From NCBI RefSeq assembly GCF_009936275.1, contig NZ_AP019797.1, forward strand, positions 363,501 to 427,500: a stretch of 64,000 nucleotides of DNA, given 5' to 3'. The translations under genes were made by a program, and so were the position numbers. The DNA is from Rhodothermus marinus. GTDB lineage: Bacteria; Bacteroidota; Rhodothermia; Rhodothermales; Rhodothermaceae. Shown piece by piece: positions 1 to 64,000 of this stretch; positions within the stretch are counted from its first letter, which is position 1, and every line of letters begins with the position of its first letter. The notes under the pieces are model-generated. The model did no database searches, was not told where the DNA came from, and worked only from the letters and a program-made list of their open reading frames with translations.

Positions 1-231
1 CTCTACGAGGCGGATTATCGGTACCTGAGCCGGAGCGGCCGGCGCGGCACCTGGCCGTATCCGCGTACCGTGGCGTCGATCAGCGCCGACGCCCGCGTGG
101 CGCTTTTCGGGCTGCCCCTGGTGAACGAACTCAGTGGCGAGCCCGAGCTGGTCGGGGCCGACGGCGACCCGGAGGCCGGTCGCCGGGCCGTCATGCTCCT
201 GCTCCGAAGCCTTGGCTTTCCCGAACGATGA
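1..231 (+). CDS. Partial CDS, C-terminal 76 residues of an unrecognised protein
   Basis: The reading frame is open from the first base and stops at TGA 229-231, so only the C-terminal end of the protein is present. Its stop overlaps the ATG of the following TonB receptor in an ATGA arrangement, which implies translational coupling and one operon. The visible peptide is mixed polar and hydrophobic, ends in LGFPER, and has no membrane segment or motif I recognise. The tail lacks a T9SS sorting signature. Because the next four genes encode envelope or secreted proteins, this one may belong to the same system, but that is only inference from position. Confidence 0.75.
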   Translation, partial: LYEADYRYLSRSGRRGTWPYPRTVASISADARVALFGLPLVNELSGEPELVGADGDPEAGRRAVMLLLRSLGFPER

Positions 232-3143
232 ACCGACGGACAGCCGGACGCAACGCGATCCTGTGGTTGCTGCTGACGCTGGTCGGGGCCCTGCCGGCCC
301 GCGGCCAGGGAAGCATTGCGGGCACCGTGCGTGACGAGCGCGGCGAGCCGCTGCCCGGCGTGAACGTGGTGGTGGTCGGCACCAGCTACGGGGCGGCCAC
401 CGACCTGGACGGACGCTTCCGTATCGATGGATTGCGGCCGGGCGAGTACTCGGTGCGCGTCTCCTACGTGGGATTCGAGACCGTGCTCTTCACCGGCGTG
501 CGCGTCCGCGACGGCGAGACGACCACGCTGGACGTTACGCTCCGGGAGCAGGTGGTGGTCGGCGAAGAGGTGGTGGTCGTGGGCGAGCGGCCGCTGGTGG
601 ACGTCGAACAGTCGTCGAGCGCCTACATCGTCTCGCGTGAGCAGATCGAGGCAGCGCCGCTGCGTTCGGTGCAGGAGGTGGTGGGCCAGCAGGCCGGCGT
701 CCTGCGCGATCCGACGGGCCTGTACATCCGCGGCGGCCGCGCCTACGAGACCGGCTACTACGTGGACGGCGTCTCGGCCCGCGACCCGCTGGCCGGCACC
801 GGCTTCGGGCTCGACCTGGGCACGAACGCCTTCCAGGAAGTGGAGGTGATCACCGGCGGACTGGACGCCCGCTACGGCGACGTCACTTCGGGCGTGGTCT
901 CGATCCAGACCCGTGAGGGCGGCGAGCGTCTTTCGGGTAGCTTCACGCACAAACGGGATAACTTCGGGAGCCTGAACGAAAGCTGGGGCAGCAACTTCCA
1001 CGAAGACCTCTACGAGTTGACGCTGGGCGGACCGCTCGGCACCGACCGGCTTCGCTTTTTCGTGGCCGGTCAGGTGCAGCTCTCCGACGGCTTTACCCGG
1101 CACGTATCGGATCCCGACTCGGTGCGCTCGTCGCTGGTGAAGTGGGACTTCCTGCTGCCCCGCACGGGCAACCGCTGGAATGGCTTTCTGAAACTGACCT
1201 ACACGCCCTGGCCGGGACTGAAGCTGCAGGCCGCCTACCAGCGCTCGCTGACGGTCAACCAGAACACGCGCATGCTGCAGGTGACGGGCAACGAGGCCGT
1301 GGTGGCACCCGGCTTCCAGTATGCCTTCATCCTGCAGCCTGAAAACGCCAACACGTTCGCCCACGACAACGTGCTGGCCTACGTGAAGGCCTCGCACGTG
1401 ATCAACGAGCGCTCCTTCTACGAAATCCAGATCAGCCGTCTCTTTACCCGGCTTCGGGCCGATGCGAACGGGCGACGCTGGCGCCCCCGTGCCGTTACCA
1501 CCGAGCTGGACCCGCGAAGCATCGTCACCTACCCGGCCACGATCTTCGTGGACGAAAACGGCCAGCCCTTCGACCCCAACGCGCTCTTCGTGTTGCCCGG
1601 CCCCGGCCTGTACAACAACGGCGGGATCGCCACGCGCTTCCACGATCACTTTGCCGAGGAGTGGACGCTGCTGGGCACCTACACGCTGTTTTCGACGGAC
1701 CGCAACCGGCGGCTGAATGCCGGACTGGAGCTGAAATTCAACGACTACCAGTGGATCGACATCATCCGGCCCTGGGTGGGGGCGCCCATCGGCTCCGAAG
1801 CGGCGGAAGCGACCGGACGCCTCGGTGAAAGCGCCGACATCTGGCGCGTCAAACCGCGCCGCGGTGCACTCTTTACGACGGGCCAGGTGCGTTACCGGGG
1901 CCTGATCCTGAACGCCGGGCTTCGGCTGGAATGGTGGTCGCCGGGGCGGTACGTGGACCGGCTCGTGGACGATCCGCGCGCGCCGATTCTGGAGACCGTC
2001 CGCCGGGCCTACAAGGACGACACGGTGCCGTTTTTCGGGCTCCGGACCAAGTTCTTCCTGCTGCCGCGCCTTCGCGTCTCGTTCCCCATTCGCGAAAATC
2101 AGGTGCTCTTTTTCAACTACGGGCGCGCAACGCGCCTGCCGCACCCGACCTTCGTCTATGCCGGGCTCGATCCGTTCTACCAGGACCGCTCGTTCTTTGC
2201 CGACCTGGGCAATCCGAACCTGAATCCGGAGGTGGACATCTCCTACGAGCTGGGGCTTCGCTACCAGGTCACGAGCAACGACGTGCTGAGCGTGACGGCC
2301 TTCTGGCGGGACAAGTTCGACTTTATCACGATCGAAAACGTGATCATCCGCGACCCGACCGGCCGCGAGACGGTACGCGCCTTCCGTATCAACGGCGATT
2401 TTGCCCGCGTGCGTGGTCTGGAGGTCAGCTACCTGAAGCGCATCGGCGACTGGTTCCTGGGCCAGATGGCCGGCTCGTTTTCGCGGGCCACCGGCTTGAG
2501 CTCGACGAACAACGACGCGCTCGTGCAATTTCTGGCCCGGGGCGACATCGAAAACACCTTCGAAACGCCGCTGGCCTGGGACCGACCGATCGATCTAAAG
2601 GCCAGCGTCACGCTCACCTACGATCGGCCGCGGCCGCTGCTGGGCCTGCCCGGATTGAACCGGCTGCAACTGTTCCTTTCGACGACGTTCCGGAGCGGCC
2701 AGCGCTACACGCCCGCCGAATTCAAAGGCTACCAGACGAATCCCTTCACGGGCGAGGCGAACTGGCGGCCCATCTACGAGATCGTCTCGGATCCGGCCGC
2801 CCGCTACAGCCGCATCGGAGCGCCCTGGTGGTGGTTCGATCTGGCCCTGCGCCGTCGCATCCGACTGGCTGGCAACGACCTGGAGCTTTCCGTCGAGATC
2901 ACAAATCTGTTCAATCAGAAAAACAGCGTGATCGTCAATCCGGTGACGGGTAAAGCCTATCCGGATGTCGATCCGGAGAAGACCGATTTTACGAAGCTTC
3001 GGGGCAATCGAGACTTCGATGTGCCCATCAACGTGCGCGATCCGCGCTACGAGGATCCGACCACGACCGGGTTGCCGCCGTTCAACCCGGCGCGTTTCCT
3101 GCCGCCGCGCCATGTGATGTTTGGAATCTCCTATGCGTTCTGA
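228..3143 (+). CDS. TonB-dependent receptor with N-terminal carboxypeptidase-like domain
   Basis: This is an outer-membrane active transporter of 971 residues. Residues 1-26 form a signal peptide ending near ALPARG. Residues about 29-110 are a CarboxypepD_reg-like beta-sandwich (IAGTVRDERGEPLPGVNV). A plug domain follows at about 125-235, with YIRGGRAYETGYYVDGV and a VEVITGGLDARYGD stretch typical of plugs. The rest is beta-barrel and ends in Phe (GISYAF), the usual outer-membrane C-terminus. No SusD-type partner follows; the next gene is PorV-like, a pairing common in Rhodothermota and Ignavibacteria-type genomes. The substrate is unknown. The downstream secreted nuclease-like protein makes phosphate or nucleotide products a possibility, but this is inference. 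Confidence 0.93.
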   Translation: MNRRTAGRNAILWLLLTLVGALPARGQGSIAGTVRDERGEPLPGVNVVVVGTSYGAATDLDGRFRIDGLRPGEYSVRVSYVGFETVLFTGVRVRDGETTTLDVTLREQVVVGEEVVVVGERPLVDVEQSSSAYIVSREQIEAAPLRSVQEVVGQQAGVLRDPTGLYIRGGRAYETGYYVDGVSARDPLAGTGFGLDLGTNAFQEVEVITGGLDARYGDVTSGVVSIQTREGGERLSGSFTHKRDNFGSLNESWGSNFHEDLYELTLGGPLGTDRLRFFVAGQVQLSDGFTRHVSDPDSVRSSLVKWDFLLPRTGNRWNGFLKLTYTPWPGLKLQAAYQRSLTVNQNTRMLQVTGNEAVVAPGFQYAFILQPENANTFAHDNVLAYVKASHVINERSFYEIQISRLFTRLRADANGRRWRPRAVTTELDPRSIVTYPATIFVDENGQPFDPNALFVLPGPGLYNNGGIATRFHDHFAEEWTLLGTYTLFSTDRNRRLNAGLELKFNDYQWIDIIRPWVGAPIGSEAAEATGRLGESADIWRVKPRRGALFTTGQVRYRGLILNAGLRLEWWSPGRYVDRLVDDPRAPILETVRRAYKDDTVPFFGLRTKFFLLPRLRVSFPIRENQVLFFNYGRATRLPHPTFVYAGLDPFYQDRSFFADLGNPNLNPEVDISYELGLRYQVTSNDVLSVTAFWRDKFDFITIENVIIRDPTGRETVRAFRINGDFARVRGLEVSYLKRIGDWFLGQMAGSFSRATGLSSTNNDALVQFLARGDIENTFETPLAWDRPIDLKASVTLTYDRPRPLLGLPGLNRLQLFLSTTFRSGQRYTPAEFKGYQTNPFTGEANWRPIYEIVSDPAARYSRIGAPWWWFDLALRRRIRLAGNDLELSVEITNLFNQKNSVIVNPVTGKAYPDVDPEKTDFTKLRGNRDFDVPINVRDPRYEDPTTTGLPPFNPARFLPPRHVMFGISYAF

Positions 3144-4212
3144 GCGAATGACACGGATCTGCCTGCTGCTGGCACTGCTGCTCGGGGCGTTCGGCGAGGC
3201 CCGGGCGCAGCTCCTGCCGTCCTACGGGCGAGATCGGGCCGGCACGTCGGGCTTCCAGTTTCTGAAGATTCCGGTGGATGCCCGCTCGGCCGCGCTGGGC
3301 GAGACGGTGGTGGCCGAGGCATTCGACGCTTCGGCGCTGTTCTGGAATCCGGCGCTGGCCGCGCAGATCGAAAACGTGCAGGTGGGCGTCGGCCACACCG
3401 CCTATTTCGTGGACATCCGGCTCGACTACCTGTCGCTGATCTATCCGCTCCGCTGGGGCGGGCTGACGCTGGGGCTGAGCCTGGAGGCGCTCGACTCGGG
3501 CGAGATGCCGGTGACGACCGAGTTCGAGCCCTATGGCACCGGCGAGATGTTCAGCTTCCGGGACCTGGCGCTGGGGCTGAGCGTGGCGCAGCCGCTCACG
3601 GACCTGTTCAGCTACGGCATCACGGCCCGCTACGTGCGCGAGAGTGTGGCCGAGCTGGTCACGCAGACGCTTCTGTTCGACCTGGGCATTTTCTACCGGG
3701 TGGGCGATACCGGCGTGCAGATGGCCGTGGCGATCCGGCATTTCGGGTTTGACGGCCGCCCTGAGGGCAAACTGGCGCGTACGGTGATCGCGCAGACGGG
3801 TCCGGCCAAGCGGGCTGCCGATCCGGAGCCGATTGCGACGACGCCGGATCCGAGCGTGCGCATCGAAACCGAGTTCGAGACCATCACGCCGCCCACTACG
3901 TTTCTGCTGGGCGTCAGCTACACGCTGCTCCGGGACAACCCGCAACATCGTCTAACGCTGCTGGGCCAGCTCACCAACCCGAACGACAACGCCGAGACCT
4001 TCAACGTGGGGGCCGAATACACCTGGAATCACACGCTGATGGTGCGGATGGGCTATCGGTTCGGCGTCGAGGAATTCCGCACCCCCGCGCTGGGCGTAGG
4101 GCTTCGATTGCCCGAACTGGTGGCCGGAGTGCAGGCCCGCTTTGACTACGGGTTCCAGCATCTGGAACGCCTCGGCACGGTGCATCGCGTGGGGCTTAAT
4201 CTGGAGTTGTGA
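3133..4212 (+). CDS. PorV/PorQ-family outer-membrane protein
   Basis: The predicted product is about 359 residues with a signal peptide (TRICLLLALLLGAFGEARAQ). It then has the family hallmark near the N-terminus: FLKIPVDARSAALGETVVA followed by ASALFWNPA, as in PorV/PorQ/UPF0164 barrels. These proteins are FadL-like barrels; PorV shuttles T9SS cargo, but many paralogues pair with TonB receptors without known function. I chose ATG 3133, which overlaps the receptor stop by 11 bases. TTG 3121 and ATG 3148 are also possible, the latter starting directly with the hydrophobic segment. The gene is followed closely by the propeller lipoprotein in the same operon. Confidence 0.85.
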   Translation: MRSERMTRICLLLALLLGAFGEARAQLLPSYGRDRAGTSGFQFLKIPVDARSAALGETVVAEAFDASALFWNPALAAQIENVQVGVGHTAYFVDIRLDYLSLIYPLRWGGLTLGLSLEALDSGEMPVTTEFEPYGTGEMFSFRDLALGLSVAQPLTDLFSYGITARYVRESVAELVTQTLLFDLGIFYRVGDTGVQMAVAIRHFGFDGRPEGKLARTVIAQTGPAKRAADPEPIATTPDPSVRIETEFETITPPTTFLLGVSYTLLRDNPQHRLTLLGQLTNPNDNAETFNVGAEYTWNHTLMVRMGYRFGVEEFRTPALGVGLRLPELVAGVQARFDYGFQHLERLGTVHRVGLNLEL

Positions 4213-4214
4213 CC

Positions 4215-5486
4215 ATGAGCCGTTTCCGTAGCGTGGCACGTCGGTGGACAAAGACCTGGGGCGCGTTGCTCGTACTCGGACTGCTGCTTGCCGGGTGCGA
4301 CGCCCTGCTGGGCACCAAGCAGGATCCGACCACCGAGGAGATTTTCCGCGTGGGACGCACCGAGCCCGGCCTGTTACGCGAGGTCGAGTATGTGCCGCTC
4401 TTTCCGTTCTACACGCTGGGGGGTGACGGCGCGCCGCTGGAAGCGCCAAAGGACGTGTACGTGGGCTTCGATACGTTCATCTACGTGGTGGACGCCCGGG
4501 GCCTGCACGTGCTGGACCAGGCGGGCCGACCGGCCGTATTCATCCCGATTCCCGGTGGGGCAACTTCGGTCATCCAGGACCGGCGGCTGCACGTGTACGT
4601 AACGGCCCGGCGCGATACCACGATCGGAGGACGCACCTGGAATCTGCCCGTCGTGCTGCACTATGCGGGCATTCCTACGGGCAATCCCCGCCTGGTGGAC
4701 ATCCTCTGGCATCCGTTCGACGACCGCTCGCGTCGGCTGAACCGACCCGATCCGATTCCCACCGACGAACAGGTCGAGTTCACGGGCGTGGCCGTGCTGG
4801 CCGACAACTCGATCTACGTGGCGCGGCGCGGCCCGGTCAACGATCCGGCCTCGGTCATTCTGCCCCACAACACGATTCTGGAGTTCACGCCGGACGGCAT
4901 CAACACGCAGGCGCTCGTGACGCTCGATCCCCGCCAGCCGAGCCTTCGCAGCGCCATCAACCCTTCGGATGTGCTGACGTTCGTTCATCCGCCGCAACGT
5001 ACGACGTTTCCATTCCTTCGCGACTTTTACATCGCCCAGACGCCCCCCGAAGGGGAGCGGCTCCGCTACGCCGTCCTGTCGATCCGCGCCGTCGAGACGC
5101 CCGACGGGATCGAATACCGCCCGGACGCCGACAAAATTCAGATCGTGGGCGACACGACGCGGGGCGACGGCTTCCTGTACGAGGATTTCAAGTTTGGCTG
5201 TCCTTCGGACCTGGCCTTTGCGGCCGACGGCACCAACTACCTGTTCGTGCTCGACGCCTGCAAGGATAGCCTGTTCGTTTTCACGTCGGCGGGTGTCGAG
5301 GGCGTGGCGCCGCCGCCCGGGGCGGCCAGTACGAAGCCGGTGGTGGTATCGTTCGGTGGGCGTGGAGACGGCTCCCGCCAGTTCAATAACCCGCAGGGGG
5401 TGGCCTACGACCGGCGCATCGTCTACGTGGCCGACACCGGCAACAACCGCATCGCCCGCTTCCGCCTCAACACGGACTTCGAATGA
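4215..5486 (+). CDS. Secreted lipoprotein with NHL-like beta-propeller
   Basis: The product of 423 residues begins with a lipoprotein signal; the lipobox LLAGC places the lipidated cysteine at residue 28. The body contains repeated propeller blades of the type DVYVGFDTFIYVVDARGLHVLD and, at the end, PQGVAYDRRIVYVADTGNNRIARFRL, a clear NHL-repeat signature. It is probably anchored to the outer or inner membrane and faces the periplasm or surface. ATG 4215 is preferred to the upstream GTG 4209. The stop overlaps the start of the next gene (ATGA at 5483). The role in the operon is unknown; NHL propellers usually bind proteins or ligands rather than catalyse. Confidence 0.85.
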   Translation: MSRFRSVARRWTKTWGALLVLGLLLAGCDALLGTKQDPTTEEIFRVGRTEPGLLREVEYVPLFPFYTLGGDGAPLEAPKDVYVGFDTFIYVVDARGLHVLDQAGRPAVFIPIPGGATSVIQDRRLHVYVTARRDTTIGGRTWNLPVVLHYAGIPTGNPRLVDILWHPFDDRSRRLNRPDPIPTDEQVEFTGVAVLADNSIYVARRGPVNDPASVILPHNTILEFTPDGINTQALVTLDPRQPSLRSAINPSDVLTFVHPPQRTTFPFLRDFYIAQTPPEGERLRYAVLSIRAVETPDGIEYRPDADKIQIVGDTTRGDGFLYEDFKFGCPSDLAFAADGTNYLFVLDACKDSLFVFTSAGVEGVAPPPGAASTKPVVVSFGGRGDGSRQFNNPQGVAYDRRIVYVADTGNNRIARFRLNTDFE

Positions 5487-6664
5487 AGCGCGCGCTGCTC
5501 GTCCTGCTGCTCGGCTGGGTCCTTCCGGCGTGGGCGCAGATCCCCTCGGTGGGCACATCCGCCACGCTGGAGGTGGGCACCTGGAACGTGGAGTGGTTCG
5601 GCGATCCGGATAACGGCCCCTCGGACGAAGCGCGGCAGCAGGCGAACGTCCGCGCCGTCATCGCGCAGAGTGGGATCGACCTCTGGGCCCTGCAGGAGGT
5701 GAGCGACCCGGCCGCCTTTCAGGCATTGCTCGATAGTCTGGGAAGCGATTACGAAGGCGTGCTGGGCGAAACGGCCTCGCCGGGCGTGACGCAGCGGCTG
5801 GCTTTCGTCTACCGCCGCGACGTGGTGCAGCGCCGACGCGTCGAACGAATCCTGACCGAGTTCGCCGAAGCGTTCGCCTTCCGGCCGCCACTTTTGCTGG
5901 AAGCTGCCGTACACCTGCCCGATACGACGGTCGTAGTCACCTTCATCACGCTGCACATGAAAGCCGGGAGCGGTCTGGACGACTACGACCGACGGCGCGA
6001 AGCGGCACAGCGTCTGAAAAGCCGGCTCGATCTGCTCTATGGCACCCGTCCCGTCATCGTGCTGGGCGACTGGAACGACGAGCTGCACGCGTCGATCCTC
6101 ACAGGCCTGCCGTCGCCCTATGAAAACTTCCGCTCCGATACCGACGATTACCGCTTTCTGACCGAAGCGCTGGACGCGGCCGACCTGCCCACCTGGTGCG
6201 GCAACAGCAGTACGTGCCGGACGGGATCGACACTTGACCACATCCTGATCACCGACGAACTGTTCGACGCCTACGAGGAAAGTTCGGCGGACCGTTTTAC
6301 GGCGCTGCTCGATGCAATCCCGGGTTACGTGTTTTCCACGTCGGACCACCTGCCGGTTTATGCCCGCTTTCGGTTTCGGGGGGCGTCCGGCGTGGCCGTT
6401 TCCGGCGAGCCGGAGATTGCCCTGCAACTGTACCCCAATCCTGCACGCGGCCAGGTCCGGGTCGTCTGGGAAGGCCGGGGGGCGCCGGTCGCAATTCGAG
6501 TATGGGATGTGCTCGGACGTCTGGTGCGTCGGTGGGAGCGACCGGCGGGCGTCGGTCAGGTGCGGTTTTACATCGATCTGGAAGGGCTGGCAGCCGGAGT
6601 GTATCGGGTCGAGGTGGCGGAGGGCGATCGGCGCGTCAGTCGGACGTTGATCCGGCTTCCGTAG
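5483..6664 (+). CDS. Secreted endonuclease/exonuclease/phosphatase protein with T9SS sorting domain
   Basis: The 393-residue protein starts with a signal peptide (MKRALLVLLLGWVLPAWAQ). The EEP catalytic fold covers about residues 25-305 and shows the expected motifs in order: GTWNVEWFGDP, LQEV, LHMKAG, GDWND, DHILITDEL and the terminal SDHLPVY. The last 80 residues form a T9SS type A sorting domain (LQLYPNPARGQVRV, WDVLGRLVR, GLAAGVYRVEV). The enzyme is therefore predicted to be exported across the outer membrane and to hydrolyse phosphodiester or phosphomonoester bonds; nuclease activity is the simplest guess but not proven. It overlaps the preceding gene by four bases, and its 3' end overlaps the convergent dipeptidase gene by 29 bases. 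Confidence 0.9.
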   Translation: MKRALLVLLLGWVLPAWAQIPSVGTSATLEVGTWNVEWFGDPDNGPSDEARQQANVRAVIAQSGIDLWALQEVSDPAAFQALLDSLGSDYEGVLGETASPGVTQRLAFVYRRDVVQRRRVERILTEFAEAFAFRPPLLLEAAVHLPDTTVVVTFITLHMKAGSGLDDYDRRREAAQRLKSRLDLLYGTRPVIVLGDWNDELHASILTGLPSPYENFRSDTDDYRFLTEALDAADLPTWCGNSSTCRTGSTLDHILITDELFDAYEESSADRFTALLDAIPGYVFSTSDHLPVYARFRFRGASGVAVSGEPEIALQLYPNPARGQVRVVWEGRGAPVAIRVWDVLGRLVRRWERPAGVGQVRFYIDLEGLAAGVYRVEVAEGDRRVSRTLIRLP

Positions 6665-7928
6665 CCTGAAGGCGGGAGGCGACGCGTTCGGCTTCGCGCA
6701 GCACGCGCAGCAAATTGCCGCCCAGGATTTTCTGAATGTCCGTCTCGGAGTAGCCGCGGCGGTAGAGGCCGTAGGTGATCCAGGGCAGACGCGTCACGTC
6801 TTCGAGTCCGGCGGGCAGGTCGAACACGCCGTCGAAGTCCGAGCCCAGCCCGACGTGGTCGATCCCCGCCACCTGCACGGCGTGGTCGATATGGTCGAGC
6901 ACGTCTTCGAGCGTGGCGCCCGGCAGACCCCGCTCGCGCCGGACCGCATAGACAGCATTCCAGAGCTGGCGCAGGTTGCCGCCTGTGCGGCGCTCGGCCT
7001 CGGCGTAGACGTCGGCCGTCAGGTGCGGATTGACCAGCGCGTCGAAGAAGTTGATGAGCACGACGCCGCCGTTGCGAGCCAGCGCCCGGAGCATTTCGTC
7101 GCTGGCGTTGCGGACGGCGGGCACCAGCGCCCGCATCGAGGAATGCGAGAGAATGACGGGGGCCTCGGAGATGGCCAGCACGTCGAAGAAGGTCGCGTCG
7201 GACGCGTGCGATAGGTCGATGAGCATGCCGAGGCGGTTCATTGCGCGGACGATCCGGCGGCCTTCTTTGCTGAGGCCGTTCCAGCGCGGGCGATCCTGGG
7301 AGGCATCGGCCAGCCGATTCGTGTTGACGTGCGTGAGCGTGACATACCGAATGCCGGCTTCGTAAAGCGCCCGGAGCGTGTCCACCGAGCCGGCCAGTGC
7401 GTGGCCGCCTTCGAGCCCCAGCAGGATCGCTTTGCGGCCGCTTCGTGTGATGCGCAGCACGTCGGCGGCCGAGTAGGCGAGCGCGACGCTGTCGGCGTGG
7501 GCGGCCACCTGGCGGCGCACTTCGGCGATCAGGCGACGGGCGTAGCGGACGGCCGCCGCGCCTTCGCCGTAGGCGGCGGGTACATAGATCGAAAAGAACG
7601 CGGCGTCGAGTCCGCCTTCGAACATGCGGGGCAGGTCCACGTGACCGTCGGCCCGGCGGTGGCGTCGTCCGAAGTCGAAGCCCTCCAGCATGCGGGTGGG
7701 CGTGTCGATGTGCCCGTCGAAGACCAGCGTGCGGTAGTGGAGCGCCAGCACCCGTGCCCAGAGTGTGTCCAGACGCAGCAGGGCGTGGTAGCGGGGTGGC
7801 GGTAGCGCAACGGGACCACCGTCCTCGGCCCGGAGCGTGTCGGCCGGGAGAGGCGGCGTCGGCGTGGGCGTCTGGGCCCGACAGGCCGGCGCCAGCAACA
7901 GCAGCAAAAACGCGAGACGCATCAGCAT
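6636..7928 (-). CDS. Membrane dipeptidase (M19, renal dipeptidase family)
   Basis: The 430-residue product is a zinc metallopeptidase of family M19, which cleaves dipeptides including some with D-residues. Metal ligand motifs are visible: FDGHIDTP with the first His and Asp, LEGGHAL with the bridging Glu, and later DLSHAS and ILSHSS with the remaining His residues, followed by GLGSDFDG near the C-terminus. The N-terminus (MLMRLAFLLLLLAPACRAQ) is an export signal, possibly a lipoprotein signal with cysteine 16. I chose ATG 7928, discarding an upstream extension that has no signal character; ATG 7922 is equally possible. It stands alone, convergent with the nuclease gene. Confidence 0.92.
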   Translation of the reverse strand: MLMRLAFLLLLLAPACRAQTPTPTPPLPADTLRAEDGGPVALPPPRYHALLRLDTLWARVLALHYRTLVFDGHIDTPTRMLEGFDFGRRHRRADGHVDLPRMFEGGLDAAFFSIYVPAAYGEGAAAVRYARRLIAEVRRQVAAHADSVALAYSAADVLRITRSGRKAILLGLEGGHALAGSVDTLRALYEAGIRYVTLTHVNTNRLADASQDRPRWNGLSKEGRRIVRAMNRLGMLIDLSHASDATFFDVLAISEAPVILSHSSMRALVPAVRNASDEMLRALARNGGVVLINFFDALVNPHLTADVYAEAERRTGGNLRQLWNAVYAVRRERGLPGATLEDVLDHIDHAVQVAGIDHVGLGSDFDGVFDLPAGLEDVTRLPWITYGLYRRGYSETDIQKILGGNLLRVLREAERVASRLQATEAGSTSD

Positions 7929-8016
7929 ACGGTCCACCACGGTGCGGCCAGTACGTCCGGCGCCAGCCATTCGATCCGGGAGCCGATCAGGTATGTGAAG
8001 CCGGGGAATAAAAATG

Positions 8017-8031
8017 ATTCACGGCGTGAAT
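8017..8031. promoter_or_regulatory. Small inverted repeat upstream of dipeptidase gene
   Basis: ATTCAC and GTGAAT flank a GGC spacer about 90 bases upstream of the M19 dipeptidase start, in a short AT-richer stretch. The size and symmetry would suit a dimeric regulator, but a single copy this short can arise by chance. Confidence 0.25.
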
Positions 8032-8063
8032 AGCTTGCCGATCCGCAGCCTGGCTCCATACAG

Positions 8064-8090
8064 AAAAGCCCCTCCCGCGCGGGAGGGGCT
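8064..8090 (-). terminator. Rho-independent terminator of the PfpI-family gene
   Basis: Positions 8067-8090 are a perfect 24-base palindrome (arms AGCCCCTCCCGC and GCGGGAGGGGCT). On the minus strand it is followed by a TTTT run, complementary to 8064-8067. It sits about 30 bases past the stop of the minus-strand gene that ends at 8120. Confidence 0.85.
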
Positions 8091-8119
8091 CACGGATGGC
8101 TATGCTGTGCAAGGAGCGC

Positions 8120-8719
8120 TCAGGCCATGGCGGCTTCCTCGTGTTCGATGCGCAGCCCGAGCACCTTGAAGAATTCGGCCAGCCAGCGCGGATGGGCCGG
8201 CCAGGCTGGCGCCGTCACCAGGTTGCCGTCCACCACGACCTCATCGACCGGCACCTCGACGTACTCGCCACCGGCCGCCTTCACCTCGGGACCGACGGCC
8301 GGGTAGGCCGTGCAGCGGCGGCCCTTCAGCACGTCGGCCGCCGTCAGGATCTGCAGCCCGTGGCAGATGGCCGCGATCGGCTTGTTGTTCTGAGCGAAGT
8401 GGCGGACGATCTCCAGCACGCGGTTGTTCAGGCGCAGGTACTCGGGCGCCCGGCCACCCGGAATCACCAGCGCGTCGTAGTCCTCCGGACGGATCTCGTC
8501 GAAGGTGGCGTTGAGCTGGAAGTTGTGGCCGGGCTTTTCGGAGTAGGTCTGGTCGCCTTCGAAATCATGGACGGCGGTGCGGACCTTTTCGCCTTTCCGC
8601 TTGCCCGGGCAGACGGCATCGACCTGGAAACCGACGGCCTGCAGCGCCTGGAAGGGGACCATGATCTCGTAGTCCTCGCCGAAGTCCCCGACGATCATCA
8701 GAATTCGCTTGGCAGCCAT
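8120..8719 (-). CDS. DJ-1/PfpI family protein
   Basis: The 199-residue product has the class I glutamine-amidotransferase-like fold of the DJ-1/PfpI superfamily. The N-terminus [14 protein letters not shown] contains the acidic residue that pairs with the nucleophile. The nucleophile elbow [11 protein letters not shown] places the reactive cysteine at residue 119, next to His120, as in PfpI-type peptidases and glyoxalases. The start ATG at 8719 is fixed by a strong Shine-Dalgarno AGAGGAGG just upstream; the longer open frame is not needed. The gene is followed by a strong terminator and preceded by a DoxX gene in the same direction. Members act as proteases, glyoxalase III or deglycases, so the exact reaction is open. 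Confidence 0.93.
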
Positions 8720-8809
8720 GGCGCCTCCTCTGGATTGGTGGATGGGGATGGGATTAAGCGCTTCCGGAGAAAGCACGAAGAGCGGCCGGGGCTGTTCCGG
8801 TCGGGCCGG

Positions 8810-9241
8810 TTACGAAATCGTTACCTGTTGGCGGGCGCGGCGCGCGTCGAGGCTGTAGCGGCCGGGACCCGTGAGCATCAGAGCGATGAAGACAATGGCC
8901 AGCTCCAGTGGATACCAGGGACCGCCGGGGATCAGGCCCGTCAGGTGTCCGAGCGCGGCCACCAGGAGCGTGAGCGTCGGGAAAATCAAGGCCCAGGGGA
9001 AGAACAGGCCCAGCAGGAGCAACAGACCGCCACCGACCGCCTCCGAGAGCGCGGCTACCAGACCCCAGAAGGTCGGCGCAAAGTCGATCCCGAAGCCCTG
9101 CATGGCACCACCGACGCGCGCCCAGCGCTCCGGTCCGCCCAGCAGTTTGGGACCGCCGTGGATGAACAGAAACGTCAGGCCCAGACCGATCCGCACGATC
9201 AACAGGCCCAGATCGCGACGCTTTTCAGGATCACGCCACAT
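8810..9241 (-). CDS. DoxX family inner-membrane protein
   Basis: The 143-residue protein has four predicted transmembrane segments, starting LGLLIVRIGLGLTFLFIHGGPKL (a DoxX hallmark: R-x-G-x-G, then HG-x-x-K) and ending in an Arg-rich tail. I begin at ATG 9241 (MWRDPEKRR) because upstream sequence in frame is not membrane-like. DoxX proteins are small quinone- or thiosulfate-oxidation-associated membrane proteins, but most have no tested function. The gene lies 90 bases upstream of the PfpI-like gene on the same strand and could be cotranscribed with it. Confidence 0.88.
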   Translation of the reverse strand: MWRDPEKRRDLGLLIVRIGLGLTFLFIHGGPKLLGGPERWARVGGAMQGFGIDFAPTFWGLVAALSEAVGGGLLLLLGLFFPWALIFPTLTLLVAALGHLTGLIPGGPWYPLELAIVFIALMLTGPGRYSLDARRARQQVTIS

Positions 9242-9421
9242 GGTTTCGCAATGGGTTGGTGAACCGGTGCCGGAAGATAGTCGCGACGCGCCCGCAAGAC
9301 AAGCGGAGCGCTTCTGAACCGATACGGATGGCACCGGCGGCCGAATGCGCGTCAGTTTCGAGTTGTGAAATAAATTTATCTCTGACAATTCGTTTCGTTT
9401 CCATGTAGCGAACGAGCTGCA

Positions 9422-9665
9422 ATGTCGCATGAGCGAAGCTATACCCTGACGTGCAACAGAGGTGCTGGAACGACGTGGCATTCCGCTGGCCTGGGTGTTT
9501 CATCCGTATCGTATCGAACCGGACCGTCAGGATCCGAGTCTGGAGCATCGCCTGGGACCAATTGCTGCATTTGGAAACCGAACGCTTAGAGTGGTGGTCA
9601 ACGTGAAGGTAAATCCAATTCGTGTGGTTACGGCTTACTTCGATCGTCGAATAACGCTTGTATGA
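9422..9665 (+). pseudogene. DUF4258 protein gene, apparently frameshifted near its 5' end
   Basis: From 9462 the frame encodes VLERRGIPLAWV, then EPDRQDPSLEHRLGPI, then NRTLRVVVN and PIRVVTAYFDRR, which matches the body of small DUF4258 proteins. The family's N-terminal strand and helix start (Y-x-L-T...H-A-x-x-V-L) is only found in another frame: 9440-9451 reads YTLT. Restoring two bases around 9452 (ACG-CAT-GCA for ACG-TGCA) would join both into YTLTHATEVLERRG. In the body frame a TGA lies at 9447. The gene overlaps the next (DUF2283) by ATGA. Such pairs look toxin/antitoxin-like, although the activity is not established. A sequencing error is an alternative. Confidence 0.55.
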
Positions 9666-9883
9666 GGCTGAAAATTGACGAACAGGCCGATGCGCTTTAT
9701 CTGGCGCTAAGTGATCAGCCGGTTGCCTATACGGAAGAGGTAGCTCCCGGAATTCTGCTCGATTATAACAAGGACGGACAGGTGGTCGGCATAGAATTGC
9801 TCTACCTGTCGCGGCGCGTTGCTACCGAAGAACTGCGCCGCCTGCTGTTCGAGTCGGTTCCGGCCGGCGGCGAGACGTCCTGA
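9662..9883 (+). CDS. DUF2283 domain-containing small protein
   Basis: The 73-residue product has the DUF2283 pattern: KIDEQADALYLALSD, then APGILLDYNKDGQVVGIELL, then a helical tail SRRVATEELRRLLFE. It is translationally coupled (ATGA) to the DUF4258 reading frame just upstream, the usual arrangement of this pair. By analogy with compact two-gene modules it may be the partner or antidote of the DUF4258 protein, but the family has no firmly established activity. It ends 25 bases before a convergent radical SAM gene. Confidence 0.8.
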   Translation: MRLKIDEQADALYLALSDQPVAYTEEVAPGILLDYNKDGQVVGIELLYLSRRVATEELRRLLFESVPAGGETS

Positions 9884-9908
9884 ACGGCGTGCAGGTCGAA
9901 GCCCTGTC

Positions 9909-10982
9909 TCAGGGCCTTTCCTGCTCGAACAGGGAGAGCTGGGCGCCGTCGCGGCGGAAGCGGTCGGTGCGGAGCACGGGGCGCGTTCGGTTGAGGCCCA
10001 GTCGTCGGCACGTCAGGTGGAAAAGCTGAGCCAGCAGGTCGGCCTCCTTGCCCGATCCGTGCAGGCGGCGGCCGGCGCGCGTGTCGTTGAGCGAAGGGCC
10101 ACGCATGGCTTCGAGGCGGCGCACGACGCGGTCGTAGCGTTCGGGGAAGTGACGCCGGAGTGCATCCAGAAAGATCTCGCGTACGGCTCCGGGCAGGCGG
10201 AGCAGCGTGTAGCCGGCCCAGCGGGCCCCGGCGCGGGCGGCCGCCTCCAGGATGGCCGGCAGCTCTTCGTCGGTCAACCCGGGGATGATCGGGGCGGCCA
10301 GCACGCCCACGGGCACGCCGGCCCGGCTCAACGCTTCGATGGTCTTCAGGCGCAGCGCCGGACGTGCCGTGCGCGGCTCCAGGCGGGCCGTGATGTCCGG
10401 CTTCAGGCTGGTGACCGAGATCCACACGAGCACCAGCTCCTGGCGGGCCATTTCGGCGAGCAGGTCCAGGTCGCGCCGGATGAGCGCGTTTTTCGTGACG
10501 ATCACCACCGGGTTGCGATAGCGCAGCAGCACGTCCAGACAGGCCCGCGTCAGCCGCAGGCGGCGTTCGAGCGGCTGGTAGGGATCCGTCACGCCGGAGA
10601 GCGAAATGGGCTGTGGCTCCCAGGAAGGGCGGCGGAGCGTCTGTTCGAGCAGGCGGGCAATGTCGCGTTTGACGACGATCTTCGTCTCGAAGTCCAGTCC
10701 GGCCGAAAAGCCCAGGTATTCGTGATAGGTGCGGGCGTAGCAGTAGGCGCAGCCGTGCTCGCAGCCCCGATAGGGATTCAGCCCGAAGTTGAAGGGGATG
10801 TCCGGGCTGTCGTTGCGGGCGAGCGCCGAGCGCGTGTGGTCTTCCAGGATGGTCGTGGGTACCCGGTAGGGCGTTTCTTCCCGGATGATCGCCTCCGGGT
10901 CCGGTTCCAGATGGCGTGGTTCGAAGCGGCTCGGCGGATTGAAGGCCGCCCCGCGGCCTTTGGGGGCTGGAAGCTGGGCCAT
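9909..10982 (-). CDS. Radical SAM protein, SPL-like (PA0069 family)
   Basis: The 357-residue protein carries the [4Fe-4S] cluster motif CEHGCAYC (Cys-x3-Cys-x2-Cys) in the setting NPYRGCEHGCAYCYART, typical of spore-photoproduct-lyase-like radical SAM proteins of the PA0069 group. The N-terminus KGRGAAFNPPSRFE is also characteristic of that group. The following TIM-barrel half contains TDPYQPLERR and VTKNALIRRDLD. The start ATG 10982 gives the complete N-terminal motif. The substrate is unknown for this family. It may be last in a short unit with the membrane protein gene upstream at 11037-11588. Confidence 0.9.
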   Translation of the reverse strand: MAQLPAPKGRGAAFNPPSRFEPRHLEPDPEAIIREETPYRVPTTILEDHTRSALARNDSPDIPFNFGLNPYRGCEHGCAYCYARTYHEYLGFSAGLDFETKIVVKRDIARLLEQTLRRPSWEPQPISLSGVTDPYQPLERRLRLTRACLDVLLRYRNPVVIVTKNALIRRDLDLLAEMARQELVLVWISVTSLKPDITARLEPRTARPALRLKTIEALSRAGVPVGVLAAPIIPGLTDEELPAILEAAARAGARWAGYTLLRLPGAVREIFLDALRRHFPERYDRVVRRLEAMRGPSLNDTRAGRRLHGSGKEADLLAQLFHLTCRRLGLNRTRPVLRTDRFRRDGAQLSLFEQERP

Positions 10983-11036
10983 GCAGCAGGGTTGTTTTGT
11001 CGGAAGTACCGCCTTCGGCCCTTCAGGTTGCCGCGC

Positions 11037-11588
11037 TTACGAAATCCGGAGCGTCTCCAGCACGATGAACAGCAGGAGCAGGATCGCAGTGAGGATGGTG
11101 ACCACGGCGTGGTAACGAAGGTTACGCACGACGGCCAGCGAGCCGAGCAGCACGACGCCCGCCAGGTTCAGGAAGGTCGCCTGTCGGTCGTGCACCGATA
11201 GCGCCCGGAGCCCTTCCAGCACGTTGACCGCAGCGAGCGCCGCAAAAAACGGCCGTTGCATTTTGCGGTAGTGGTCCAGCAGGTCGCAGGGATCGTCCGG
11301 GATCCTGTTGGGGAGGACCAGCGCGGCCGCCAGGTAGAGCAGGACCGGCACAAGCAGAATCAGCAGAAATGAAAAGAAATTCCAGGCCACCTGGTGGCGC
11401 AGGCCGAAGGCGGCCCACCACCACTGAACCAGGGCCACGAAGACGAGGCCGCTCCAGGTCAGCGGCAGCCAGTGAAAACGAACCCGATCGCGCTGGTGCA
11501 CGAGGCGCTGCACGCCGGAGAGCAGTTCGGTGAGTCCCAGACCCAGCACGATCGAGATCAGGACCGACAGGTAGGCGAAAGGCGTCAT
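11037..11588 (-). CDS. Hypothetical multi-pass membrane protein
   Basis: The predicted product is 183 residues starting MTPFAYLSVLISIVLGLGLTEL. It has about five to six hydrophobic segments, including one at residues 4-20, one around LTWSGLVFVALVQWWW, one at FLLILLVPVLLYLAAALVL, and one at the C-terminus (TILTAILLLLFIVL). The short loop LLDHYRKMQRPF between the third and fourth segments is charged. I do not recognise a family with confidence. ATG 11588 was chosen because the residues upstream are not membrane-like. Confidence 0.7.
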   Translation of the reverse strand: MTPFAYLSVLISIVLGLGLTELLSGVQRLVHQRDRVRFHWLPLTWSGLVFVALVQWWWAAFGLRHQVAWNFFSFLLILLVPVLLYLAAALVLPNRIPDDPCDLLDHYRKMQRPFFAALAAVNVLEGLRALSVHDRQATFLNLAGVVLLGSLAVVRNLRYHAVVTILTAILLLLFIVLETLRIS

Positions 11589-11661
11589 ATGGGATCGCTG
11601 ATTTACTGGTGCATGAGGAGGCCACACCCCGTGTGGCGGACGTGATCCGGCGGGTATGATC

Positions 11662-11738
11662 GGGCGGATACAGGGGTCCGCCCCTACGGGATAGGGAAAA
11701 CGTCAAGGATCTGTAGGGGCGCACCGCAGTGTGCGCCC
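11662..11738. repeat. Pair of inverted, hairpin-forming short repeats
   Basis: Two copies of a roughly 30-base element face each other. Copy 1 (11662-11692) has stem GGGCGGA/TCCGCCC followed by CCTACGGGAT. Copy 2 (11710-11738) reads ATCTGTAGGGGCGCACC and closes with stem GGGCGCAC/GTGCGCCC. Reverse-complementing copy 1 aligns with copy 2 over nearly its whole length. A third, diverged copy lies at 26750-26783. The structure resembles the short intergenic palindromic repeats (REP/MITE-like) found in many GC-rich bacteria. Confidence 0.6.
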
Positions 11739-11756
11739 GTGCTTTCTCACATGCAC

Positions 11757-11777
11757 TATGATTTCCCGGAAATCATA
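11757..11777. other. Perfect 21-base palindrome, 10-base arms
   Basis: TATGATTTCC and GGAAATCATA flank a single central C with no mismatches. It lies in the gap between the korB terminator and the membrane-protein gene that starts at 11588, next to the repeat pair. It is AT-richer than its surroundings. It could be an operator for a dimeric regulator, or the end of a mobile repeat. Confidence 0.5.
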
Positions 11778-11825
11778 TCATGAGCGCTTTTCCCGGAAGC
11801 GGGCGCGTCGAGCGTGCCGGTGCAG

Positions 11826-11856
11826 AAAAGCAAAGGGCGATGGGAGCACCGCCCTT
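11826..11856 (-). terminator. Terminator of the korAB operon
   Basis: On the minus strand the stem AAGGGCG / CGCCCTT (11833-11839 with 11850-11856) is followed by TTTGCTTTTC. It lies about 30 bases after the korB stop at 11887. Confidence 0.65.
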
Positions 11857-11886
11857 CGCCAGGCAGTTCGGTGCGCTGTGCCGGTT

Positions 11887-13095
11887 TTATTCGGTGGCTT
11901 CGGCCGGTTCGGGTTCGATGACCCAGGTGTCGCCGCTCTGGAGCAGGGCCTGCAGGTCGCCTTTGCCCTTGCGCGCCGTCACTTCGGCGATCTGGCGGTG
12001 CAGCAGGTCCTCGTAGGTGGGCCGCTCCTCCCGGTAGAAGACGCCAAAGGGTTGCGGCAGGTCGGGCCGGAAGAAGATTCGCGCCATGATGTGCGCCAGT
12101 TCGCGGTTCGTCTCGTCGTAGACGAGGCAGTCGTCGAGGGACCACCGGCCGTCGGTCAGGTCGATCACCTCGGGCCGGAAGCCGTCGAGCCGGATCCCCT
12201 TGCGGCCTTCGTCGAAGACGAGCGGCTTGCCGTGCTCCAGGAAGAGCGCCCGGTGCGGCTTCGTGTCGCGCTCGGTAAACTGGAAGAAGGCGCCATCATT
12301 GAAGATGTTGCAGTTCTGGTAGATCTCGACGAAGGCGGCGCCCCGGTGGTCGTGCGCCCGGCGGAGCATTTCCTGCAGGTGCTTCGTGTCGCGGTCCATG
12401 GAGCGGGCCACGAACGTTGCGTCGGCCCCCAGTGCCAGCGCCACCGGATTGAAGGGGTGGTCGATCGAGCCGTAGGGCGAGCTTTTCGTGATTTTGCCTT
12501 CTTCCGAGGTCGGGCTGTACTGACCCTTCGTGAGGCCGTAGATCTGGTTGTTGAACAGCAGAATCTGCACGTTCAGGTTGCGGCGCAGGATGTGGATCAG
12601 GTGGTTGCCGCCGATCGAGAGGGCGTCGCCGTCGCCCGTGATGATCCACACGTCCAGCTCCGGCCGGCTGGCCTTCAGGCCCGTGGCGATGGCCGGTGCC
12701 CGGCCGTGGATAGAGTGCATGCCGTAGGTGTTCATGTAGTAGGGGAAACGGCTGGAGCAGCCGATCCCGCTGATGAACACGATGTTCTCGCGGGGCACGT
12801 CCAGCTCGGGCAGCAGACGCTGGACGGTGGCCAGGATGGCATAGTCCCCGCAGCCCGGGCACCAGCGCACGTCCTGATCCGAGGCGAAGTCCTTGCGGGT
12901 CAAGCGCGGCTTGCCGTCGCCGGCCGGTTTGGCCCCCGGCGGCATGGCCGGTTTGGAACGTGGCGGCATAGCGGGACCGGCCCCCGGTGGCATGGCCGGT
13001 TTGGCCCCGGGCGGCATGGCGGGCCTGGCCCCCGGCGGCATGGCGGGACGCGTACCGCGCGGGGCGTTTTCTTCCGGACGCTTGGAGTCGGACAT
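11887..13095 (-). CDS. korB: 2-oxoacid:ferredoxin oxidoreductase, beta subunit, with Pro-rich N-terminal repeats
   Basis: The 402-residue protein is the thiamine-diphosphate subunit that, with the alpha subunit encoded upstream, oxidatively decarboxylates a 2-oxoacid (2-oxoglutarate is the usual Kor substrate) and reduces ferredoxin. It has the cluster cysteines in VRWCPGCGDY, GIGCSSR and QNCNIF, and the TPP motif from GDGDALSIGG to LLFNN. Residues 16-55 are five tandem octapeptides of the form [RKG]PAMPPGA that precede the conserved domain. This extension is not part of the usual family, whose start would be near residue 60. It is 24 bases from korA, so the two form an operon ending at the terminator at 11826-11856. 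Confidence 0.93.
   Translation of the reverse strand: MSDSKRPEENAPRGTRPAMPPGARPAMPPGAKPAMPPGAGPAMPPRSKPAMPPGAKPAGDGKPRLTRKDFASDQDVRWCPGCGDYAILATVQRLLPELDVPRENIVFISGIGCSSRFPYYMNTYGMHSIHGRAPAIATGLKASRPELDVWIITGDGDALSIGGNHLIHILRRNLNVQILLFNNQIYGLTKGQYSPTSEEGKITKSSPYGSIDHPFNPVALALGADATFVARSMDRDTKHLQEMLRRAHDHRGAAFVEIYQNCNIFNDGAFFQFTERDTKPHRALFLEHGKPLVFDEGRKGIRLDGFRPEVIDLTDGRWSLDDCLVYDETNRELAHIMARIFFRPDLPQPFGVFYREERPTYEDLLHRQIAEVTARKGKGDLQALLQSGDTWVIEPEPAEATE
12931..13050 (-). repeat. Five 24-base tandem repeats encoding [RKG]PAMPPGA
   Basis: This in-frame repeat lies in the 5' part of korB, unit length 24 bases (eight codons), five units. Units differ mainly in the first residue (R, R, K, G, K); the fourth ends PPRS instead of PPGA. 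The period is whole-codon, so slippage would keep the frame. Confidence 0.85.
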
Positions 13096-13119
13096 GGCAA
13101 CTACCGCAGGGTTGAAATT

Positions 13120-14982
13120 TCAGGACGGCATCAGGTCGGCCACAAACTCCTCGATCTCTCGGGCCTGGAAGGGCAGGCCCTGGATCTTGTTCAGCGGCAC
13201 GAACGGCCGCAGGTAGGCGTCGCGCAGGACGCGTACGAGCTGGCCGTTGTTCAGCTCGGGCACCACCAGATGGTGGTAGCGCTCGAAAATGGCCGGCAGA
13301 TCGGGCGGCAGCGGATTCAGGTAGCGTAGGTGGACGCTGCCGACGCGCAGGCCGCGAGCCTGCAGGCGCTCGACGGCCGCTTCGATGGCGCCGCGCGTCG
13401 AACCCCAGCCGATGAGCAGCACGTCGCCCTCGGGATCGCCAAAGACTTCCGTGGGCGGGATCTCCCGAGCCACGCGGGCCACCTTTTCGGCGCGGAGCTT
13501 CACCATGCGCTGGTGGTTGGCCGGGTCGTACGAGACGTTACCCGTCTCGTGCTCTTTTTCGAGGCCGCCGATGCGGTGCTCCAGGCCGGGCGTGCCCGGA
13601 CGTGCCCACGGGCGCGCCAGCGTCTCGGGGTCGCGGCGGTAGGGCAGGAAGCGCACGTCGCCGTTCTGGCGGAAGTTGGGCTCCGTGGCAAACTGCACCG
13701 CGAAGGGCGGCAGTGAGGTGACGTCCGGCACGCGCCAGGGTTCGGCGCCGTTGGCCAGGTAGCCGTCGGCCAGCAGGATCACCGGGGTCATGTAGCGTAC
13801 GGCGATGCGGCAGGCTTCGTAGGCCGCGTAGAAGCAGTCGCCGGGCGAGCTGGCCGCCAGCACGGGCAGCGGGGCCTCGCCGTGGCGGCCGTAGAGTGCA
13901 AAGAGCAGGTCGCTCTGCTCCGTCTTGGTGGGCAGACCCGTCGAGGGACCGCCGCGCTGCAGGTCGATCACCACGAGCGGCAGCTCGGTCATCACCGCCA
14001 GGCCGATCGTTTCGGCCTTGAGCGCCAGACCCGGGCCGCTGGTGGCCGTCACGCCCAGCGCCCCGCCGAAGCTGGCGCCCAGCGCCGCCCCCACGGCCGC
14101 AATCTCGTCCTCGGCCTGGAAGGTCATCACGCCGAAGTTCTTGTGCCGGCTCAGCTCGTGCAGCAGGTCCGAGGCCGGCGTGATCGGGTAAGAGCCGTAA
14201 AAGAGCGGCAGGCCGCTCTGGTGGCTGGCCGCGATCAACCCCAGCGCCAGCGCCTCGACGCCCCGGATGGCCCGGTACAGACCGGGCTCCAGGCGCGCCG
14301 GCCGCACTTCGTAACGGACGGCAAACAGCTCGTGCGTCTCGCCGTAGTGGTAGCCTTTGTGCAGGACCTTCAGGTTGGCGTCCCGGATCTCGGGCCGGTT
14401 TGCAAATTTCTGCGCCAGCCATTCCTCGACGGGTTTCAGCGGGCGCGAGTAGAGCCAGAGCACGAGCCCCAGCGCAAACATGTTCTTGCAGCGGTCGATC
14501 TCCTTTTTGTCGAGTTCGCTGTCGGCCAGCGCTTCGTGCGTCAGACGTGTCAGCTCGACGGGGATGACCTGATAGCCTTCGAGCGAGCCGTCTTCGAGCG
14601 GGTTCGTCTCGTAGCGGGCCAGCTCCAGCCCGCGTCGGTCGAAGGCGTTCACGTTGATGAGCAGCGTCCCACCCCGACGCACGCGCGGCAGGTGCACCTT
14701 CAGCGCGGCCGGGTTCATGGCCACCAGCATATCGACGGCATCGCCCGGCGTGCGTACCGGGACCGAGCCGAAGTGAAGCTGGTAGCCGCTCACGCCGTAG
14801 GTGGTGCCGGCCGGCGCGCGGATCTCGGCGGGAAAGTCGGGCAGCGTGGCCAGGTCGTTGCGGGCCAGGGCGGTGGCCCGGGCGAACTGCAATCCCGTCA
14901 GCTGCATGCCGTCACCCGAGTCGCCGGCAAAGAGCACGGTCGCCTCGGGGAGGACCTCCACAGGTTTTTCAAAGACGGCCAT
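13120..14982 (-). CDS. korA: 2-oxoacid:ferredoxin oxidoreductase, alpha subunit (gamma-alpha fusion)
   Basis: The 620-residue product starts with a gamma-like domain (residues about 10-195), identified by LFAGDSGDGMQLTG and MLVAMNPAALKVHL, followed by the alpha domain with YPITPASDLLHELS, the QAEDEIAAVGAALGASFGG segment and ATSGPGLALKAE. This is the standard gamma-alpha fusion of two-subunit 2-oxoacid:ferredoxin oxidoreductases. The complex provides reduced ferredoxin and links the TCA cycle to reductive metabolism. ATG 14982 leaves a sensible N-terminus. A palindrome and direct repeats lie upstream (15020-15068). The substrate specificity (2-oxoglutarate, pyruvate or branched-chain) cannot be read safely from motifs alone. 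Confidence 0.93.
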   Translation of the reverse strand: MAVFEKPVEVLPEATVLFAGDSGDGMQLTGLQFARATALARNDLATLPDFPAEIRAPAGTTYGVSGYQLHFGSVPVRTPGDAVDMLVAMNPAALKVHLPRVRRGGTLLINVNAFDRRGLELARYETNPLEDGSLEGYQVIPVELTRLTHEALADSELDKKEIDRCKNMFALGLVLWLYSRPLKPVEEWLAQKFANRPEIRDANLKVLHKGYHYGETHELFAVRYEVRPARLEPGLYRAIRGVEALALGLIAASHQSGLPLFYGSYPITPASDLLHELSRHKNFGVMTFQAEDEIAAVGAALGASFGGALGVTATSGPGLALKAETIGLAVMTELPLVVIDLQRGGPSTGLPTKTEQSDLLFALYGRHGEAPLPVLAASSPGDCFYAAYEACRIAVRYMTPVILLADGYLANGAEPWRVPDVTSLPPFAVQFATEPNFRQNGDVRFLPYRRDPETLARPWARPGTPGLEHRIGGLEKEHETGNVSYDPANHQRMVKLRAEKVARVAREIPPTEVFGDPEGDVLLIGWGSTRGAIEAAVERLQARGLRVGSVHLRYLNPLPPDLPAIFERYHHLVVPELNNGQLVRVLRDAYLRPFVPLNKIQGLPFQAREIEEFVADLMPS

Positions 14983-15019
14983 AATCTGGCAAAAAGACGA
15001 CGGATTGATAACGGCTATC

Positions 15020-15036
15020 TATCGGAACGTCCGATA
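15020..15036. promoter_or_regulatory. Candidate operator upstream of korA
   Basis: TATCGGA and TCCGATA flank ACG, a perfect 7-base inverted repeat starting 38 bases upstream of the korA start codon. Just beyond it the 13-mer CGCAAAAAGATGC occurs twice (about 15040-15068), and a related GGCAAAAAGACG lies between the palindrome and the start codon. The position fits a regulator site overlapping the korAB promoter. Confidence 0.4.
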
Positions 15037-15138
15037 TTTCGCAAAAAGATGCAACGCAAAAAGATGCGGGGAGTTCAACGGCTACATCGCTTCGTGCGAT
15101 GCACCGGCCACTGAACAGCACAGAAGCGCGGGGCAGAC

Positions 15139-15522
15139 ATGGTTCCCTATGCAGCGACAACGCGGGGTGTGACGGTCACCGTACGTCCGGTCTATCTGGA
15201 TGATCCGTCCGACTTTTTCGAAAAGCGGTTCGTTTTCGCCTATTTCATCAGCATCGAAAACCACACGGACGAGCCGGTGCAGCTCCTGCGTCGCTACTGG
15301 CGCATCGAGGAAGCGGACGGCTCGGTTCGCGAGGTGGAAGGCGTCGGTGTGATCGGCCAGCAGCCCGTCATCCGGCCCGGCCATGCGCACATCTACAGCA
15401 GCTACTGCATTCTCTCGTCGCTCAGCGGCACGATGGAAGGCTACTACCTGATGCGCTCAGCCGACGGACGCCGCTTCCGGGTGACGATCCCTCGCTTCGA
15501 TCTGCGCGTGGCGGCCAACTGA
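15139..15522 (+). CDS. apaG: ApaG domain protein
   Basis: The 127-residue protein matches the ApaG immunoglobulin-like fold end to end: TVTVRPVYLDDPSDF, FAYFISIENHTDEPVQLLRRYWRIEEADG, EVEGVGVIGQQPVI, GMEGYY-like GTMEGYYLM, and a closing FDLRV. ApaG is a stand-alone version of the domain also found in some F-box proteins, and is linked to Co2+/Mg2+ tolerance in enterobacteria although the mechanism is not settled. The gene is divergent from korA and convergent with the small hypothetical gene at 15526. Confidence 0.93.
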   Translation: MVPYAATTRGVTVTVRPVYLDDPSDFFEKRFVFAYFISIENHTDEPVQLLRRYWRIEEADGSVREVEGVGVIGQQPVIRPGHAHIYSSYCILSSLSGTMEGYYLMRSADGRRFRVTIPRFDLRVAAN

Positions 15523-15525
15523 GCC

Positions 15526-15786
15526 TCAGAACATCTTGACCTCGATGGTCAGCTCCGGCGTGACCAGCTCGATCACGCGGTTTTCGTCGGTTAGCCGATA
15601 CTCCTGGATCTCCGGCGGTAGCAGCTCCTTCGGGGTGTGCATCCGGAAGAGCGTGTCGGCCACGACGAACCAGTCCTCCTGCGTCAGAAAGACCTCCGCC
15701 CGGCCGTTTTCGGCCACCATGGGCGCGTAGGACAGCACGCGCTTCAGGTGGTTGATTCCCTGTTTCTGGTGAAGCGTCGGATCCAT
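15526..15786 (-). CDS. Hypothetical protein, 86 residues
   Basis: The predicted product starts MDPTLHQKQGINHLKRVL and ends VTPELTIEVKMF. It is soluble and mixed alpha/beta, with EVFLTQEDWFVVADTLF and LLPPEIQEYRL in the middle. I recognise no family. ATG 15786 is chosen because the longer frame upstream runs into the thyA promoter region and has shadow-like composition. Stops of this gene and apaG are 3 bases apart on opposite strands. Confidence 0.65.
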   Translation of the reverse strand: MDPTLHQKQGINHLKRVLSYAPMVAENGRAEVFLTQEDWFVVADTLFRMHTPKELLPPEIQEYRLTDENRVIELVTPELTIEVKMF

Positions 15787-15867
15787 ATTTCCTGTCGGCC
15801 CGGTTGTTCGTAGATTGTGGCAGTCCGCCCGAAGAACGAGAGCCATCCCACGACGTTCCGCCACACC

Positions 15868-16719
15868 ATGCGCCAGTATCACGAGTTTCTGCGCTACATC
15901 CTGGAACGCGGCACGCGCAGGGAAGACCGCACGGGCGTCGGTACGATCAGCGTATTCGGCTACCAGATGCGCTTTGACCTGCAGGAAGGCTTTCCGCTGG
16001 TCACGACGAAGAAGATCCACATCAAGAGCGTCGTGCACGAACTGCTCTGGTTCCTCCGGGGCGACACCAACCTGCGATACCTGCACGAGCACGGCGTGAC
16101 GATCTGGGACGAGTGGGCCACCGAGGAAGGCGAGCTGGGACCGATCTACGGCAAGCAGTGGCGACAGTGGCTGGCGCCCGATGGACGCGAGATCGACCAG
16201 ATTGCCGAGGTGGTGCGCTCGATCCGGGAGCGCCCCTGGTCTCGGCGGCATGTGGTGAGCGCCTGGAACGTGGCCGACCTGCCCGACGAGCGCCTTTCAC
16301 CGCAGGAGAACGTACGGCGGGGCCGGATGGCCCTGGCACCCTGTCACGTGCTGTTTCAGTTCTACGTGGCGGAGCGGCCCGAGTGGGAGCGCCCGCGGCT
16401 TTCCTGCCAGCTCTACCAGCGCTCGGCCGATGCGTTTCTGGGCGTGCCTTTCAACATCGCCTCCTACAGTCTGCTCACGCACATGATCGCCCAGCAGACG
16501 GACCTGGACGTGGGCGAGCTCATCTGGACCGGGGGCGATTGTCACATTTACCTGAACCACCTGGAGCAGGTCGAGGAGCTGCTCTCCCGCGAGCCGTACC
16601 CGCTGCCGAAGCTGGTCATCAAAAGGCGCCCGCCGTCGATCTTCGACTATCGGTACGAGGATTTAGAATTCGTGAACTACCGGCATCATCCGCCGATCAA
16701 GGCACCCATTGCGGTGTGA
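15868..16719 (+). CDS. thyA: Thymidylate synthase
   Basis: The 283-residue enzyme methylates dUMP to dTMP with methylenetetrahydrofolate. The catalytic cysteine is residue 159 in [11 protein letters not shown]. Other signatures are [19 protein letters not shown] at the N-terminus, the phosphate-binding [25 protein letters not shown], and [10 protein letters not shown] start at ATG 15868 ([15 protein letters not shown]), which aligns with other ThyA starts; an in-frame extension to 15817 has no conserved content. It is followed by the toxin-antitoxin pair and then folA, which recycles the dihydrofolate that ThyA makes. Confidence 0.97.
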
Positions 16720-16775
16720 ACAGGGGAAACCCGGGTCAGGTGTACAGGGTCTCTACAGAAAAAACCAGGGATGAT

Positions 16776-17006
16776 ATGCGGGTTGTTAACATCAGAGAAG
16801 CCCGGGTGCATCTTTCTCGGTTGATCGCTGCGGTGGAGCAGGGAGAGGAGGTCATCATTATGCGGGCGGGGCGTCCGGTCGCCAGACTGGTACCCCTGCG
16901 GAAGCCGCGAAAGCTGGGTGTGCTGGCGGGACGCATGACTATTCCCGAAGATTTCGACGCACCGCTGCCGGAAAAAATTCTATCCGCTTTTGAAGGAAAT
17001 GCCTGA
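16776..17006 (+). CDS. Type II antitoxin, Phd/YefM family
   Basis: The 76-residue protein has the Phd/YefM N-terminal DNA-binding fold: VVNIREARVHLSRLIAAVEQGEEVIIMRAGRPVARLVP, followed by a short C-terminal toxin-binding tail. It starts at ATG 16776 and overlaps the following PIN toxin gene by 8 bases, as expected for an antitoxin-first pair. Such antitoxins also repress their own promoter. The pair sits between thyA and folA. Confidence 0.9.
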   Translation: MRVVNIREARVHLSRLIAAVEQGEEVIIMRAGRPVARLVPLRKPRKLGVLAGRMTIPEDFDAPLPEKILSAFEGNA

Positions 17007-17388
17007 GCGCTATTTGCTCGATACACATGTATTGCTATGGGTGCTTTTTAGTCCAGAACGAATTCCTGAACGAGTACGCGAACGTCTTATTGATCCATAC
17101 TTTGAGGTGTATTTCAGTGCAGCAAGTGTGTGGGAAATAGCTATAAAAGCACAGATAGGGCGACTGAAACTTACTCTCGACTTGAATGCCATTGTTGAAG
17201 CAGCGGAGGATTCAGGATTCGAACCCCTGGCCATTCGTACAGAACATGCTACGAAAATTATAGATCTTCCTTTGTATCATCGAGATCCTTTTGATCGAAT
17301 ACTGGTCGCTCAGGCTATTGTCGAAAAAGCCCGGCTTTTAACTGCGGACAGCGCATTGATTAAGTACAAAAATGTGGAGCTGATTTAA
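16999..17388 (+). CDS. PIN-domain toxin (VapC-like RNase)
   Basis: The 129-residue product shows the PIN nuclease signature: LLDTHVLLWVLF with the first Asp, SAASVWEIAIKAQIGRL with the conserved Glu, and HRDPFDRILVAQAI with the later acidic residues. PIN toxins cleave specific RNAs in a Mg2+-dependent manner. ATG 16999 has an AAGGAA site and overlaps the antitoxin stop. Base composition is visibly lower in GC than thyA and folA on either side (many ATA, TTA, AAA codons), consistent with acquisition by transfer. Confidence 0.92.
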   Translation: MPERYLLDTHVLLWVLFSPERIPERVRERLIDPYFEVYFSAASVWEIAIKAQIGRLKLTLDLNAIVEAAEDSGFEPLAIRTEHATKIIDLPLYHRDPFDRILVAQAIVEKARLLTADSALIKYKNVELI

Positions 17389-17398
17389 GGATTTTTCT

Positions 17399-17941
17399 AT
17401 GTCTTTGTCTTCATCGGTAACATCCAGACGTCCGGAGATTGTCCTGATTGCAGCGCTGGCCGAGAAGAACCGGGTGATCGGGCGCGACGGCCGGCTTCCG
17501 TGGCATCTGCCGGAGGACCTGCGGCGCTTCAAGCGGCTGACGATGGGGCACCCGCTGTTGATGGGCCGCAAGACGTTCGAGTCGCTCCTGGAGGAGTTCG
17601 GCGGGCCGCTGCCCGGTCGGCGACACCTGGTGCTCTCGCGGAGTCGGACCTATCCGGGCATGGCGAACGTCGAGGTGTACCCGGACGTCGAGGCGGCGCT
17701 GAAGGCCGTGGGCGATGTGCCCGTGCTGTTCATTGCAGGAGGGGCCGAGGTGTATGCCCAGTTTCTACCCCGGGCCGATCGGCTGGAGCTGACGCTCGTC
17801 GAAGGCGACTACGAGGGCGATACGTTCTTTCCTCCCTACGAGCATCTGATCGGCTCCGTCTTCGAGGAGGTGGCCGTCGAGCGCCATCCGGGCTTTCGGT
17901 TCGTCACCTACCGGCGGCGTCCCGACGCGCCGAAGCCGTAA
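17399..17941 (+). CDS. folA: Dihydrofolate reductase
   Basis: The 180-residue product reduces dihydrofolate to tetrahydrofolate with NADPH. It contains LIAALAEKNRVIGRDGRLPWHLPEDLRRFK with the WHLPEDL loop and catalytic acid, the cofactor segment MGRKTFESL, and FIAGGAEVYAQFL. It starts ten bases after the PIN toxin stop. A thyA-folA pair is a common operon; here the two genes are separated only by the toxin-antitoxin pair. Confidence 0.96.
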   Translation: MSLSSSVTSRRPEIVLIAALAEKNRVIGRDGRLPWHLPEDLRRFKRLTMGHPLLMGRKTFESLLEEFGGPLPGRRHLVLSRSRTYPGMANVEVYPDVEAALKAVGDVPVLFIAGGAEVYAQFLPRADRLELTLVEGDYEGDTFFPPYEHLIGSVFEEVAVERHPGFRFVTYRRRPDAPKP

Positions 17942-18050
17942 CGAATCGGGCACTTTTCCGGCAGGCCGGCTTCTTCTTCGCGGCAGGGCAAATCTCTGCA
18001 GGTGCTACGGCGTTTTACTGGCAAGTCATGCACTGACAGGAGCATAGGCC

Positions 18051-21017
18051 ATGGCAACGGAAGTGCTACCGGATCTGGGCACGCACTTTCACGAGCCGGT
18101 CTCCTGGCACGTCTGGGACGCGAAGTACCGTTATCGTGAAGGCAACGTCGTGCGCGATCAGACGATTGAGGACACCTGGCGGCGGGTGGCCCGGGCGCTG
18201 GCGGCTGCCGAACCGGAATCGGAGCGGGCGCGCTGGGCCGAACGCTTTTACCGGGTACTCTACGGATTCAAGTTTCTGCCGGGCGGGCGCATCCTGGCCG
18301 GTGCCGGCACGCGCCACCGCGTGACGCTCTTCAACTGCTTCGTGATGGGCATCATTGAGGACTCGCTCGACGGCATCTTCGATAGTCTCAAAGAAGGGGC
18401 GTTGACCATGCAGCAGGGCGGGGGCGTGGGCTACGACTTTTCGACGCTGCGGCCGGCCGGCACGCGGGCGCGCACGACGGGTACGATCGCCTCGGGGCCG
18501 GTTTCGTTTATGCACATCTGGGACGCCATGTGCGCCACGCTGCTTTCGACGGGCGCGCGGCGCGGCGCCATGATGGCCACGCTCCGGTGCGACCACCCCG
18601 ACATCGAAACCTTCGTCACGGCCAAGCACCGGCCCGGCGTGCTCACGCACTTCAACCTGTCGGTGCAGGTCTTCGATGAGTTCATGGAGGCCGTGCGGCG
18701 CGACGCCGACTGGCCGCTGGTCTTTCCGGCCGCCGCGCTGGAGGACGAAGGCATGGGCGACGGGCCGATCGTGTACCGGCGCTGGACGGGCACCGACGGT
18801 CCTGTGCCCTGCCGCGTGCTCCGGGTGGTGAAGGCGCGGGCACTCTGGGAGCAGATCCTGCGCTCTACCTACGACTACGCCGAGCCCGGCGTGCTCTTCA
18901 TCGACACGATCAACCGGATGAACAACCTCGCCTACCGCGAGCACATCACCGCGACGAACCCCTGTGTGACAGCAGACACGTGGATTCACACTTCTATGGG
19001 GCCACGTCGTGTGGCTGATTTGATAGGTCAACCATTTTTTGCCCGGGTCAACGGTCAGGATTACATGTGTCCTAAAGGATTTTTTGCCACAGGTGTTAAA
19101 AAAGTATATCGATTAGAAACACTGGAAGGTTATAATCTTCGCTTAACTGAAGATCATCCTGTACTTCGAGTTCGTAAGCGAACTCGCTGGAGTACTACAA
19201 CAGAATGGATTCCTGTTAAATATCTCCAAATAGGAGATGGGGTTGTGTTAAATAATCATCGAGGATGTTTTGAATGGCCTGGGGAAGGTTCTGAAGAAGA
19301 AGGGTATTTACTTGGATTATTAGTAGGAGATGGAACACTTAAGAAAGACAAAGCTGTACTTTCAGTATGGACTAACAATGATTCGATAGAAAGTTTAAGT
19401 ACAATGATGGCATATGCTGAATCAGCTGTTCGAAGTTTTCCTCACCGTAAAGATTTTCGTGGCTGGATAGCCATTCCAGAACGTGGCGAATATCGATTGG
19501 CAACTGCTTCATTGCGTTCTCTTGCTTATCGTTTTGGTCTTCGACCTGGCGCAAAGATAATAACTTCGAAAATAGAAAAAGCTTCTTCTGATTTTTACAA
19601 GGGATTTTTGCGTGGACTATTTGATGCAGATGGCAGTGTACAAGGATCGCATTTTAAAGGGATTAGTATTCGACTTGCGCAAAGTAATTTAGAAATTCTA
19701 AGAGCAGTACAACGTATGTTATTGCGTTTGGGGATTGTTGCTAAAATCTATTCTAACAGAAGGCCCTCTGGCAAATATTACTTACCAGATGGTAAAGGAG
19801 GAGTTCGACTATACCATTGTAGAGCACAATATGAATTAGTAATTTCAAAAGATAATTTGCAGATATTTGCAGAAAGAATAGGGTTTTCACATTATGAAAA
19901 GGCAAAAAAGCTAAAAGAAGCTTTGCAAAGCTATAAACGCTCACTGAACAAAGAAGTATTCATTGCCCGAATAGCCCGCGTCAAGTTTGAGGGTTATGAA
20001 ACTGTATATGATGCATGTGTGCCTGGAATCAATGCTTTTGATGCAAATGGTTTTGTTGTGCATAACTGTGGCGAGCAGCCGCTGCCGCCCTACGGGGCCT
20101 GCGACCTGGGTTCGATCAACCTGACGCGCTTCGTGCGGGCGCCCTTTACGCCCGAAGCCGATCTCGACTGGGAGGGGATCCGGGAGACCGTCGCCGTAGC
20201 CGTGCGCATGCTCGACAACGTGATCGACGTGTCGGGCTTTCCGCTGCCGGCCCAGGCCGAGCAGGCCCGCGGCACCCGGCGTATCGGGCTGGGCATTACC
20301 GGACTGGCCGACGCGCTGATCATGCTGGGCCTGCACTATGCCTCGGAGGAGGCGCGCCAGCTGGCCGCCCGCGTCATGCAGACGATCTGCCACACGGCCT
20401 ACCGGACGTCCATTGCACTGGCCCGCGAAAAAGGCGTCTTCCCCTTCTTCGAGCGGGAGCGTTATCTGGAAAGCCCCTTCATTCAGGCGCTCCCCGAAGA
20501 CATTCGCAAAGGCATCGCCACCTACGGGATCCGGAACAGCCACCTGCTTTCGATCGCGCCCACAGGGACGATCAGCCTGCTGGCCAACAACGTGTCGAGC
20601 GGCATCGAGCCCGTCTTTGCCTATCGCTACACGCGCTACATTCTGGGACTTGATGGCGAGCGGCGGGCCTACACGCTCACCGACTACGCCCTGCGGTTGT
20701 GGCAACGGCTGCACGGCGACAGCGAGATGCTTCCCGAGGCGTTCGTCGATGCCCAGCACCTGGACCCCTACGATCACCTGAAGATGCAGGCAGCCCTGCA
20801 GCCCTACGTGGACGGGGCCATTTCAAAGACGGTGAACGTGCCGGCCGACACGCCCTTCAGTGCCTTCCGCCAGCTCTACGACTGGGCCTACGATCACGGC
20901 CTGAAAGGGTGCACCACGTACCGGCCCAGCCCGGTCCGGGGCGCCGTGCTGGAAGCCGTCACCGCCGGCGTGGCCGAAAGCACGCACTGCTGCAGCATCG
21001 AGCGCGAGGCCGACTGA
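18051..21017 (+). CDS. nrdJ: Adenosylcobalamin-dependent (class II) ribonucleotide reductase containing an intein
   Basis: The precursor is 988 residues: an N-extein (1-304), an intein (305-672) and a C-extein (673-988), leaving a mature enzyme of about 620 residues. The mature protein reduces ribonucleotides using a radical generated from adenosylcobalamin. Active-site features include Cys96 in LFNCFVMG and the NPCGE motif, where the radical-forming cysteine is residue 673, immediately after the intein. Other family stretches are LSTGARRGAMMATLRCDHPDIETF and SIAPTGTISLLANN. The C-terminus has a Cys-Cys pair (STHCCSIE) that may serve disulfide exchange. I see no N-terminal ATP-cone. AGGAG lies before ATG 18051. 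Confidence 0.95.
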   Translation: MATEVLPDLGTHFHEPVSWHVWDAKYRYREGNVVRDQTIEDTWRRVARALAAAEPESERARWAERFYRVLYGFKFLPGGRILAGAGTRHRVTLFNCFVMGIIEDSLDGIFDSLKEGALTMQQGGGVGYDFSTLRPAGTRARTTGTIASGPVSFMHIWDAMCATLLSTGARRGAMMATLRCDHPDIETFVTAKHRPGVLTHFNLSVQVFDEFMEAVRRDADWPLVFPAAALEDEGMGDGPIVYRRWTGTDGPVPCRVLRVVKARALWEQILRSTYDYAEPGVLFIDTINRMNNLAYREHITATNPCVTADTWIHTSMGPRRVADLIGQPFFARVNGQDYMCPKGFFATGVKKVYRLETLEGYNLRLTEDHPVLRVRKRTRWSTTTEWIPVKYLQIGDGVVLNNHRGCFEWPGEGSEEEGYLLGLLVGDGTLKKDKAVLSVWTNNDSIESLSTMMAYAESAVRSFPHRKDFRGWIAIPERGEYRLATASLRSLAYRFGLRPGAKIITSKIEKASSDFYKGFLRGLFDADGSVQGSHFKGISIRLAQSNLEILRAVQRMLLRLGIVAKIYSNRRPSGKYYLPDGKGGVRLYHCRAQYELVISKDNLQIFAERIGFSHYEKAKKLKEALQSYKRSLNKEVFIARIARVKFEGYETVYDACVPGINAFDANGFVVHNCGEQPLPPYGACDLGSINLTRFVRAPFTPEADLDWEGIRETVAVAVRMLDNVIDVSGFPLPAQAEQARGTRRIGLGITGLADALIMLGLHYASEEARQLAARVMQTICHTAYRTSIALAREKGVFPFFERERYLESPFIQALPEDIRKGIATYGIRNSHLLSIAPTGTISLLANNVSSGIEPVFAYRYTRYILGLDGERRAYTLTDYALRLWQRLHGDSEMLPEAFVDAQHLDPYDHLKMQAALQPYVDGAISKTVNVPADTPFSAFRQLYDWAYDHGLKGCTTYRPSPVRGAVLEAVTAGVAESTHCCSIEREAD
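18963..20066 (+). mobile_element. Intein with LAGLIDADG homing endonuclease inside nrdJ
   Basis: The element of 368 codons begins with Cys305 (CVTADTWIHTSMG, block A) and ends FDANGFVVHN before extein Cys673 (block F/G). Block B is RLTEDHPVL with the expected T-x-x-H. Two dodecapeptide motifs are intact: YLLGLLVGDGTL and LRGLFDADGSVQ, each with its catalytic Asp, so both splicing and homing look functional. Base composition drops sharply to roughly 40% GC by eye against about 65% in the exteins, with boundaries that match the protein junctions. This shows lateral acquisition. The insertion point, just before the catalytic cysteine of NPC-GE, is a known kind of RNR insertion site. Confidence 0.95.
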
Positions 21018-21030
21018 ACGTACGCAGGAA

Positions 21031-21054
21031 GCCCCTCGCCAGATGGCGAGAGGC
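21031..21054. terminator. Hairpin between convergent nrdJ and chemoreceptor-like gene
   Basis: GCCCCTCGCC and its near complement GGCGAGAGGC form a stem with one wobble pair, 14 bases after the nrdJ stop. There is no clear T run, so termination is probable only from position. Confidence 0.4.
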
Positions 21055-21111
21055 CCGTTCCGCAGGCATGGGCACTGCTGCTGGAAGACGAGCGAGTACG
21101 GGAGGATACCG

Positions 21112-24100
21112 TCAGCTTTCAGGGAAGCCGGCCGGCTTCGGTTCCGAGTCGGTCCGGGCAAAGGTGAAGCGGGTGACGAGCTGGCGGAGGCTTTCCATAC
21201 GCTCGGTCAATTGCTCCATGGCGGCGGCGATCGACGTGTTGCCGGCGGCCGCCTGTTCCGTGACCTGTGCGATGGCTTCGACATTTTCGCTGATGTGCTG
21301 GATGGTGGCCGCCTGCTCTTCGCCGCTTGTGGCCACCTGGGCAATCCGTTCCTGCACCTGGCGGGAGCGTGCGATGATTTCTTCCAGCAGCGTGCCCACC
21401 TGATCGACGCGTGCCCGGCCGGTATCTACTTCCTGGTTGACCCGGGCCATGGCGGTCACGGCGCGGGACGTATCGTGCCGGATGCGGGTGGTCATCTGTT
21501 CGATTTCTTTCGTGGCGGCCGCCGTGCGCTCGGCCAGTTTGCGTACTTCGTCGGCCACGACGGCAAAGCCGCGACCCTGCTCACCGGCCCGGGCCGCTTC
21601 GATGGCGGCGTTCAGCGCCAGCAGGTTCGTCTGATCGGCGATCTCGTCGATGATGCGGGCCATTTCGCCGATTTTCTGGCTGCTTTCGTCCAGCGCCTGA
21701 ATGATGGCCGACGAGCGGGCTACCGCTTCGGCCACGTCGTTCATGCGGCCCACGGCGTCCCGGGCCACCTGGCCGCCTTCTTCTGCCTGTCGCAGGGACT
21801 GCTCGGCCAGTTCGGCCACGTGGCTCAGATTGCGGGTGGCCTCCGAGATCGTACGGGCCATTGCTTCGATGGCCTCGGCCACCTCGCCGGTTTGCCGGGT
21901 GAGCTGTTGCACCCCGGAGGCCAGTTCGCCGGAGTTCCGGTAGATTTCCCTGCTGGTGTCGGCCGTGGCCCGAATGACCGAGGCGACTTCCCGAAGGATG
22001 GCCTGCATGTTGGCCACGGCCCGGTTGAACCCGGTAAACAGGCGGCCGATGGCGTCGTCCTGCATGGCCGTGAGCGTGACGGTCAGATCGCCCTGCGAAA
22101 ACCGCTCCATGGCTTCCAGAATCCGGAGTACGCTCTGCTCCAGATACTCCTGCTGCTGCTGGAGTTGCTCGCGGGCGCGGCGGTCGTGCTCGGCCGCCTC
22201 TTCGCGGGCCCGGCGTTTTTCTCGCTCAGCCTCGGCGGCATGGCGCATTTCGGCTTCGAGCCGCCGGTTGATGGCCTCCAGTTCGGCATTGATGGCTTCC
22301 TGGCGTTTGCGGCGACGACGTTCCCGATGGACGACCCCGACCACCGCACCCACCAGCGCCAGACCCACCAGCAATCGGAACCACCAGGTCGCCCAGAAAG
22401 GCGGCGTAATGACGATGTGCAGCGTGGCGGGACGGGTGCTCCAGACGCCGTCGTTGTTCGTGCCGCGTACGAGCAGGACGTACTCGCCCGGATCCAGGTT
22501 GCTGTAGGTGGCCGTTCGCTGTGTGCTTACCTCGTTCCAGTCCAGGTCGAAGCCTTCGAGCTTGTATGCGTAGCGGTTCTTCGAGGGCGCCGTAAAGTCC
22601 AGTGCTGCAAACTCGAACGTCAGCACGTTCTGCCAGTGGGCCAGCGTGAGCGTGCGGGTGACGCTGATGTGCGCCTTTAGCGGGCTGTCTTTGGTGCCGA
22701 CGCGCACTGGCTGGTTGAAGAGCCGGAAGTCGGTCAACACCACGGGAGGTGGGGTCGTGTTGGGCTCGAAGCGATCCGGGTAGATGACGTTGAAGCCGTT
22801 GAAACCGCCGAAATAGAGGGATCCGTCCCGCGCCGTGTAGTCGGCAAAGCGATTGAACTCGTTGCCCTGCAGCCCGTCGGCTTTCGTGTACAGGGTGCAG
22901 GTTTTTTCCTGCACGTTGTAGCGGCAGAGGCCCCGGTTGGTGGCCACCCAGAGAAAGCCCTGGCGGTCGCGTGCCAGGCCCACGATCGTATTGCTGGGCA
23001 GGCCATCTTCGCGGAAGAAGCGCGTCACGGTGCCGGTCTGTCGATCGATCCGGTTGAGGCCGTACTGCGTGCCCACCCAGAGCGTGTGGGCATCGGCGAC
23101 CAGGATCGAAAGCACGCTGTTGTTGCTCAGGCTGTTGGAACTGGAAGGATCGTGGCGGTAGTTGGTGAACGTCTCGGTGCGCGGGTCGAAGACAATCACG
23201 CCCGCGTCCTGCGTGGCCAGTACGAGGCGTCCCTCCGGGTCGTGCCCCATGCGAAGAATCTGATTGCTGCGCAGCGCACTGTTTTCCGGGGTGTAGACCT
23301 TGCGCTGACGGGTGTTCAGGTCGATCCGTACCAGGCCTCCGAGGAAGTTGGCCACCCAGAGCCGGTTCTGCGCATCCACCAGCGCATCGAACACATGGGG
23401 CGTGAGCAGCATGCCGTTCTGGTCATTGAAAAACTCCAGGAAGCGCCCCTGTCGGGGGCTGAAGCGGCCGATGCCGCCGGCCCAGCCGCCGACCCAGAGG
23501 TAGCCGTCCGCATCGGTGGCCATGGCGAAGACCGCATCGGTGCGGGCGTTGGTGTTGGCCATGCTGTAGCCGTAGAAGCGACCGGTGCGACGGTCGAAGC
23601 GATGGAAGCCGCCGCCGTCGGTGGCCACCCAGAGGTTGCCCTGCGGGTCTTCGTAGAAGCGGCTGACGGCGTTGGCGTTCAGGCTGTAGGGATCGCCGGG
23701 CACGCTGCGGTAATGTTCGATGGCCTGGCTGTTGCGCTTGAGCACGTTCAGGCCCCCGGCAAACGTGCCGAACCACAGGTTGCCGGTGCGGTCCTGATAG
23801 ATGGCCCAGATCGATTCGTTGTTCAGGCTGTTCGGATCGGTGCGGCTGTGGCGATGGTGCCGGAACGTTTCGGTGCGGTAGTCGAACAGGTCCAGTCCGC
23901 CGTTTTCGGTGCCGACCCACAGGCGCCCTTCACGATCCACGTAGAGCACGCGCACCCGGTCGATGGCCAGGCTGCGCGGGTTGTGCGGATCGTGCCGGTA
24001 GCGTTTGAAGCCCTGCGCGATGTGGTCCAGATCGAGCCGGCCCAGGCCACCGCCGTCGGTCGATACCCAGAGATGGCCGTGCGCATCTTCCACCAGGTCG

Positions 24101-24783
24101 AAGAGCACGTTGTGCGGCAGGCTGCGTGGATCGCGGGGATCATGGCGGAAGTGCTCGAAGACGCCCGTGGCGGGATCGAAGCGGTCCAACCCCCCGGCCG
24201 TAGCCACCCAGAAGTTGCCCCGGCTGTCGATCAGCAACGCGCGCACGTCGGCGTGGCTCAGGCCGGTGGGACTTTCAGGATCGGCTGCGTAGTGCGCGAA
24301 GGCTTCACGCTTCGGATCGAAACGGTACAGTCCGTTCGTACTGGCTACCCAGAGGGAGCCCCGCGCATCTTCGATCAGGTCCTGTACGGCACCGCCCTGA
24401 AAGCCCGTGCCGTCGCCGGCCCGGTAGTTACGAAAAGCGTCCTGCGCTGGCAGGTAGCGGCTGAGGCCGGCGTCGGTCCCTACCCACAGGGTACCGCGGC
24501 GATCGACATACAGGCAGCGGATGTAGCTGTTGGCGATGCTGGTCGAATCGCGCGGATCGTGCTCGTAGAGTGTGAAGCGATAGCCGTCGTAGCGGTTGAG
24601 TCCGCCGGCCGTCCCGATCCAGAGAAAGCCCGGCGAATCCTGCGTGATGGCCGTTACCCACGAACGCGAAAGCCCGTCGTCGCTGGTCAGATGCGTAAAC
24701 CGAAGCCGTTGCGCCAGCACCGGGGTGCTCAGGACGCCGGCCAGTAGCACGATTGCTGCAATTCTACGACCCATTGAACGCAT
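21112..24783 (-). CDS. Propeller-Y_Y_Y sensor fused to a methyl-accepting chemotaxis output
   Basis: The 1223-residue protein has a signal peptide (residues 1-24), then two-component-regulator propeller repeats at about 25-690 in the pattern LWVGTxxGLxRYD, a Y_Y_Y domain at about 725-785 ([25 protein letters not shown]), one transmembrane segment at about 799-818, a charged coiled coil to about 885, a HAMP-like segment ([13 protein letters not shown]), and a receptor signalling domain at 935-1205. The hairpin tip at 1044-1078 has the canonical [20 protein letters not shown] and [10 protein letters not shown]. In Bacteroidota this sensor architecture normally ends in a histidine kinase, so the receptor output is atypical. 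No CheA, CheW, CheB or CheR gene lies in the window. It may sense glycans, as hybrid sensors do. Confidence 0.9.
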
Positions 24784-25007
24784 GCATTCAGGACACTGGA
24801 AGGATTCAAGTACGCAAGCCTACGGATCTACTATCGACTAAAAAATGCAGACATTTAGCGCATTTAGCGTAATGTTCAATCATGAGAGAAAATTAAATCG
24901 ATTCAATTTGTGACTTTACTTTCAAAGCAGAGCATTAACCACGGCGTCTTGCATTTGAAAAGCATACTGGTTAAATATTTGTGAAGCAAAACGCAAGACA
25001 ACGAGCC
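24784..25007. other. AT-rich divergent intergenic region
   Basis: The gap between the divergent chemoreceptor-like and amidohydrolase genes is clearly richer in A and T than its neighbours. It contains the tandem 9-mer CATTTAGCG twice in a row (24852-24869). It probably holds promoters for both genes; I could not assign a convincing -35/-10 pair. Confidence 0.45.
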
Positions 25008-26459
25008 ATGCGACGCTACGGAATTGTCTGGGCACTGCTGCTGGCGTTGAGCGCGTCGGCGGCAGCAGGTCAGGATCTGGCCGCCTACAAGCAGGAGGCG
25101 CTGCAGGAAACGGAGCAGCTCCGAGAAACACTCCGGCACCTGGCACAGGAACTCTGGCGCTATGCCGAGACGGCGCTTCAGGAGCAGCGCTCGGCCGCCT
25201 TGCTGGCCGATGCGCTGGAGGCCGAAGGCTTTCGGGTGCAGCGGGGCGTGGCCGGCATGCCGACGGCCTTCATCGCCGAGTGGGGGAGCGGTCGGCCCAT
25301 CATCGGCATTCTGGCGGAGTACGACGCACTGCCCGGGGTGGGGAATGCGCCCGTCCCGGAACGCCATCCCAGAGAGGATGAGGTCAGCAGCGGACACGGC
25401 TGCGGGCACAACCTGTTCGGGGCCGCTTCCACCGTGGGAGCGATCGTGCTGAAGCGCATGATGGAGCGTCACCGGATCCCCGGCACGGTCCGACTCTACG
25501 GGACGCCCGCCGAAGAGACGGTGGTGGGCAAGGTGTACATGGCGCGTGCGGGCGTTTTCGATGATCTGGACGCGGCCATCGAGTGGCACCCGGGCACGGA
25601 GACGGCCGTGCGCAACCAGCCGGGGCGGGCCATGAACAACTTCATCGTGCGGTTCTACGGGCAGGCGGCCCACGCCTCGGCCGACCCCTGGAACGGCCGC
25701 AGCGCCCTCGACGCCGTCGAGCTGATGAACCACGCGGCCAACATGATGCGGGAGCACGTGCACCCCACCGCCCGGATCCACTACGTGATCACCGATGGCG
25801 GCGAGGCCCCCAACGTGGTGCCGGAACGCGCCGAGGTCTGGTATTATGTGCGCGACATCAACCGGGAGCGCGTCGAGTTCATGTACGAATGGCTGAAAAA
25901 GATCGCCGAAGGGGCGGCCCTGATGACGCGTACGGAGTACGAGATCGAGTTCATTACCGGCGTGCATGAAGTGCTGCTGAACCGGCCGCTGCAGGAAGCG
26001 GTGCAGGCCAACCTGGAGCTGGTGGGGCCGCCGCAGTTCGACGCGCAGGAGCAGCAGTTCGCCCGCCGTCTGCAGGAATTCCTGAAGATCGAACCGGTCG
26101 GGCTGGATACGACGATCAAGCCCCTGCCGGAAGGGCCGGAGCCGCCCAGCGGGGGATCGACCGATGTGGCCGAAGTGAGCTGGATCACGCCGACGGTGGG
26201 CTTTACGGTGGCGACGGCGGCCAAGGATGTGCCCTGGCATAGCTGGGCCACGACGGCCTGCCACGGTACGTCCATCGGCTACAAAGGGGCTGAGGTAGCC
26301 GCCAGGGTCATTGCGACGACCGGCCTGGACATGCTGCTGCGCCCCGAGCTGCTGGAAGCCGCCCGGGAGGAGTTTCTTCGCCTGACCGGCGGCAAGCCCT
26401 ATCAATCGCCGCTGCCGCTCGATCAGCCGCCGCCTCTGCCGTCCCGCACCGACCGTTAA
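25008..26459 (+). CDS. M20-family amidohydrolase (AbgB-like), exported
   Basis: The product of about 483 residues has a signal peptide (MRRYGIVWALLLALSASAAAGQ), so it acts in the periplasm or outside. M20 zinc-peptidase features include GILAEYDALPG, SGHGCGHNLFGAAS, a Glu pair in GTPAEETVVGK, AIEWHPG, and a late THCHGTSIG-like stretch, TACHGTSIGYKGA. The dimerisation domain contains RFYGQAAHASADPWNGRSALDAV. Overall it resembles AbgB and related p-aminobenzoyl-glutamate or amino-acid amide hydrolases, but substrate cannot be read from sequence. GTG 24981 would extend the N-terminus by nine residues; ATG 25008 fits the signal peptide better. Confidence 0.92.
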   Translation: MRRYGIVWALLLALSASAAAGQDLAAYKQEALQETEQLRETLRHLAQELWRYAETALQEQRSAALLADALEAEGFRVQRGVAGMPTAFIAEWGSGRPIIGILAEYDALPGVGNAPVPERHPREDEVSSGHGCGHNLFGAASTVGAIVLKRMMERHRIPGTVRLYGTPAEETVVGKVYMARAGVFDDLDAAIEWHPGTETAVRNQPGRAMNNFIVRFYGQAAHASADPWNGRSALDAVELMNHAANMMREHVHPTARIHYVITDGGEAPNVVPERAEVWYYVRDINRERVEFMYEWLKKIAEGAALMTRTEYEIEFITGVHEVLLNRPLQEAVQANLELVGPPQFDAQEQQFARRLQEFLKIEPVGLDTTIKPLPEGPEPPSGGSTDVAEVSWITPTVGFTVATAAKDVPWHSWATTACHGTSIGYKGAEVAARVIATTGLDMLLRPELLEAAREEFLRLTGGKPYQSPLPLDQPPPLPSRTDR

Positions 26460-26816
26460 TGATTAGCGGGCGGTCGCGTAACATGCGGTCGAGGAAGTCC
26501 ACGGTGGCGTGGTAGGCGCGCAGCCAGCAAAAAGCGGGCAGCACGAGCAGTCGACATGCACGCCGCGCGCGCGTAGCCACTGGGCCTGAAAGGGGCGCCG
26601 AAAGCGAAGGCGGAGGACATACCGCATGATCAATGCGTGGCCATACGATTGCTCGGGTAGCATGGGCATGTGTGCTGTAACCCCTTTCTTTTCCGGGCTG
26701 AAAGCGCGGGCGGCGCGCCTCTCCTATCGGACAAACGGCAACGTTTCTACCCCGTAGGGACAGACCGCTGCGTCCGCCCTGTCGTGTCCGCGCGTCGGTA
26801 TCAGCGCATTGAAAGA
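26460..26816. other. Intergenic region without a convincing gene
   Basis: The 357-base gap between the amidohydrolase and RsmB-like genes holds a copy of the short palindromic repeat (26750-26783). On the minus strand a 68-codon frame (26463-26669) reads RYVLRLRFRRPFQAQWLRARG, and a second frame continues with WLRAYHATVDFLDRMLRD, which looks like protein broken by a frameshift. This may be a gene remnant, but I cannot name the family. Confidence 0.4.
26750..26783. repeat. Third copy of the short palindromic repeat
   Basis: The sequence CCCCGTAGGGACAGACCGCT followed by GCGTCCGCCCT aligns with the reverse complement of 11662-11692 and with 11710-11738. The stem AGGGAC-AGAC/GTCC-GCCCT has one bulge. 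Confidence 0.5.
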
Positions 26817-28118
26817 TCAGCTTCGCACCAGCACGGCCGCAAAGAAGCCGTCGGTGCCGTGCGTGGCGGGTTCGATGCGCAGAAAGGCGTCGGTCTGATG
26901 GGGAAGCGCGATGCCCTGACGGGCCAGCACTTCGGCAGCCGGAATCAGCGTAAACTCCGGATGCGCATTCAAAAAGGTGTGGATCTGCTGTTCATTCTCG
27001 GCCGGGAGCAGCGAGCAGGTGGCGTAGACGAGCCGCCCACCCGGCCGTACAAGTGGCGCGTAGGCTTCCAGGATCTGCCGCTGCTGCTCGACGAGGGCGG
27101 TCACCCGCTCCGGAGTGATCTTCCAGGCGGCGTCCGGGTTGCGTCGGAGCACGCCCGTGCCGCTGCAGGGCGCATCGACCAGTACGGCGTCCGCTTTGCC
27201 GTACAGGCGGCGTACGATGGAAGCCCGGTTGTGCGGCAGCACGTGCAGGCGGATGTTGTGTACGTCGGCACGACGGGCCCGGGGACGCAATTCCCGTAGC
27301 CGGGCTTCATGAATGTCGAAGGCGTACAGGCGTCCCTTCCCCTCCATGAGCGCGGCCAGATGCAGCGTCTTGCCGCCACCACCCGCACAGCCGTCCACCA
27401 CCACCTGACCGGGACGCGCCTCGGTAAGCAGGCTGATGAGCTGGCTGCCTTCGTCCTGCACCTCGAACAAACCTTCCTGGAAGGCGCGGGTGCGAAAGAT
27501 GAAGGCTTTTTCTTCGAGAATGAGCCCCACCGGGCTGTAGGGCGTCGGGCGGCTCGGGAAGCCTTCCTCCAGGAGCCGCTGCTGCACCGTTCCACGGTCG
27601 GCTTTGAGTGTGTTGACGCGGACGGTCAGCGGGGCCGGTGCTTTCAGCGCGGCGCAGCGTGCTTCGACGGTTTCGCGGGGCAATACTTCCAGCCAGGCCG
27701 CCACCAGCCAGTCGGGCAGACTGTACAGGATCCCGAGGGCGGCGGGATCGTCCGGTAAGTCCGGCTCCCGGAAGCGCCGGGCGGCGGCTTCAAGCGCCCC
27801 GCCCTCTCCGGGAGGCACGGGCAGGTCCAGCTTCGCCTCGCCGAAGCCGAACACTTCCAGGTAGAGCAGGGTCAGGAAACGCAGATCGTCGGCCCGGCGC
27901 CGGGCCGCATGGGCCAGTCGACGATAATGCCGGAGCATGCCGTAGACGGTCTCGGCCACAAACGCGCGGTCGCGCTTGCCCATCCTCCGGTGCTTCCGGA
28001 AGAACTGTTGCAGCACGGTGTCGGCCGGCAGGGGGGAACGGAAAATTTCCCGCAGGACGGTCGCCACCGCCTCGATCCACACCGGATAGACGCGCAGTGT
28101 GACGGTTTCGGTCGCCAT
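26817..28118 (-). CDS. RsmB/NOP family rRNA cytosine-5 methyltransferase
   Basis: The 433-residue protein methylates a cytosine at C5 using S-adenosylmethionine, most likely in rRNA. An N-terminal NusB/RsmB-like helical domain (residues about 10-120, PADTVLQQFFRKHRRMGKRDRAF) precedes the methyltransferase. The SAM-binding loop is VVDGCAGGGGKTLHLA, and the two active-site cysteines are Cys318 in VDAPCSGTG and Cys368 in VYATCSLL. Start ATG 28118 agrees with the N-terminal domain. The next gene upstream on the same strand is a metallophosphoesterase 19 bases away, which suggests an operon. Confidence 0.94.
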   Translation of the reverse strand: MATETVTLRVYPVWIEAVATVLREIFRSPLPADTVLQQFFRKHRRMGKRDRAFVAETVYGMLRHYRRLAHAARRRADDLRFLTLLYLEVFGFGEAKLDLPVPPGEGGALEAAARRFREPDLPDDPAALGILYSLPDWLVAAWLEVLPRETVEARCAALKAPAPLTVRVNTLKADRGTVQQRLLEEGFPSRPTPYSPVGLILEEKAFIFRTRAFQEGLFEVQDEGSQLISLLTEARPGQVVVDGCAGGGGKTLHLAALMEGKGRLYAFDIHEARLRELRPRARRADVHNIRLHVLPHNRASIVRRLYGKADAVLVDAPCSGTGVLRRNPDAAWKITPERVTALVEQQRQILEAYAPLVRPGGRLVYATCSLLPAENEQQIHTFLNAHPEFTLIPAAEVLARQGIALPHQTDAFLRIEPATHGTDGFFAAVLVRS

Positions 28119-28137
28119 AGCGTCAGCTCCTACACCC

Positions 28138-29382
28138 TCAGTCTTCCAGAGACGCCACGTTCGTGCAATGGTTCGCCGAGGGTCCGCGCCGGAGCGTGAT
28201 CACGGTGACCTCCGGCCAGGCGCCCAGCCGAAGCGGCAGCCCCCAGTAGTTCGACCCGGGATGTACGTAGAGCACGGCATCCCGGTAGCGGTAGCAGCCC
28301 ATGGCGAAGCGCACGAACGGCGAGGCCAGGCACCAGCGCAGCGCCGGGATGGAGACCTGGCCGTGGTGGGTGTGGCCGCTGAGCGTCAGCGCCACGCCGC
28401 GGCGGGCCAGCTCGGGCCAGAGGGCCGGATTGTGGGCCAGCGCCACCACGAAGGCGCCATCCGGCACGTGTTGTAGCGCACGTGCTACGTCGGGCACAGC
28501 TTCGGCACCGCCACCGTAGGGCCAGAACGAACCGGCCGGGTCGCCCAGACCCACCACCCAGAAACGGGCGCCCCGGTACGAGACCGCGCGTGCTTCGTTG
28601 ACGGGCACGATAAAGCCGGCCGATTCCAGGGTGTGCCGCACTGCATGCCAGCCCGCGAAGATGTCGTGGTTGCCGGCGATGGCCCAGACGCCCAGCGGCG
28701 CCCGCAGCGAACCGAACGCGTCCACAAACAGACGAGCGTCAGCCGCATAGTCGTCCACCTGGTCCCCGGTGAAGACGATCAGGTCGGGCGCAGCCGCTTC
28801 GACCGCCTGCGCGATGCGACGCAGCAGCCAACGTGAGGTATGCGGTCCGATGTGCAGGTCGCTGAGCTGGACGATGCGCAGCCCGTCGAGTGCTGGCGGT
28901 AGTGTGGGAAAGCGGAACGTCCGGTGGTGCACCACCAGCCGGTAGGTGCCCGCATAGCCCGCCAGCACCACCAGCAGGTAGAGTCCCGCCATGACAGCCA
29001 GTGCGTAGCGTGCCCCTACCAGGCCTGCGCTGAACGGCAGCCCCGCCAGCCAGCCCAGCACGGTTGCAGTGCTCAGCAGCGGCAGGGCCAGCTGCACGTA
29101 CCAGAACGGCCGGAATACCCAGCGCCGAACGGTCGCCGACGGGTAGAACCTCCCCTGAAATGCCCGGAGCAGCACGAAGGCTGGTCCGATGCCCAGTAGC
29201 CAGAGCACCGCCGCGCCCACAAGTCCCGGCCAGCCGTAGCCGGCCAGAAAGAGCGCCAGCACGCCCGCGTGCGCCGTCGTCCAGAGAACCACGCCACGGG
29301 CCAGCCGCCGGAGCGCGGCGGCCGGTGGATGAGGCGGGGCGGAAGCGCCCGGGCGTGAAGCAGATACGGCGGATTCCTGCAT
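28138..29382 (-). CDS. Membrane-anchored metallophosphoesterase
   Basis: The 414-residue protein has an N-terminal region with about four to five transmembrane segments (residues 20-160), then a calcineurin-like metallophosphoesterase domain. The ligand motifs are in order: QLSDLHIGPH, VFTGDQVDDY, IAGNHDIFAG, and LSGHTHHGQVS, with the final HPGSNYWG. This is the YkuE-like architecture, thought to act on phospholipids or related substrates at the membrane. I start at ATG 29382 (MQESAVSAS) because the frame further upstream has no domain content. It is divergent from the EamA transporter. Confidence 0.93.
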   Translation of the reverse strand: MQESAVSASRPGASAPPHPPAAALRRLARGVVLWTTAHAGVLALFLAGYGWPGLVGAAVLWLLGIGPAFVLLRAFQGRFYPSATVRRWVFRPFWYVQLALPLLSTATVLGWLAGLPFSAGLVGARYALAVMAGLYLLVVLAGYAGTYRLVVHHRTFRFPTLPPALDGLRIVQLSDLHIGPHTSRWLLRRIAQAVEAAAPDLIVFTGDQVDDYAADARLFVDAFGSLRAPLGVWAIAGNHDIFAGWHAVRHTLESAGFIVPVNEARAVSYRGARFWVVGLGDPAGSFWPYGGGAEAVPDVARALQHVPDGAFVVALAHNPALWPELARRGVALTLSGHTHHGQVSIPALRWCLASPFVRFAMGCYRYRDAVLYVHPGSNYWGLPLRLGAWPEVTVITLRRGPSANHCTNVASLED

Positions 29383-29498
29383 GGCGCCCCTGAGACGGCA
29401 GCGTCGGGTCCCGGTTCCGGTAAATGCCGGTGAATCAATTGCCGGAAATACATTGATTGGCGTATTATGCGCCACCGCTGGCATGGCACGGGTGAGTT

Positions 29499-30383
29499 AT
29501 GAAGACGCGCACGCTGCGTTCGGATCTGCTGATTCTGCTGGCGACGGCCATCTGGGGCTTTGCGTTTGTGGCGCAGCGCGTGGGCATGGAGCACATGGGA
29601 CCGTTCTGGTTCAATGCGCTGCGCTTCGCGATGGGCAGCCTCGTGCTGGTACCGCTGCTCGGGCGGCGCGAGCCGTCCGACGTGCCGCCCGCCGTGCAGC
29701 TCCGCGTGGGACTACTGGCCGGATTGATCCTGTTTCTCGGTGCTTCCGCACAGCAGATCGGACTGGTTTACACTACGGCCGGCAAGGCTGGCTTCATCAC
29801 GGGACTCTACGTCATCTTCGTGCCGCTGCTGGGTGTCTTCTGGCGGCAACACACCTATGCGGACGCCTGGCTGGGGGCGGTGTTGGCCGTCGCCGGCATG
29901 TACCTGCTGAGCGTAGCCGAAACGCTCACGATCAATCCCGGGGACGTGCTCGTGCTGGCCAGCGCCGTCTGCTGGGCCTTTCATATTCACCTGATCGACC
30001 GCTACGCGCACCGCATGTCGCCCTTCCGGCTGGCCTTCACGCAGTTTGTCGCATGTGCCGTCCTGAGCGGCCTGACGGCCGCGCTGGTGGAAACGCCCGT
30101 GCTGCCGACCGCTCGCGAGGCCTGGGGCGCGTTGCTCTATGCGGGTTTTCTGTCGGTGGGGATCGGCTACACGCTGCAGGTGGTGGCGCAGCGGGAGGCT
30201 CATCCCACGCATGCCGCCATTCTGTTCAGCTTAGAGGCCGTCTTTGCGGCACTGGGGGGCTGGTGGCTGCTGGACGAGACGCTCTCGACGCGCCAGCTTC
30301 TCGGCTGTGGGCTGATGCTGGGCGGCATGCTGCTCTCGCAACTTCGTCCCTTCACACGCCGAGCGACCGTTTCCCTTTCATGA
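29499..30383 (+). CDS. EamA/DMT family transporter
   Basis: The 294-residue inner-membrane protein has ten predicted membrane segments arranged as two EamA repeats (about 8-140 and 150-285). Typical stretches are LLATAIWGFAFVAQRVG, AGKAGFITGLYVIFVPLLG and ILFSLEAVFAALGGWWLLDE. Family members move amino acids, nucleotides or other metabolites, usually outwards; the substrate here is unknown. The Arg-Phe tail lies in the cytoplasm. Promoter sequence is not obvious in the divergent gap to the metallophosphoesterase gene. Confidence 0.92.
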   Translation: MKTRTLRSDLLILLATAIWGFAFVAQRVGMEHMGPFWFNALRFAMGSLVLVPLLGRREPSDVPPAVQLRVGLLAGLILFLGASAQQIGLVYTTAGKAGFITGLYVIFVPLLGVFWRQHTYADAWLGAVLAVAGMYLLSVAETLTINPGDVLVLASAVCWAFHIHLIDRYAHRMSPFRLAFTQFVACAVLSGLTAALVETPVLPTAREAWGALLYAGFLSVGIGYTLQVVAQREAHPTHAAILFSLEAVFAALGGWWLLDETLSTRQLLGCGLMLGGMLLSQLRPFTRRATVSLS

Positions 30384-30450
30384 AGGGTTTAATTAAGGCA
30401 CGAAATGTACGATATTTAGGAGAGATGTCTTTCAACGTGTGGGGGTTACC

Positions 30451-30636
30451 ATGCGTCCCGGCGATATTGGCTGGATGCCCCGGGTGGCGGAAGTGGCGGC
30501 CGATCGGGAGCAGTACCGGGAAGAGGAAGAACCGACGCACCGTCGGCGTCGGAAGAAGACGCGTGAGGAGACGCCGGATGCGTCCGGTGCACCTTCCGTC
30601 GGCGATACCGGCCGTCACATCGATCTCCGGGCATAA
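30451..30636 (+). CDS. Small hydrophilic Arg/Lys-rich hypothetical protein
   Basis: The 61-residue frame starts at ATG 30451 (GTG 30439 is an alternative) and reads MRPGDIGWMPRVAEVAADRE, then an acidic run, then HRRRRKKTREE. The composition is highly charged and unlike a GC-driven shadow, and the start region is in a low-GC leader (TTTAGGAGAGATG about 40 bases upstream). I do not recognise a family. Nucleic-acid binding is possible from the basic run but unproven. It overlaps the convergent gene at 30615-31010 by 22 bases. Confidence 0.4.
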   Translation: MRPGDIGWMPRVAEVAADREQYREEEEPTHRRRRKKTREETPDASGAPSVGDTGRHIDLRA

Positions 30637-31010
30637 TCGGCGTGCGATTGCCACGGATCCGGAAAACGAAAGCGCAGCAGCCGCTTGCGTTCTCCTGAGC
30701 GCAGGCTGAGTCCTTTCGTCTGCAACGAGTCGAGCCAGGCCGGTGGTCGAAGCGGACGACAGGCCAGGTTGCGGAAATGTGGCCGAAGGCCGGGTGCCGG
30801 ACGGAAGGTGCGCATTTTCGGTCGGAAACGAGGGTCCGGCGGAAGAATCATCGCCCGGTCTACCAGAGGCGTCGCCAGTACCTGTCCGGGCGGGCAGGGA
30901 CAGGCCCGATCGAGGAGCCCTTCAAACCCGAAGATACGCGGCGCGTCCTGCGCCAGCGCGTCGACCATCGAAAGCAGCCCCAGCAGGAGCACGGAGCAGA
31001 CCGATCGCAT
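30615..31010 (-). CDS. Secreted hypothetical protein, Pro/Arg/Cys-containing
   Basis: The 131-residue product starts MRSVCSVLLLGLLSMVDALAQ, a clear signal peptide. The mature part contains a Cys-Pro cluster (RACPCPPG) and is rich in Pro and Arg, with several PPDPRF-like stretches. No family is recognised. I chose ATG 31010 from the signal peptide; upstream sequence in frame is not protein-like. Support comes only from the signal peptide and composition. Confidence 0.5.
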   Translation of the reverse strand: MRSVCSVLLLGLLSMVDALAQDAPRIFGFEGLLDRACPCPPGQVLATPLVDRAMILPPDPRFRPKMRTFRPAPGLRPHFRNLACRPLRPPAWLDSLQTKGLSLRSGERKRLLRFRFPDPWQSHADYARRSM

Positions 31011-31332
31011 GATCTGTACACGGCGATTCTTGAGGCACCATGTGCTAACGGTCGGTGACTGTCGATTCGTATGCATCTTGTCGGCGTCGGGGCACTTCAG
31101 GCGCTGAGGGATAGGGCAAAGGCCAGGGGCCGAAAAGTTTGGCGGCGGGCTACGGGCGCAGGACCGTTCGGAACCGTGGGCCACCAGATGCGGCGGAGGT
31201 TCGCGCTGTCGTGCTCGGAGCATAGCAGTCACTGGCTCATCATGCTTCGGATAATCCCCTGTAGCAAAGGCCTTGACAGAAAAAGAGCGATCGCTTACCT
31301 TTAGTAAAACGGTTCGATAAGCGCTGGACAAC
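31011..31332. other. Leader and promoter region of the LacI-type regulator gene
   Basis: The 322-base gap before the regulator gene contains no convincing coding frame (a 77-codon plus-strand frame at 31071-31304 has shadow-like composition). The last 60 bases are AT-rich and hold a candidate promoter and operator, described separately. Confidence 0.45.
31273..31325 (+). promoter_or_regulatory. Promoter and candidate operator of the LacI-type regulator
   Basis: TTGACA (31273-31278) is a perfect -35 hexamer; 17 bases on lies a weak -10, TACCTT (31296-31301). Downstream, AAC-G-GTT (31308-31314) and TAAGCGCT (31318-31325) precede the start codon at 31333. TAAGCGCT is also the core of the site at the GH97 promoter, which suggests autoregulation. 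Confidence 0.5.
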
Positions 31333-32376
31333 ATGAGAAGCGCTCGGAGTACGATTCGGGATGTGGCCCGGGCGGCCGGTGTGTCGATTTCGACCGTCTC
31401 GCTGGTGCTCAACAACAAGGGCAACGTCAGCGAGGCGACGCGTCGGCGTGTGCTGAAAGTCGCCCGGGAGCTGGGCTATGTACCCTCACGCGCGGCGCGC
31501 GACCTGTCGCTGCAGCGCACCGGCAACGTGGGCTTCGTGCTTCGCGAAGATCACTTCACTCGCAGTGAACCGTTTTACACCTACATTTTCCTCGGGACCG
31601 AATTCGAGGCGCGGCTGCACAACCTCTACGTGCTATTGACCACCATTCCGCGGGATTATCGCAAGGGCGAACATACGCCACGTTTTCTGCGGGAGCGAAG
31701 CGTCGACGGTCTGCTGATCGCGGGCAAGGTCAGCGAGGCGTTTCTGGAGGAAGTGCGGGCGATGAAGCTGCCCACCGTGCTGATCGATTATGAGTCGGAA
31801 GGTTTTCCGGCGGTGGTGATCGACAACCAGGGAGGCGCCCGCATGGCCGTCGAGCACCTGATCCAGCAGGGGCACCGGCGCATTGCCTTTGTCGGTGCCG
31901 ACATCCGGCATCCGAGCATCGCCAACCGGCTGGAAGGCTACCGGATTGCGCTGGCGCGGGCCGGGCTGCCGATGGATCCGGCGCTGGTGCTGGTTGTTGA
32001 GGAAGCCGAGCCCACGCGGGCGACGGGCCAACGGCTGGGCGCACAACTGCTGGCGCTGCCGGAGCGTCCCACGGCCGCCTTTTGCGCCAACGACGCGCTG
32101 GCGCTGGGCGTGATGGAAACGCTGCTGCAGGCGGGACTCCGGGTGCCCGACGATGTGGCCCTGGTGGGTTTCGACGACGTGCAGGGGGCCGCCCAGGCAC
32201 CGGTGCCGCTTACCAGCGTGCGTGTCTTCAAGGAACAGATGGGCGAACTGGCCATGCGCCACCTGGCCGAACGGATCGGACCGGAGCAGACCCGCCGTCC
32301 TTACGCCCGCGGCCAGCACACGATCGTGGCTCCCACCGAGCTGATCGTGCGCGCTTCGTCGGTAAAAAATGCATGA
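31333..32376 (+). CDS. LacI family transcriptional regulator
   Basis: The 347-residue regulator has an N-terminal helix-turn-helix (TIRDVARAAGVSISTVSLVLNNKGNVSEATRRRVL) with the hinge helix PSRAARDLSLQ, then a periplasmic-binding-like ligand domain (about 65-340). The effector domain contains DGLLIAGK, HRRIAFVGADIRHPSI, and FCANDALALGVMETLL and GFDDV, standard for the family. It is the first gene of the glycan island, immediately upstream of a secreted binding protein on the same strand. The effector is presumably a sugar released from the island's substrate. TAAGCGCT before its start codon and the matching operator at the GH97 gene support local control. Confidence 0.95.
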   Translation: MRSARSTIRDVARAAGVSISTVSLVLNNKGNVSEATRRRVLKVARELGYVPSRAARDLSLQRTGNVGFVLREDHFTRSEPFYTYIFLGTEFEARLHNLYVLLTTIPRDYRKGEHTPRFLRERSVDGLLIAGKVSEAFLEEVRAMKLPTVLIDYESEGFPAVVIDNQGGARMAVEHLIQQGHRRIAFVGADIRHPSIANRLEGYRIALARAGLPMDPALVLVVEEAEPTRATGQRLGAQLLALPERPTAAFCANDALALGVMETLLQAGLRVPDDVALVGFDDVQGAAQAPVPLTSVRVFKEQMGELAMRHLAERIGPEQTRRPYARGQHTIVAPTELIVRASSVKNA

Positions 32377-32406
32377 GCCGGTAGCAGATTTTTTATGCCG
32401 GAGAAT

Positions 32407-32445
32407 TAAACCGCTTTACTATAATTCGATTTCAGAAACCGCTTC
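32407..32445. promoter_or_regulatory. Two LacI-type half-palindromic sites upstream of the interrupted gene
   Basis: TAAACCGCTTTA (32407-32418) is a near-perfect 12-base palindrome around a central CG, and GAAACCGCTTC (32435-32445) repeats its AAACCGCTT core 28 bases on. Both have the A-A-A-n-C-G-n-T-T pattern of LacI-family operators. They lie between the regulator gene and the secreted binding protein, whose first codon is at 32500. Confidence 0.5.
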
Positions 32446-32920
32446 GTGCATGAAAAGGCCATGTAAAAAAACGATAACCTTCACCAACGGAGCACGGCGA
32501 TGAAGACGATGCTACGACACACGGGTCGGATCGGGCGGGCGCTCTGGCTCGGCCTGATCCTGACAATCGGCGGCTGGAGCATGGCCGCGCAGGCGCAGCA
32601 GACGCTGCTGGATCTGCTGACGGCCGATTCGCCCATGAATCTGCTTTCGGACGGTGGGTTTGAGTCTGGGATACCGAGTTACTGGGAGCCGGTGGGCGAT
32701 GGGGCGGCGTGGACGCGGGAGCGGTCGCGCACGCCGGAGTGGAGTTTGAAGCTCAGCGGGACGGGGGCGTCGTCGTGGGTGCAGTCGGAGGCGATTCGGA
32801 ACTGGACGCCTCGGATTCCGGGGAATCTGGAGCTGGTTGTTGGGGGCTGGGTGTGGACCGAGGGGGTGAACACGAACCCGCAGACGGACGAGGAGAAGTT
32901 TCAGCTGGTCTTTACGTTTT

Positions 32921-32926
32921 ACAACA
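32921..32926. repeat. Left target-site duplication ACAACA
   Basis: ACAACA sits immediately before the left inverted repeat of the insertion sequence. An identical ACAACA follows the right end at 34010-34015. Confidence 0.8.
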
Positions 32927-34009
32927 TAGGACTTACGCAGTTGACCGTGATGATGTAACTTTGGGAGGCACACTGGGACAACGCTTTAGTCTGGGAGGCC
33001 AACCGTGAACGCGTCGAAAGTGGATGAGTTAGATTACATTCATTTCTTGGTTGCGGCCCAACGGGTCTTCACCACCACCGAAGCGGCTCGGATTCGGGCA
33101 GGGGAGCTCAACGCCCCGGCGCATGATGCCTATACGCGTCTGCTGAAGCGGATTCCGCCCGATACGGAAGCCCTGTGGCAGGAGGTGGCCCCCTTTGTCC
33201 GGCCAGACCGTGGGGTGTTGGTGGTGGACGATACCACGCTGGACAAGCCCCATGCTCGGAAGATGGCATGGGTGACACGCCATTGGTCGGGCAAGCACAA
33301 GCGGGTGGTCCAGGGCATCAACCTGATCTCGCTGTTGTGGACCGAAGGCCAAGCACGCCTGCCTTGCGATTTTCGCCTTTACAACCGGGCAGAAGACGGC
33401 CTGACCAAGAATGACCACTTTCGAGCCCTGCTGCAAACGGCCCATGCGCGTGGCTTTCAGCCCCGGTTGGTTGTCTTTGACAGTTGGTATGCCAGTCTGG
33501 CCAACTTGAAGTATGTGCGCCAGCTGGGATGGGAATGGTTCACGCGTTTGAAAGCCAACCGGTTGGTTTCGGTAGAGGGCGAGCGCCGGAATCGTCCGGT
33601 ATCGAGTTGGCCGATCCCTGCTGAAGGTTGTGTGATGCATCTGAAAGGGTACGGCTGGGTGAAGGTGTTCAAGACGGTGACCCCAGACGGTCGCGAGGAA
33701 TACCGGGCCAGCAGCCGCCTGGATATGACCCTGGAAGAAACCGCCGCGTATGGCCGGCATGCCTGGCAAATCGAGGTGTATCATCAGGGTCTGAAGCAGT
33801 TCACAGGGATCGAACGGGGGCAATTTCGTGTGGCTGAAGCCCAGCGCAACCACATTGGTTTGGCCATTCGAGCCTTTTTGCGCTTGGAAGTGGCCCGTTT
33901 GCAGCGTGGTATCAGCTGGTTTGAGGCCAAACAGGCCATCCTTCGGGAGGCTATCCGTCATTACTTGGCCTCTCCCTCCCTGATCCTTCATTCAACTGCG
34001 TAACTCCTA
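32927..34009 (+). mobile_element. Insertion sequence (1083 bases) with DDE transposase
   Basis: The element has 18-base terminal inverted repeats: left TAGGACTTACGCAGTTGA (32927-32944) and right TCAACTGCGTAACTCCTA (33992-34009), with one mismatch. It is flanked by direct 6-base duplications ACAACA. It holds one gene, transposase 33005-34003. It interrupts a secreted-protein gene precisely. I believe it belongs to the IS4/IS701-type group from the transposase, but did not compare it with a reference library. The ends and duplications are intact, so the insertion appears recent. Confidence 0.93.
33005..34003 (+). CDS. DDE transposase (IS4/IS701-like)
   Basis: The 332-residue protein has the DDE triad in expected contexts: VLVVDDTTLDKPHARK, LVVFDSWYAS, and QIEVYHQGLKQFTG, where Glu and Lys are separated by six residues as in the IS4 superfamily. 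GTG 33005 has GGGAGG six bases upstream. The stop codon TAA (34001-34003) lies within the right inverted repeat, which is a compact arrangement. All three acidic residues are present, so the enzyme may be active. Confidence 0.9.
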   Translation: MNASKVDELDYIHFLVAAQRVFTTTEAARIRAGELNAPAHDAYTRLLKRIPPDTEALWQEVAPFVRPDRGVLVVDDTTLDKPHARKMAWVTRHWSGKHKRVVQGINLISLLWTEGQARLPCDFRLYNRAEDGLTKNDHFRALLQTAHARGFQPRLVVFDSWYASLANLKYVRQLGWEWFTRLKANRLVSVEGERRNRPVSSWPIPAEGCVMHLKGYGWVKVFKTVTPDGREEYRASSRLDMTLEETAAYGRHAWQIEVYHQGLKQFTGIERGQFRVAEAQRNHIGLAIRAFLRLEVARLQRGISWFEAKQAILREAIRHYLASPSLILHSTA

Positions 34010-34015
34010 ACAACA
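34010..34015. repeat. Right target-site duplication ACAACA
   Basis: This is the second copy of the 6-base duplication flanking the insertion sequence. Keeping one copy gives the restored reading frame of the interrupted gene. Confidence 0.8.
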
Positions 34016-35147
34016 GTGCGGGGCAGGATTTGCTGGGCGGTCCGCTGGTGATCGATGTGCCGCAGGATCAGCCGTCGACAGGCGGATGGGTTCGGATCGA
34101 CAACACGTCGCTGGGTTCGTTGATTTTGCCGGAGGATGCGACGAGCGTGCGGATCGAGTTTCGGAAGGGTTCGCAGGCGACGGGTACGGTGTATCTGGAC
34201 GATGTGTTTGTGCGGAAGGCGGATCCGAGTGCGGAAGGTTGGGAGGGGGACTTTTTCAATGCGAACGTGGATGTGAGTGGAGGTTGGTATTACTGGTGGC
34301 CGGATTTTCCGCGGGGATTGGATGGATGGCCGGCCAGTCAGGAGTTTGCGGTGACGGTGACGGAGGCAGATGCGCACCGTGGGCGTCGGTCGCTGCGGAT
34401 CGAGGATTTGCAGGGGACGTCGCAGTACGAGGCGGTGGCGATCAGCGAGCGGGTGCCGGTGGTGGCGGGTGAGCCGGTGTTGGTGAGTTTCTGGGTGCGG
34501 TACGAGGGGGTGGCAAGTCCGGAGACGATTGGAGAGGGGAACAACAACATTGGGTTGACGGCGCTGTGGTACAATCAGATGGAGAGTGGCGCGGCGGGCT
34601 GGGGGGAGATTGGGGGAGTGGATATACGGCTCAACGGGGAGTACAACGAGCAGGTGATACCGTTGGCGGAGCGGGTGGATTCGACGGGATGGCGTCAGTA
34701 TGCGTTTGTGGTGTATCCGAAGGAGGGGGCGGTGGGGATGGAGTTGCGTTTGCGTTACTGGCATGAGTTCACCGGCACCACCTACTGGGATGATGTCAGC
34801 ATCGTGCGCATTGGTGGCAGTGCGCTACTGCCCACCGGTGTCAGCGAGGAAAGCTCGGTCGAGCAGCCGCAGCGCTTCCTGCTCCATGCAAACTACCCGA
34901 ACCCGTTCCGTCGCAGCACGACGCTGTCGTTCTCGTTGCCTGAGCCCACGCGGGTTACGCTGGCGGTGTACAACCTGCTGGGCCAGGAAGTGGTCACGTT
35001 GATCCGGGACGAACTACTTCCGGCCGGCACGCACCGGGTGGTGTTCGACGCGCGCGACCTTCCGGCCGGTCTCTATCTGTACCAGCTTCGGGCCGGTCGG
35101 TATGTCGAGACCCGCAAGATGCTGCTGGTGAAGTAGTCCGGCTGCAG

Positions 35148-35185
35148 GCCGGGAGCCGTCTGTCGGGCGGCTCCCGGCCCTTTTT
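35148..35185 (+). terminator. Rho-independent terminator after the interrupted binding-protein gene
   Basis: Perfect 11-base stem GCCGGGAGCCG / CGGCTCCCGGC (35148-35158 with 35168-35178), nine-base loop, then CCTTTTT. It separates the first island gene from the receptor operon that starts at 35218. Confidence 0.92.
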
Positions 35186-35217
35186 CTCTGTCCCCAGAAG
35201 CTGCTGGCTGTCGAACG

Positions 35218-37884
35218 ATGACCGGACTTGTAACGCGTGGCGCGGGTTGGATCGGGCTGCTCCTGCTGCTGAGTACCCTTCCGCTTCGGGCGCAGACGAC
35301 GGGAAAGATCGTCGGGCGCGTGACCGACGCCCAGACCGGTGAGCCGTTGCCCGGTGTGAACGTGGTGATCCTGGAGACACAGCAGGGCGCTTCGACCGAC
35401 GCCGACGGCTACTATGTCATCCTGAACGTACGGCCGGGCACCTACACGCTCCGGGCCTCCATGGTCGGCTTTACGCCGCAGGTGGTGCAGGAGGTGCGCG
35501 TGCAGATCAACCTGACCACCGAAGTCAACTTCACGCTCCAAGAGGAGACGATCACCGGCCAGGAGGTGGTGATCACGGCCACGCGCCCGCTGGTGCAGCG
35601 CGACCTGACGGCCACGGCGGCGGCCGTCTCCCGCGAAGAACTGGCCGTGTTGCCCGTGGAGAACTTCACGGACGTGGTGAACCTGCAGGCGGGCGTCGTG
35701 GAGGGCCATTTCCGGGGCGGCCGGATCGGGGAGGTGGCCTACCTGGTCGATGGCGTTCAGATCAACGACGTTTACGATCGCTCCTTTGCCTTCCAGGTCG
35801 AAAACAACGCGATCCAGGAGATCGAGGTCATCACCGGGACCTTCAACGCCGAGTACGGAAGCGCTCAGTCCGGTGTGGTCAACATCGTGACCCGCGAGGG
35901 AAGCGAGCGCTATCAGGGGTCGCTGGGCGGCTACGTGGGCGACTACCTGACGACGGCTACCGACCTGTTCATGGGACTGGAGCGCATCTCGCCGCTCCAT
36001 GCCCGCTCGATCCAGGGAGACCTGAGCGGCCCGCTGATTCCGGGCTATTCGAACGTAACCTTCTTTGTGGCGGGGCGCTATGTGCACAACGACGGCCACC
36101 TGTACGGCCGGCGGATCGTGTTGCCGGTCGATCAGGACGATCCTCGTGCGCAGTACGTGACGGTCGATGGCCGCCAGGTCTTCGTGCCGGCGCTGGGCGA
36201 CTCGGCGCTGGTGCCCATGAACTGGAGCGAGCAGCACACGCTGCAGGCCAAGCTGACGGCCCGCCTCTTCGGACAGCATAAGCTGACGCTCAGCGGGCTC
36301 TGGCAGGGCGATCGGGGCAAGAACTACAACCACCTGTTTCGCTACAACCCGGACGGCACGCCGACGGTCTACGGCCGCTCGCGCTCGTTACTGGCCACCT
36401 ACACGCACATCTTCTCGTCGCGCACGTTTGCGGAGCTGAAAGGCGCCTATTTCACCAACGAAGTGCGAGAATACGTCTACGAAGATCCCCTGGACCCCCG
36501 CTATCCGCGCGACGATGCGTTGCGGCTGCTGGGCGGCAACTTCTCGTTCTACCGGGGCGGTGCCATCATGCGGCATTTCCGGCGCAAAACCGAGACGTTT
36601 ACGGCCCGCTTCGACATCACAAGCCAGGTGACGTTGCGCCATCAGATGAAGGCCGGCGTGGAGTTCAAGCAGCACACGCTCACGGTGCGCGACTTCGAGG
36701 TCAAGCGCAACCCGTCGACGGGCTTCCAGCCGGCCATTCCCCCGGTGCACACGCCCGACCACGTCTACTACCACAAGCGACCGATCGAGCTGAGCGCCTA
36801 CGTGCAGGACAAGATGGAATTCGATTACCTGGTGGTAAACGTGGGGCTCCGGTTCGATTTCTTCGATCCGCGGGCCGAAGTGCTGGAGGATTTCAGTCGG
36901 CCACGCACCTCTCCGCGCCGTCCGGCTCCGGTACGCTGGCAGCTTTCACCACGGCTGGGCCTGTCGTTCCCGATCAGCCAGAACGGCGCCGTGCGACTGG
37001 CCTACGGGCATTTCTTCCAGATGCCCGCCTTCGACTACCTGTACACGAACGCCGACTACATCTACGATCCGGAACGCGGCCTGAGTCGGGCTTTCGGCTA
37101 TGCCGGCCTGGAGCCCGAGCAGACTGTCGCCTACGAAATCGGCCTGCAGCAGGCGTTTTCCGAATTGATCGGGCTGAATCTGGTGCTCTATTACAAAGAC
37201 ATCCGCAACCTGCTGAGCACCCGGATCGAGGTCATTGCACCGGGCTTCGACGAGCCGTTCCAGCTCGAAAAGTACGGCCGTTACGTGAACCGGGACTACG
37301 GACAGGTCAAGGGCTTTCTGGTGTCGCTGGAACGGCGCATGGCCGGCGGCTTCGGACTCGGCATCGACTACACCTTCCAGATTGCCCGGGGCAATGCGAG
37401 CGACCCGCGGGCCGTGCTCATCGACGAAATGTCGGGCATCGAGCCGGAAAAGCAACTGGTACCGCTCGACTGGGACCGGCGCCATCAGCTCAATACGAGC
37501 CTGACCGTGGGCGAGGCGGGGCGCTGGACCGTGACGCTGGTGGGGCGTCTGGGGTCCGGACTTCCCTACACGCCATCGATCGCCGACGAACGCATCGGCG
37601 TGGAAAACTCGGCCCGGCGGCCCGGCTTCGTGCAATTCGATCTGTACGCCAGCCGTCTCTGGAAGCTCGGCCCCGTCGGTGTGCAGCTTTTCGCTCGGGT
37701 TTACAACGTGTTCGACCATCGTAACGAAATCCAGGTGTACACCGATACCGGCCGCGCTTTTCCGAACCTGCGCTACTACTCCGGTGAGCCGCAGGGATTG
37801 AATTCCAAAGAAGAATTCCTCCGGCGGCCCGACTTCTACTCGGCGCCGCGGCTGGTCAACATCGGCATGAACGTAACCTTTTAG
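35218..37884 (+). CDS. TonB-dependent receptor of the glycan island
   Basis: The 888-residue outer-membrane transporter has a signal peptide (residues 1-26), a carboxypeptidase-type domain at about 28-105 (KIVGRVTDAQTGEPLPGVNVVI), a plug at about 115-230 (YLVDGVQINDVYD, VEVITGTFNAEYGSAQSG), and a beta-barrel ending in NIGMNVTF with the C-terminal Phe. It resembles the receptor at 228-3143 in layout and also lacks a SusD partner. Next come a large secreted protein and a PorV-like protein in tight succession. Given the downstream glycosidases, the substrate is probably an oligosaccharide, by inference from position. Confidence 0.94.
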   Translation: MTGLVTRGAGWIGLLLLLSTLPLRAQTTGKIVGRVTDAQTGEPLPGVNVVILETQQGASTDADGYYVILNVRPGTYTLRASMVGFTPQVVQEVRVQINLTTEVNFTLQEETITGQEVVITATRPLVQRDLTATAAAVSREELAVLPVENFTDVVNLQAGVVEGHFRGGRIGEVAYLVDGVQINDVYDRSFAFQVENNAIQEIEVITGTFNAEYGSAQSGVVNIVTREGSERYQGSLGGYVGDYLTTATDLFMGLERISPLHARSIQGDLSGPLIPGYSNVTFFVAGRYVHNDGHLYGRRIVLPVDQDDPRAQYVTVDGRQVFVPALGDSALVPMNWSEQHTLQAKLTARLFGQHKLTLSGLWQGDRGKNYNHLFRYNPDGTPTVYGRSRSLLATYTHIFSSRTFAELKGAYFTNEVREYVYEDPLDPRYPRDDALRLLGGNFSFYRGGAIMRHFRRKTETFTARFDITSQVTLRHQMKAGVEFKQHTLTVRDFEVKRNPSTGFQPAIPPVHTPDHVYYHKRPIELSAYVQDKMEFDYLVVNVGLRFDFFDPRAEVLEDFSRPRTSPRRPAPVRWQLSPRLGLSFPISQNGAVRLAYGHFFQMPAFDYLYTNADYIYDPERGLSRAFGYAGLEPEQTVAYEIGLQQAFSELIGLNLVLYYKDIRNLLSTRIEVIAPGFDEPFQLEKYGRYVNRDYGQVKGFLVSLERRMAGGFGLGIDYTFQIARGNASDPRAVLIDEMSGIEPEKQLVPLDWDRRHQLNTSLTVGEAGRWTVTLVGRLGSGLPYTPSIADERIGVENSARRPGFVQFDLYASRLWKLGPVGVQLFARVYNVFDHRNEIQVYTDTGRAFPNLRYYSGEPQGLNSKEEFLRRPDFYSAPRLVNIGMNVTF

Positions 37885-37891
37885 TGCGGGC

Positions 37892-40800
37892 ATGATGCGG
37901 GTATCTGCAGGACGGTTCTGGGGGATCGGATTGCTGGCAGGCTGGCTGCTGGCCGTGCCGTCGCTGGCGCAGCGCACGCCCGATCCGAACAAAGGCGACC
38001 CCCGGCTGACGCAGTGGGGGATCATGGACGGAAACCGGGTGCGCACGCTCTATGCCAACCACGGCGAGGTGGCCCGCTGGCCCGATCAGCCTTCCGGCGA
38101 GTGGCCCAAGGGCTCCGGTCACTCCTACGTGGACGGCGTGGCGCTGATCGTCTCGGCGCGGACGCAGGACAGCCAGGGCCGCACGATCTACCCCATGAGC
38201 ACGAACTACCGGGAGTTCATCGACCGCGACCCGGTCACCAAGCTTCCCTGGGGCTGGGCCCCGCTCCCCGGCTATTCGAATCCGCGCCAGTCGTCGCCGG
38301 CCCGCAGCGACGACCCGAGCACCTGGCCGGCCGAGTGGCCCGATCGCCCCATCGAATGGGCAGGCTACTGGAACGGCTACTTCGGCCGGGGCATCATGAA
38401 CGCCGACCTGGAGACCTATTTCGTCTTCGACGACGCGCACGACTTCGAGTGGACGCAACCACCCCACCGGTTCTTCCCGTGTCGGAATGATACCACACGC
38501 GGTGGGCTCGGTATGGAGGTGGCCGCGCGTGGCTTCCAGTGGACGCATGTGCTGGCCCAGGATGTCATCTTCTGGCACTACGAGATCACGAACGAATGCG
38601 ACGTTTTCTACCCGGACATTTTCTATGCCCAGTACATCGACTGGGGCGTGGGCGGCACCGACGATTCGGGTGATGACGAAGGGGCCTACAACACGCGGCT
38701 CGATCTGGCCTTCGCCTGGGACTTCGACGGCATCGGCACGCCGGGCCAGTGGGGACCGGTGGGCGTTGCAGGATATGCCTTCCTGGAGTCGCCCGGTAAT
38801 CACACAGATGGCATCGACAACGACCAGGACGGCATCACCGACGAGCGGCGCGACAGTGGTCCCGGTCAGCTCATCGAAGGTCAGGAAAACATCCGGGCCT
38901 ATCTGGAGCAGCATTACAACCTGCAGGACTTCGAACGCTTCTACGGGCCGCTGGAATTGCGTCCGGCCTACCGGGCAGGGCGCTGGTGGACGAGCGACGA
39001 GAACCTGACCTGGGTGGGTTTCACCGACCTGAACGGGAACGGCATCTGGGATCCGGGCGAGCCCACTAACGACGACTGCGGCGAGGACGGGGTCTGTCCG
39101 GGCGATCCGGGCTACAACGGCGCCGATCGAGGCGAGACCGACGGCCGCCCCACACCCGGCGAGCGCAACTTCGACGCGACAGATAAGGACGAGTCGGACC
39201 AGATCGGCCTGACCGGCTTCGAGATTTTCGATGTGCACCGCTACGAGCTGATCGACGACGAGGAGGACTACCGGGTCTTTTCGCGCGCGTTGCCGCCGCT
39301 GGAAGACATCCTGCTCGAAGGCGGGCGCAACCTGGGCATGTTCTTCTCGTCGGGTCCTTTCCCGCTGCAGCCGGGCCAGACCGAGCGCTTCTCCATGGCG
39401 CTGCTGTTTGCCGGCCACGACTTCACGGACCCGCGCAACATGGAGAATACGTCGCTGGCCCGGAAGAAAGAGACCGTGCAGCAGATCTACAACGCGAACT
39501 ATCAGTTTGCGCGGCCGCCCGATAAGCCCACGCTCATTGCCATTCCGGGCGACCGTCAGGTAACGCTCATCTGGGACGACGTGGCCGAGCGCTCGTTCGA
39601 TCCATTCCTGCGCGAGAACGACTTCGAGGGCTATCTGATCTACCGCTCCAGCGAACCCAATTTCAACGAGAACTTCCTGATCACCGATGCCTACGGCACG
39701 CTGACCTACCGGAAGCCGATCGCACAGTTTGACCTGAAGAACGGCATTCGCGGGCTTCATCCGGTGGCCGTCAACGGCGTGCACTTCAACCTGGGCAACG
39801 ACACGGGCCTGCGGCACGTCTACGTCGATCGCGACGTGCAGAACGGCCAGACCTACTACTACGCCGTGGTGGCCTACGACCGGGGCTATGTGGCCCGCGA
39901 CGAAAACGGCAACATCGTGGTAGATCCCGAGGGCTTCATCCGGGGCATTGCGCCGAGCCTGACCACGGCCACGATCAAGACCGACCTGGCCGGACAGGTG
40001 GTTTCGCTTGACATCAACACGGCCGTGGTGACGCCCCGGGCGCCGGCGGCCGGCTACGTACCCCCCGAAGTGACTGCGTTCGAGCGTCAGACGATCGGCA
40101 CGGGCTCGATCGATCTGCAACTGGCCGCACCCGAGGCCGTGCAGGAAGGCGCCACCTACGAGGTGGTGTTCGAGAATCCGTTGCTCTGGCAGAATGCGCC
40201 GGAGGTCAACTACCGCGTGCAGCGTGAGACGGGCGAGGTGCTCCGGGAGGGGACGCTGCGGGCGGGACTGAACGAACTGGCCGTGCTGGAAGGCGGCTGG
40301 GTGCTGACGCTCGATGAGCCGGCCGGCGTCAGCATCGACGGTAGCTCACTGACTTTCACCGACGAGCAGACGACCTACGCGGGCATCGTGCAGCCGGCTT
40401 CGACCAGCTCGGTGGTGGGCACGGCCCGGTACGTGCCGCTCCCGGCCGATTTCGAAGTGCATTTTACCGAGACGTTCGCCGATACGTCGTTGCGGCTGGC
40501 GCTGGGTATGCGGCAGATCCCCACACCGTTCTACATCGAAAACCTGACCACGGGCGAACGGCAACCGTTCATCATCGTCGAAGACCGGCCCGAACTTCAG
40601 AACGGACAGTACGATCATGGTGACCTGATCATCCTGGTCATGGGCGAGACGCCTGATAGCGAGCCGCAGATGCAGGGAGGGCGCTGGCGGGCGTCCTGGG
40701 CCATTCGTTTCCTGCCACCTGACCCGGTGGCGGAGCCGGACAAACCCGACCGGCCGCCCCGGCCCGGTACGAGCTTCCGGTTCCGGACGATCAAGCCGTT

Positions 40801-41185
40801 CCAGACGGGTGACCGGATCCGGTTTACCATTCGGCCGCCGGCCTTCGACGCCAGCAAAGCGCGCCACGACCTGCGCAACATCTACGTGGTGCCGAATCCG
40901 TACGTGGCGACCAGTACGTTCGAGCCGTCGAGCGTCTACCGCATCGGCCGGGGCGAGCGGCGCATCTACTTCATGAATCTGCCGCCCGAGTGCACGATTC
41001 GCATCTACACGCTTTCGGGCCAGCATGTGCAGACGCTGGAGCATCACGGCGGCATCGACAACGGCCAGCTGGCCTGGGATCTGACCACCAAGGACGGAAT
41101 GCAGCTCGCCTACGGCGTCTACATCTTCCACGTGGAAGCGCCGGGCGTGGGCGAGTACGTCGGACGCTTTGCGGTCATCAAGTAG
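37892..41185 (+). CDS. Large secreted protein with C-terminal sorting-like domain, receptor-associated
   Basis: The 1097-residue product has a signal peptide ending near VPSLAQ. The long N-terminal part contains Asp-rich segments such as DGIDNDQDGITDERR and FTDLNGNGIWDPGEPTND, which look like calcium-binding dockerin-like or thrombospondin type 3-like loops. A fibronectin type III-like domain (PTLIAIPGDRQVTLIWDD, YLIYRSSEPNFNEN) sits at about 545-690. The C-terminus (VPNPYVATSTF, IYTLSGQHVQTL, GVYIFHVEAPG) is T9SS type A-like. I do not recognise a catalytic domain. It starts 8 bases after the receptor and ends 10 bases before the PorV gene, forming a receptor/secreted protein/PorV triad. Confidence 0.82.
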   Translation: MMRVSAGRFWGIGLLAGWLLAVPSLAQRTPDPNKGDPRLTQWGIMDGNRVRTLYANHGEVARWPDQPSGEWPKGSGHSYVDGVALIVSARTQDSQGRTIYPMSTNYREFIDRDPVTKLPWGWAPLPGYSNPRQSSPARSDDPSTWPAEWPDRPIEWAGYWNGYFGRGIMNADLETYFVFDDAHDFEWTQPPHRFFPCRNDTTRGGLGMEVAARGFQWTHVLAQDVIFWHYEITNECDVFYPDIFYAQYIDWGVGGTDDSGDDEGAYNTRLDLAFAWDFDGIGTPGQWGPVGVAGYAFLESPGNHTDGIDNDQDGITDERRDSGPGQLIEGQENIRAYLEQHYNLQDFERFYGPLELRPAYRAGRWWTSDENLTWVGFTDLNGNGIWDPGEPTNDDCGEDGVCPGDPGYNGADRGETDGRPTPGERNFDATDKDESDQIGLTGFEIFDVHRYELIDDEEDYRVFSRALPPLEDILLEGGRNLGMFFSSGPFPLQPGQTERFSMALLFAGHDFTDPRNMENTSLARKKETVQQIYNANYQFARPPDKPTLIAIPGDRQVTLIWDDVAERSFDPFLRENDFEGYLIYRSSEPNFNENFLITDAYGTLTYRKPIAQFDLKNGIRGLHPVAVNGVHFNLGNDTGLRHVYVDRDVQNGQTYYYAVVAYDRGYVARDENGNIVVDPEGFIRGIAPSLTTATIKTDLAGQVVSLDINTAVVTPRAPAAGYVPPEVTAFERQTIGTGSIDLQLAAPEAVQEGATYEVVFENPLLWQNAPEVNYRVQRETGEVLREGTLRAGLNELAVLEGGWVLTLDEPAGVSIDGSSLTFTDEQTTYAGIVQPASTSSVVGTARYVPLPADFEVHFTETFADTSLRLALGMRQIPTPFYIENLTTGERQPFIIVEDRPELQNGQYDHGDLIILVMGETPDSEPQMQGGRWRASWAIRFLPPDPVAEPDKPDRPPRPGTSFRFRTIKPFQTGDRIRFTIRPPAFDASKARHDLRNIYVVPNPYVATSTFEPSSVYRIGRGERRIYFMNLPPECTIRIYTLSGQHVQTLEHHGGIDNGQLAWDLTTKDGMQLAYGVYIFHVEAPGVGEYVGRFAVIK

Positions 41186-41194
41186 AAAACCACC

Positions 41195-42235
41195 ATGCAG
41201 ACGGGCATACGACAGGGGCAATGGCTGGCCGCGATCGGCCTGGCGCTGGTACTGGCGGTGCCGACTCGGGCACAGACCGTCTCGAAGGCGGGCACCGTGG
41301 CCGGCGACTTTCTGCAGATCGGCGTGGGCGCCCGTGCGATGGCCATGGGCGGCTCGTTCGTCGCGGCGGCCGACGACGTGTCGGCCCTTTACTGGAATCC
41401 GGCCGGGCTGGCCCACCTGGAGGGCGGCGAGGCCATGGCCGTACACAGCCGCTGGCTGGCCGACGTCAGCTTCGACTATCTGGGGGCCGCGTTGCGGCTC
41501 GGGACGCTGGGTACGCTCGGCGTCTCGGTCACAATGCTTTCGGTGCCGGACATGCTCGTGCGCACCGAAGACCGGCCGGAAGGTACCGGCGAATGGTTCG
41601 ATGCCGCCGATCTGGCCATCGGGCTGTCCTACGGCCGCTTCATTACCGACCGCTTCGCCATCGGCGCCACGGCCAAGTTCATCCAGCAGCGCATCTGGCA
41701 CAGCTCGGCCGTGGGCTTTGCCGTGGATCTGGGCGTGCAGTTCCACACCGACTTTTTCGGCGGGCTGACGCTCGGGGCGGCCGTCTACAACTTCGGCACC
41801 GACATGCGGATGAGCGGTCGGGATCTCCGCACGTTTGTCGATCCGGACCCCACCCGTGAGGGCAACAACAACCGCATTCCGGCCAATTACGAAACGGATA
41901 GCTGGAGCCTGCCGCTCAACTTTCAGTTCGGCGTAGCGCTGCGTCCAATCCAAACGCGCATGCATCAGCTGCTGCTTACGGCCGACGCACTGCATCCTTC
42001 GGCCAACTACGAAAGCGTCAACGTCGGCGTGGAGTACGGCTTTCAGCAACGGATCTTTCTGCGTGGCGGCTATCACGCGCTGTTTCTACCCGAGGCCGAA
42101 GGCGGGCTTTCGGCCGGGCTGGCCGTACATCAGGTGTTGCCCTACGCGGGCGGACTCGCCAAGCTGGAGTACGCCTACCGCGACAGCGGCCGGCTCGGTG
42201 GCGTGCATATCGTAGGCATCGGCATTACGTTCTGA
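41195..42235 (+). CDS. PorV/PorQ-family outer-membrane protein
   Basis: The 346-residue protein has a signal peptide (WLAAIGLALVLAVPTRAQ) and the family pattern FLQIGVGARAMAMGGSFVAAADDVSALYWNPAGLA, then beta strands typical of FadL-like barrels and a terminal GIGITF. It is a paralogue of the protein at 3133-4212, closer to classical PorV in its N-terminal motif. It follows the receptor and large secreted protein, and ends three bases before the sugar-binding lipoprotein of the ABC importer. A role in moving the T9SS cargo next door to the surface is plausible. Confidence 0.9.
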   Translation: MQTGIRQGQWLAAIGLALVLAVPTRAQTVSKAGTVAGDFLQIGVGARAMAMGGSFVAAADDVSALYWNPAGLAHLEGGEAMAVHSRWLADVSFDYLGAALRLGTLGTLGVSVTMLSVPDMLVRTEDRPEGTGEWFDAADLAIGLSYGRFITDRFAIGATAKFIQQRIWHSSAVGFAVDLGVQFHTDFFGGLTLGAAVYNFGTDMRMSGRDLRTFVDPDPTREGNNNRIPANYETDSWSLPLNFQFGVALRPIQTRMHQLLLTADALHPSANYESVNVGVEYGFQQRIFLRGGYHALFLPEAEGGLSAGLAVHQVLPYAGGLAKLEYAYRDSGRLGGVHIVGIGITF

Positions 42236-42238
42236 CTC

Positions 42239-43564
42239 ATGCGCCGCCTCTTCCGACATCGCTGCTGGATCGGGCTGCTGGCCGGGGTGCTCCTGCTGGC
42301 CGGCTGTCATCGTCCGGCACCGACGTCCGGACCGGAAGACGGAAAGGTGCGGCTCGTCTACTGGACGGCGCCCAACCCCGACGAGCTGGCGCTGGCCCGT
42401 GAGCTGGTGGCCGAATGGACGGCGGCCCACCCGGACGTCGAGGTGATCGTGCAGCCCATTCCGGCCGGACAGTCCAGCGAGGAGGTGCTGCTGGCCGCCG
42501 TGGCTGCGGGCACGACACCCGATCTGTGCTCGAACATCTGGCCGGGTATCGTCGAAGACTTCGTCGAGGCCGGAGCGCTCGTGCCGCTGGATCGCTTCCC
42601 GGACTTCGACTCGCTGCTCGAAGCCCGTATCCCCGAGACGGTGCGCGAGCCGTTCCGCTCCCGCGACGGGCACTTCTACCAGCTTCCCTGGAAGACGAAC
42701 CCCGTCATGATGTTCTACAACGTGCAACTATTGCGGGCGGTGGGGTTCGAGCGGCCGCCGCGCACCTACGGCGAGTACCTGGAGGCCGCCCGCCGCGTCA
42801 CGGCCGACACCGACGGCGACGGGCTCATCGACCGATGGATGGGCTACCGCGACATCCGACCCATCTGGTGGCAACGCTATTTCGACTACTATGCCTTCTA
42901 CATTGCCGCTTCGGGCGGGCGCACGCTCTTCGATCGACAGGGACGGCTGGCCGTCGATACGGCCGCTTCGAACCGGGTGTTCGATTTCTTTGCCCGCCTG
43001 TATGCCATGGGCGCCTTCCCGAAAGCCGTCTGGACCAGCGCCGGAAGCCGCTTTCTCAAAGGCCAGCTCGCCACCGACTTCACCGGCCCCTGGCACCTGA
43101 TCTGGCTGGAAAAAAACGCCCCGCCGACGCTGCGCTACGATGTGGCGCCGATTCCCGTGCCGGACGATCACGAAGGACCGGTCTACACCTATGGCGACTA
43201 CAAGAACATCGTGATCTTTTCGACCACGCGGCATCCGGACGTGGCCTGGCGGCTGGCGCGCTTCCTGGTGTCGCGCGAGGCCGACCGGCGCTTGCTGGAG
43301 CGCACGCGCCAGATCCCCGTGCGCCGGGGGCTGCTCGACGATCCATACTTCGCGTCCGTGTTTGAAAAATACCCGATCCTCCGGCGCTTTGCCGAACAGG
43401 CCGCCTACACGCGGAGCGTCGACAGTGCCCCTGATCTGAAAGAAATTCTGGACGCGTTCGCGCAGGAGTTCGAGGCGGCCGCCGTCTTCGGCGTGCGCTC
43501 ACCCGCCGAGGCAACCCGTCGTGCGTTGCGTCGCATTCAGATGATCCTGGACTGGAATGCCTGA
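42239..43564 (+). CDS. ABC sugar-binding lipoprotein (family 1)
   Basis: The 441-residue product is an extracellular solute-binding protein of the MalE/UgpB type. The lipobox LLAGC places the lipidated cysteine at residue 23. Family features include KVRLVYWTAPNPDELALAR, AGTTPDLCSNIWPG, PWKTNPVMMFYNVQLLRAVGF and YGDYKNIVIFSTTRHPDVAWRLARFLVS. A DTDGDGLIDRW loop near residue 190 resembles a calcium-binding EF-hand-like loop, which is uncommon in the family. Its stop overlaps the next permease gene by 8 bases. It delivers oligosaccharide to the permease pair. Confidence 0.95.
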   Translation: MRRLFRHRCWIGLLAGVLLLAGCHRPAPTSGPEDGKVRLVYWTAPNPDELALARELVAEWTAAHPDVEVIVQPIPAGQSSEEVLLAAVAAGTTPDLCSNIWPGIVEDFVEAGALVPLDRFPDFDSLLEARIPETVREPFRSRDGHFYQLPWKTNPVMMFYNVQLLRAVGFERPPRTYGEYLEAARRVTADTDGDGLIDRWMGYRDIRPIWWQRYFDYYAFYIAASGGRTLFDRQGRLAVDTAASNRVFDFFARLYAMGAFPKAVWTSAGSRFLKGQLATDFTGPWHLIWLEKNAPPTLRYDVAPIPVPDDHEGPVYTYGDYKNIVIFSTTRHPDVAWRLARFLVSREADRRLLERTRQIPVRRGLLDDPYFASVFEKYPILRRFAEQAAYTRSVDSAPDLKEILDAFAQEFEAAAVFGVRSPAEATRRALRRIQMILDWNA

Positions 43565-44459
43565 GCTTCGAGCGACATTACGGCGCCTGCAGATCCGCCT
43601 GCGCGGCGAGCGGAGCGGCTATGTGCTCGTGGCCCCTTACCTGCTGCACATGGCCGTGTTTTTCGGCTATCCGCTGCTGTTTGCGTTCGTGCTGATGTTC
43701 CATCGCTGGGACATCGTCACGCCCATGGAGTTCGTGGGGTTGAAGAACTTCGTGCGGCTGGTGCGGGACGATCTGTTCTTCCGGGCGCTGCTCAACACGG
43801 GCATTTTTCTGACCATCCACATCCCGCTGCAGATCATTGTGGCGCTGTTTTTTGCGGAGCTGCTGAACCGTCCGCTCAGGGGCCGGGGCTTTTTCCGGGC
43901 GACCTACTTCATGCCCGTGGTGGTTTCGGGCGTGGTTATCACGATCCTGTTTCAGCAACTGTTCGCCTTCGACACCGGCCTGATCAACCGGATGATCCGG
44001 GCGCTGGGCGGGGAGCCGGTGCCCTGGCTGGTGTCGCCGGCGCTGGCCATGCCTTCGATTGCGCTGATGGCGACCTGGAAGAACGTGGGGCTCTACATCG
44101 TGCTGTTTCTGGCCGGGTTGCAGCACATCCCGAAGCACCTGTACGAGGCGGCCGAACTGGACGGCGCCAACGCCTGGCAACGCTGGTGGCACGTGACGCT
44201 TCCCATGCTGAACCCCACGATGGTAACGGTGGTGGTGCTTTCGACGATCGGTGGATTCTCGCTGTTCATCGAACCCTACATCCTGACGGGCGGCGGACCG
44301 CTCAACGCCACGCTCTCGGCCGTGCTCTACATCTACAACCAGGCCTTCTACTTCAACCACATGGGCTATGCGGCCGCACTGGGCTTCTGCTTTGCCATTG
44401 TGATCTTCATCGTGGTGCTGCTGCAGCGACGTTTCGTGGAAACCGACACCTGGAGCTGA
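43557..44459 (+). CDS. Sugar ABC transporter permease (MalF/UgpA type)
   Basis: The 300-residue inner-membrane protein has six predicted transmembrane segments, starting with YVLVAPYLLHMAVFFGYPLLFAFVLMF. The EAA loop that contacts the ATPase reads LYEAAELDGANAWQRWWHVTLPML. It forms a heterodimer with the next permease. It overlaps the binding-protein gene and is followed three bases later by the second permease. No ATPase gene lies next to it; the MsmK/UgpC-type ATPase at 51879-53003 is the likely partner. Confidence 0.95.
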   Translation: MPELRATLRRLQIRLRGERSGYVLVAPYLLHMAVFFGYPLLFAFVLMFHRWDIVTPMEFVGLKNFVRLVRDDLFFRALLNTGIFLTIHIPLQIIVALFFAELLNRPLRGRGFFRATYFMPVVVSGVVITILFQQLFAFDTGLINRMIRALGGEPVPWLVSPALAMPSIALMATWKNVGLYIVLFLAGLQHIPKHLYEAAELDGANAWQRWWHVTLPMLNPTMVTVVVLSTIGGFSLFIEPYILTGGGPLNATLSAVLYIYNQAFYFNHMGYAAALGFCFAIVIFIVVLLQRRFVETDTWS

Positions 44460-44462
44460 ATC

Positions 44463-45272
44463 ATGCGCCGGCTGGGACTGTACCTGCTGCTCGGGATCGG
44501 ACTGGTGGTGTTCGCCTATCCGTTCGTCTGGATGGGCATCGCCACGTTCACGCCGGAGGCGGAAATTCCCGAGCTGACGCTGCTTCCGTCTCGCTGGACA
44601 CTGGACCACTACCGGCTCGTCTTCGAGCGGCTTCCGGTCTGGCGCGGGCTGCTCAACAGTCTGGTGGTGGCGCTGGCCGTGACGGCTTCGGTGCTCGTCT
44701 TTACGTCGATGGCCGCCTATGCGCTGGCCAAGCTGCACTGGCGCGGCCGCGAGACGGTCTTTTCGATCATTCTGTTCACGATGATGGTGCCGTTCCTGCT
44801 GCTGCTGATTCCGCTCTACACGCTGGTGGTGCGGCTGGGGTGGACCGACTCGCTGCTCGGGCTGATCGTGCCGTTCATGATGAACGCCACGGGCGTGCTG
44901 ATTCTGCGCCAGAGTTTTCTGACGATTCCGCGCGATCTGATCGATGCGGCCCGGATCGACGGTTGCGGCGAACTGCGCATTCTGTTTACGATCATCTGGC
45001 CGCTGTCGGTGCCGGCGCTGGTGACGGTGGGGCTGCTCACGTTCATCGGGAGCTGGAACGAGGTGCTCTGGCCCATTATCGTGGTGCGCGAGGTGCAGTG
45101 GATGACGCTCCCGCAACTGGTGGCACTCTTTGCCGTGGGCGGCGGCGCTGAAGGCCAGCTCGGTCCGCAACTGGCGGCGGCCTTCCTGCTGGCGTTGCCC
45201 ATCGTGCTGGCCTACCTGTTCTTCCAGCGCTACTTCATCCAGAGTTTTGCTACCGGTGGATTGAAAGGATAA
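44463..45272 (+). CDS. Sugar ABC transporter permease (MalG/UgpE type)
   Basis: The 269-residue inner-membrane protein has six predicted transmembrane segments, including GLYLLLGIGLVVFAYPFVWM and TVLLFTMMV-like stretches (FSIILFTMMVPFLLLLIPLY). Its EAA loop reads LIDAARIDGCGELRILFTIIWPLS. Together with the preceding permease it completes a MalFG-type translocation pathway. The next gene starts 11 bases downstream. Confidence 0.95.
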   Translation: MRRLGLYLLLGIGLVVFAYPFVWMGIATFTPEAEIPELTLLPSRWTLDHYRLVFERLPVWRGLLNSLVVALAVTASVLVFTSMAAYALAKLHWRGRETVFSIILFTMMVPFLLLLIPLYTLVVRLGWTDSLLGLIVPFMMNATGVLILRQSFLTIPRDLIDAARIDGCGELRILFTIIWPLSVPALVTVGLLTFIGSWNEVLWPIIVVREVQWMTLPQLVALFAVGGGAEGQLGPQLAAAFLLALPIVLAYLFFQRYFIQSFATGGLKG

Positions 45273-45282
45273 GGAGATGCTC

Positions 45283-46725
45283 ATGCGACGGCTTCTGTGG
45301 GTCATCCCGGGCTTTTTTGTGCTGGCGGCGGCCGGTTGCCTGACCGCGCCGGAAAGCCGTCCCGTCCCGGACGCGTTGCCCATCAACCTGGCCCATCTGG
45401 AGCACCTGAGCGAAGACGTGGTGCGGGGCGACTCGGTGCTGCGCATCGTGCACATCTACGCCGAAGCGCCGGACTACCACTGGGTGGACGACCCCGACGA
45501 AGGAACCGCCTGCGTGGACGACGTGGCCCGGGCGGCCGTGCTCTACCTGCGACTCTACGAACTGACGGGCGACGAGGCAGTGCGGCGTACGGCCGAAAAG
45601 CTGCTACGCTTTGTGCTCTACATGCAACGGGCCGACGGGCTGTTCTACAACTTTGTTTACTCGAACCGACTCGACATCAACACGACGCACCAGAACAGCC
45701 GGGCCGAGCCGTTCGGTTGGTGGGCCGGACGGGCCGTGTGGGCGCTGGGGACGGCGGCCGACGTGCTGCGTCGGGCCAATCCACGAATGGCGGCGCAGGC
45801 GGCTGCGGCGGCGCGTCGGGCGCTGGTCCACCTGGACCGCACCTGGCTGGTGCACTATCCGCGCACGCGGCGCGTCGGCGGACGCACCGTACCGGAATGG
45901 CTGGTGTACCGCTACGGATCGGACGCTTCCAGCGAGCTGCTGCTGGGGCTGGTTCGGCTCCAGAAGGCCGCTCCCGACACTTCGCTGGCCCGCATGATCC
46001 GGCAACTGGCCGAGGGGATGGCGCTCATGCAGTACGGATCGATGGCGCGCCACCCCTACGGCGCCCATGCGTCCTGGATCGACACCTGGCACGGGTGGGG
46101 CAATGCGCAGACGCAGGCGCTGGCCGAGGCCGGCTATCTGGAATCGGCCATCTACGAGGCCGAGCACTTCTACCCGCGGCTGCTCGTCTACGGCTGGATG
46201 TATGCCATGTCACTGGACGACTCGACGCAGGTGCAGCGCTACGAACAGATTGCCTATGCCGTGCGCTGTGTGGCCGTCGGGCTGATCCGACTCTACGAGC
46301 GGACCGGCGACGTGCGCTACGCCACGATGGCGGGGCTGGCTGCAAGCTGGCTGACGGGCAACAACGAGGCGGGCGTGCCCATGTACGACCCGGCCACCGG
46401 GCGCGGCTACGACGGCATCACGGGACCGGGTACGGTCAATCGCAATGCCGGGGCCGAATCGACCATCGAGGCGCTCTACACGATGCTGGAGGTGAGCCGG
46501 CACGAGCCGGCCCGGCGCTGGCTCTATGCACGGGGCGCCCCGCCTGTCGAGGTCACGCACGAAGGGACGCGCTACGCCTACCGCATCTTCAACGTGCAGG
46601 AGAAAAATGCGACGCGCTCGGTGGCCGTCGTGCTCAACCTGAGCGCGGAGCGGCTGGCGCTGCTGGAAGGGGAGGCGCTGGCGCGGTTTCTCCGAGAAGT
46701 AACCACCGAACCCGTTCACCACTAA
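45283..46725 (+). CDS. Predicted (alpha/alpha)-barrel glycosidase-like lipoprotein
   Basis: The 480-residue product has a lipobox VLAAAGC (cysteine 19). The rest consists of repeated helical hairpins with aromatic and acidic clusters, such as GTACVDDVARAAVLYLRLYELTG, RADGLFYNFVYSN, SRAEPFGWWAGRAVWALG and WIDTWHGWGNAQTQALAEAG, which resemble alpha/alpha-toroid glycoside hydrolases or epimerases. I cannot place it in a numbered family. The start at 45283 is preferred because AAGGAG ends six bases before it, while ATG 45277 touches the site directly. Its position between importer and GH130 genes supports oligosaccharide processing. Confidence 0.75.
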   Translation: MRRLLWVIPGFFVLAAAGCLTAPESRPVPDALPINLAHLEHLSEDVVRGDSVLRIVHIYAEAPDYHWVDDPDEGTACVDDVARAAVLYLRLYELTGDEAVRRTAEKLLRFVLYMQRADGLFYNFVYSNRLDINTTHQNSRAEPFGWWAGRAVWALGTAADVLRRANPRMAAQAAAAARRALVHLDRTWLVHYPRTRRVGGRTVPEWLVYRYGSDASSELLLGLVRLQKAAPDTSLARMIRQLAEGMALMQYGSMARHPYGAHASWIDTWHGWGNAQTQALAEAGYLESAIYEAEHFYPRLLVYGWMYAMSLDDSTQVQRYEQIAYAVRCVAVGLIRLYERTGDVRYATMAGLAASWLTGNNEAGVPMYDPATGRGYDGITGPGTVNRNAGAESTIEALYTMLEVSRHEPARRWLYARGAPPVEVTHEGTRYAYRIFNVQEKNATRSVAVVLNLSAERLALLEGEALARFLREVTTEPVHH

Positions 46726-46739
46726 AAACGAAAGGGCTT

Positions 46740-47771
46740 ATGCCACAGGATTTCGAAGCCGTTACGTTGTTTCGACGTCATCCGGAGCCCATCCTGACGC
46801 CGGTGCCGGAGCTTTCGTGGGCGTCGGGGGCCGTGTTCAATCCGGGCGCCTGGTACGACGGCGCGCGCGTGCACCTGCTTGTGCGCGGCGTGCCGGCCGG
46901 TTACCGGCGCATTCGACTTACCGATACGCGTCCGGGCGAACCGGAATGGGGATTCGAGCCGTATGTGTCGTACATCGGCTATGCCGAAAGCACCGACGGT
47001 GTGCACTTTTCCGTCCGGTCCGAACCGTTGATCCGGCCCGACGCGCCCTACGATCACTTCGGCGTCGAAGACCCCCGCATCAGCCGCATCGACGACCTGT
47101 ACCTGATCACCTACACGGCGCTGGGGGCGCCCGCTTTTGCCCGACCGGGTTGCGTGCGCATCGGACTGGCTTCGACCCGGGATTTTCAGTCGGTTACAAA
47201 GCACGGCATCGTGGGACCGGACACGACGGACAAAGACGCCGTCATTTTTCCCCGGCGCATTCGCGGGCGCATCGCCATGCTGCACCGTATCGTGCCGTCC
47301 ATCCAGCTCATCTACTTCGACGACCTGGAGCAGCTTTTCCACCCGCCGAAGGCGCTGTGGGAACGACATCTGGCCACGCTGGACGAGCACGTCGTGCTCC
47401 GGCCCGAATTCCCCTGGGAGGCCAAAAAGATCGGGGCCGGTCCCACGCCGATCGAGACCCCGGAGGGCTGGCTGCTCATCTATCACGGCGTGGATGCGCA
47501 GCATGTGTACCGCATGGGCATGGCGCTGCTGGATCTGGACGATCCGCGTCGGGTGATCGCCCGCACGCCGGAGCCTGTGCTGGAGCCCGAGCTTCCATTC
47601 GAACGCGAAGGCGATGTGCCGAACGTGGTCTTCCCGGAAGGGGCCGTGGTGATCGACGACGAACTGCTGGTTTACTACGGGGCGGCCGATCGGACGATCG
47701 GCCTGGCGCGGGCATCGCTTTCCGACGTGCTCGCCCACCTTCGCGCCTGCTCGGTTCGTGTGTCTTCCTGA
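46740..47771 (+). CDS. GH130 family phosphorylase/hydrolase
   Basis: The 343-residue protein has the five-bladed propeller of GH130. The conserved FGVEDPRISRIDDLYLITYT stretch includes the family's essential Asp; other signatures are DTTDKDAVIFPRR, KIGAGPTPIETPEGWLLIYHG, and EREGDVPNVVFPEGAVV. GH130 enzymes mostly phosphorolyse beta-1,4-mannosyl bonds (for example mannosyl-glucose or mannooligosaccharides), giving mannose 1-phosphate. There is no signal peptide, so it acts in the cytoplasm on imported sugar. It starts 14 bases after the preceding gene and is followed by a second GH130 gene. Confidence 0.93.
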   Translation: MPQDFEAVTLFRRHPEPILTPVPELSWASGAVFNPGAWYDGARVHLLVRGVPAGYRRIRLTDTRPGEPEWGFEPYVSYIGYAESTDGVHFSVRSEPLIRPDAPYDHFGVEDPRISRIDDLYLITYTALGAPAFARPGCVRIGLASTRDFQSVTKHGIVGPDTTDKDAVIFPRRIRGRIAMLHRIVPSIQLIYFDDLEQLFHPPKALWERHLATLDEHVVLRPEFPWEAKKIGAGPTPIETPEGWLLIYHGVDAQHVYRMGMALLDLDDPRRVIARTPEPVLEPELPFEREGDVPNVVFPEGAVVIDDELLVYYGAADRTIGLARASLSDVLAHLRACSVRVSS

Positions 47772-47792
47772 AGTGCCAAGACCGGTAGTACT

Positions 47793-48905
47793 ATGGTCGA
47801 TTCCTTATCGGTTCGTACGATTACAGCGGTACCTCCCGTACAGCCTGCTCGCCTGCATGATGGTCGTCCGGTGCTGGAACCGAATCCACAGAACGCATGG
47901 GAATCGCGCGTGGTGTTGAATCCGGCCGCCGTGCTGATTACCGAACCCGAGGAATGGGCGTGGCTGGCCGACCGCTGGGCGCTTTCTCCGGAGAAGCGCC
48001 GGTGCATCGAAGCAGCCGGCGGCGTAGTGGTGCTGCTCTACCGGGCGCAGGGTGCCTTCGATCCAGAACGCAACCACGCTCCCTCGCGACTGGGGCTGGC
48101 CCTGATGACGCCCACACTGGAACTGATTCATCGCTTTCCGTACCCTGTGATCGATGCGGCGGCCGACTTCCACAACCTGGGCGTCGAAGATCCGCGCTGC
48201 ACGCGCGTGGGCGATACCTTCTACCTTTTTTACACGGGCTATTACACGGAAGCACCCGGCGACCCGGACGCTGAGCGGGCTGTGCAGATATGCCTGGCTT
48301 CGACGCAGGACTTTCTGGAGTGGACGCTGCACGGCCCCCTGGAAGGCGATCTGAACCGCGTGGACAACAAAAATGCCGCGCTGTTTCCGGAGCCGGTCGA
48401 CGGACGCTGGCTGCTACTGCATCGCCCGATGGCCGGACCGGACGCCATGACGATCCACCTGGCCGAGGCCGATGCGGTGACCGGCCCCTGGTACACGCGG
48501 GGTATGCTGATGCCGAGCTATCCCTACCGGGAGTTTGCCCGCTCCTGGATCGGGGCCGGCGGACCGCCGATCGCACTGGGCGACGGACGATTCCTGATGA
48601 TCTACCATCAGGGACACTACACCCACGAGGGAACGCGCGAGTACGATCTGGCGGCGGCTCTGCTGGACTTCTCGCGGAGGGAGGCGCCGGTGGTCGGACG
48701 CATCGAGCCGCTGATGCGTCCCGCCGCTGCGGGCGAGTTGCACGGCGATCCGGAACTGGGCGTGGACAACGTGCTCTTTACCTGTGCCGGCTACGTCTGG
48801 GAAGGACAGGTGATCATTCCGTACGCCGGTGCCGACAGCCGGATCTTTGGCGCTTCGGTGCCGCTGGATTCGCTGGTGCAGGCCCTGGAGCAGAACGGCG
48901 CATGA
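47793..48905 (+). CDS. Second GH130 family protein
   Basis: The 370-residue protein shares the GH130 core: NLGVEDPRCTRVGDTFYLFYTG with the essential Asp, DNKNAALFPEPVDGRWLLLHRP, IGAGGPPIALGDGRFLMIYHQG and LGVDNVLFTCAGYVWEGQ. It is clearly diverged from the first copy, so the two probably differ in linkage or chain-length preference rather than being a recent duplication. No signal peptide is seen. Its stop overlaps the following start (ATGA at 48902). Confidence 0.93.
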   Translation: MVDSLSVRTITAVPPVQPARLHDGRPVLEPNPQNAWESRVVLNPAAVLITEPEEWAWLADRWALSPEKRRCIEAAGGVVVLLYRAQGAFDPERNHAPSRLGLALMTPTLELIHRFPYPVIDAAADFHNLGVEDPRCTRVGDTFYLFYTGYYTEAPGDPDAERAVQICLASTQDFLEWTLHGPLEGDLNRVDNKNAALFPEPVDGRWLLLHRPMAGPDAMTIHLAEADAVTGPWYTRGMLMPSYPYREFARSWIGAGGPPIALGDGRFLMIYHQGHYTHEGTREYDLAAALLDFSRREAPVVGRIEPLMRPAAAGELHGDPELGVDNVLFTCAGYVWEGQVIIPYAGADSRIFGASVPLDSLVQALEQNGA

Positions 48906-50668
48906 GATACCTTACCTGCATAGCATTTGGCCTTGCAATGCTGGTCCCAGCGACGATCCGGGCACAGGAGGAGCGGGTGCCGCTGGCCCGCGTGGGAGCG
49001 ACCGTCATCGACCGGGCCACGTTTCTCAAACGCTACGAGAACGCCGTCTGGATCGGCAAGGAGCGAAGCGGGGTCAGCATCGTGCCGAAGCATGCCTTTC
49101 TGCTGGCACTGATCGCCGAGGAGTTGCTGGCTCACGAAGGCGAGCGGCGCGGGCTCGATCAGGAGCGGCCTGTGCGGCCGATTCTGGAGGAAATCGAGCG
49201 TATGCTGGTGCTCGATGCCCTCTACCGGACCGAAGTGCAGGAGCCGATCCGGCTGACGGAGGCCGAGATCGACTCGGTTGCGCGACTTCGGCTGGCGCCG
49301 GTAACTTTTGCCTACCTGACCATTGGCGATTCGGCTCGGGCCTGGCATGTCTACCGACAGGTGCAGCAGGCGTCCGATCCGATCGCCGCTTTCGATTCGC
49401 TCCAGCAGGCACTGGGGCAGGCCGGGCAGCTCAGGACGGCCCGCTGGGGCGAGCTTTACGAGCCGCTGGAAACCTTCCTGTATGCCGGAGCGACGCCCGG
49501 CCAGGCAGGCCCGCCGGTGTCGGTCGATAGCCTGTACTATCTGGTGCAGCTCCGGGATCGGGCTACGCCCGCGCTGATTACGCCCGACGCCTGGCAACAG
49601 GCCCGCTACGAGGCCGGACGCATCCTGCAGGAGCGGCGCGAACGTGCCCGCTTTAAGAATTTCATGCGACGCTTCGGGGCGGGCAAAACCGCGCAGGTCA
49701 ACGATACGCTGTTTTATCGGCTGGCTGACGCGATCCGAACCCAGCTTACGCTGCGACAGGTGCAGCAGGAACGCCGGAATCGTCCCCGCTATCCGGTGGC
49801 CCTGCTCGAAAGCGACCGGGAGGCGCTCCGTCTGGAACTGGACGACGTGCTTGATGCCCCGCTGATCGAAGCTCCCACGTTTACGCGCACGCTGGGTTAC
49901 GTGCTGGACCGACTTTCATTTCGGGGATTTGAACTCCGAAGCGAGCGACAGTCGGTGCCCTACCGGTTGCGTGCGTTGCTCTGGGAGATCATCGCGGAAG
50001 AATTTCTGCTGGAGGAAGGGTATGCACGAGGGCTTGATCGCCGGCTCGACGTGCAGCAGGACCTGACGATGTGGCGAAAGGCCTACCTGGCGCGGGGTAT
50101 GCGTAAGGTGCTGGTCGATTCGTTGCGGGAAGCCTGGCGTGGCCAGCTCTGGCTGGTCAACCTGTGCCGGGCTACGCTGAGCACGAAGGAGGCGGCCACA
50201 CGCCTGCAGCAGCGCTGGATGCAGATGCCGGAAAGCTGCAAGGCGGACAGCACCCCGGTCGATACCACCGGCTACCGGCTGGCACCGACGCTGGGCCCTG
50301 TCGGCGCCGTAGCCGTCACCGCCGCCCCGGGAGCCGTACTGGGGCCGTTCGCCGAGTCCTGCTTGCCGAAATCGGCCCCCTGCTGGCGAGTCTACCGACT
50401 GCTGGATCGTCGCCGACCGGACGACCCGGAAGCCGCTTTTCAGGAAGCGGCCCGGGAAGAAGTAAACGCCTACATTGCCCGGCTGGCCGAGCAGCGGGGT
50501 GTCACGATCGACCTGGAAGCGCTCGAAGCAACCCGCGTGACGCCCATCAACATGGTGCTGGTACGGCTGCTGGGCTTCGGGCATCGCCTGCTGGCCGTGC
50601 CGACGGTCTATCCCCTGATCGAATGGTTCGACCGAATGGACAAACGGCGGCTTTACGCCCCGCTATGA
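48902..50668 (+). CDS. SurA-like secreted protein (peptidyl-prolyl isomerase-like)
   Basis: The 588-residue product begins with a signal peptide (MRYLTCIAFGLAMLVPATIRAQ), then a SurA-N-like helical region (LARVGATVIDRATFLKRYENA, ALIAEELLAHEGERRGLDQ). Further helices with many Arg, Gln and Glu residues and LYYLVQLRDR resemble a parvulin-containing chaperone, but I see no intact parvulin catalytic set. It may be a periplasmic chaperone for the island's outer-membrane proteins. It overlaps the GH130 gene by four bases, and its 3' end overlaps the convergent oxidoreductase gene by 6 bases. Confidence 0.7.
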   Translation: MRYLTCIAFGLAMLVPATIRAQEERVPLARVGATVIDRATFLKRYENAVWIGKERSGVSIVPKHAFLLALIAEELLAHEGERRGLDQERPVRPILEEIERMLVLDALYRTEVQEPIRLTEAEIDSVARLRLAPVTFAYLTIGDSARAWHVYRQVQQASDPIAAFDSLQQALGQAGQLRTARWGELYEPLETFLYAGATPGQAGPPVSVDSLYYLVQLRDRATPALITPDAWQQARYEAGRILQERRERARFKNFMRRFGAGKTAQVNDTLFYRLADAIRTQLTLRQVQQERRNRPRYPVALLESDREALRLELDDVLDAPLIEAPTFTRTLGYVLDRLSFRGFELRSERQSVPYRLRALLWEIIAEEFLLEEGYARGLDRRLDVQQDLTMWRKAYLARGMRKVLVDSLREAWRGQLWLVNLCRATLSTKEAATRLQQRWMQMPESCKADSTPVDTTGYRLAPTLGPVGAVAVTAAPGAVLGPFAESCLPKSAPCWRVYRLLDRRRPDDPEAAFQEAAREEVNAYIARLAEQRGVTIDLEALEATRVTPINMVLVRLLGFGHRLLAVPTVYPLIEWFDRMDKRRLYAPL

Positions 50669-51823
50669 GCCGTCCACGGCCTGTCGGTGGGCCTGTTCGG
50701 CGGCCCGCAGTGCCACGTGCAGGCTTTGCAGGGCTTCATCCAGCAAGATCTGAGGACGATGGTCGGGTTGCGTGGCGGCCTGCACGAAATCCCGCAGCAC
50801 GGCCCGAAGGCCTTCCCGGTAGACTTCGGCCTTGGAGGCCGCCAGGGCAAATGTGGCTTCGATAAACGTATCGATGTGATAGGTGTGCGTACCGACGCGG
50901 ACACGCGAGCGGCCTTCGGCTTCGGCGACCGTGAGCCCCCAGCCTTCGGGGCGCGACTCGTCGGGCAGATCTACTACTGGCACGCGTTGCACCACCTGCA
51001 GGCCGGGCAATTCCTGCAGATGAGTTTCGGTTTCGGGCGATACGAGCGCAACCAGACGACCCACTCGGGGAATCCAGCCTATCAGCTCGACGCGGGCCAG
51101 GTCGAAAACGAACCGGATCGATGTGTGCTCGAAGAAACCCGGTCCGGCGAAGGCGTGGTAGTGGGTAGCCACCAGTCCATCTTCGTAGACCACAGTGGCC
51201 AGCACACGATCCATCTGGTGAGTACTGCGACGTACGCCATAGCCAGCCACATGTACGGGAGCGGCCACCGTGCACGCGTTTACCAGGTCGATGAAGTGAA
51301 TGCCATGCTCCACCAGGATGCCGCCGGATTGCGTCGGATCCCAGAACCAGTGCTCCGGGGGCAGCGTGGCATCCTGCGCATAATTTTCCACAATTACGCG
51401 CCGCAACGGTCCGAAGAGGCGCGTCTGACTCCAGCGTTGCATCAGGGCAACCAGCGGCGTATAGCGCAGCACGAAGTCCACCAGGGCGACGCGTCCGGTG
51501 CGGGCCTGGGTTTCCCGGAGACGCTGCGCTTCGATGGGTGTAAGCGCCGGAGGCTTTTCAATCAACACATGTTTGCCGGCCTCCATGGCCGCGCAGGCAA
51601 TGGCAGCATGCGTGTGGGGTGGTGTGGCAATCGCTACGCCGTCGATTTCGGGATCGGCCAGCAACGCTTCCCAGCTACGCACGCCGCGCACACCGGGTGG
51701 GGGCGTGTCCAGTGCGGGATCGGCCACGGCCACTACGTGAACATCCGGGAGCGATTGCCAGGCGTGATGCAGAAAGCGGCCAAAGCCGCCATATCCGATA
51801 AGTCCCAGCCGAAACATCAGCAT
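50663..51823 (-). CDS. Gfo/Idh/MocA family oxidoreductase
   Basis: The 386-residue protein has an N-terminal Rossmann fold ([17 protein letters not shown], then [10 protein letters not shown]), the family EKP motif in [12 protein letters not shown], and a C-terminal domain with [10 protein letters not shown] and [15 protein letters not shown]. Such enzymes oxidise or isomerise sugars with NAD(P). ATG 51823 or 51817 begins close to the nucleotide-binding strand. It is divergent from the ATPase gene with a 55-base gap, so the two could share regulatory DNA. Its role in the island is probably to interconvert a released sugar; the substrate is not identified. Confidence 0.92.
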
Positions 51824-51878
51824 GCGTAGCTTTAGGATACACAAAAGTACGATAGCGCAACGTAAGCAGGCGACAAAA

Positions 51879-53003
51879 ATGCATGAAACGATGTCGTCGA
51901 ACGGGGTCAGTCTGGAGCAGGTCTGGAAGATTTACGACAACGGCTATGTGGCCGTGGCCGATGTGACGTTCGAAGCGGCCGAAGGGGAATTTCTGGTGTT
52001 GCTCGGCCCTTCGGGCTGTGGCAAGACCACGCTGCTGCGCCTGGTGGCCGGACTGGAGACCGTCTCGCGGGGCACGATCCGTATCGGTAACCAGGTGGTC
52101 AACGATGTGCCGCCGCGCGATCGGGACATTGCCATGGTCTTCCAGAACTATGCGCTCTACCCGCACATGACGGTCTACGAAAACATGGCCTTCGGGCTGA
52201 AGCTGCGCCGGGTGCCGAAGGCCGAGATCGACCGTCGCGTGCGGGCAGCCGCCCGCGTGCTGGAGCTGGAGCACCTGCTGGACCGGCGGCCGCACCAGCT
52301 TTCGGGCGGGCAGCGCCAGCGCGTGGCCGTCGGACGCGCCATCGTGCGCGAACCGCGCGTGTTTCTGTTCGACGAGCCCCTGTCGAACCTGGACGCCCGC
52401 CTGCGGGTGGAGATGCGGGCCGAGCTGGCCCGATTGCACCGGGAACTGGGCCGCACCATGCTCTACGTGACGCACGACCAGGTAGAAGCCATGACGCTCG
52501 GCCAGCGCATCGTGGTGCTCAACCAGGGGCGCGTGCAGCAGATCGGCACGCCACTGGAAGTTTACCACCGGCCGGCCAACCGCTTCGTGGCCGGCTTCAT
52601 CGGAAGTCCGCCCATGAATTTCATCGAAGGGCGACTGGAGCATCTGGACGGACTCCGGTTCGTGGGCGAAGGTGGACGCGTGCAGATCCCGCTCGTTGAA
52701 GCCGAGTGGCCGAATGCCCGGCCCGGACAGCGCGTGACGCTGGGCGTGCGGCCCGAGCACGTAACGCTGGCTGCTTCCGATGAGGCCACCATGCAGGGCC
52801 AGGTGGAGACCGTCGAGGTGCTGGGCGCCGTAGCGCACCTGTACGTGCGGGTGGGGCAGACGACCGTCGTGGCGCAGGTCGATGCCGCCGCGCGTCCGGA
52901 GCCCGAACAGACGGTGCATCTGCACATTGACCCCGCCCGCATTCACCTTTTTGACGCCGAGACCGGTCAGGCACTGCCCCGTGCCGAGGCCGCTTCGGCC
53001 TGA
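51879..53003 (+). CDS. Sugar ABC transporter ATPase (MsmK/UgpC/MalK type)
   Basis: The 374-residue ATPase has Walker [12 protein letters not shown]-loop [19 protein letters not shown], signature [14 protein letters not shown], Walker [14 protein letters not shown]-loop YVTHDQVEA, and a C-terminal regulatory TOBE region with [16 protein letters not shown]. This is the standard importer ATPase that pairs with MalFG-type permeases, and it can serve several. ATG 51879 gives a normal N-terminus ([12 protein letters not shown]); the in-frame extension to 51822 overlaps the divergent gene's start. It supplies energy to the permeases at 43557-45272, although it is 6.6 kb away. Confidence 0.96.
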
Positions 53004-53662
53004 TCCAGTTCGCGCCGCAGCGCTTCGAGAAAAGCCTGTAAAAACACGGTGCGGCGCTGTGCTTCGCGTCGGCCCGCCTCGGTCTGCATCCGATCGGCCA
53101 GGTGCAGCAGTTTGGTGAACAGGTGGTCGAGCACGTAGCGCCGGTCGTCGGGCGGGCGGTTGCGGGGAACGGGTTCGGCCGGATCATAGAGCGGCCGTCC
53201 GGTGGCACCGCCCAGCATGAGCATCCGGGCCAGTCCGATGGCGCCGAGCGCGTCGAGCCGGTCGGCGTCCTGCACGACGCGGGCCTCGAGCGTCCGGGGC
53301 GGAATGCCGGCCGAGAAGCTGTGTGCTTCGATCGCGTGATGGATGGCAGGCAGCAGGTTTTCCGGGTAGTTGGCTTCGCGCAGTAACGCCACGGCCCGGT
53401 CGGCGGCTTTCCGGGAGGCGAGCGGACGCTCCGGATGGTCCTTGGGCACGAGCACGCAATCGTGCAGCCAGGCGGCCGGAAGCACCACGGCGAGGTCGGC
53501 CCCTTCGGCCAGCGCCAGACGCCGCGCCCACCGGACCACACGCCGCACGTGCTCCAGATCGTGCGCCGGATCCGACGCGTCCGCCCAGGCCCGTTGCAAC
53601 AGTTCCTCGAAAATCGGCTCCCAGGCCGCCAGCGATCGTGTGCCGATCAGCAGGTCGGTCAT
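52967..53662 (-). CDS. HD-domain phosphohydrolase
   Basis: The 231-residue protein has HD-superfamily metal-binding motifs: [17 protein letters not shown] (first His), [12 protein letters not shown] (His-Asp), the later His residues in [13 protein letters not shown], and [14 protein letters not shown] (final Asp). It resembles predicted HD phosphohydrolases of the YedJ type, substrate unknown. It overlaps the 3' end of the ATPase gene by 37 bases and its start overlaps the stop of the membrane protein gene upstream (ATGA), suggesting an operon with it. Confidence 0.88.
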
Positions 53663-54309
53663 GGTCGGTTGTCGCGATGCGCATCGATCCAGTAGGCCCA
53701 GGGAATGAACAGCCACTGAAGCTGGGCAAACCAGGCCAGGGCTACCGGATCGGGAGGTGGCGGTCCCGTCAGGTTGTTCAGATGCACCAGTAGGAGAAAG
53801 CCCACCAGGCTCCAGAAAGCCCACCGTCCAGTGCGATCGCGGGCACGAGTGGCAGCCACGTAGAGCCAGACGCCGGCAACGTACAGCAACAGTTCCAGCG
53901 GCAGGGCTACGGCGGGCAGGTTCCATAGGCCCAGACCGACCCGAGGACCACCGGGGTACAGCGGTAGATCCGGGCGGTGGACGAGCAGGTCCAGTACCCA
54001 GTGGCTGACCACCAGCAGGCCCAGAACGACCGCGCCCCGGCGGTCTTGGCGCATCCAGGCATATACGGCGCCAAAGAGGAAGCCCCAGCCCACCACGGCC
54101 AGCAGGCTGTGCGTGTACGGATAGGCAACGAAATGCAGTGGGGTCATGCGCGTGGCGCCCGGCTCGATGGCAACCTGTTCCAGTCCGAGCAGCAACATCG
54201 TTGGCCAGAGCAGATCGACAAACTGAGCGGCCAGCAGCAGCGTGCCCAGCGACGGACGTGGGGCCGCGCGACGGGCGGCCAAGCCCAGTCCGAAATGTCC
54301 GATGAACAT
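53659..54309 (-). CDS. Hypothetical multi-pass membrane protein (DUF457/YdjM-like)
   Basis: The 216-residue product starts MFIGHFGLGLAARRAAPR, the N-terminal pattern of a family of membrane-bound predicted metal-dependent hydrolases. Six or so hydrophobic segments follow, including GTLLLAAQFVDLLWPTMLLLG, YTHSLLAVVGWGFLFGAVYAW with a conserved His, VVSHWVLDLLVH with another His-x5-His, and LPLELLLYVAGVWLYVA. It is the upstream partner of the HD-domain gene and divergent from the GH97 gene. Function is not established. Confidence 0.82.
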   Translation of the reverse strand: MFIGHFGLGLAARRAAPRPSLGTLLLAAQFVDLLWPTMLLLGLEQVAIEPGATRMTPLHFVAYPYTHSLLAVVGWGFLFGAVYAWMRQDRRGAVVLGLLVVSHWVLDLLVHRPDLPLYPGGPRVGLGLWNLPAVALPLELLLYVAGVWLYVAATRARDRTGRWAFWSLVGFLLLVHLNNLTGPPPPDPVALAWFAQLQWLFIPWAYWIDAHRDNRP

Positions 54310-54390
54310 AGGGCGGCTCGGTGCAAGTATGAGGTGCCGGAACTTACGGAATAAGACGGCCCGCTGCAAATCGCCGGCGCCGCTTTTGCA

Positions 54391-54446
54391 TTGACGAGCG
54401 GCCGAAAACCCGTTATATTGAAGCAACCGGAATGTAAGCGCTAACA
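54391..54446 (+). promoter_or_regulatory. Sigma70 promoter with cre/LacI-type operator before the GH97 gene
   Basis: -35 TTGACG (54391-54396), 17-base spacer, -10 TATATT (54414-54419), then ATGTAAGCGCTAACA (54432-54446). This 15-mer fits the cre consensus WTGNAANCGNWNNCW at every position and is a near-perfect palindrome. It lies just after the expected transcription start, an ideal place for repression by a LacI-family protein such as the one at 31333. Confidence 0.78.
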
Positions 54447-54457
54447 CAGAGAGGGTT

Positions 54458-56491
54458 ATGCGACGGTTTTTGCCGGTTTTGCTGCTGATCGTGAGCCTGG
54501 CTGCAGGCGTCCGGGCCCAGACGGCTTCGGTAGCCTCGCCGGACGGCTCACTCGTGGTAAGCTTCACGCTTGAAGACGGACGACCCACCTACCGGATCGA
54601 TCGCTTCGGCCTGCCGCTCATTCTTCCTTCACGCATGGGCTTTGAGTTGCAGGAGCAGCCACCGCTGGTCGGACCGTTCCGGCTCATCGGCGTCGCGCGC
54701 GATACGGTTGATACGATCTGGACGCAGCCATGGGGCGAAAAGAAAGACATCCGGAGCCACTACCACGAACTCCGGCTGCAGCTTGAAGAGACTTCCGAGC
54801 GGCCCCGGCGCATGGACATCGTCTTCCGTGTCTTCGACGAAGGCGTGGGCTTCCGCTACGAATGGCCGGCGCAGCCGAATCTGGACCGGTTCGTCATCAT
54901 GGACGAATTGACCGAGTTCCGGCTGGCGGGCGACCATATGGCCTGGTGGATTCCGGCCTACCATCCAAACCGCTACGAGTATCTGTACCGCCATACGCCC
55001 GTCAGCCAGCTCGACACGGTCCATACGCCCGTCACGATGGAGACGGCCGACGGGTGGTTTCTGAGCTTCCACGAGGCGGACGTGGAGGACTACGCCACGA
55101 TGACGCTGGCGCCGAAAGATTCGCTCACGCTGGAGGTGGACCTGGTGCCCTGGTCCGACGGCACGCGCGTCAAGGCGCAGACGCCGTTCCGATCGCCCTG
55201 GCGCGTGCTGCTCGTGGGCGACGACGCGGGCGAGCTGATCACCAACTACACGATCCTGAACCTGAATCCGCCCAACCGCCTGGGCGACGTTTCGTGGGTG
55301 CGGCCGGCCAAGTACGTGGGCATCTGGTGGGAAATGCACATCGGCCGTTCTACGTGGGGCTCCGGCCCGCGTCACGGGGCCACCACCGAAAACGCCAAGC
55401 GCTACATCGACTTTGCCGCCCGTCACGGGTTCGATGCCGTGCTGATTGAGGGCTGGAATGTCGGCTGGGACGGCGACTGGACGCAGAACGGCGACAAGTT
55501 TCGCTTTACTGAGCCCTATCCGGACTTCGACATCGAAGAGGTCGCCCGCTACGCCCGCGAAAAAGGCGTCCAGCTCATCGGCCACCACGAGACGGCCTGT
55601 CACATCACGAACTACGAGCGCCAGATGGAAGACGCCTTCGCTTTCTACCGGCGGCTGGGCATTCACATGGTGAAGACGGGCTATGTGGCCCATGGCCGCA
55701 ACTGCGTCTGGATCGACGAGCAGGGCCGAGAGCATCGCGAGTGGCACCACGGCCAGTTCATGGTGCGCCATCATCGGCGCGTACTTGAAACGGCCGCCCG
55801 CTACCAGATCGCCATCAATGCGCACGAGCCGGTCAAAGACACGGGTGAGCGCCGCACCTATCCGAACATGGTCAGCCGTGAAGGCGCCCGCGGCCAGGAG
55901 TACAACGCCTGGAGCGCGGACGGCGGCAATCCGCCCGAGCACACGACGATCCTCCCCTTTACGCGGCTGCTGGCCGGACCGATGGACTTCACACCGGGCA
56001 TCTTCGACATCCTCATCGAAGACCGTCCCAACAATCGGGTCAACACGACACTGGCCAAGCAGCTGGCGCTCTACGTGGTCATCTACAGCCCGCTTCAGAT
56101 GGCAGCCGACCTGCCGGAGCACTACGAGGCGCGGCCCGACGCCTTCCAGCTCATCAAAGATGTGCCCGTCGACTGGGAGGACACGCGCGTGCTGCACGCC
56201 CGCATCGGCGACTACGTGACGATCGTTCGCAAGGACCGCCACAGCGACGACTGGTATCTGGGCAGCATCACCGACGAGTACGGCCGCACGTTGCAGGCCT
56301 CGCTCTCGTTTCTGGAGCCCGGCCGCAAATACGTGGCGGAAATCTACCGCGACGCCCCGGATGCCGACTGGCGCACGAATCCGCTGGCGATCGAAATCAC
56401 CCGCCAGATCGTCGATGCCTCGACCGTGCTGACGCTGCGCCTGGCGCCGGGCGGCGGCACAGCCATTCGTTTCCATCCGGTAGAAGAATGA
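54458..56491 (+). CDS. Glycoside hydrolase family 97 (SusB-like)
   Basis: The 677-residue enzyme has a signal peptide (MRRFLPVLLLIVSLAAGVRAQ), an N-terminal beta-sandwich (residues about 25-275), a catalytic TIM barrel (about 280-560) and a C-terminal beta domain. GH97 landmarks are LIEGWNVGWDGDW, IGHHETACHITNYE, INAHEPVKDTGERRTYPN and FTPGIFDI. Glu residues in these segments suggest the inverting alpha-glucosidase type, although the retaining alpha-galactosidase type exists in the family. It is periplasmic or surface-associated and is controlled by the promoter/operator directly upstream. Confidence 0.94.
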   Translation: MRRFLPVLLLIVSLAAGVRAQTASVASPDGSLVVSFTLEDGRPTYRIDRFGLPLILPSRMGFELQEQPPLVGPFRLIGVARDTVDTIWTQPWGEKKDIRSHYHELRLQLEETSERPRRMDIVFRVFDEGVGFRYEWPAQPNLDRFVIMDELTEFRLAGDHMAWWIPAYHPNRYEYLYRHTPVSQLDTVHTPVTMETADGWFLSFHEADVEDYATMTLAPKDSLTLEVDLVPWSDGTRVKAQTPFRSPWRVLLVGDDAGELITNYTILNLNPPNRLGDVSWVRPAKYVGIWWEMHIGRSTWGSGPRHGATTENAKRYIDFAARHGFDAVLIEGWNVGWDGDWTQNGDKFRFTEPYPDFDIEEVARYAREKGVQLIGHHETACHITNYERQMEDAFAFYRRLGIHMVKTGYVAHGRNCVWIDEQGREHREWHHGQFMVRHHRRVLETAARYQIAINAHEPVKDTGERRTYPNMVSREGARGQEYNAWSADGGNPPEHTTILPFTRLLAGPMDFTPGIFDILIEDRPNNRVNTTLAKQLALYVVIYSPLQMAADLPEHYEARPDAFQLIKDVPVDWEDTRVLHARIGDYVTIVRKDRHSDDWYLGSITDEYGRTLQASLSFLEPGRKYVAEIYRDAPDADWRTNPLAIEITRQIVDASTVLTLRLAPGGGTAIRFHPVEE

Positions 56492-56572
56492 GCGGCTCGG
56501 CCCACCGCATGCGGGACCTATTTTTCAGTAACTTCATAAAAGCAATGAACCTTCGACCAGACCTTCGGACGC

Positions 56573-56947
56573 ATGCGGTGGGTGATTGTCGGGCTGGCGC
56601 TGCTGCTCGGCGGATGCGTCGGGTCGCGCAAGGCGCAGGAGTCGGAAAACGGCCTGCACGTATGGAAAAGCGACACGCCCTGGGGTGAGGTGACCGTGCG
56701 CCAGATGCGGAGCGATAAAGGGCTCTGCACCTTCCGGGAGGTCACGCTCCATCGGCAGGTCGGGCTCTACATCGACGGGCGGCCTACGTTCGTGCGGGCG
56801 ACCGATTACCTGTGCGACGACGTCTTCGACGACTGGCGTTTCCGCTCGGCCATCGAGCAGCAGCGGGCCAACTACTGGGACCTGTCCGGTCTGTTGCTGC
56901 ACCTGATGTACAGCACGATGCCCATCGAGGAGCATCCCCGCTGGTAG
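56573..56947 (+). CDS. Small hypothetical lipoprotein
   Basis: The 124-residue product has a lipobox LLGGC (cysteine 15) after MRWVIVGLALLL. The mature part contains WKSDTPWGEVTVRQM and LYIDGRPTFVRATDYL, mixed beta and helical character, and ends IEEHPRW. No family is recognised. It lies between the GH97 gene and secA on the same strand, starting 82 bases after the GH97 stop. Confidence 0.75.
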   Translation: MRWVIVGLALLLGGCVGSRKAQESENGLHVWKSDTPWGEVTVRQMRSDKGLCTFREVTLHRQVGLYIDGRPTFVRATDYLCDDVFDDWRFRSAIEQQRANYWDLSGLLLHLMYSTMPIEEHPRW

Positions 56948-57106
56948 GCGCGGTGGTGAGGGCTGTTCTGTGGAGATCGCGGGCGGGAACGGACCGCTCC
57001 GGGCGGCGTGAGACTGCCGGTACCGATTTAAGCGGTACGGCTATCCGCGGTGTCGCATTTCGATGCCGCGGTTCTTGCGTGTAAATATCCGGAGTCGCGA
57101 ATTGCC

Positions 57107-60100
57107 ATGTTTGACTTTCTGAAAAAGCTGTTCGGGGATCGCAACGAGCGGGAGCTGCGGAAACTCTGGCCCATTGTCCATAAAGTCAACGAGTACGCCG
57201 AGCAGTTCAAGGCGCTCAGCGACGAAGAGCTGCGCGCCAAGACCGACGAGTTCAAGCGACGCATCAAAGAGGCCGTGGCCGACATCGAGGCGCGTAAGGC
57301 CGACATCGAGGCGCGCCTGCGGGGGGAAGTGCACGACATCAGCGGCGACGGCCACGCCGAGGTCGAAGAACTCTCGCCCGAAGAGCGCGAGCGGCTCTAC
57401 GAAGAGCTGGACGACCTCGAAAAAGAATGGCTGGAGCGCGTCGAGCGTAAGCTCGATGAGCTGTTGCCCGAGGCGTTTGCCGTCGTGAAGGAAGCCTGCC
57501 GCCGTATGCTGGGCAAGGAGTGGATGGCCGGCGGGCAGAAGATCGTCTGGGACATGGTCCCCTACGACGTGCAGATCCTCGGCGGCATCGTGCTGCATCA
57601 GGGCAAGATCGCCGAGATGAAGACGGGCGAGGGGAAGACGCTTGTGGCCGTCATGCCCGTTTACCTGAACGCGCTGGCCGGTCGCGGCGTGCACGTCGTG
57701 ACGGTCAACCCCTACCTGGCACAGCGCGATGCCGAGTGGATGGGGCCGATCTATGAGTTTCTGGGCCTGACCGTCGATGTCATCGACAAGTACGAGCCGC
57801 ATTCCGAAGGGCGGCGCCGCGCCTATCAGGCCGACATCACCTACGGTACGAACAACGAGTTCGGGTTCGACTACCTGCGCGACCACTCCTTCGTGATCGA
57901 TCCGGACCAGCTCGTGCAACGCGGCCACCACTACGCGATCGTCGACGAGGTCGACTCGGTGCTCATCGACGAGGCGCGCACGCCGCTGATCATCTCGGGT
58001 CCGGTGCCCCAGTCGGGCGACGAGCGCTTCACCGAGCTCAAGCCGGTCATCGAAAAACTCGTCTACCTGCAGCAGCGGCTGGTGGCGCAGCTCGTGGCCG
58101 AAGCCGAGCAGAAGCTGAAGGAGCGGGATAAAGCGCTGGAAGCCGGCGATCGCAAACGGGCCAGCGAACTGGAAGAGGAGGCCGGACTGGCACTGCTTCG
58201 GGCTGCGCGAGGCTTTCCGCGCAACAAGCGCTTCATGAAGCTCAAGACCGAGCCGGGCGTCGAGACGCTCCTGCAGCGCACCGAAGCCTTCTACCTGCAG
58301 GACAACGCCAAGAACATGCCCTTCGTCGACGAAGTGCTCTACTTCGCGCTCGACGAAAAGAACCACACCATCGAACTTACCGAAAAGGGTCTCGACGAGA
58401 TCGCCCGCATCGCCGGCCAAGACCGCGACATGTTCGTCTTGCCTGACCTGGGTGAGGAGACGGCCCGGCTTGAGCAGGAATACCGGGAAAAGCTCCGCAG
58501 GCTGGAAGAAGAACTGGCGCAGCGCACCGACCTTTCCGAAGAGAAGCGCCAGAACAAGCTGGAAAACGATCGGCGCCTGCTGCACAAGGAACTGGAGGAG
58601 CAGAAGCGGGAGCTGTACAACCGGTACGCCGAGCGGGCCGAGCGCCTGCATGCCGTCGAGCAGCTGCTGCGTGCTTACACGCTTTATGAGCGTGACGTCG
58701 AGTATATCGTCCAGGACGGCAAGGTCCTGATCGTCGACGAGCACACGGGCCGTGTGCTGCCCGGTCGCCGCTATTCCGATGGACTGCACCAGGCCATCGA
58801 GGCGAAAGAGGGCGTCAAGGTGCAGGCGGCCACGCAGACCTACGCCACGATCACGCTGCAGAACTACTTCCGCATGTACCACAAGCTGGCCGGCATGACG
58901 GGTACGGCCATCACCGAGGCGGAAGAGTTCTACAAGATCTACGGCCTGGACGTCATCGTCATCCCCACGCACAAGCCCGTCATTCGCGTCGATCACGAGG
59001 ACCTGGTCTTCCGCACCAAGCGCGAGAAGTACAACGCGGTCATCCAGAAGATCAAGGAGTACCACAGGAAGGGGCAGCCCGTGCTGGTGGGCACCACGTC
59101 GGTCGAAGTGTCGGAGATGCTCAGCCGCATGCTCAAGCGCGAGGGCATCCCGCACAACGTGCTGAACGCCCGCCGGGATCGGGCCAAGCAGGAAGCGCTG
59201 ATCGTGGCACAGGCTGGTCAGAAGGGCGCCGTGACGATCGCCACGAACATGGCCGGTCGCGGTACCGACATCAAGCTCGGGCCGGGCGTCAAGGAACTGG
59301 GCGGACTGGCCATCATCGGCACCGAGCGCCACGAAAGCCGCCGTATCGACCTGCAGCTCCGGGGCCGCGCCGGGCGCCAGGGCGATCCGGGCGAAAGCCA
59401 GTTTTACGTCTCGCTCGAAGACGACCTGATGCGCCTGTTCGGCTCCGACCGCATCGCCCGTATTATGGACCGACTCAAGATGGAAGAGGGCGAGGTCATC
59501 ACGCATCCGTGGGTGACCAAGAGCATCGAGCGGGCGCAGAAGAAGGTCGAGCAGAACAACTTCGCCATTCGCAAGCGGCAGCTCGAATTCGACGACGTGC
59601 TCGACGCGCAGCGCCGCGTCATCTACAGCCGCCGCCGGCACGCGCTCACGGGCGAGCGTATCAGCCACGATGTGCTCGAAATGCTGCGCGACGTGCTCGG
59701 CCAGATCGTCGAGCGGCACTACAAAGAAGGCGACCTGGAGGGGCTGCGCGACGAGGTGCTGCGCACGTTCGCCTTCGACTTCGAGATGACGCCGGAAGAG
59801 TTCGCCCGCCTGGGCGACGACGGCGTCTTCGACCGGCTCTACCAGGCCGCCCTCGACTTCTACCGCCGCAAGCGCCAGATGCTGGCCGAGCCTTTCTACG
59901 AGCGGCTGCAGGCCTTCCTGAACCAGGACGGGCTGGAGCAGAAGCCCGACCGGGTCGTGGTGGACTTCACCGACGGCCGCCGCGTGCTCCGGGCCGTTGC
60001 CCGCGTGGACGAAGCGCTGCGCACGCGCGGCCAGGAGATCAACAACGCGCTGGAACGGGCCGCGCTGCTGCACTTCATCGACGAGCACTGGACCGAACAC

Positions 60101-60517
60101 CTGCGTGAGCTGGACGAACTCAAGGAGGGCATCAACCTGCGGGCCTTCGGACAGCGCGACCCGCTCGTCGAGTACAAGGTCGAGGGTTTCAAGCTCTTCC
60201 AGCAGACGCTCGACAAGATCAACCGCGACGCGATCTCGTTCATCTTCCGGGCCGGGCCGCTGGTGGAGACGCGTCCGGCCGCACCGGCGAGCGCGCCGCG
60301 TCGGCGCCTGGACCCGTCACGTGCGCGGGTGCAGCACGAAAGCGTTGATTCCTACGGCGTGCACGTGCGGGCGCAGTCGCCGGCCGACTCGGCCGCGCGG
60401 CGCGATCCCACGGTCAAAGAACAGCCGGTGGTCGTGGGCGAAAAGATCGGTCGCAACGATCCCTGTCCCTGTGGCAGCGGCAAAAAGTACAAGCACTGCT
60501 GCGGACGCAACCGCTGA
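57107..60517 (+). CDS. secA: Preprotein translocase ATPase SecA
   Basis: The 1136-residue motor drives proteins through SecYEG. Walker A is MKTGEGKT (residues 171-178), the DEAD-box DEVD is at 280-283, and TEAEEFYKIY, TTSVEVSEML, RGRAGRQGDPGES and the C-terminal zinc motif NDPCPCGSGKKYKHCC follow. It is about 235 residues longer than E. coli SecA, with extra helical segments near residues 55-115 and 320-490, as in other Bacteroidota. ATG 57107 starts the normal MFDFLKKLFG; an upstream extension (57050) is not conserved. A recN gene follows 26 bases later. Confidence 0.97.
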   Translation: MFDFLKKLFGDRNERELRKLWPIVHKVNEYAEQFKALSDEELRAKTDEFKRRIKEAVADIEARKADIEARLRGEVHDISGDGHAEVEELSPEERERLYEELDDLEKEWLERVERKLDELLPEAFAVVKEACRRMLGKEWMAGGQKIVWDMVPYDVQILGGIVLHQGKIAEMKTGEGKTLVAVMPVYLNALAGRGVHVVTVNPYLAQRDAEWMGPIYEFLGLTVDVIDKYEPHSEGRRRAYQADITYGTNNEFGFDYLRDHSFVIDPDQLVQRGHHYAIVDEVDSVLIDEARTPLIISGPVPQSGDERFTELKPVIEKLVYLQQRLVAQLVAEAEQKLKERDKALEAGDRKRASELEEEAGLALLRAARGFPRNKRFMKLKTEPGVETLLQRTEAFYLQDNAKNMPFVDEVLYFALDEKNHTIELTEKGLDEIARIAGQDRDMFVLPDLGEETARLEQEYREKLRRLEEELAQRTDLSEEKRQNKLENDRRLLHKELEEQKRELYNRYAERAERLHAVEQLLRAYTLYERDVEYIVQDGKVLIVDEHTGRVLPGRRYSDGLHQAIEAKEGVKVQAATQTYATITLQNYFRMYHKLAGMTGTAITEAEEFYKIYGLDVIVIPTHKPVIRVDHEDLVFRTKREKYNAVIQKIKEYHRKGQPVLVGTTSVEVSEMLSRMLKREGIPHNVLNARRDRAKQEALIVAQAGQKGAVTIATNMAGRGTDIKLGPGVKELGGLAIIGTERHESRRIDLQLRGRAGRQGDPGESQFYVSLEDDLMRLFGSDRIARIMDRLKMEEGEVITHPWVTKSIERAQKKVEQNNFAIRKRQLEFDDVLDAQRRVIYSRRRHALTGERISHDVLEMLRDVLGQIVERHYKEGDLEGLRDEVLRTFAFDFEMTPEEFARLGDDGVFDRLYQAALDFYRRKRQMLAEPFYERLQAFLNQDGLEQKPDRVVVDFTDGRRVLRAVARVDEALRTRGQEINNALERAALLHFIDEHWTEHLRELDELKEGINLRAFGQRDPLVEYKVEGFKLFQQTLDKINRDAISFIFRAGPLVETRPAAPASAPRRRLDPSRARVQHESVDSYGVHVRAQSPADSAARRDPTVKEQPVVVGEKIGRNDPCPCGSGKKYKHCCGRNR

Positions 60518-60543
60518 GCTGACCGCCACGTGCGGCGTGGGCT

Positions 60544-62280
60544 ATGCTGCGGACGCTTTACATCCGGGACTACGCGCTGATCGAGGAACTTGAGGTTGAA
60601 TTCGGCAGCGGACTCAACATCCTCACCGGCGAGACCGGCGCGGGGAAGTCCATTCTGATCGGCGCGCTCAAGATGATTCTGGGCGAGCGGGCCGATACGG
60701 AAATGATCCGCAGCGGCGCCCGCAAGGCCGTCGTGGAAGGCGTCTTCGACGAGGCCGACACGCCCCGCATCCGGGCGCTGCTCGAGGCGAGTGCCATCGA
60801 CCCGATGCCCCAGCTCATCGTGCGCCGCGAGATCCTGCCCGGCCAGAGCCGCGCCTTTATCAACGACACGCCGGCCACCGTCCAGCTCCTTCGTGAGGTG
60901 GCGGCGCAGCTCATCGACCTGCACGGCCAGCACGAACATCAGAGCCTGCTCCGCACCGAAACGCACCTGGAACTGCTCGACAACTTCGGCAGCCTGGGCG
61001 GACTCCGCGACACCTACCGGCGCCACTACGAAGAGGTGGCCCGCCTGATCCGGGAACGCGAGGCGCTCATGGCCCGTCGCCGCGAGCTGCAGGAGCAGAA
61101 AGAGCGCTACGCGTTCGAGATCGAGGAAATCGACCGGGTCAATCCACAGGAAGGCGAGGAGGAGGCGCTCGAAGCCGAGCTGCGCATCCTCGAAAACGCC
61201 GAGCAGCTCTACGAGGCCACGGCACGCCTTTACGAACTGCTCTACGAGTCGGAAAACGCCGTGCACGATCAGCTCGTGCTGGCCCGGAACGAGCTGCAGG
61301 ACCTGGTACGGATCGACCGGAGCTTCGAGGAGGCGCTCCAGGAGATCCGTTCGGCGCAGATCAGCGTGGCTGAGATCGCCAAGTTTTTGCAGGACTACAA
61401 CGCGCGAATCGAGTTCAACCCGGAGCGGCTGGAAGAAATCCGCGCGCGGCTGGTCGAGCTGGAGTTGCTCAAGCGCAAGTACGGCGGTACGCTGGAGGCC
61501 GTGCTGGCCCATCGCGCCGAGATCGGCCGCAAGTACGAGCTGGCCGTGGACTTCGAGGGCGCGTTGGAGCGGCTGGATCGCCGGCTGGCCGAAGCCATGC
61601 AGGCGCTTTCGATGGCGGCGCAGCGCCTTTCGGCCAAGCGGCGTGAGGTGGCCGAGCGCATCGAACAGGCCATCGTCAGCGAACTGGCCGTGCTGGGTAT
61701 GCCCGACAGCCGCTTCGAGGTGCGCTTCACGCATCGGCCCGACCCCGAGGGCTGGATCGTCATCCCCGTACCGGGTCGGGAGCCCGAGCGCTACGCGGCC
61801 TTCACAACCGGCATGGACCAGGTGGAATTTTACATCACGACCAACCCGGGCGAACCGCTCCGACCGCTGGCGCGCGTGGCATCGGGTGGCGAAGTCAGCC
61901 GGATCATGCTCGCGCTCAAGACGATCCTGGCCAAAAGCGACCGCCTGCCGATCCTGGTCTTCGACGAGATCGACACGGGCATCTCGGGCGCCATTGCGCA
62001 CCGGGTGGGTGAGCGGCTGCATGACCTGGCCAGCTACCATCAGATCATTGCCATCACGCACCTGCCCCAGATTGCCGCCTTCGGCGACGTGCACTTTCTG
62101 GTCGAAAAAGTGGTCGAAGACGGCCGCGCCAAGACGCGCATCCGGCGGCTTTCGGACGAAGAGCGGGCGCGTCAGGTGGCCGCGCTCATGAGCGGCGCCG
62201 AGGTGACCGAAGCTGCCCTGGAAAGCGCCCGCGAGCTGATCCGCCAGGTGGCCGCCCGCGAAAAAACGCCCGAAGCCTGA
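60544..62280 (+). CDS. recN: DNA repair protein RecN
   Basis: The 578-residue SMC-like ATPase acts in double-strand-break repair. Walker A is GETGAGKS (residues 29-36), followed by a long coiled coil (about 155-390), the signature VASGGEVSRIMLALK, and Walker B ILVFDEIDTGISG. It begins 26 bases after secA and runs directly into the fRMsr gene. The length is typical of RecN. Confidence 0.96.
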   Translation: MLRTLYIRDYALIEELEVEFGSGLNILTGETGAGKSILIGALKMILGERADTEMIRSGARKAVVEGVFDEADTPRIRALLEASAIDPMPQLIVRREILPGQSRAFINDTPATVQLLREVAAQLIDLHGQHEHQSLLRTETHLELLDNFGSLGGLRDTYRRHYEEVARLIREREALMARRRELQEQKERYAFEIEEIDRVNPQEGEEEALEAELRILENAEQLYEATARLYELLYESENAVHDQLVLARNELQDLVRIDRSFEEALQEIRSAQISVAEIAKFLQDYNARIEFNPERLEEIRARLVELELLKRKYGGTLEAVLAHRAEIGRKYELAVDFEGALERLDRRLAEAMQALSMAAQRLSAKRREVAERIEQAIVSELAVLGMPDSRFEVRFTHRPDPEGWIVIPVPGREPERYAAFTTGMDQVEFYITTNPGEPLRPLARVASGGEVSRIMLALKTILAKSDRLPILVFDEIDTGISGAIAHRVGERLHDLASYHQIIAITHLPQIAAFGDVHFLVEKVVEDGRAKTRIRRLSDEERARQVAALMSGAEVTEAALESARELIRQVAAREKTPEA

Positions 62281-62323
62281 AGTGGCTTCTACAAGTTCTG
62301 AAATTCAGAGCAACCAGGAATCG

Positions 62324-62857
62324 ATGATGGCCGAAACCACGACGTTACTGACGCTGCTTCCGGTTACGGCGGGTGCCGAGGAGCGCGCCCGGCACTACGA
62401 GGCCGTACGCCGGCATATCGACGCATTGCTCGAAGGCGAAACGGACTGGATCGCCGCCATGGCGACCGTGGCCTGCGAGCTGCACCACGCTTTCGACTAC
62501 TACCACTGGACCGGCTTCTACCGGGCCGTTTCGGACGATCTGCTCATCGTGGGGCCCTACCAGGGCACGCACGGATGCCTGCGCATTCCGTTCAGCCGGG
62601 GTGTGTGTGGCGCCGCCGCCCGTATGCGACAGACGCAGCTCGTGCCCGACGTGCATCAGTTTCCCGATCACATTGCCTGCTCTGCCACCACGCAGTCGGA
62701 GATCGTGGTACCGGTGCTGACGCCGGAAGGTCGCCTGCTGGCCGTGCTGGACATCGATTCGGACATACCGGCCGCCTTCACCGAAGTGGATCAGCGCTAC
62801 CTGGAACAACTCTGCGCCGAGCTGGGGCGCCGTTTTGCCGATACGCCGCAGCGGTGA
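62324..62857 (+). CDS. GAF-domain free methionine-(R)-sulfoxide reductase
   Basis: The 177-residue GAF protein matches fRMsr: FDYYHWTGFYRAVSDDLLIVGPYQG, then three cysteines in HGCLRIP, RGVCGAAA and HIACSATTQSE, which correspond to the catalytic and resolving set, then IVVPVLTPEGRLLAVLDIDSD. It reduces free methionine R-sulfoxide with thioredoxin. An AGGA site precedes ATG 62324; an in-frame GTG at 62282 is less likely. It starts 44 bases after recN and ends at a strong bidirectional terminator. Confidence 0.92.
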   Translation: MMAETTTLLTLLPVTAGAEERARHYEAVRRHIDALLEGETDWIAAMATVACELHHAFDYYHWTGFYRAVSDDLLIVGPYQGTHGCLRIPFSRGVCGAAARMRQTQLVPDVHQFPDHIACSATTQSEIVVPVLTPEGRLLAVLDIDSDIPAAFTEVDQRYLEQLCAELGRRFADTPQR

Positions 62858-62860
62858 AAC

Positions 62861-62901
62861 GCAAAACGCCGGGCCCGAAGGACCCGGCGTTGTCGTTTTG
62901 C
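62861..62901. terminator. Bidirectional terminator between convergent genes
   Basis: Outer arms GCAAAACG and CGTTTTGC (62861-62868 with 62894-62901) enclose stem AACGCCGGG / CCCGGCGTT (62865-62873 with 62883-62891), one mismatch near the loop. T-rich stretches occur on both sides, so it can stop transcription from recN-fRMsr and from the mutase gene. Confidence 0.85.
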
Positions 62902-62915
62902 AACTGGCGGCTGCC

Positions 62916-64000
62916 TCAGTGAGCGGGCACCTCTGCAAAGCCGAGCTGCTCGATCGCGTTGTGCACGTAGGCTTCGGCCAGTTCGGGCGTGGGCGCTTCG
63001 GCATAGACGCGCAACAGCGGCTCGGTGCCCGAAGGCCGGATCAGCACCCAGCCGCGGTCCGTGATATGCTTGAAGCCGTCAAGCGTCTGCACCTCGCGCA
63101 CGGCATCGCCCGCCACTTCCTTCAGGCCACCCGTCTGGCGCAGATGATCCAGCGCCGCCTGCTTTTTCTCCTCGGTCGTGTGCAGGTCGATCCGGTAGAA
63201 GTGGTGCGGCCCGAATTCATCGAACAATTCCTGCACCAGCTCCGAGAGCTTCTTGCCCCGGCGCACCAGCAGCTCGGCCACCAGCAGCCCGATGTAGATC
63301 CCGTCGCGTTCGGGGATGTGGCCCTTGACGGCGATGCCGCCCGATTCTTCACCGCCTACGAGCACGTCGCGCTCGACCATCTGCTTGGCAATGTGCTTGA
63401 AGCCGATGGGCGTCGTCTCGACGCGCAGCCCGTAGGCCTGTCCCATCTTGTCGAGCAGGTGCGTGGTCGAGAACGTTTTGATGATGTCGCCCTTTAAGCC
63501 CTGCTCCTTGTGCAGGTACTTGACCAGCAGGGCCAGAATCTCGTGCGAGGTCACGAAGCGGCCGTTTTCGTCGAACAGGCCGATGCGGTCGGCGTCGCCG
63601 TCGTTGGCCATGCCCAGATCGCATTTTTCGCGGACGACCACTTCGGCCAGCTCCTTCAGGTTGCGCTCGATGGGTTCCGGCGGCTGGCCGTGGAAGCCCG
63701 GGTTCCAGTCGCAATGCAGCTCGACCACGCGGTCGGCGCCCAGCAGGCGGCTGACCAGTCCCTGTGCGGCACCGAACATCGCGTCGTGCGCGACCTTCAG
63801 GTTGCGGGCGATGCCGTCGATGTCCAGCTTCTCCCGGAGCAGGTTCAGGTAGGCCGTGTTCAGGTCGAACAGTTCGATACGGCCGTCACTGACCAGATCG
63901 TCGAAAGCGGGGAGCTCGGCCGGTGGCTCGGCGTCCGGCAGTTCTCGCTCGACTTCGGCGATCATCTCCGGCGAGGCCGGCCCACCGAAGTCCGCCTTGA
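62916..64000 (-). CDS. Phosphoglucomutase/phosphomannomutase, 5' end missing
   Basis: The frame runs off the window at 64000 on the minus strand, so the start codon and the catalytic serine loop lie outside. Visible features are the metal-binding loop MANDGDADRIGLFD, the sugar-binding GGEESGG, and the C-terminal phosphate-binding RPSGTEPLLRVYAEA. These define the alpha-D-phosphohexomutase superfamily, which interconverts hexose 1- and 6-phosphates. The 361 codons present include domains 2-4. If GH130 yields mannose 1-phosphate, a phosphomannomutase activity would connect it to central metabolism, but this gene is not part of the island and its substrate is not decided. Confidence 0.95.
   Translation of the reverse strand, partial: KADFGGPASPEMIAEVERELPDAEPPAELPAFDDLVSDGRIELFDLNTAYLNLLREKLDIDGIARNLKVAHDAMFGAAQGLVSRLLGADRVVELHCDWNPGFHGQPPEPIERNLKELAEVVVREKCDLGMANDGDADRIGLFDENGRFVTSHEILALLVKYLHKEQGLKGDIIKTFSTTHLLDKMGQAYGLRVETTPIGFKHIAKQMVERDVLVGGEESGGIAVKGHIPERDGIYIGLLVAELLVRRGKKLSELVQELFDEFGPHHFYRIDLHTTEEKKQAALDHLRQTGGLKEVAGDAVREVQTLDGFKHITDRGWVLIRPSGTEPLLRVYAEAPTPELAEAYVHNAIEQLGFAEVPAH

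Follow-up and report, generated by a model that had tools for sequence, protein, structure and literature searches.

A Reg_prop/Y_Y_Y sensor of the BT4663 type joined to a chemoreceptor signalling domain in Rhodothermus marinus

For the sensory half of the protein described here, the closest characterized system is BT4663 of Bacteroides thetaiotaomicron (PDB 4a2l/4a2m), in which a periplasmic double propeller with a Y_Y_Y domain is followed by one membrane helix and by an output composed of HisKA, HATPase, receiver and DNA-binding domains. For the signalling half it is the aromatic-acid chemoreceptor PcaY_PP of Pseudomonas putida (PDB 6s18), whose ligand domain has another fold and lies between two membrane helices. 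Kinase sensors have also been placed on working chemoreceptor tails: a NarX-Tar chimera, cited in PMC3404733, is reported to mediate chemotaxis to nitrate, although that chimera was made in the laboratory and carries a small four-helix sensor. Both halves and the principle of MCP sensor swapping are well known; what appears new, by the papers searched, is this sensor class on a chemoreceptor, since no description of a propeller/Y_Y_Y sensor on a chemoreceptor was found in them (subscription journals lay mostly outside the search).

A single open frame with a sensor and a chemoreceptor hairpin

The window, that is, the whole stretch of 64,000 nucleotides that was analysed, contains on its minus strand a gene at positions 21112-24783 (stop codon included) that reads as one open frame of 1223 amino acids with no internal stop, and this uninterrupted frame joins a glycan-type sensor to a full MCP signalling hairpin. 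The gene stands alone, with an intein-bearing ribonucleotide reductase (18051-21017, plus strand) ending towards it on one side and an M20 peptidase (24981-26459, plus strand) diverging from it on the other. In the reductase large subunit the intein, with a LAGLIDADG domain, occupies about aa 344-672, and the copy of the type strain, R. marinus DSM 4252, reads through without it.

Two stretches stand out as hydrophobic in the hydropathy profile of the protein, a signal peptide first and a membrane helix further on. The first, at about aa 8-26 and ending in TPVLAQ, marks a signal peptide of aa 1-24 with a predicted cleavage site (24712-24783, minus strand, as are all features of the gene). It is followed by the periplasmic sensor, a double beta-propeller plus Y_Y_Y (aa 25-795; 22399-24711), in which Pfam recognizes Reg_prop in eight stretches (1.8e-62) and, above its cut-off, a Y_Y_Y domain at aa 729-792 (1e-19; 22408-22599). 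The second hydrophobic stretch, with a hydropathy peak of 2.07 at aa 800-818, corresponds to a single transmembrane helix of about aa 800-821 (22321-22386), after which come a charged coiled coil (aa 822-881; 22141-22320), a degenerate HAMP (about aa 882-935; 21979-22140) and the MCP signalling domain (aa 936-1206; 21166-21978). Of the features of a hybrid two-component system (HTCS), the Reg_prop/Y_Y_Y periplasmic sensor is present, and the Pfam scan gave no match in this protein to HisKA, HATPase or Response_reg. The first-pass annotation had proposed a path through one membrane segment and a coiled coil into a HAMP-like segment and a chemoreceptor hairpin, and this layout was borne out by Pfam and hydropathy, with the HAMP scoring below cut-off.

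A frame error or misassembly that fused a sensor gene with an MCP gene has practically no chance of explaining this join and was rejected, because full-length homologues with the same join occur in two independently assembled Rhodothermus genomes, with 77% identity over aa 11-1208 in G001 and 96% over aa 1-1223 in the type strain (G004, whose plasmid MCP matches NC_013502), as well as in more distant taxa. The gene is absent from four of the seven Rhodothermus genomes.

Chemoreceptor tail, host pathway and promoter

By the features testable from sequence, the protein belongs to the MCP superfamily. The MCPsignal match lies downstream of residue 930, at aa 990-1175, and its 162 bits (1.3e-47) compare with a cut-off of 34.6. 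HAMP is not required of every MCP, and the HAMP match here (aa 885-927, E-value 0.008) reaches 16.9 bits, under the Pfam cut-off of 25; the call is supported because the segment aligns with the region around the above-cut-off HAMP of the sister receptor MCP612. At the hairpin tip, the region of CheA/CheW contact (aa 1045-1080; 21544-21651), the protein has the same letters as MCP612 and MCP639 of the same genome over a stretch of 33 residues, and 42 of 43 residues agree with both when the comparison is widened; the core is as in Tsr. Compared with Tsr, which belongs to the 36H class, the signalling domain has 28 extra residues, split between both arms, and it shows no net length change against PcaY_PP, so that it is consistent with class 40H as assigned from these two length comparisons. 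PcaY_PP has a HAMP and signalling domain of equal length (aa 892-1206 align with its residues 234-548, 2.8e-30), whereas in our protein the sensor lies between a signal peptide and a single membrane helix in place of two flanking helices. A search with the strict consensus [ASTG]2xx[EQ]2xx[ASTG]2 for methylation sites returned only one match in the tail, at aa 1151-1160 (21304-21333), which aligns with the Tsr segment ASASDEQSRG; other matches are loose.

As previously annotated, no che gene is present in the window, but this does not extend to the genome, which holds one CheA, one stand-alone CheW and one CheR. All three lie in one cluster (C1:915-933 kb) together with FliP, FliO, FliN, FliM, FliL, MotB, MotA, CheB, CheZ and CheY, a HEAT protein and two FlgE-like proteins, and the genome also encodes two flagellins and one flagellin-family protein adjoining a FlgK-like frame. 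Six places score as MCP over the cut-off, one of them split: a dCache-HAMP-MCP receptor is divided into two overlapping frames (G000:C1:2107405-2109734; L114 3406-5735), and its G001 homologue is a long single frame of 802 aa.

Upstream of the fusion gene we predict a promoter, TAAA-N15-GTCGATA (24832-24857, minus strand), whose -10 element ends 48 bases before the ATG and which, from the established consensus, we take to be of the sigma28 class. Across the 3.43-Mb genome, the form TAAA-N15-GYCGATA is matched exactly at 4 sites, one before the fusion gene, one before cheW and the remaining two before genes not clearly linked to motility, while sites matching at 10 of 11 positions precede a flagellin, motA and MCP663. 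The site before the fusion gene is kept in G004 (11/11) and in G001 (10/11).

The coding sequence itself is under purifying selection throughout: in comparisons with G001 and with G004, dN/dS is 0.08-0.18 (about 0.1) for the sensor, the linker and the tail, dS against G001 being near saturation. In the type strain, codon 100 of the fusion gene, in the early propeller, is an in-frame stop, and this copy is therefore probably inactive or a pseudogene.

This premature stop is one of the observations that would fit an MCP tail driving CheA for another output, such as surface motility or a second messenger, or a relic in a non-motile cell. Another is a published description of R. marinus R-10T as a non-motile strain in which flagella were not observed (PMC3035238). 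A third comes from other hosts of the fusion: FliG is matched in Rhodothermus and G042, and G040, G041, G043 and G044 carry the fusion and CheW with no FliG match, which excludes the usual flagellum as output in some hosts (among the four are several MAGs, whose sequences may have gaps). For Rhodothermus we nevertheless consider a non-flagellar output or relic unlikely, since the only CheA and CheW of the genome sit among fli and mot genes, the promoter type is common to flagellin and motA, and purifying selection acts on all parts of the gene. Preferred, then, is a receptor working through the flagellar chemotaxis pathway. It is an observation in its own right that a large flagellar and chemotaxis cluster (G000:C1:915000-933000), with flagellins at other loci, occurs in a genus of which the type strain has been described as lacking motility.

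Sensor fold, candidate ligand and proposed signalling

A phmmer search against the PDB matched aa 24-798 to BT4663 (4a2l, E 4.4e-121), and the AlphaFold model of the sensor has confidence of about 80-96 throughout; confidence is low for the cytoplasmic part, and statements on fold are confined to the sensor. With this model, Foldseek placed first 4a2m, the heparin/heparan-sulphate sensor (E 2.5e-71, TM 0.85 by target, 30% identity), followed by BT3049 and BT4673, with the PorZ propeller as a distant fold relative. The likeness to BT4663 thus covers the whole periplasmic part and the one membrane helix after it, and the two proteins differ in output. Homology at 30% identity suggests a glycan or other carbohydrate ligand, and the gene context does not allow the ligand to be guessed, because the neighbours examined include no gene for polysaccharide utilisation.

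That context is also a reason to take seriously a chemoreceptor whose propeller senses a peptide, a protein partner or the state of the envelope: none of the neighbours examined is a carbohydrate gene, the PorZ propeller is distantly related in fold, and the sensor family feeds kinases, SpoIIE, GGDEF-EAL and MCP outputs alike. The first-pass annotation had held that in Bacteroidota hybrid systems the propeller plus Y_Y_Y is nearly always linked to a histidine kinase; this needs amending, as the sensor is not bound to kinases and among its nearest relatives five have a SpoIIE phosphatase output and one a GGDEF-EAL output. In the Rhodothermus genome, the other Reg_prop proteins are two kinases and a third that is PorZ-like. 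A non-carbohydrate ligand is nonetheless the less probable case, though a substantial one, since the structure that fits best is that of a heparin/heparan-sulphate sensor, Rhodothermus and related bacteria break down polysaccharides, and several MCP and che genes of Roseithermus go up on xylan (PMC7409140).

We consider it probable that the product is a true transmembrane chemoreceptor with a BT4663-like sensory half that signals via the host's CheA, its carbohydrate ligand being suggested by homology. In the proposed mechanism, the face of the propeller would take up a ligand from the periplasm, probably an oligosaccharide, and binding would alter how the two Y_Y_Y domains of a dimer pack together, a movement that Lowe and colleagues reportedly proposed for BT4663 in 2012. 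This movement would travel along the single membrane helix and the coiled coil, reach the degenerate HAMP and from there the MCP hairpin, itself part of a presumed CheW/CheA array shared with the other MCPs of the genome. The hairpin would then set CheA activity and, through CheY-P, act on the flagellar switch, in whichever direction the response runs and in a cell presumed to be motile, and CheR and CheB would adapt the receptor by putative methylation of the EE pair around residue 1155. That a glycan-sensor module controls a chemotaxis-type output, as initially annotated, is therefore the best-supported reading as regards domains, tip, CheA/CheW set and promoter, while its glycan part would follow from homology at 30% identity. 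If so, a chemoreceptor carrying the best-studied polysaccharide-sensor fold would supply a concrete, testable receptor by which a probably sugar-like signal would steer the movement of a hot-spring bacterium.

Distribution and origin of the join

The Reg_prop/Y_Y_Y-MCP architecture is not unique to Rhodothermus. Among 80 relatives, scanned as one genome per species, five have an MCP tail, belonging to Gemmatimonadota (L008), an unplaced MAG (L009), Ignavibacteria (L012), a MAG labelled Rickettsiales (L019) and Marinoscillum (L022). Within the phylum, a junction profile, with both halves checked, found the fusion in at least 7 of 394 drawn genomes, a lower bound because three candidates per genome were scored. 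Some hosts carry further fused receptors (two different ones in G041, two in G043 with one in duplicate, three in Marinoscillum), and CheW is present in all fused hosts checked.

The position of the join can be read from a switch of identity along the Rhodothermus protein. Its nearest kinase-linked sensor, a Reg_prop/Y_Y_Y kinase of the same order (G033), shares 64-72% identity over aa 700-800; identity to it stays high as far as aa 800 and is lost by about 850, and identity to the local receptor MCP663 (G000:C1:2065973-2067073) starts at 844 and continues at 45% to the C-terminus, gap-free and with a tail length within 3 residues. MCP663 also has a promoter similar to that of the fusion gene but lacks the propeller sensor. 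The Rhodothermus protein therefore looks like a kinase-type sensor with its helix joined, at the start of the coiled coil (about aa 820-850), to a local MCP tail.

In the MCP tree, the fused tails group with their hosts' own MCPs, those of G041 together, those of G043 and G044 together, and that of L012 with G042, which indicates that the join was made or re-made repeatedly. One origin with a co-inherited tail, tested as a single clade of all fused MCP tails, was rejected (lnL difference 224, AU p 7e-8). The sensor tree, a quick search version with 44 rows, placed the Rhodothermus sensors as sister to the kinase-linked sensor of G033 and six fused proteins in one supported set; because this set also holds a kinase and a GGDEF-EAL protein, the tree does not distinguish the replacement of tails along a single old sensor lineage from fusions that occurred separately.

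These trees are compatible with a recurrent class of natural chimeric chemoreceptors, in which a Bacteroidota HTCS glycan sensor was repeatedly spliced onto the host's existing MCP tail to yield dedicated oligosaccharide receptors, serving chemotaxis in flagellated lineages (Rhodothermus, the Ignavibacteria MAG) and flagellum-free motility elsewhere (Marinoscillum), a generalization for and against which we find the balance even. One sensor moved repeatedly onto local tails would be a natural counterpart of the laboratory kinase-chemoreceptor chimeras, and such repeated transfer suggests that the transmembrane signal of this sensor is readable by kinases, phosphatases, cyclic-di-GMP enzymes and chemoreceptors.

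Three further observations were made in the genomes surveyed. Marinoscillum pacificum (G044) combines a rich chemosensory set, with 17 MCP and 7 CheW matches, with the lack of a FliG match and so of a recognizable flagellar switch. Of the six loci L014, L016, L021, L026, L027 and L024, the five with SpoIIE-linked Reg_prop/Y_Y_Y sensors belong to Acidobacteriota and Aminicenantes, and the GGDEF-EAL one to Gemmatimonadaceae. Finally, both fused receptors of G041 (at L009 11394-13991 and L178, second frame) adjoin another Reg_prop/Y_Y_Y frame, of which the one in L009 runs off the contig, and these neighbours may be paired receptors.
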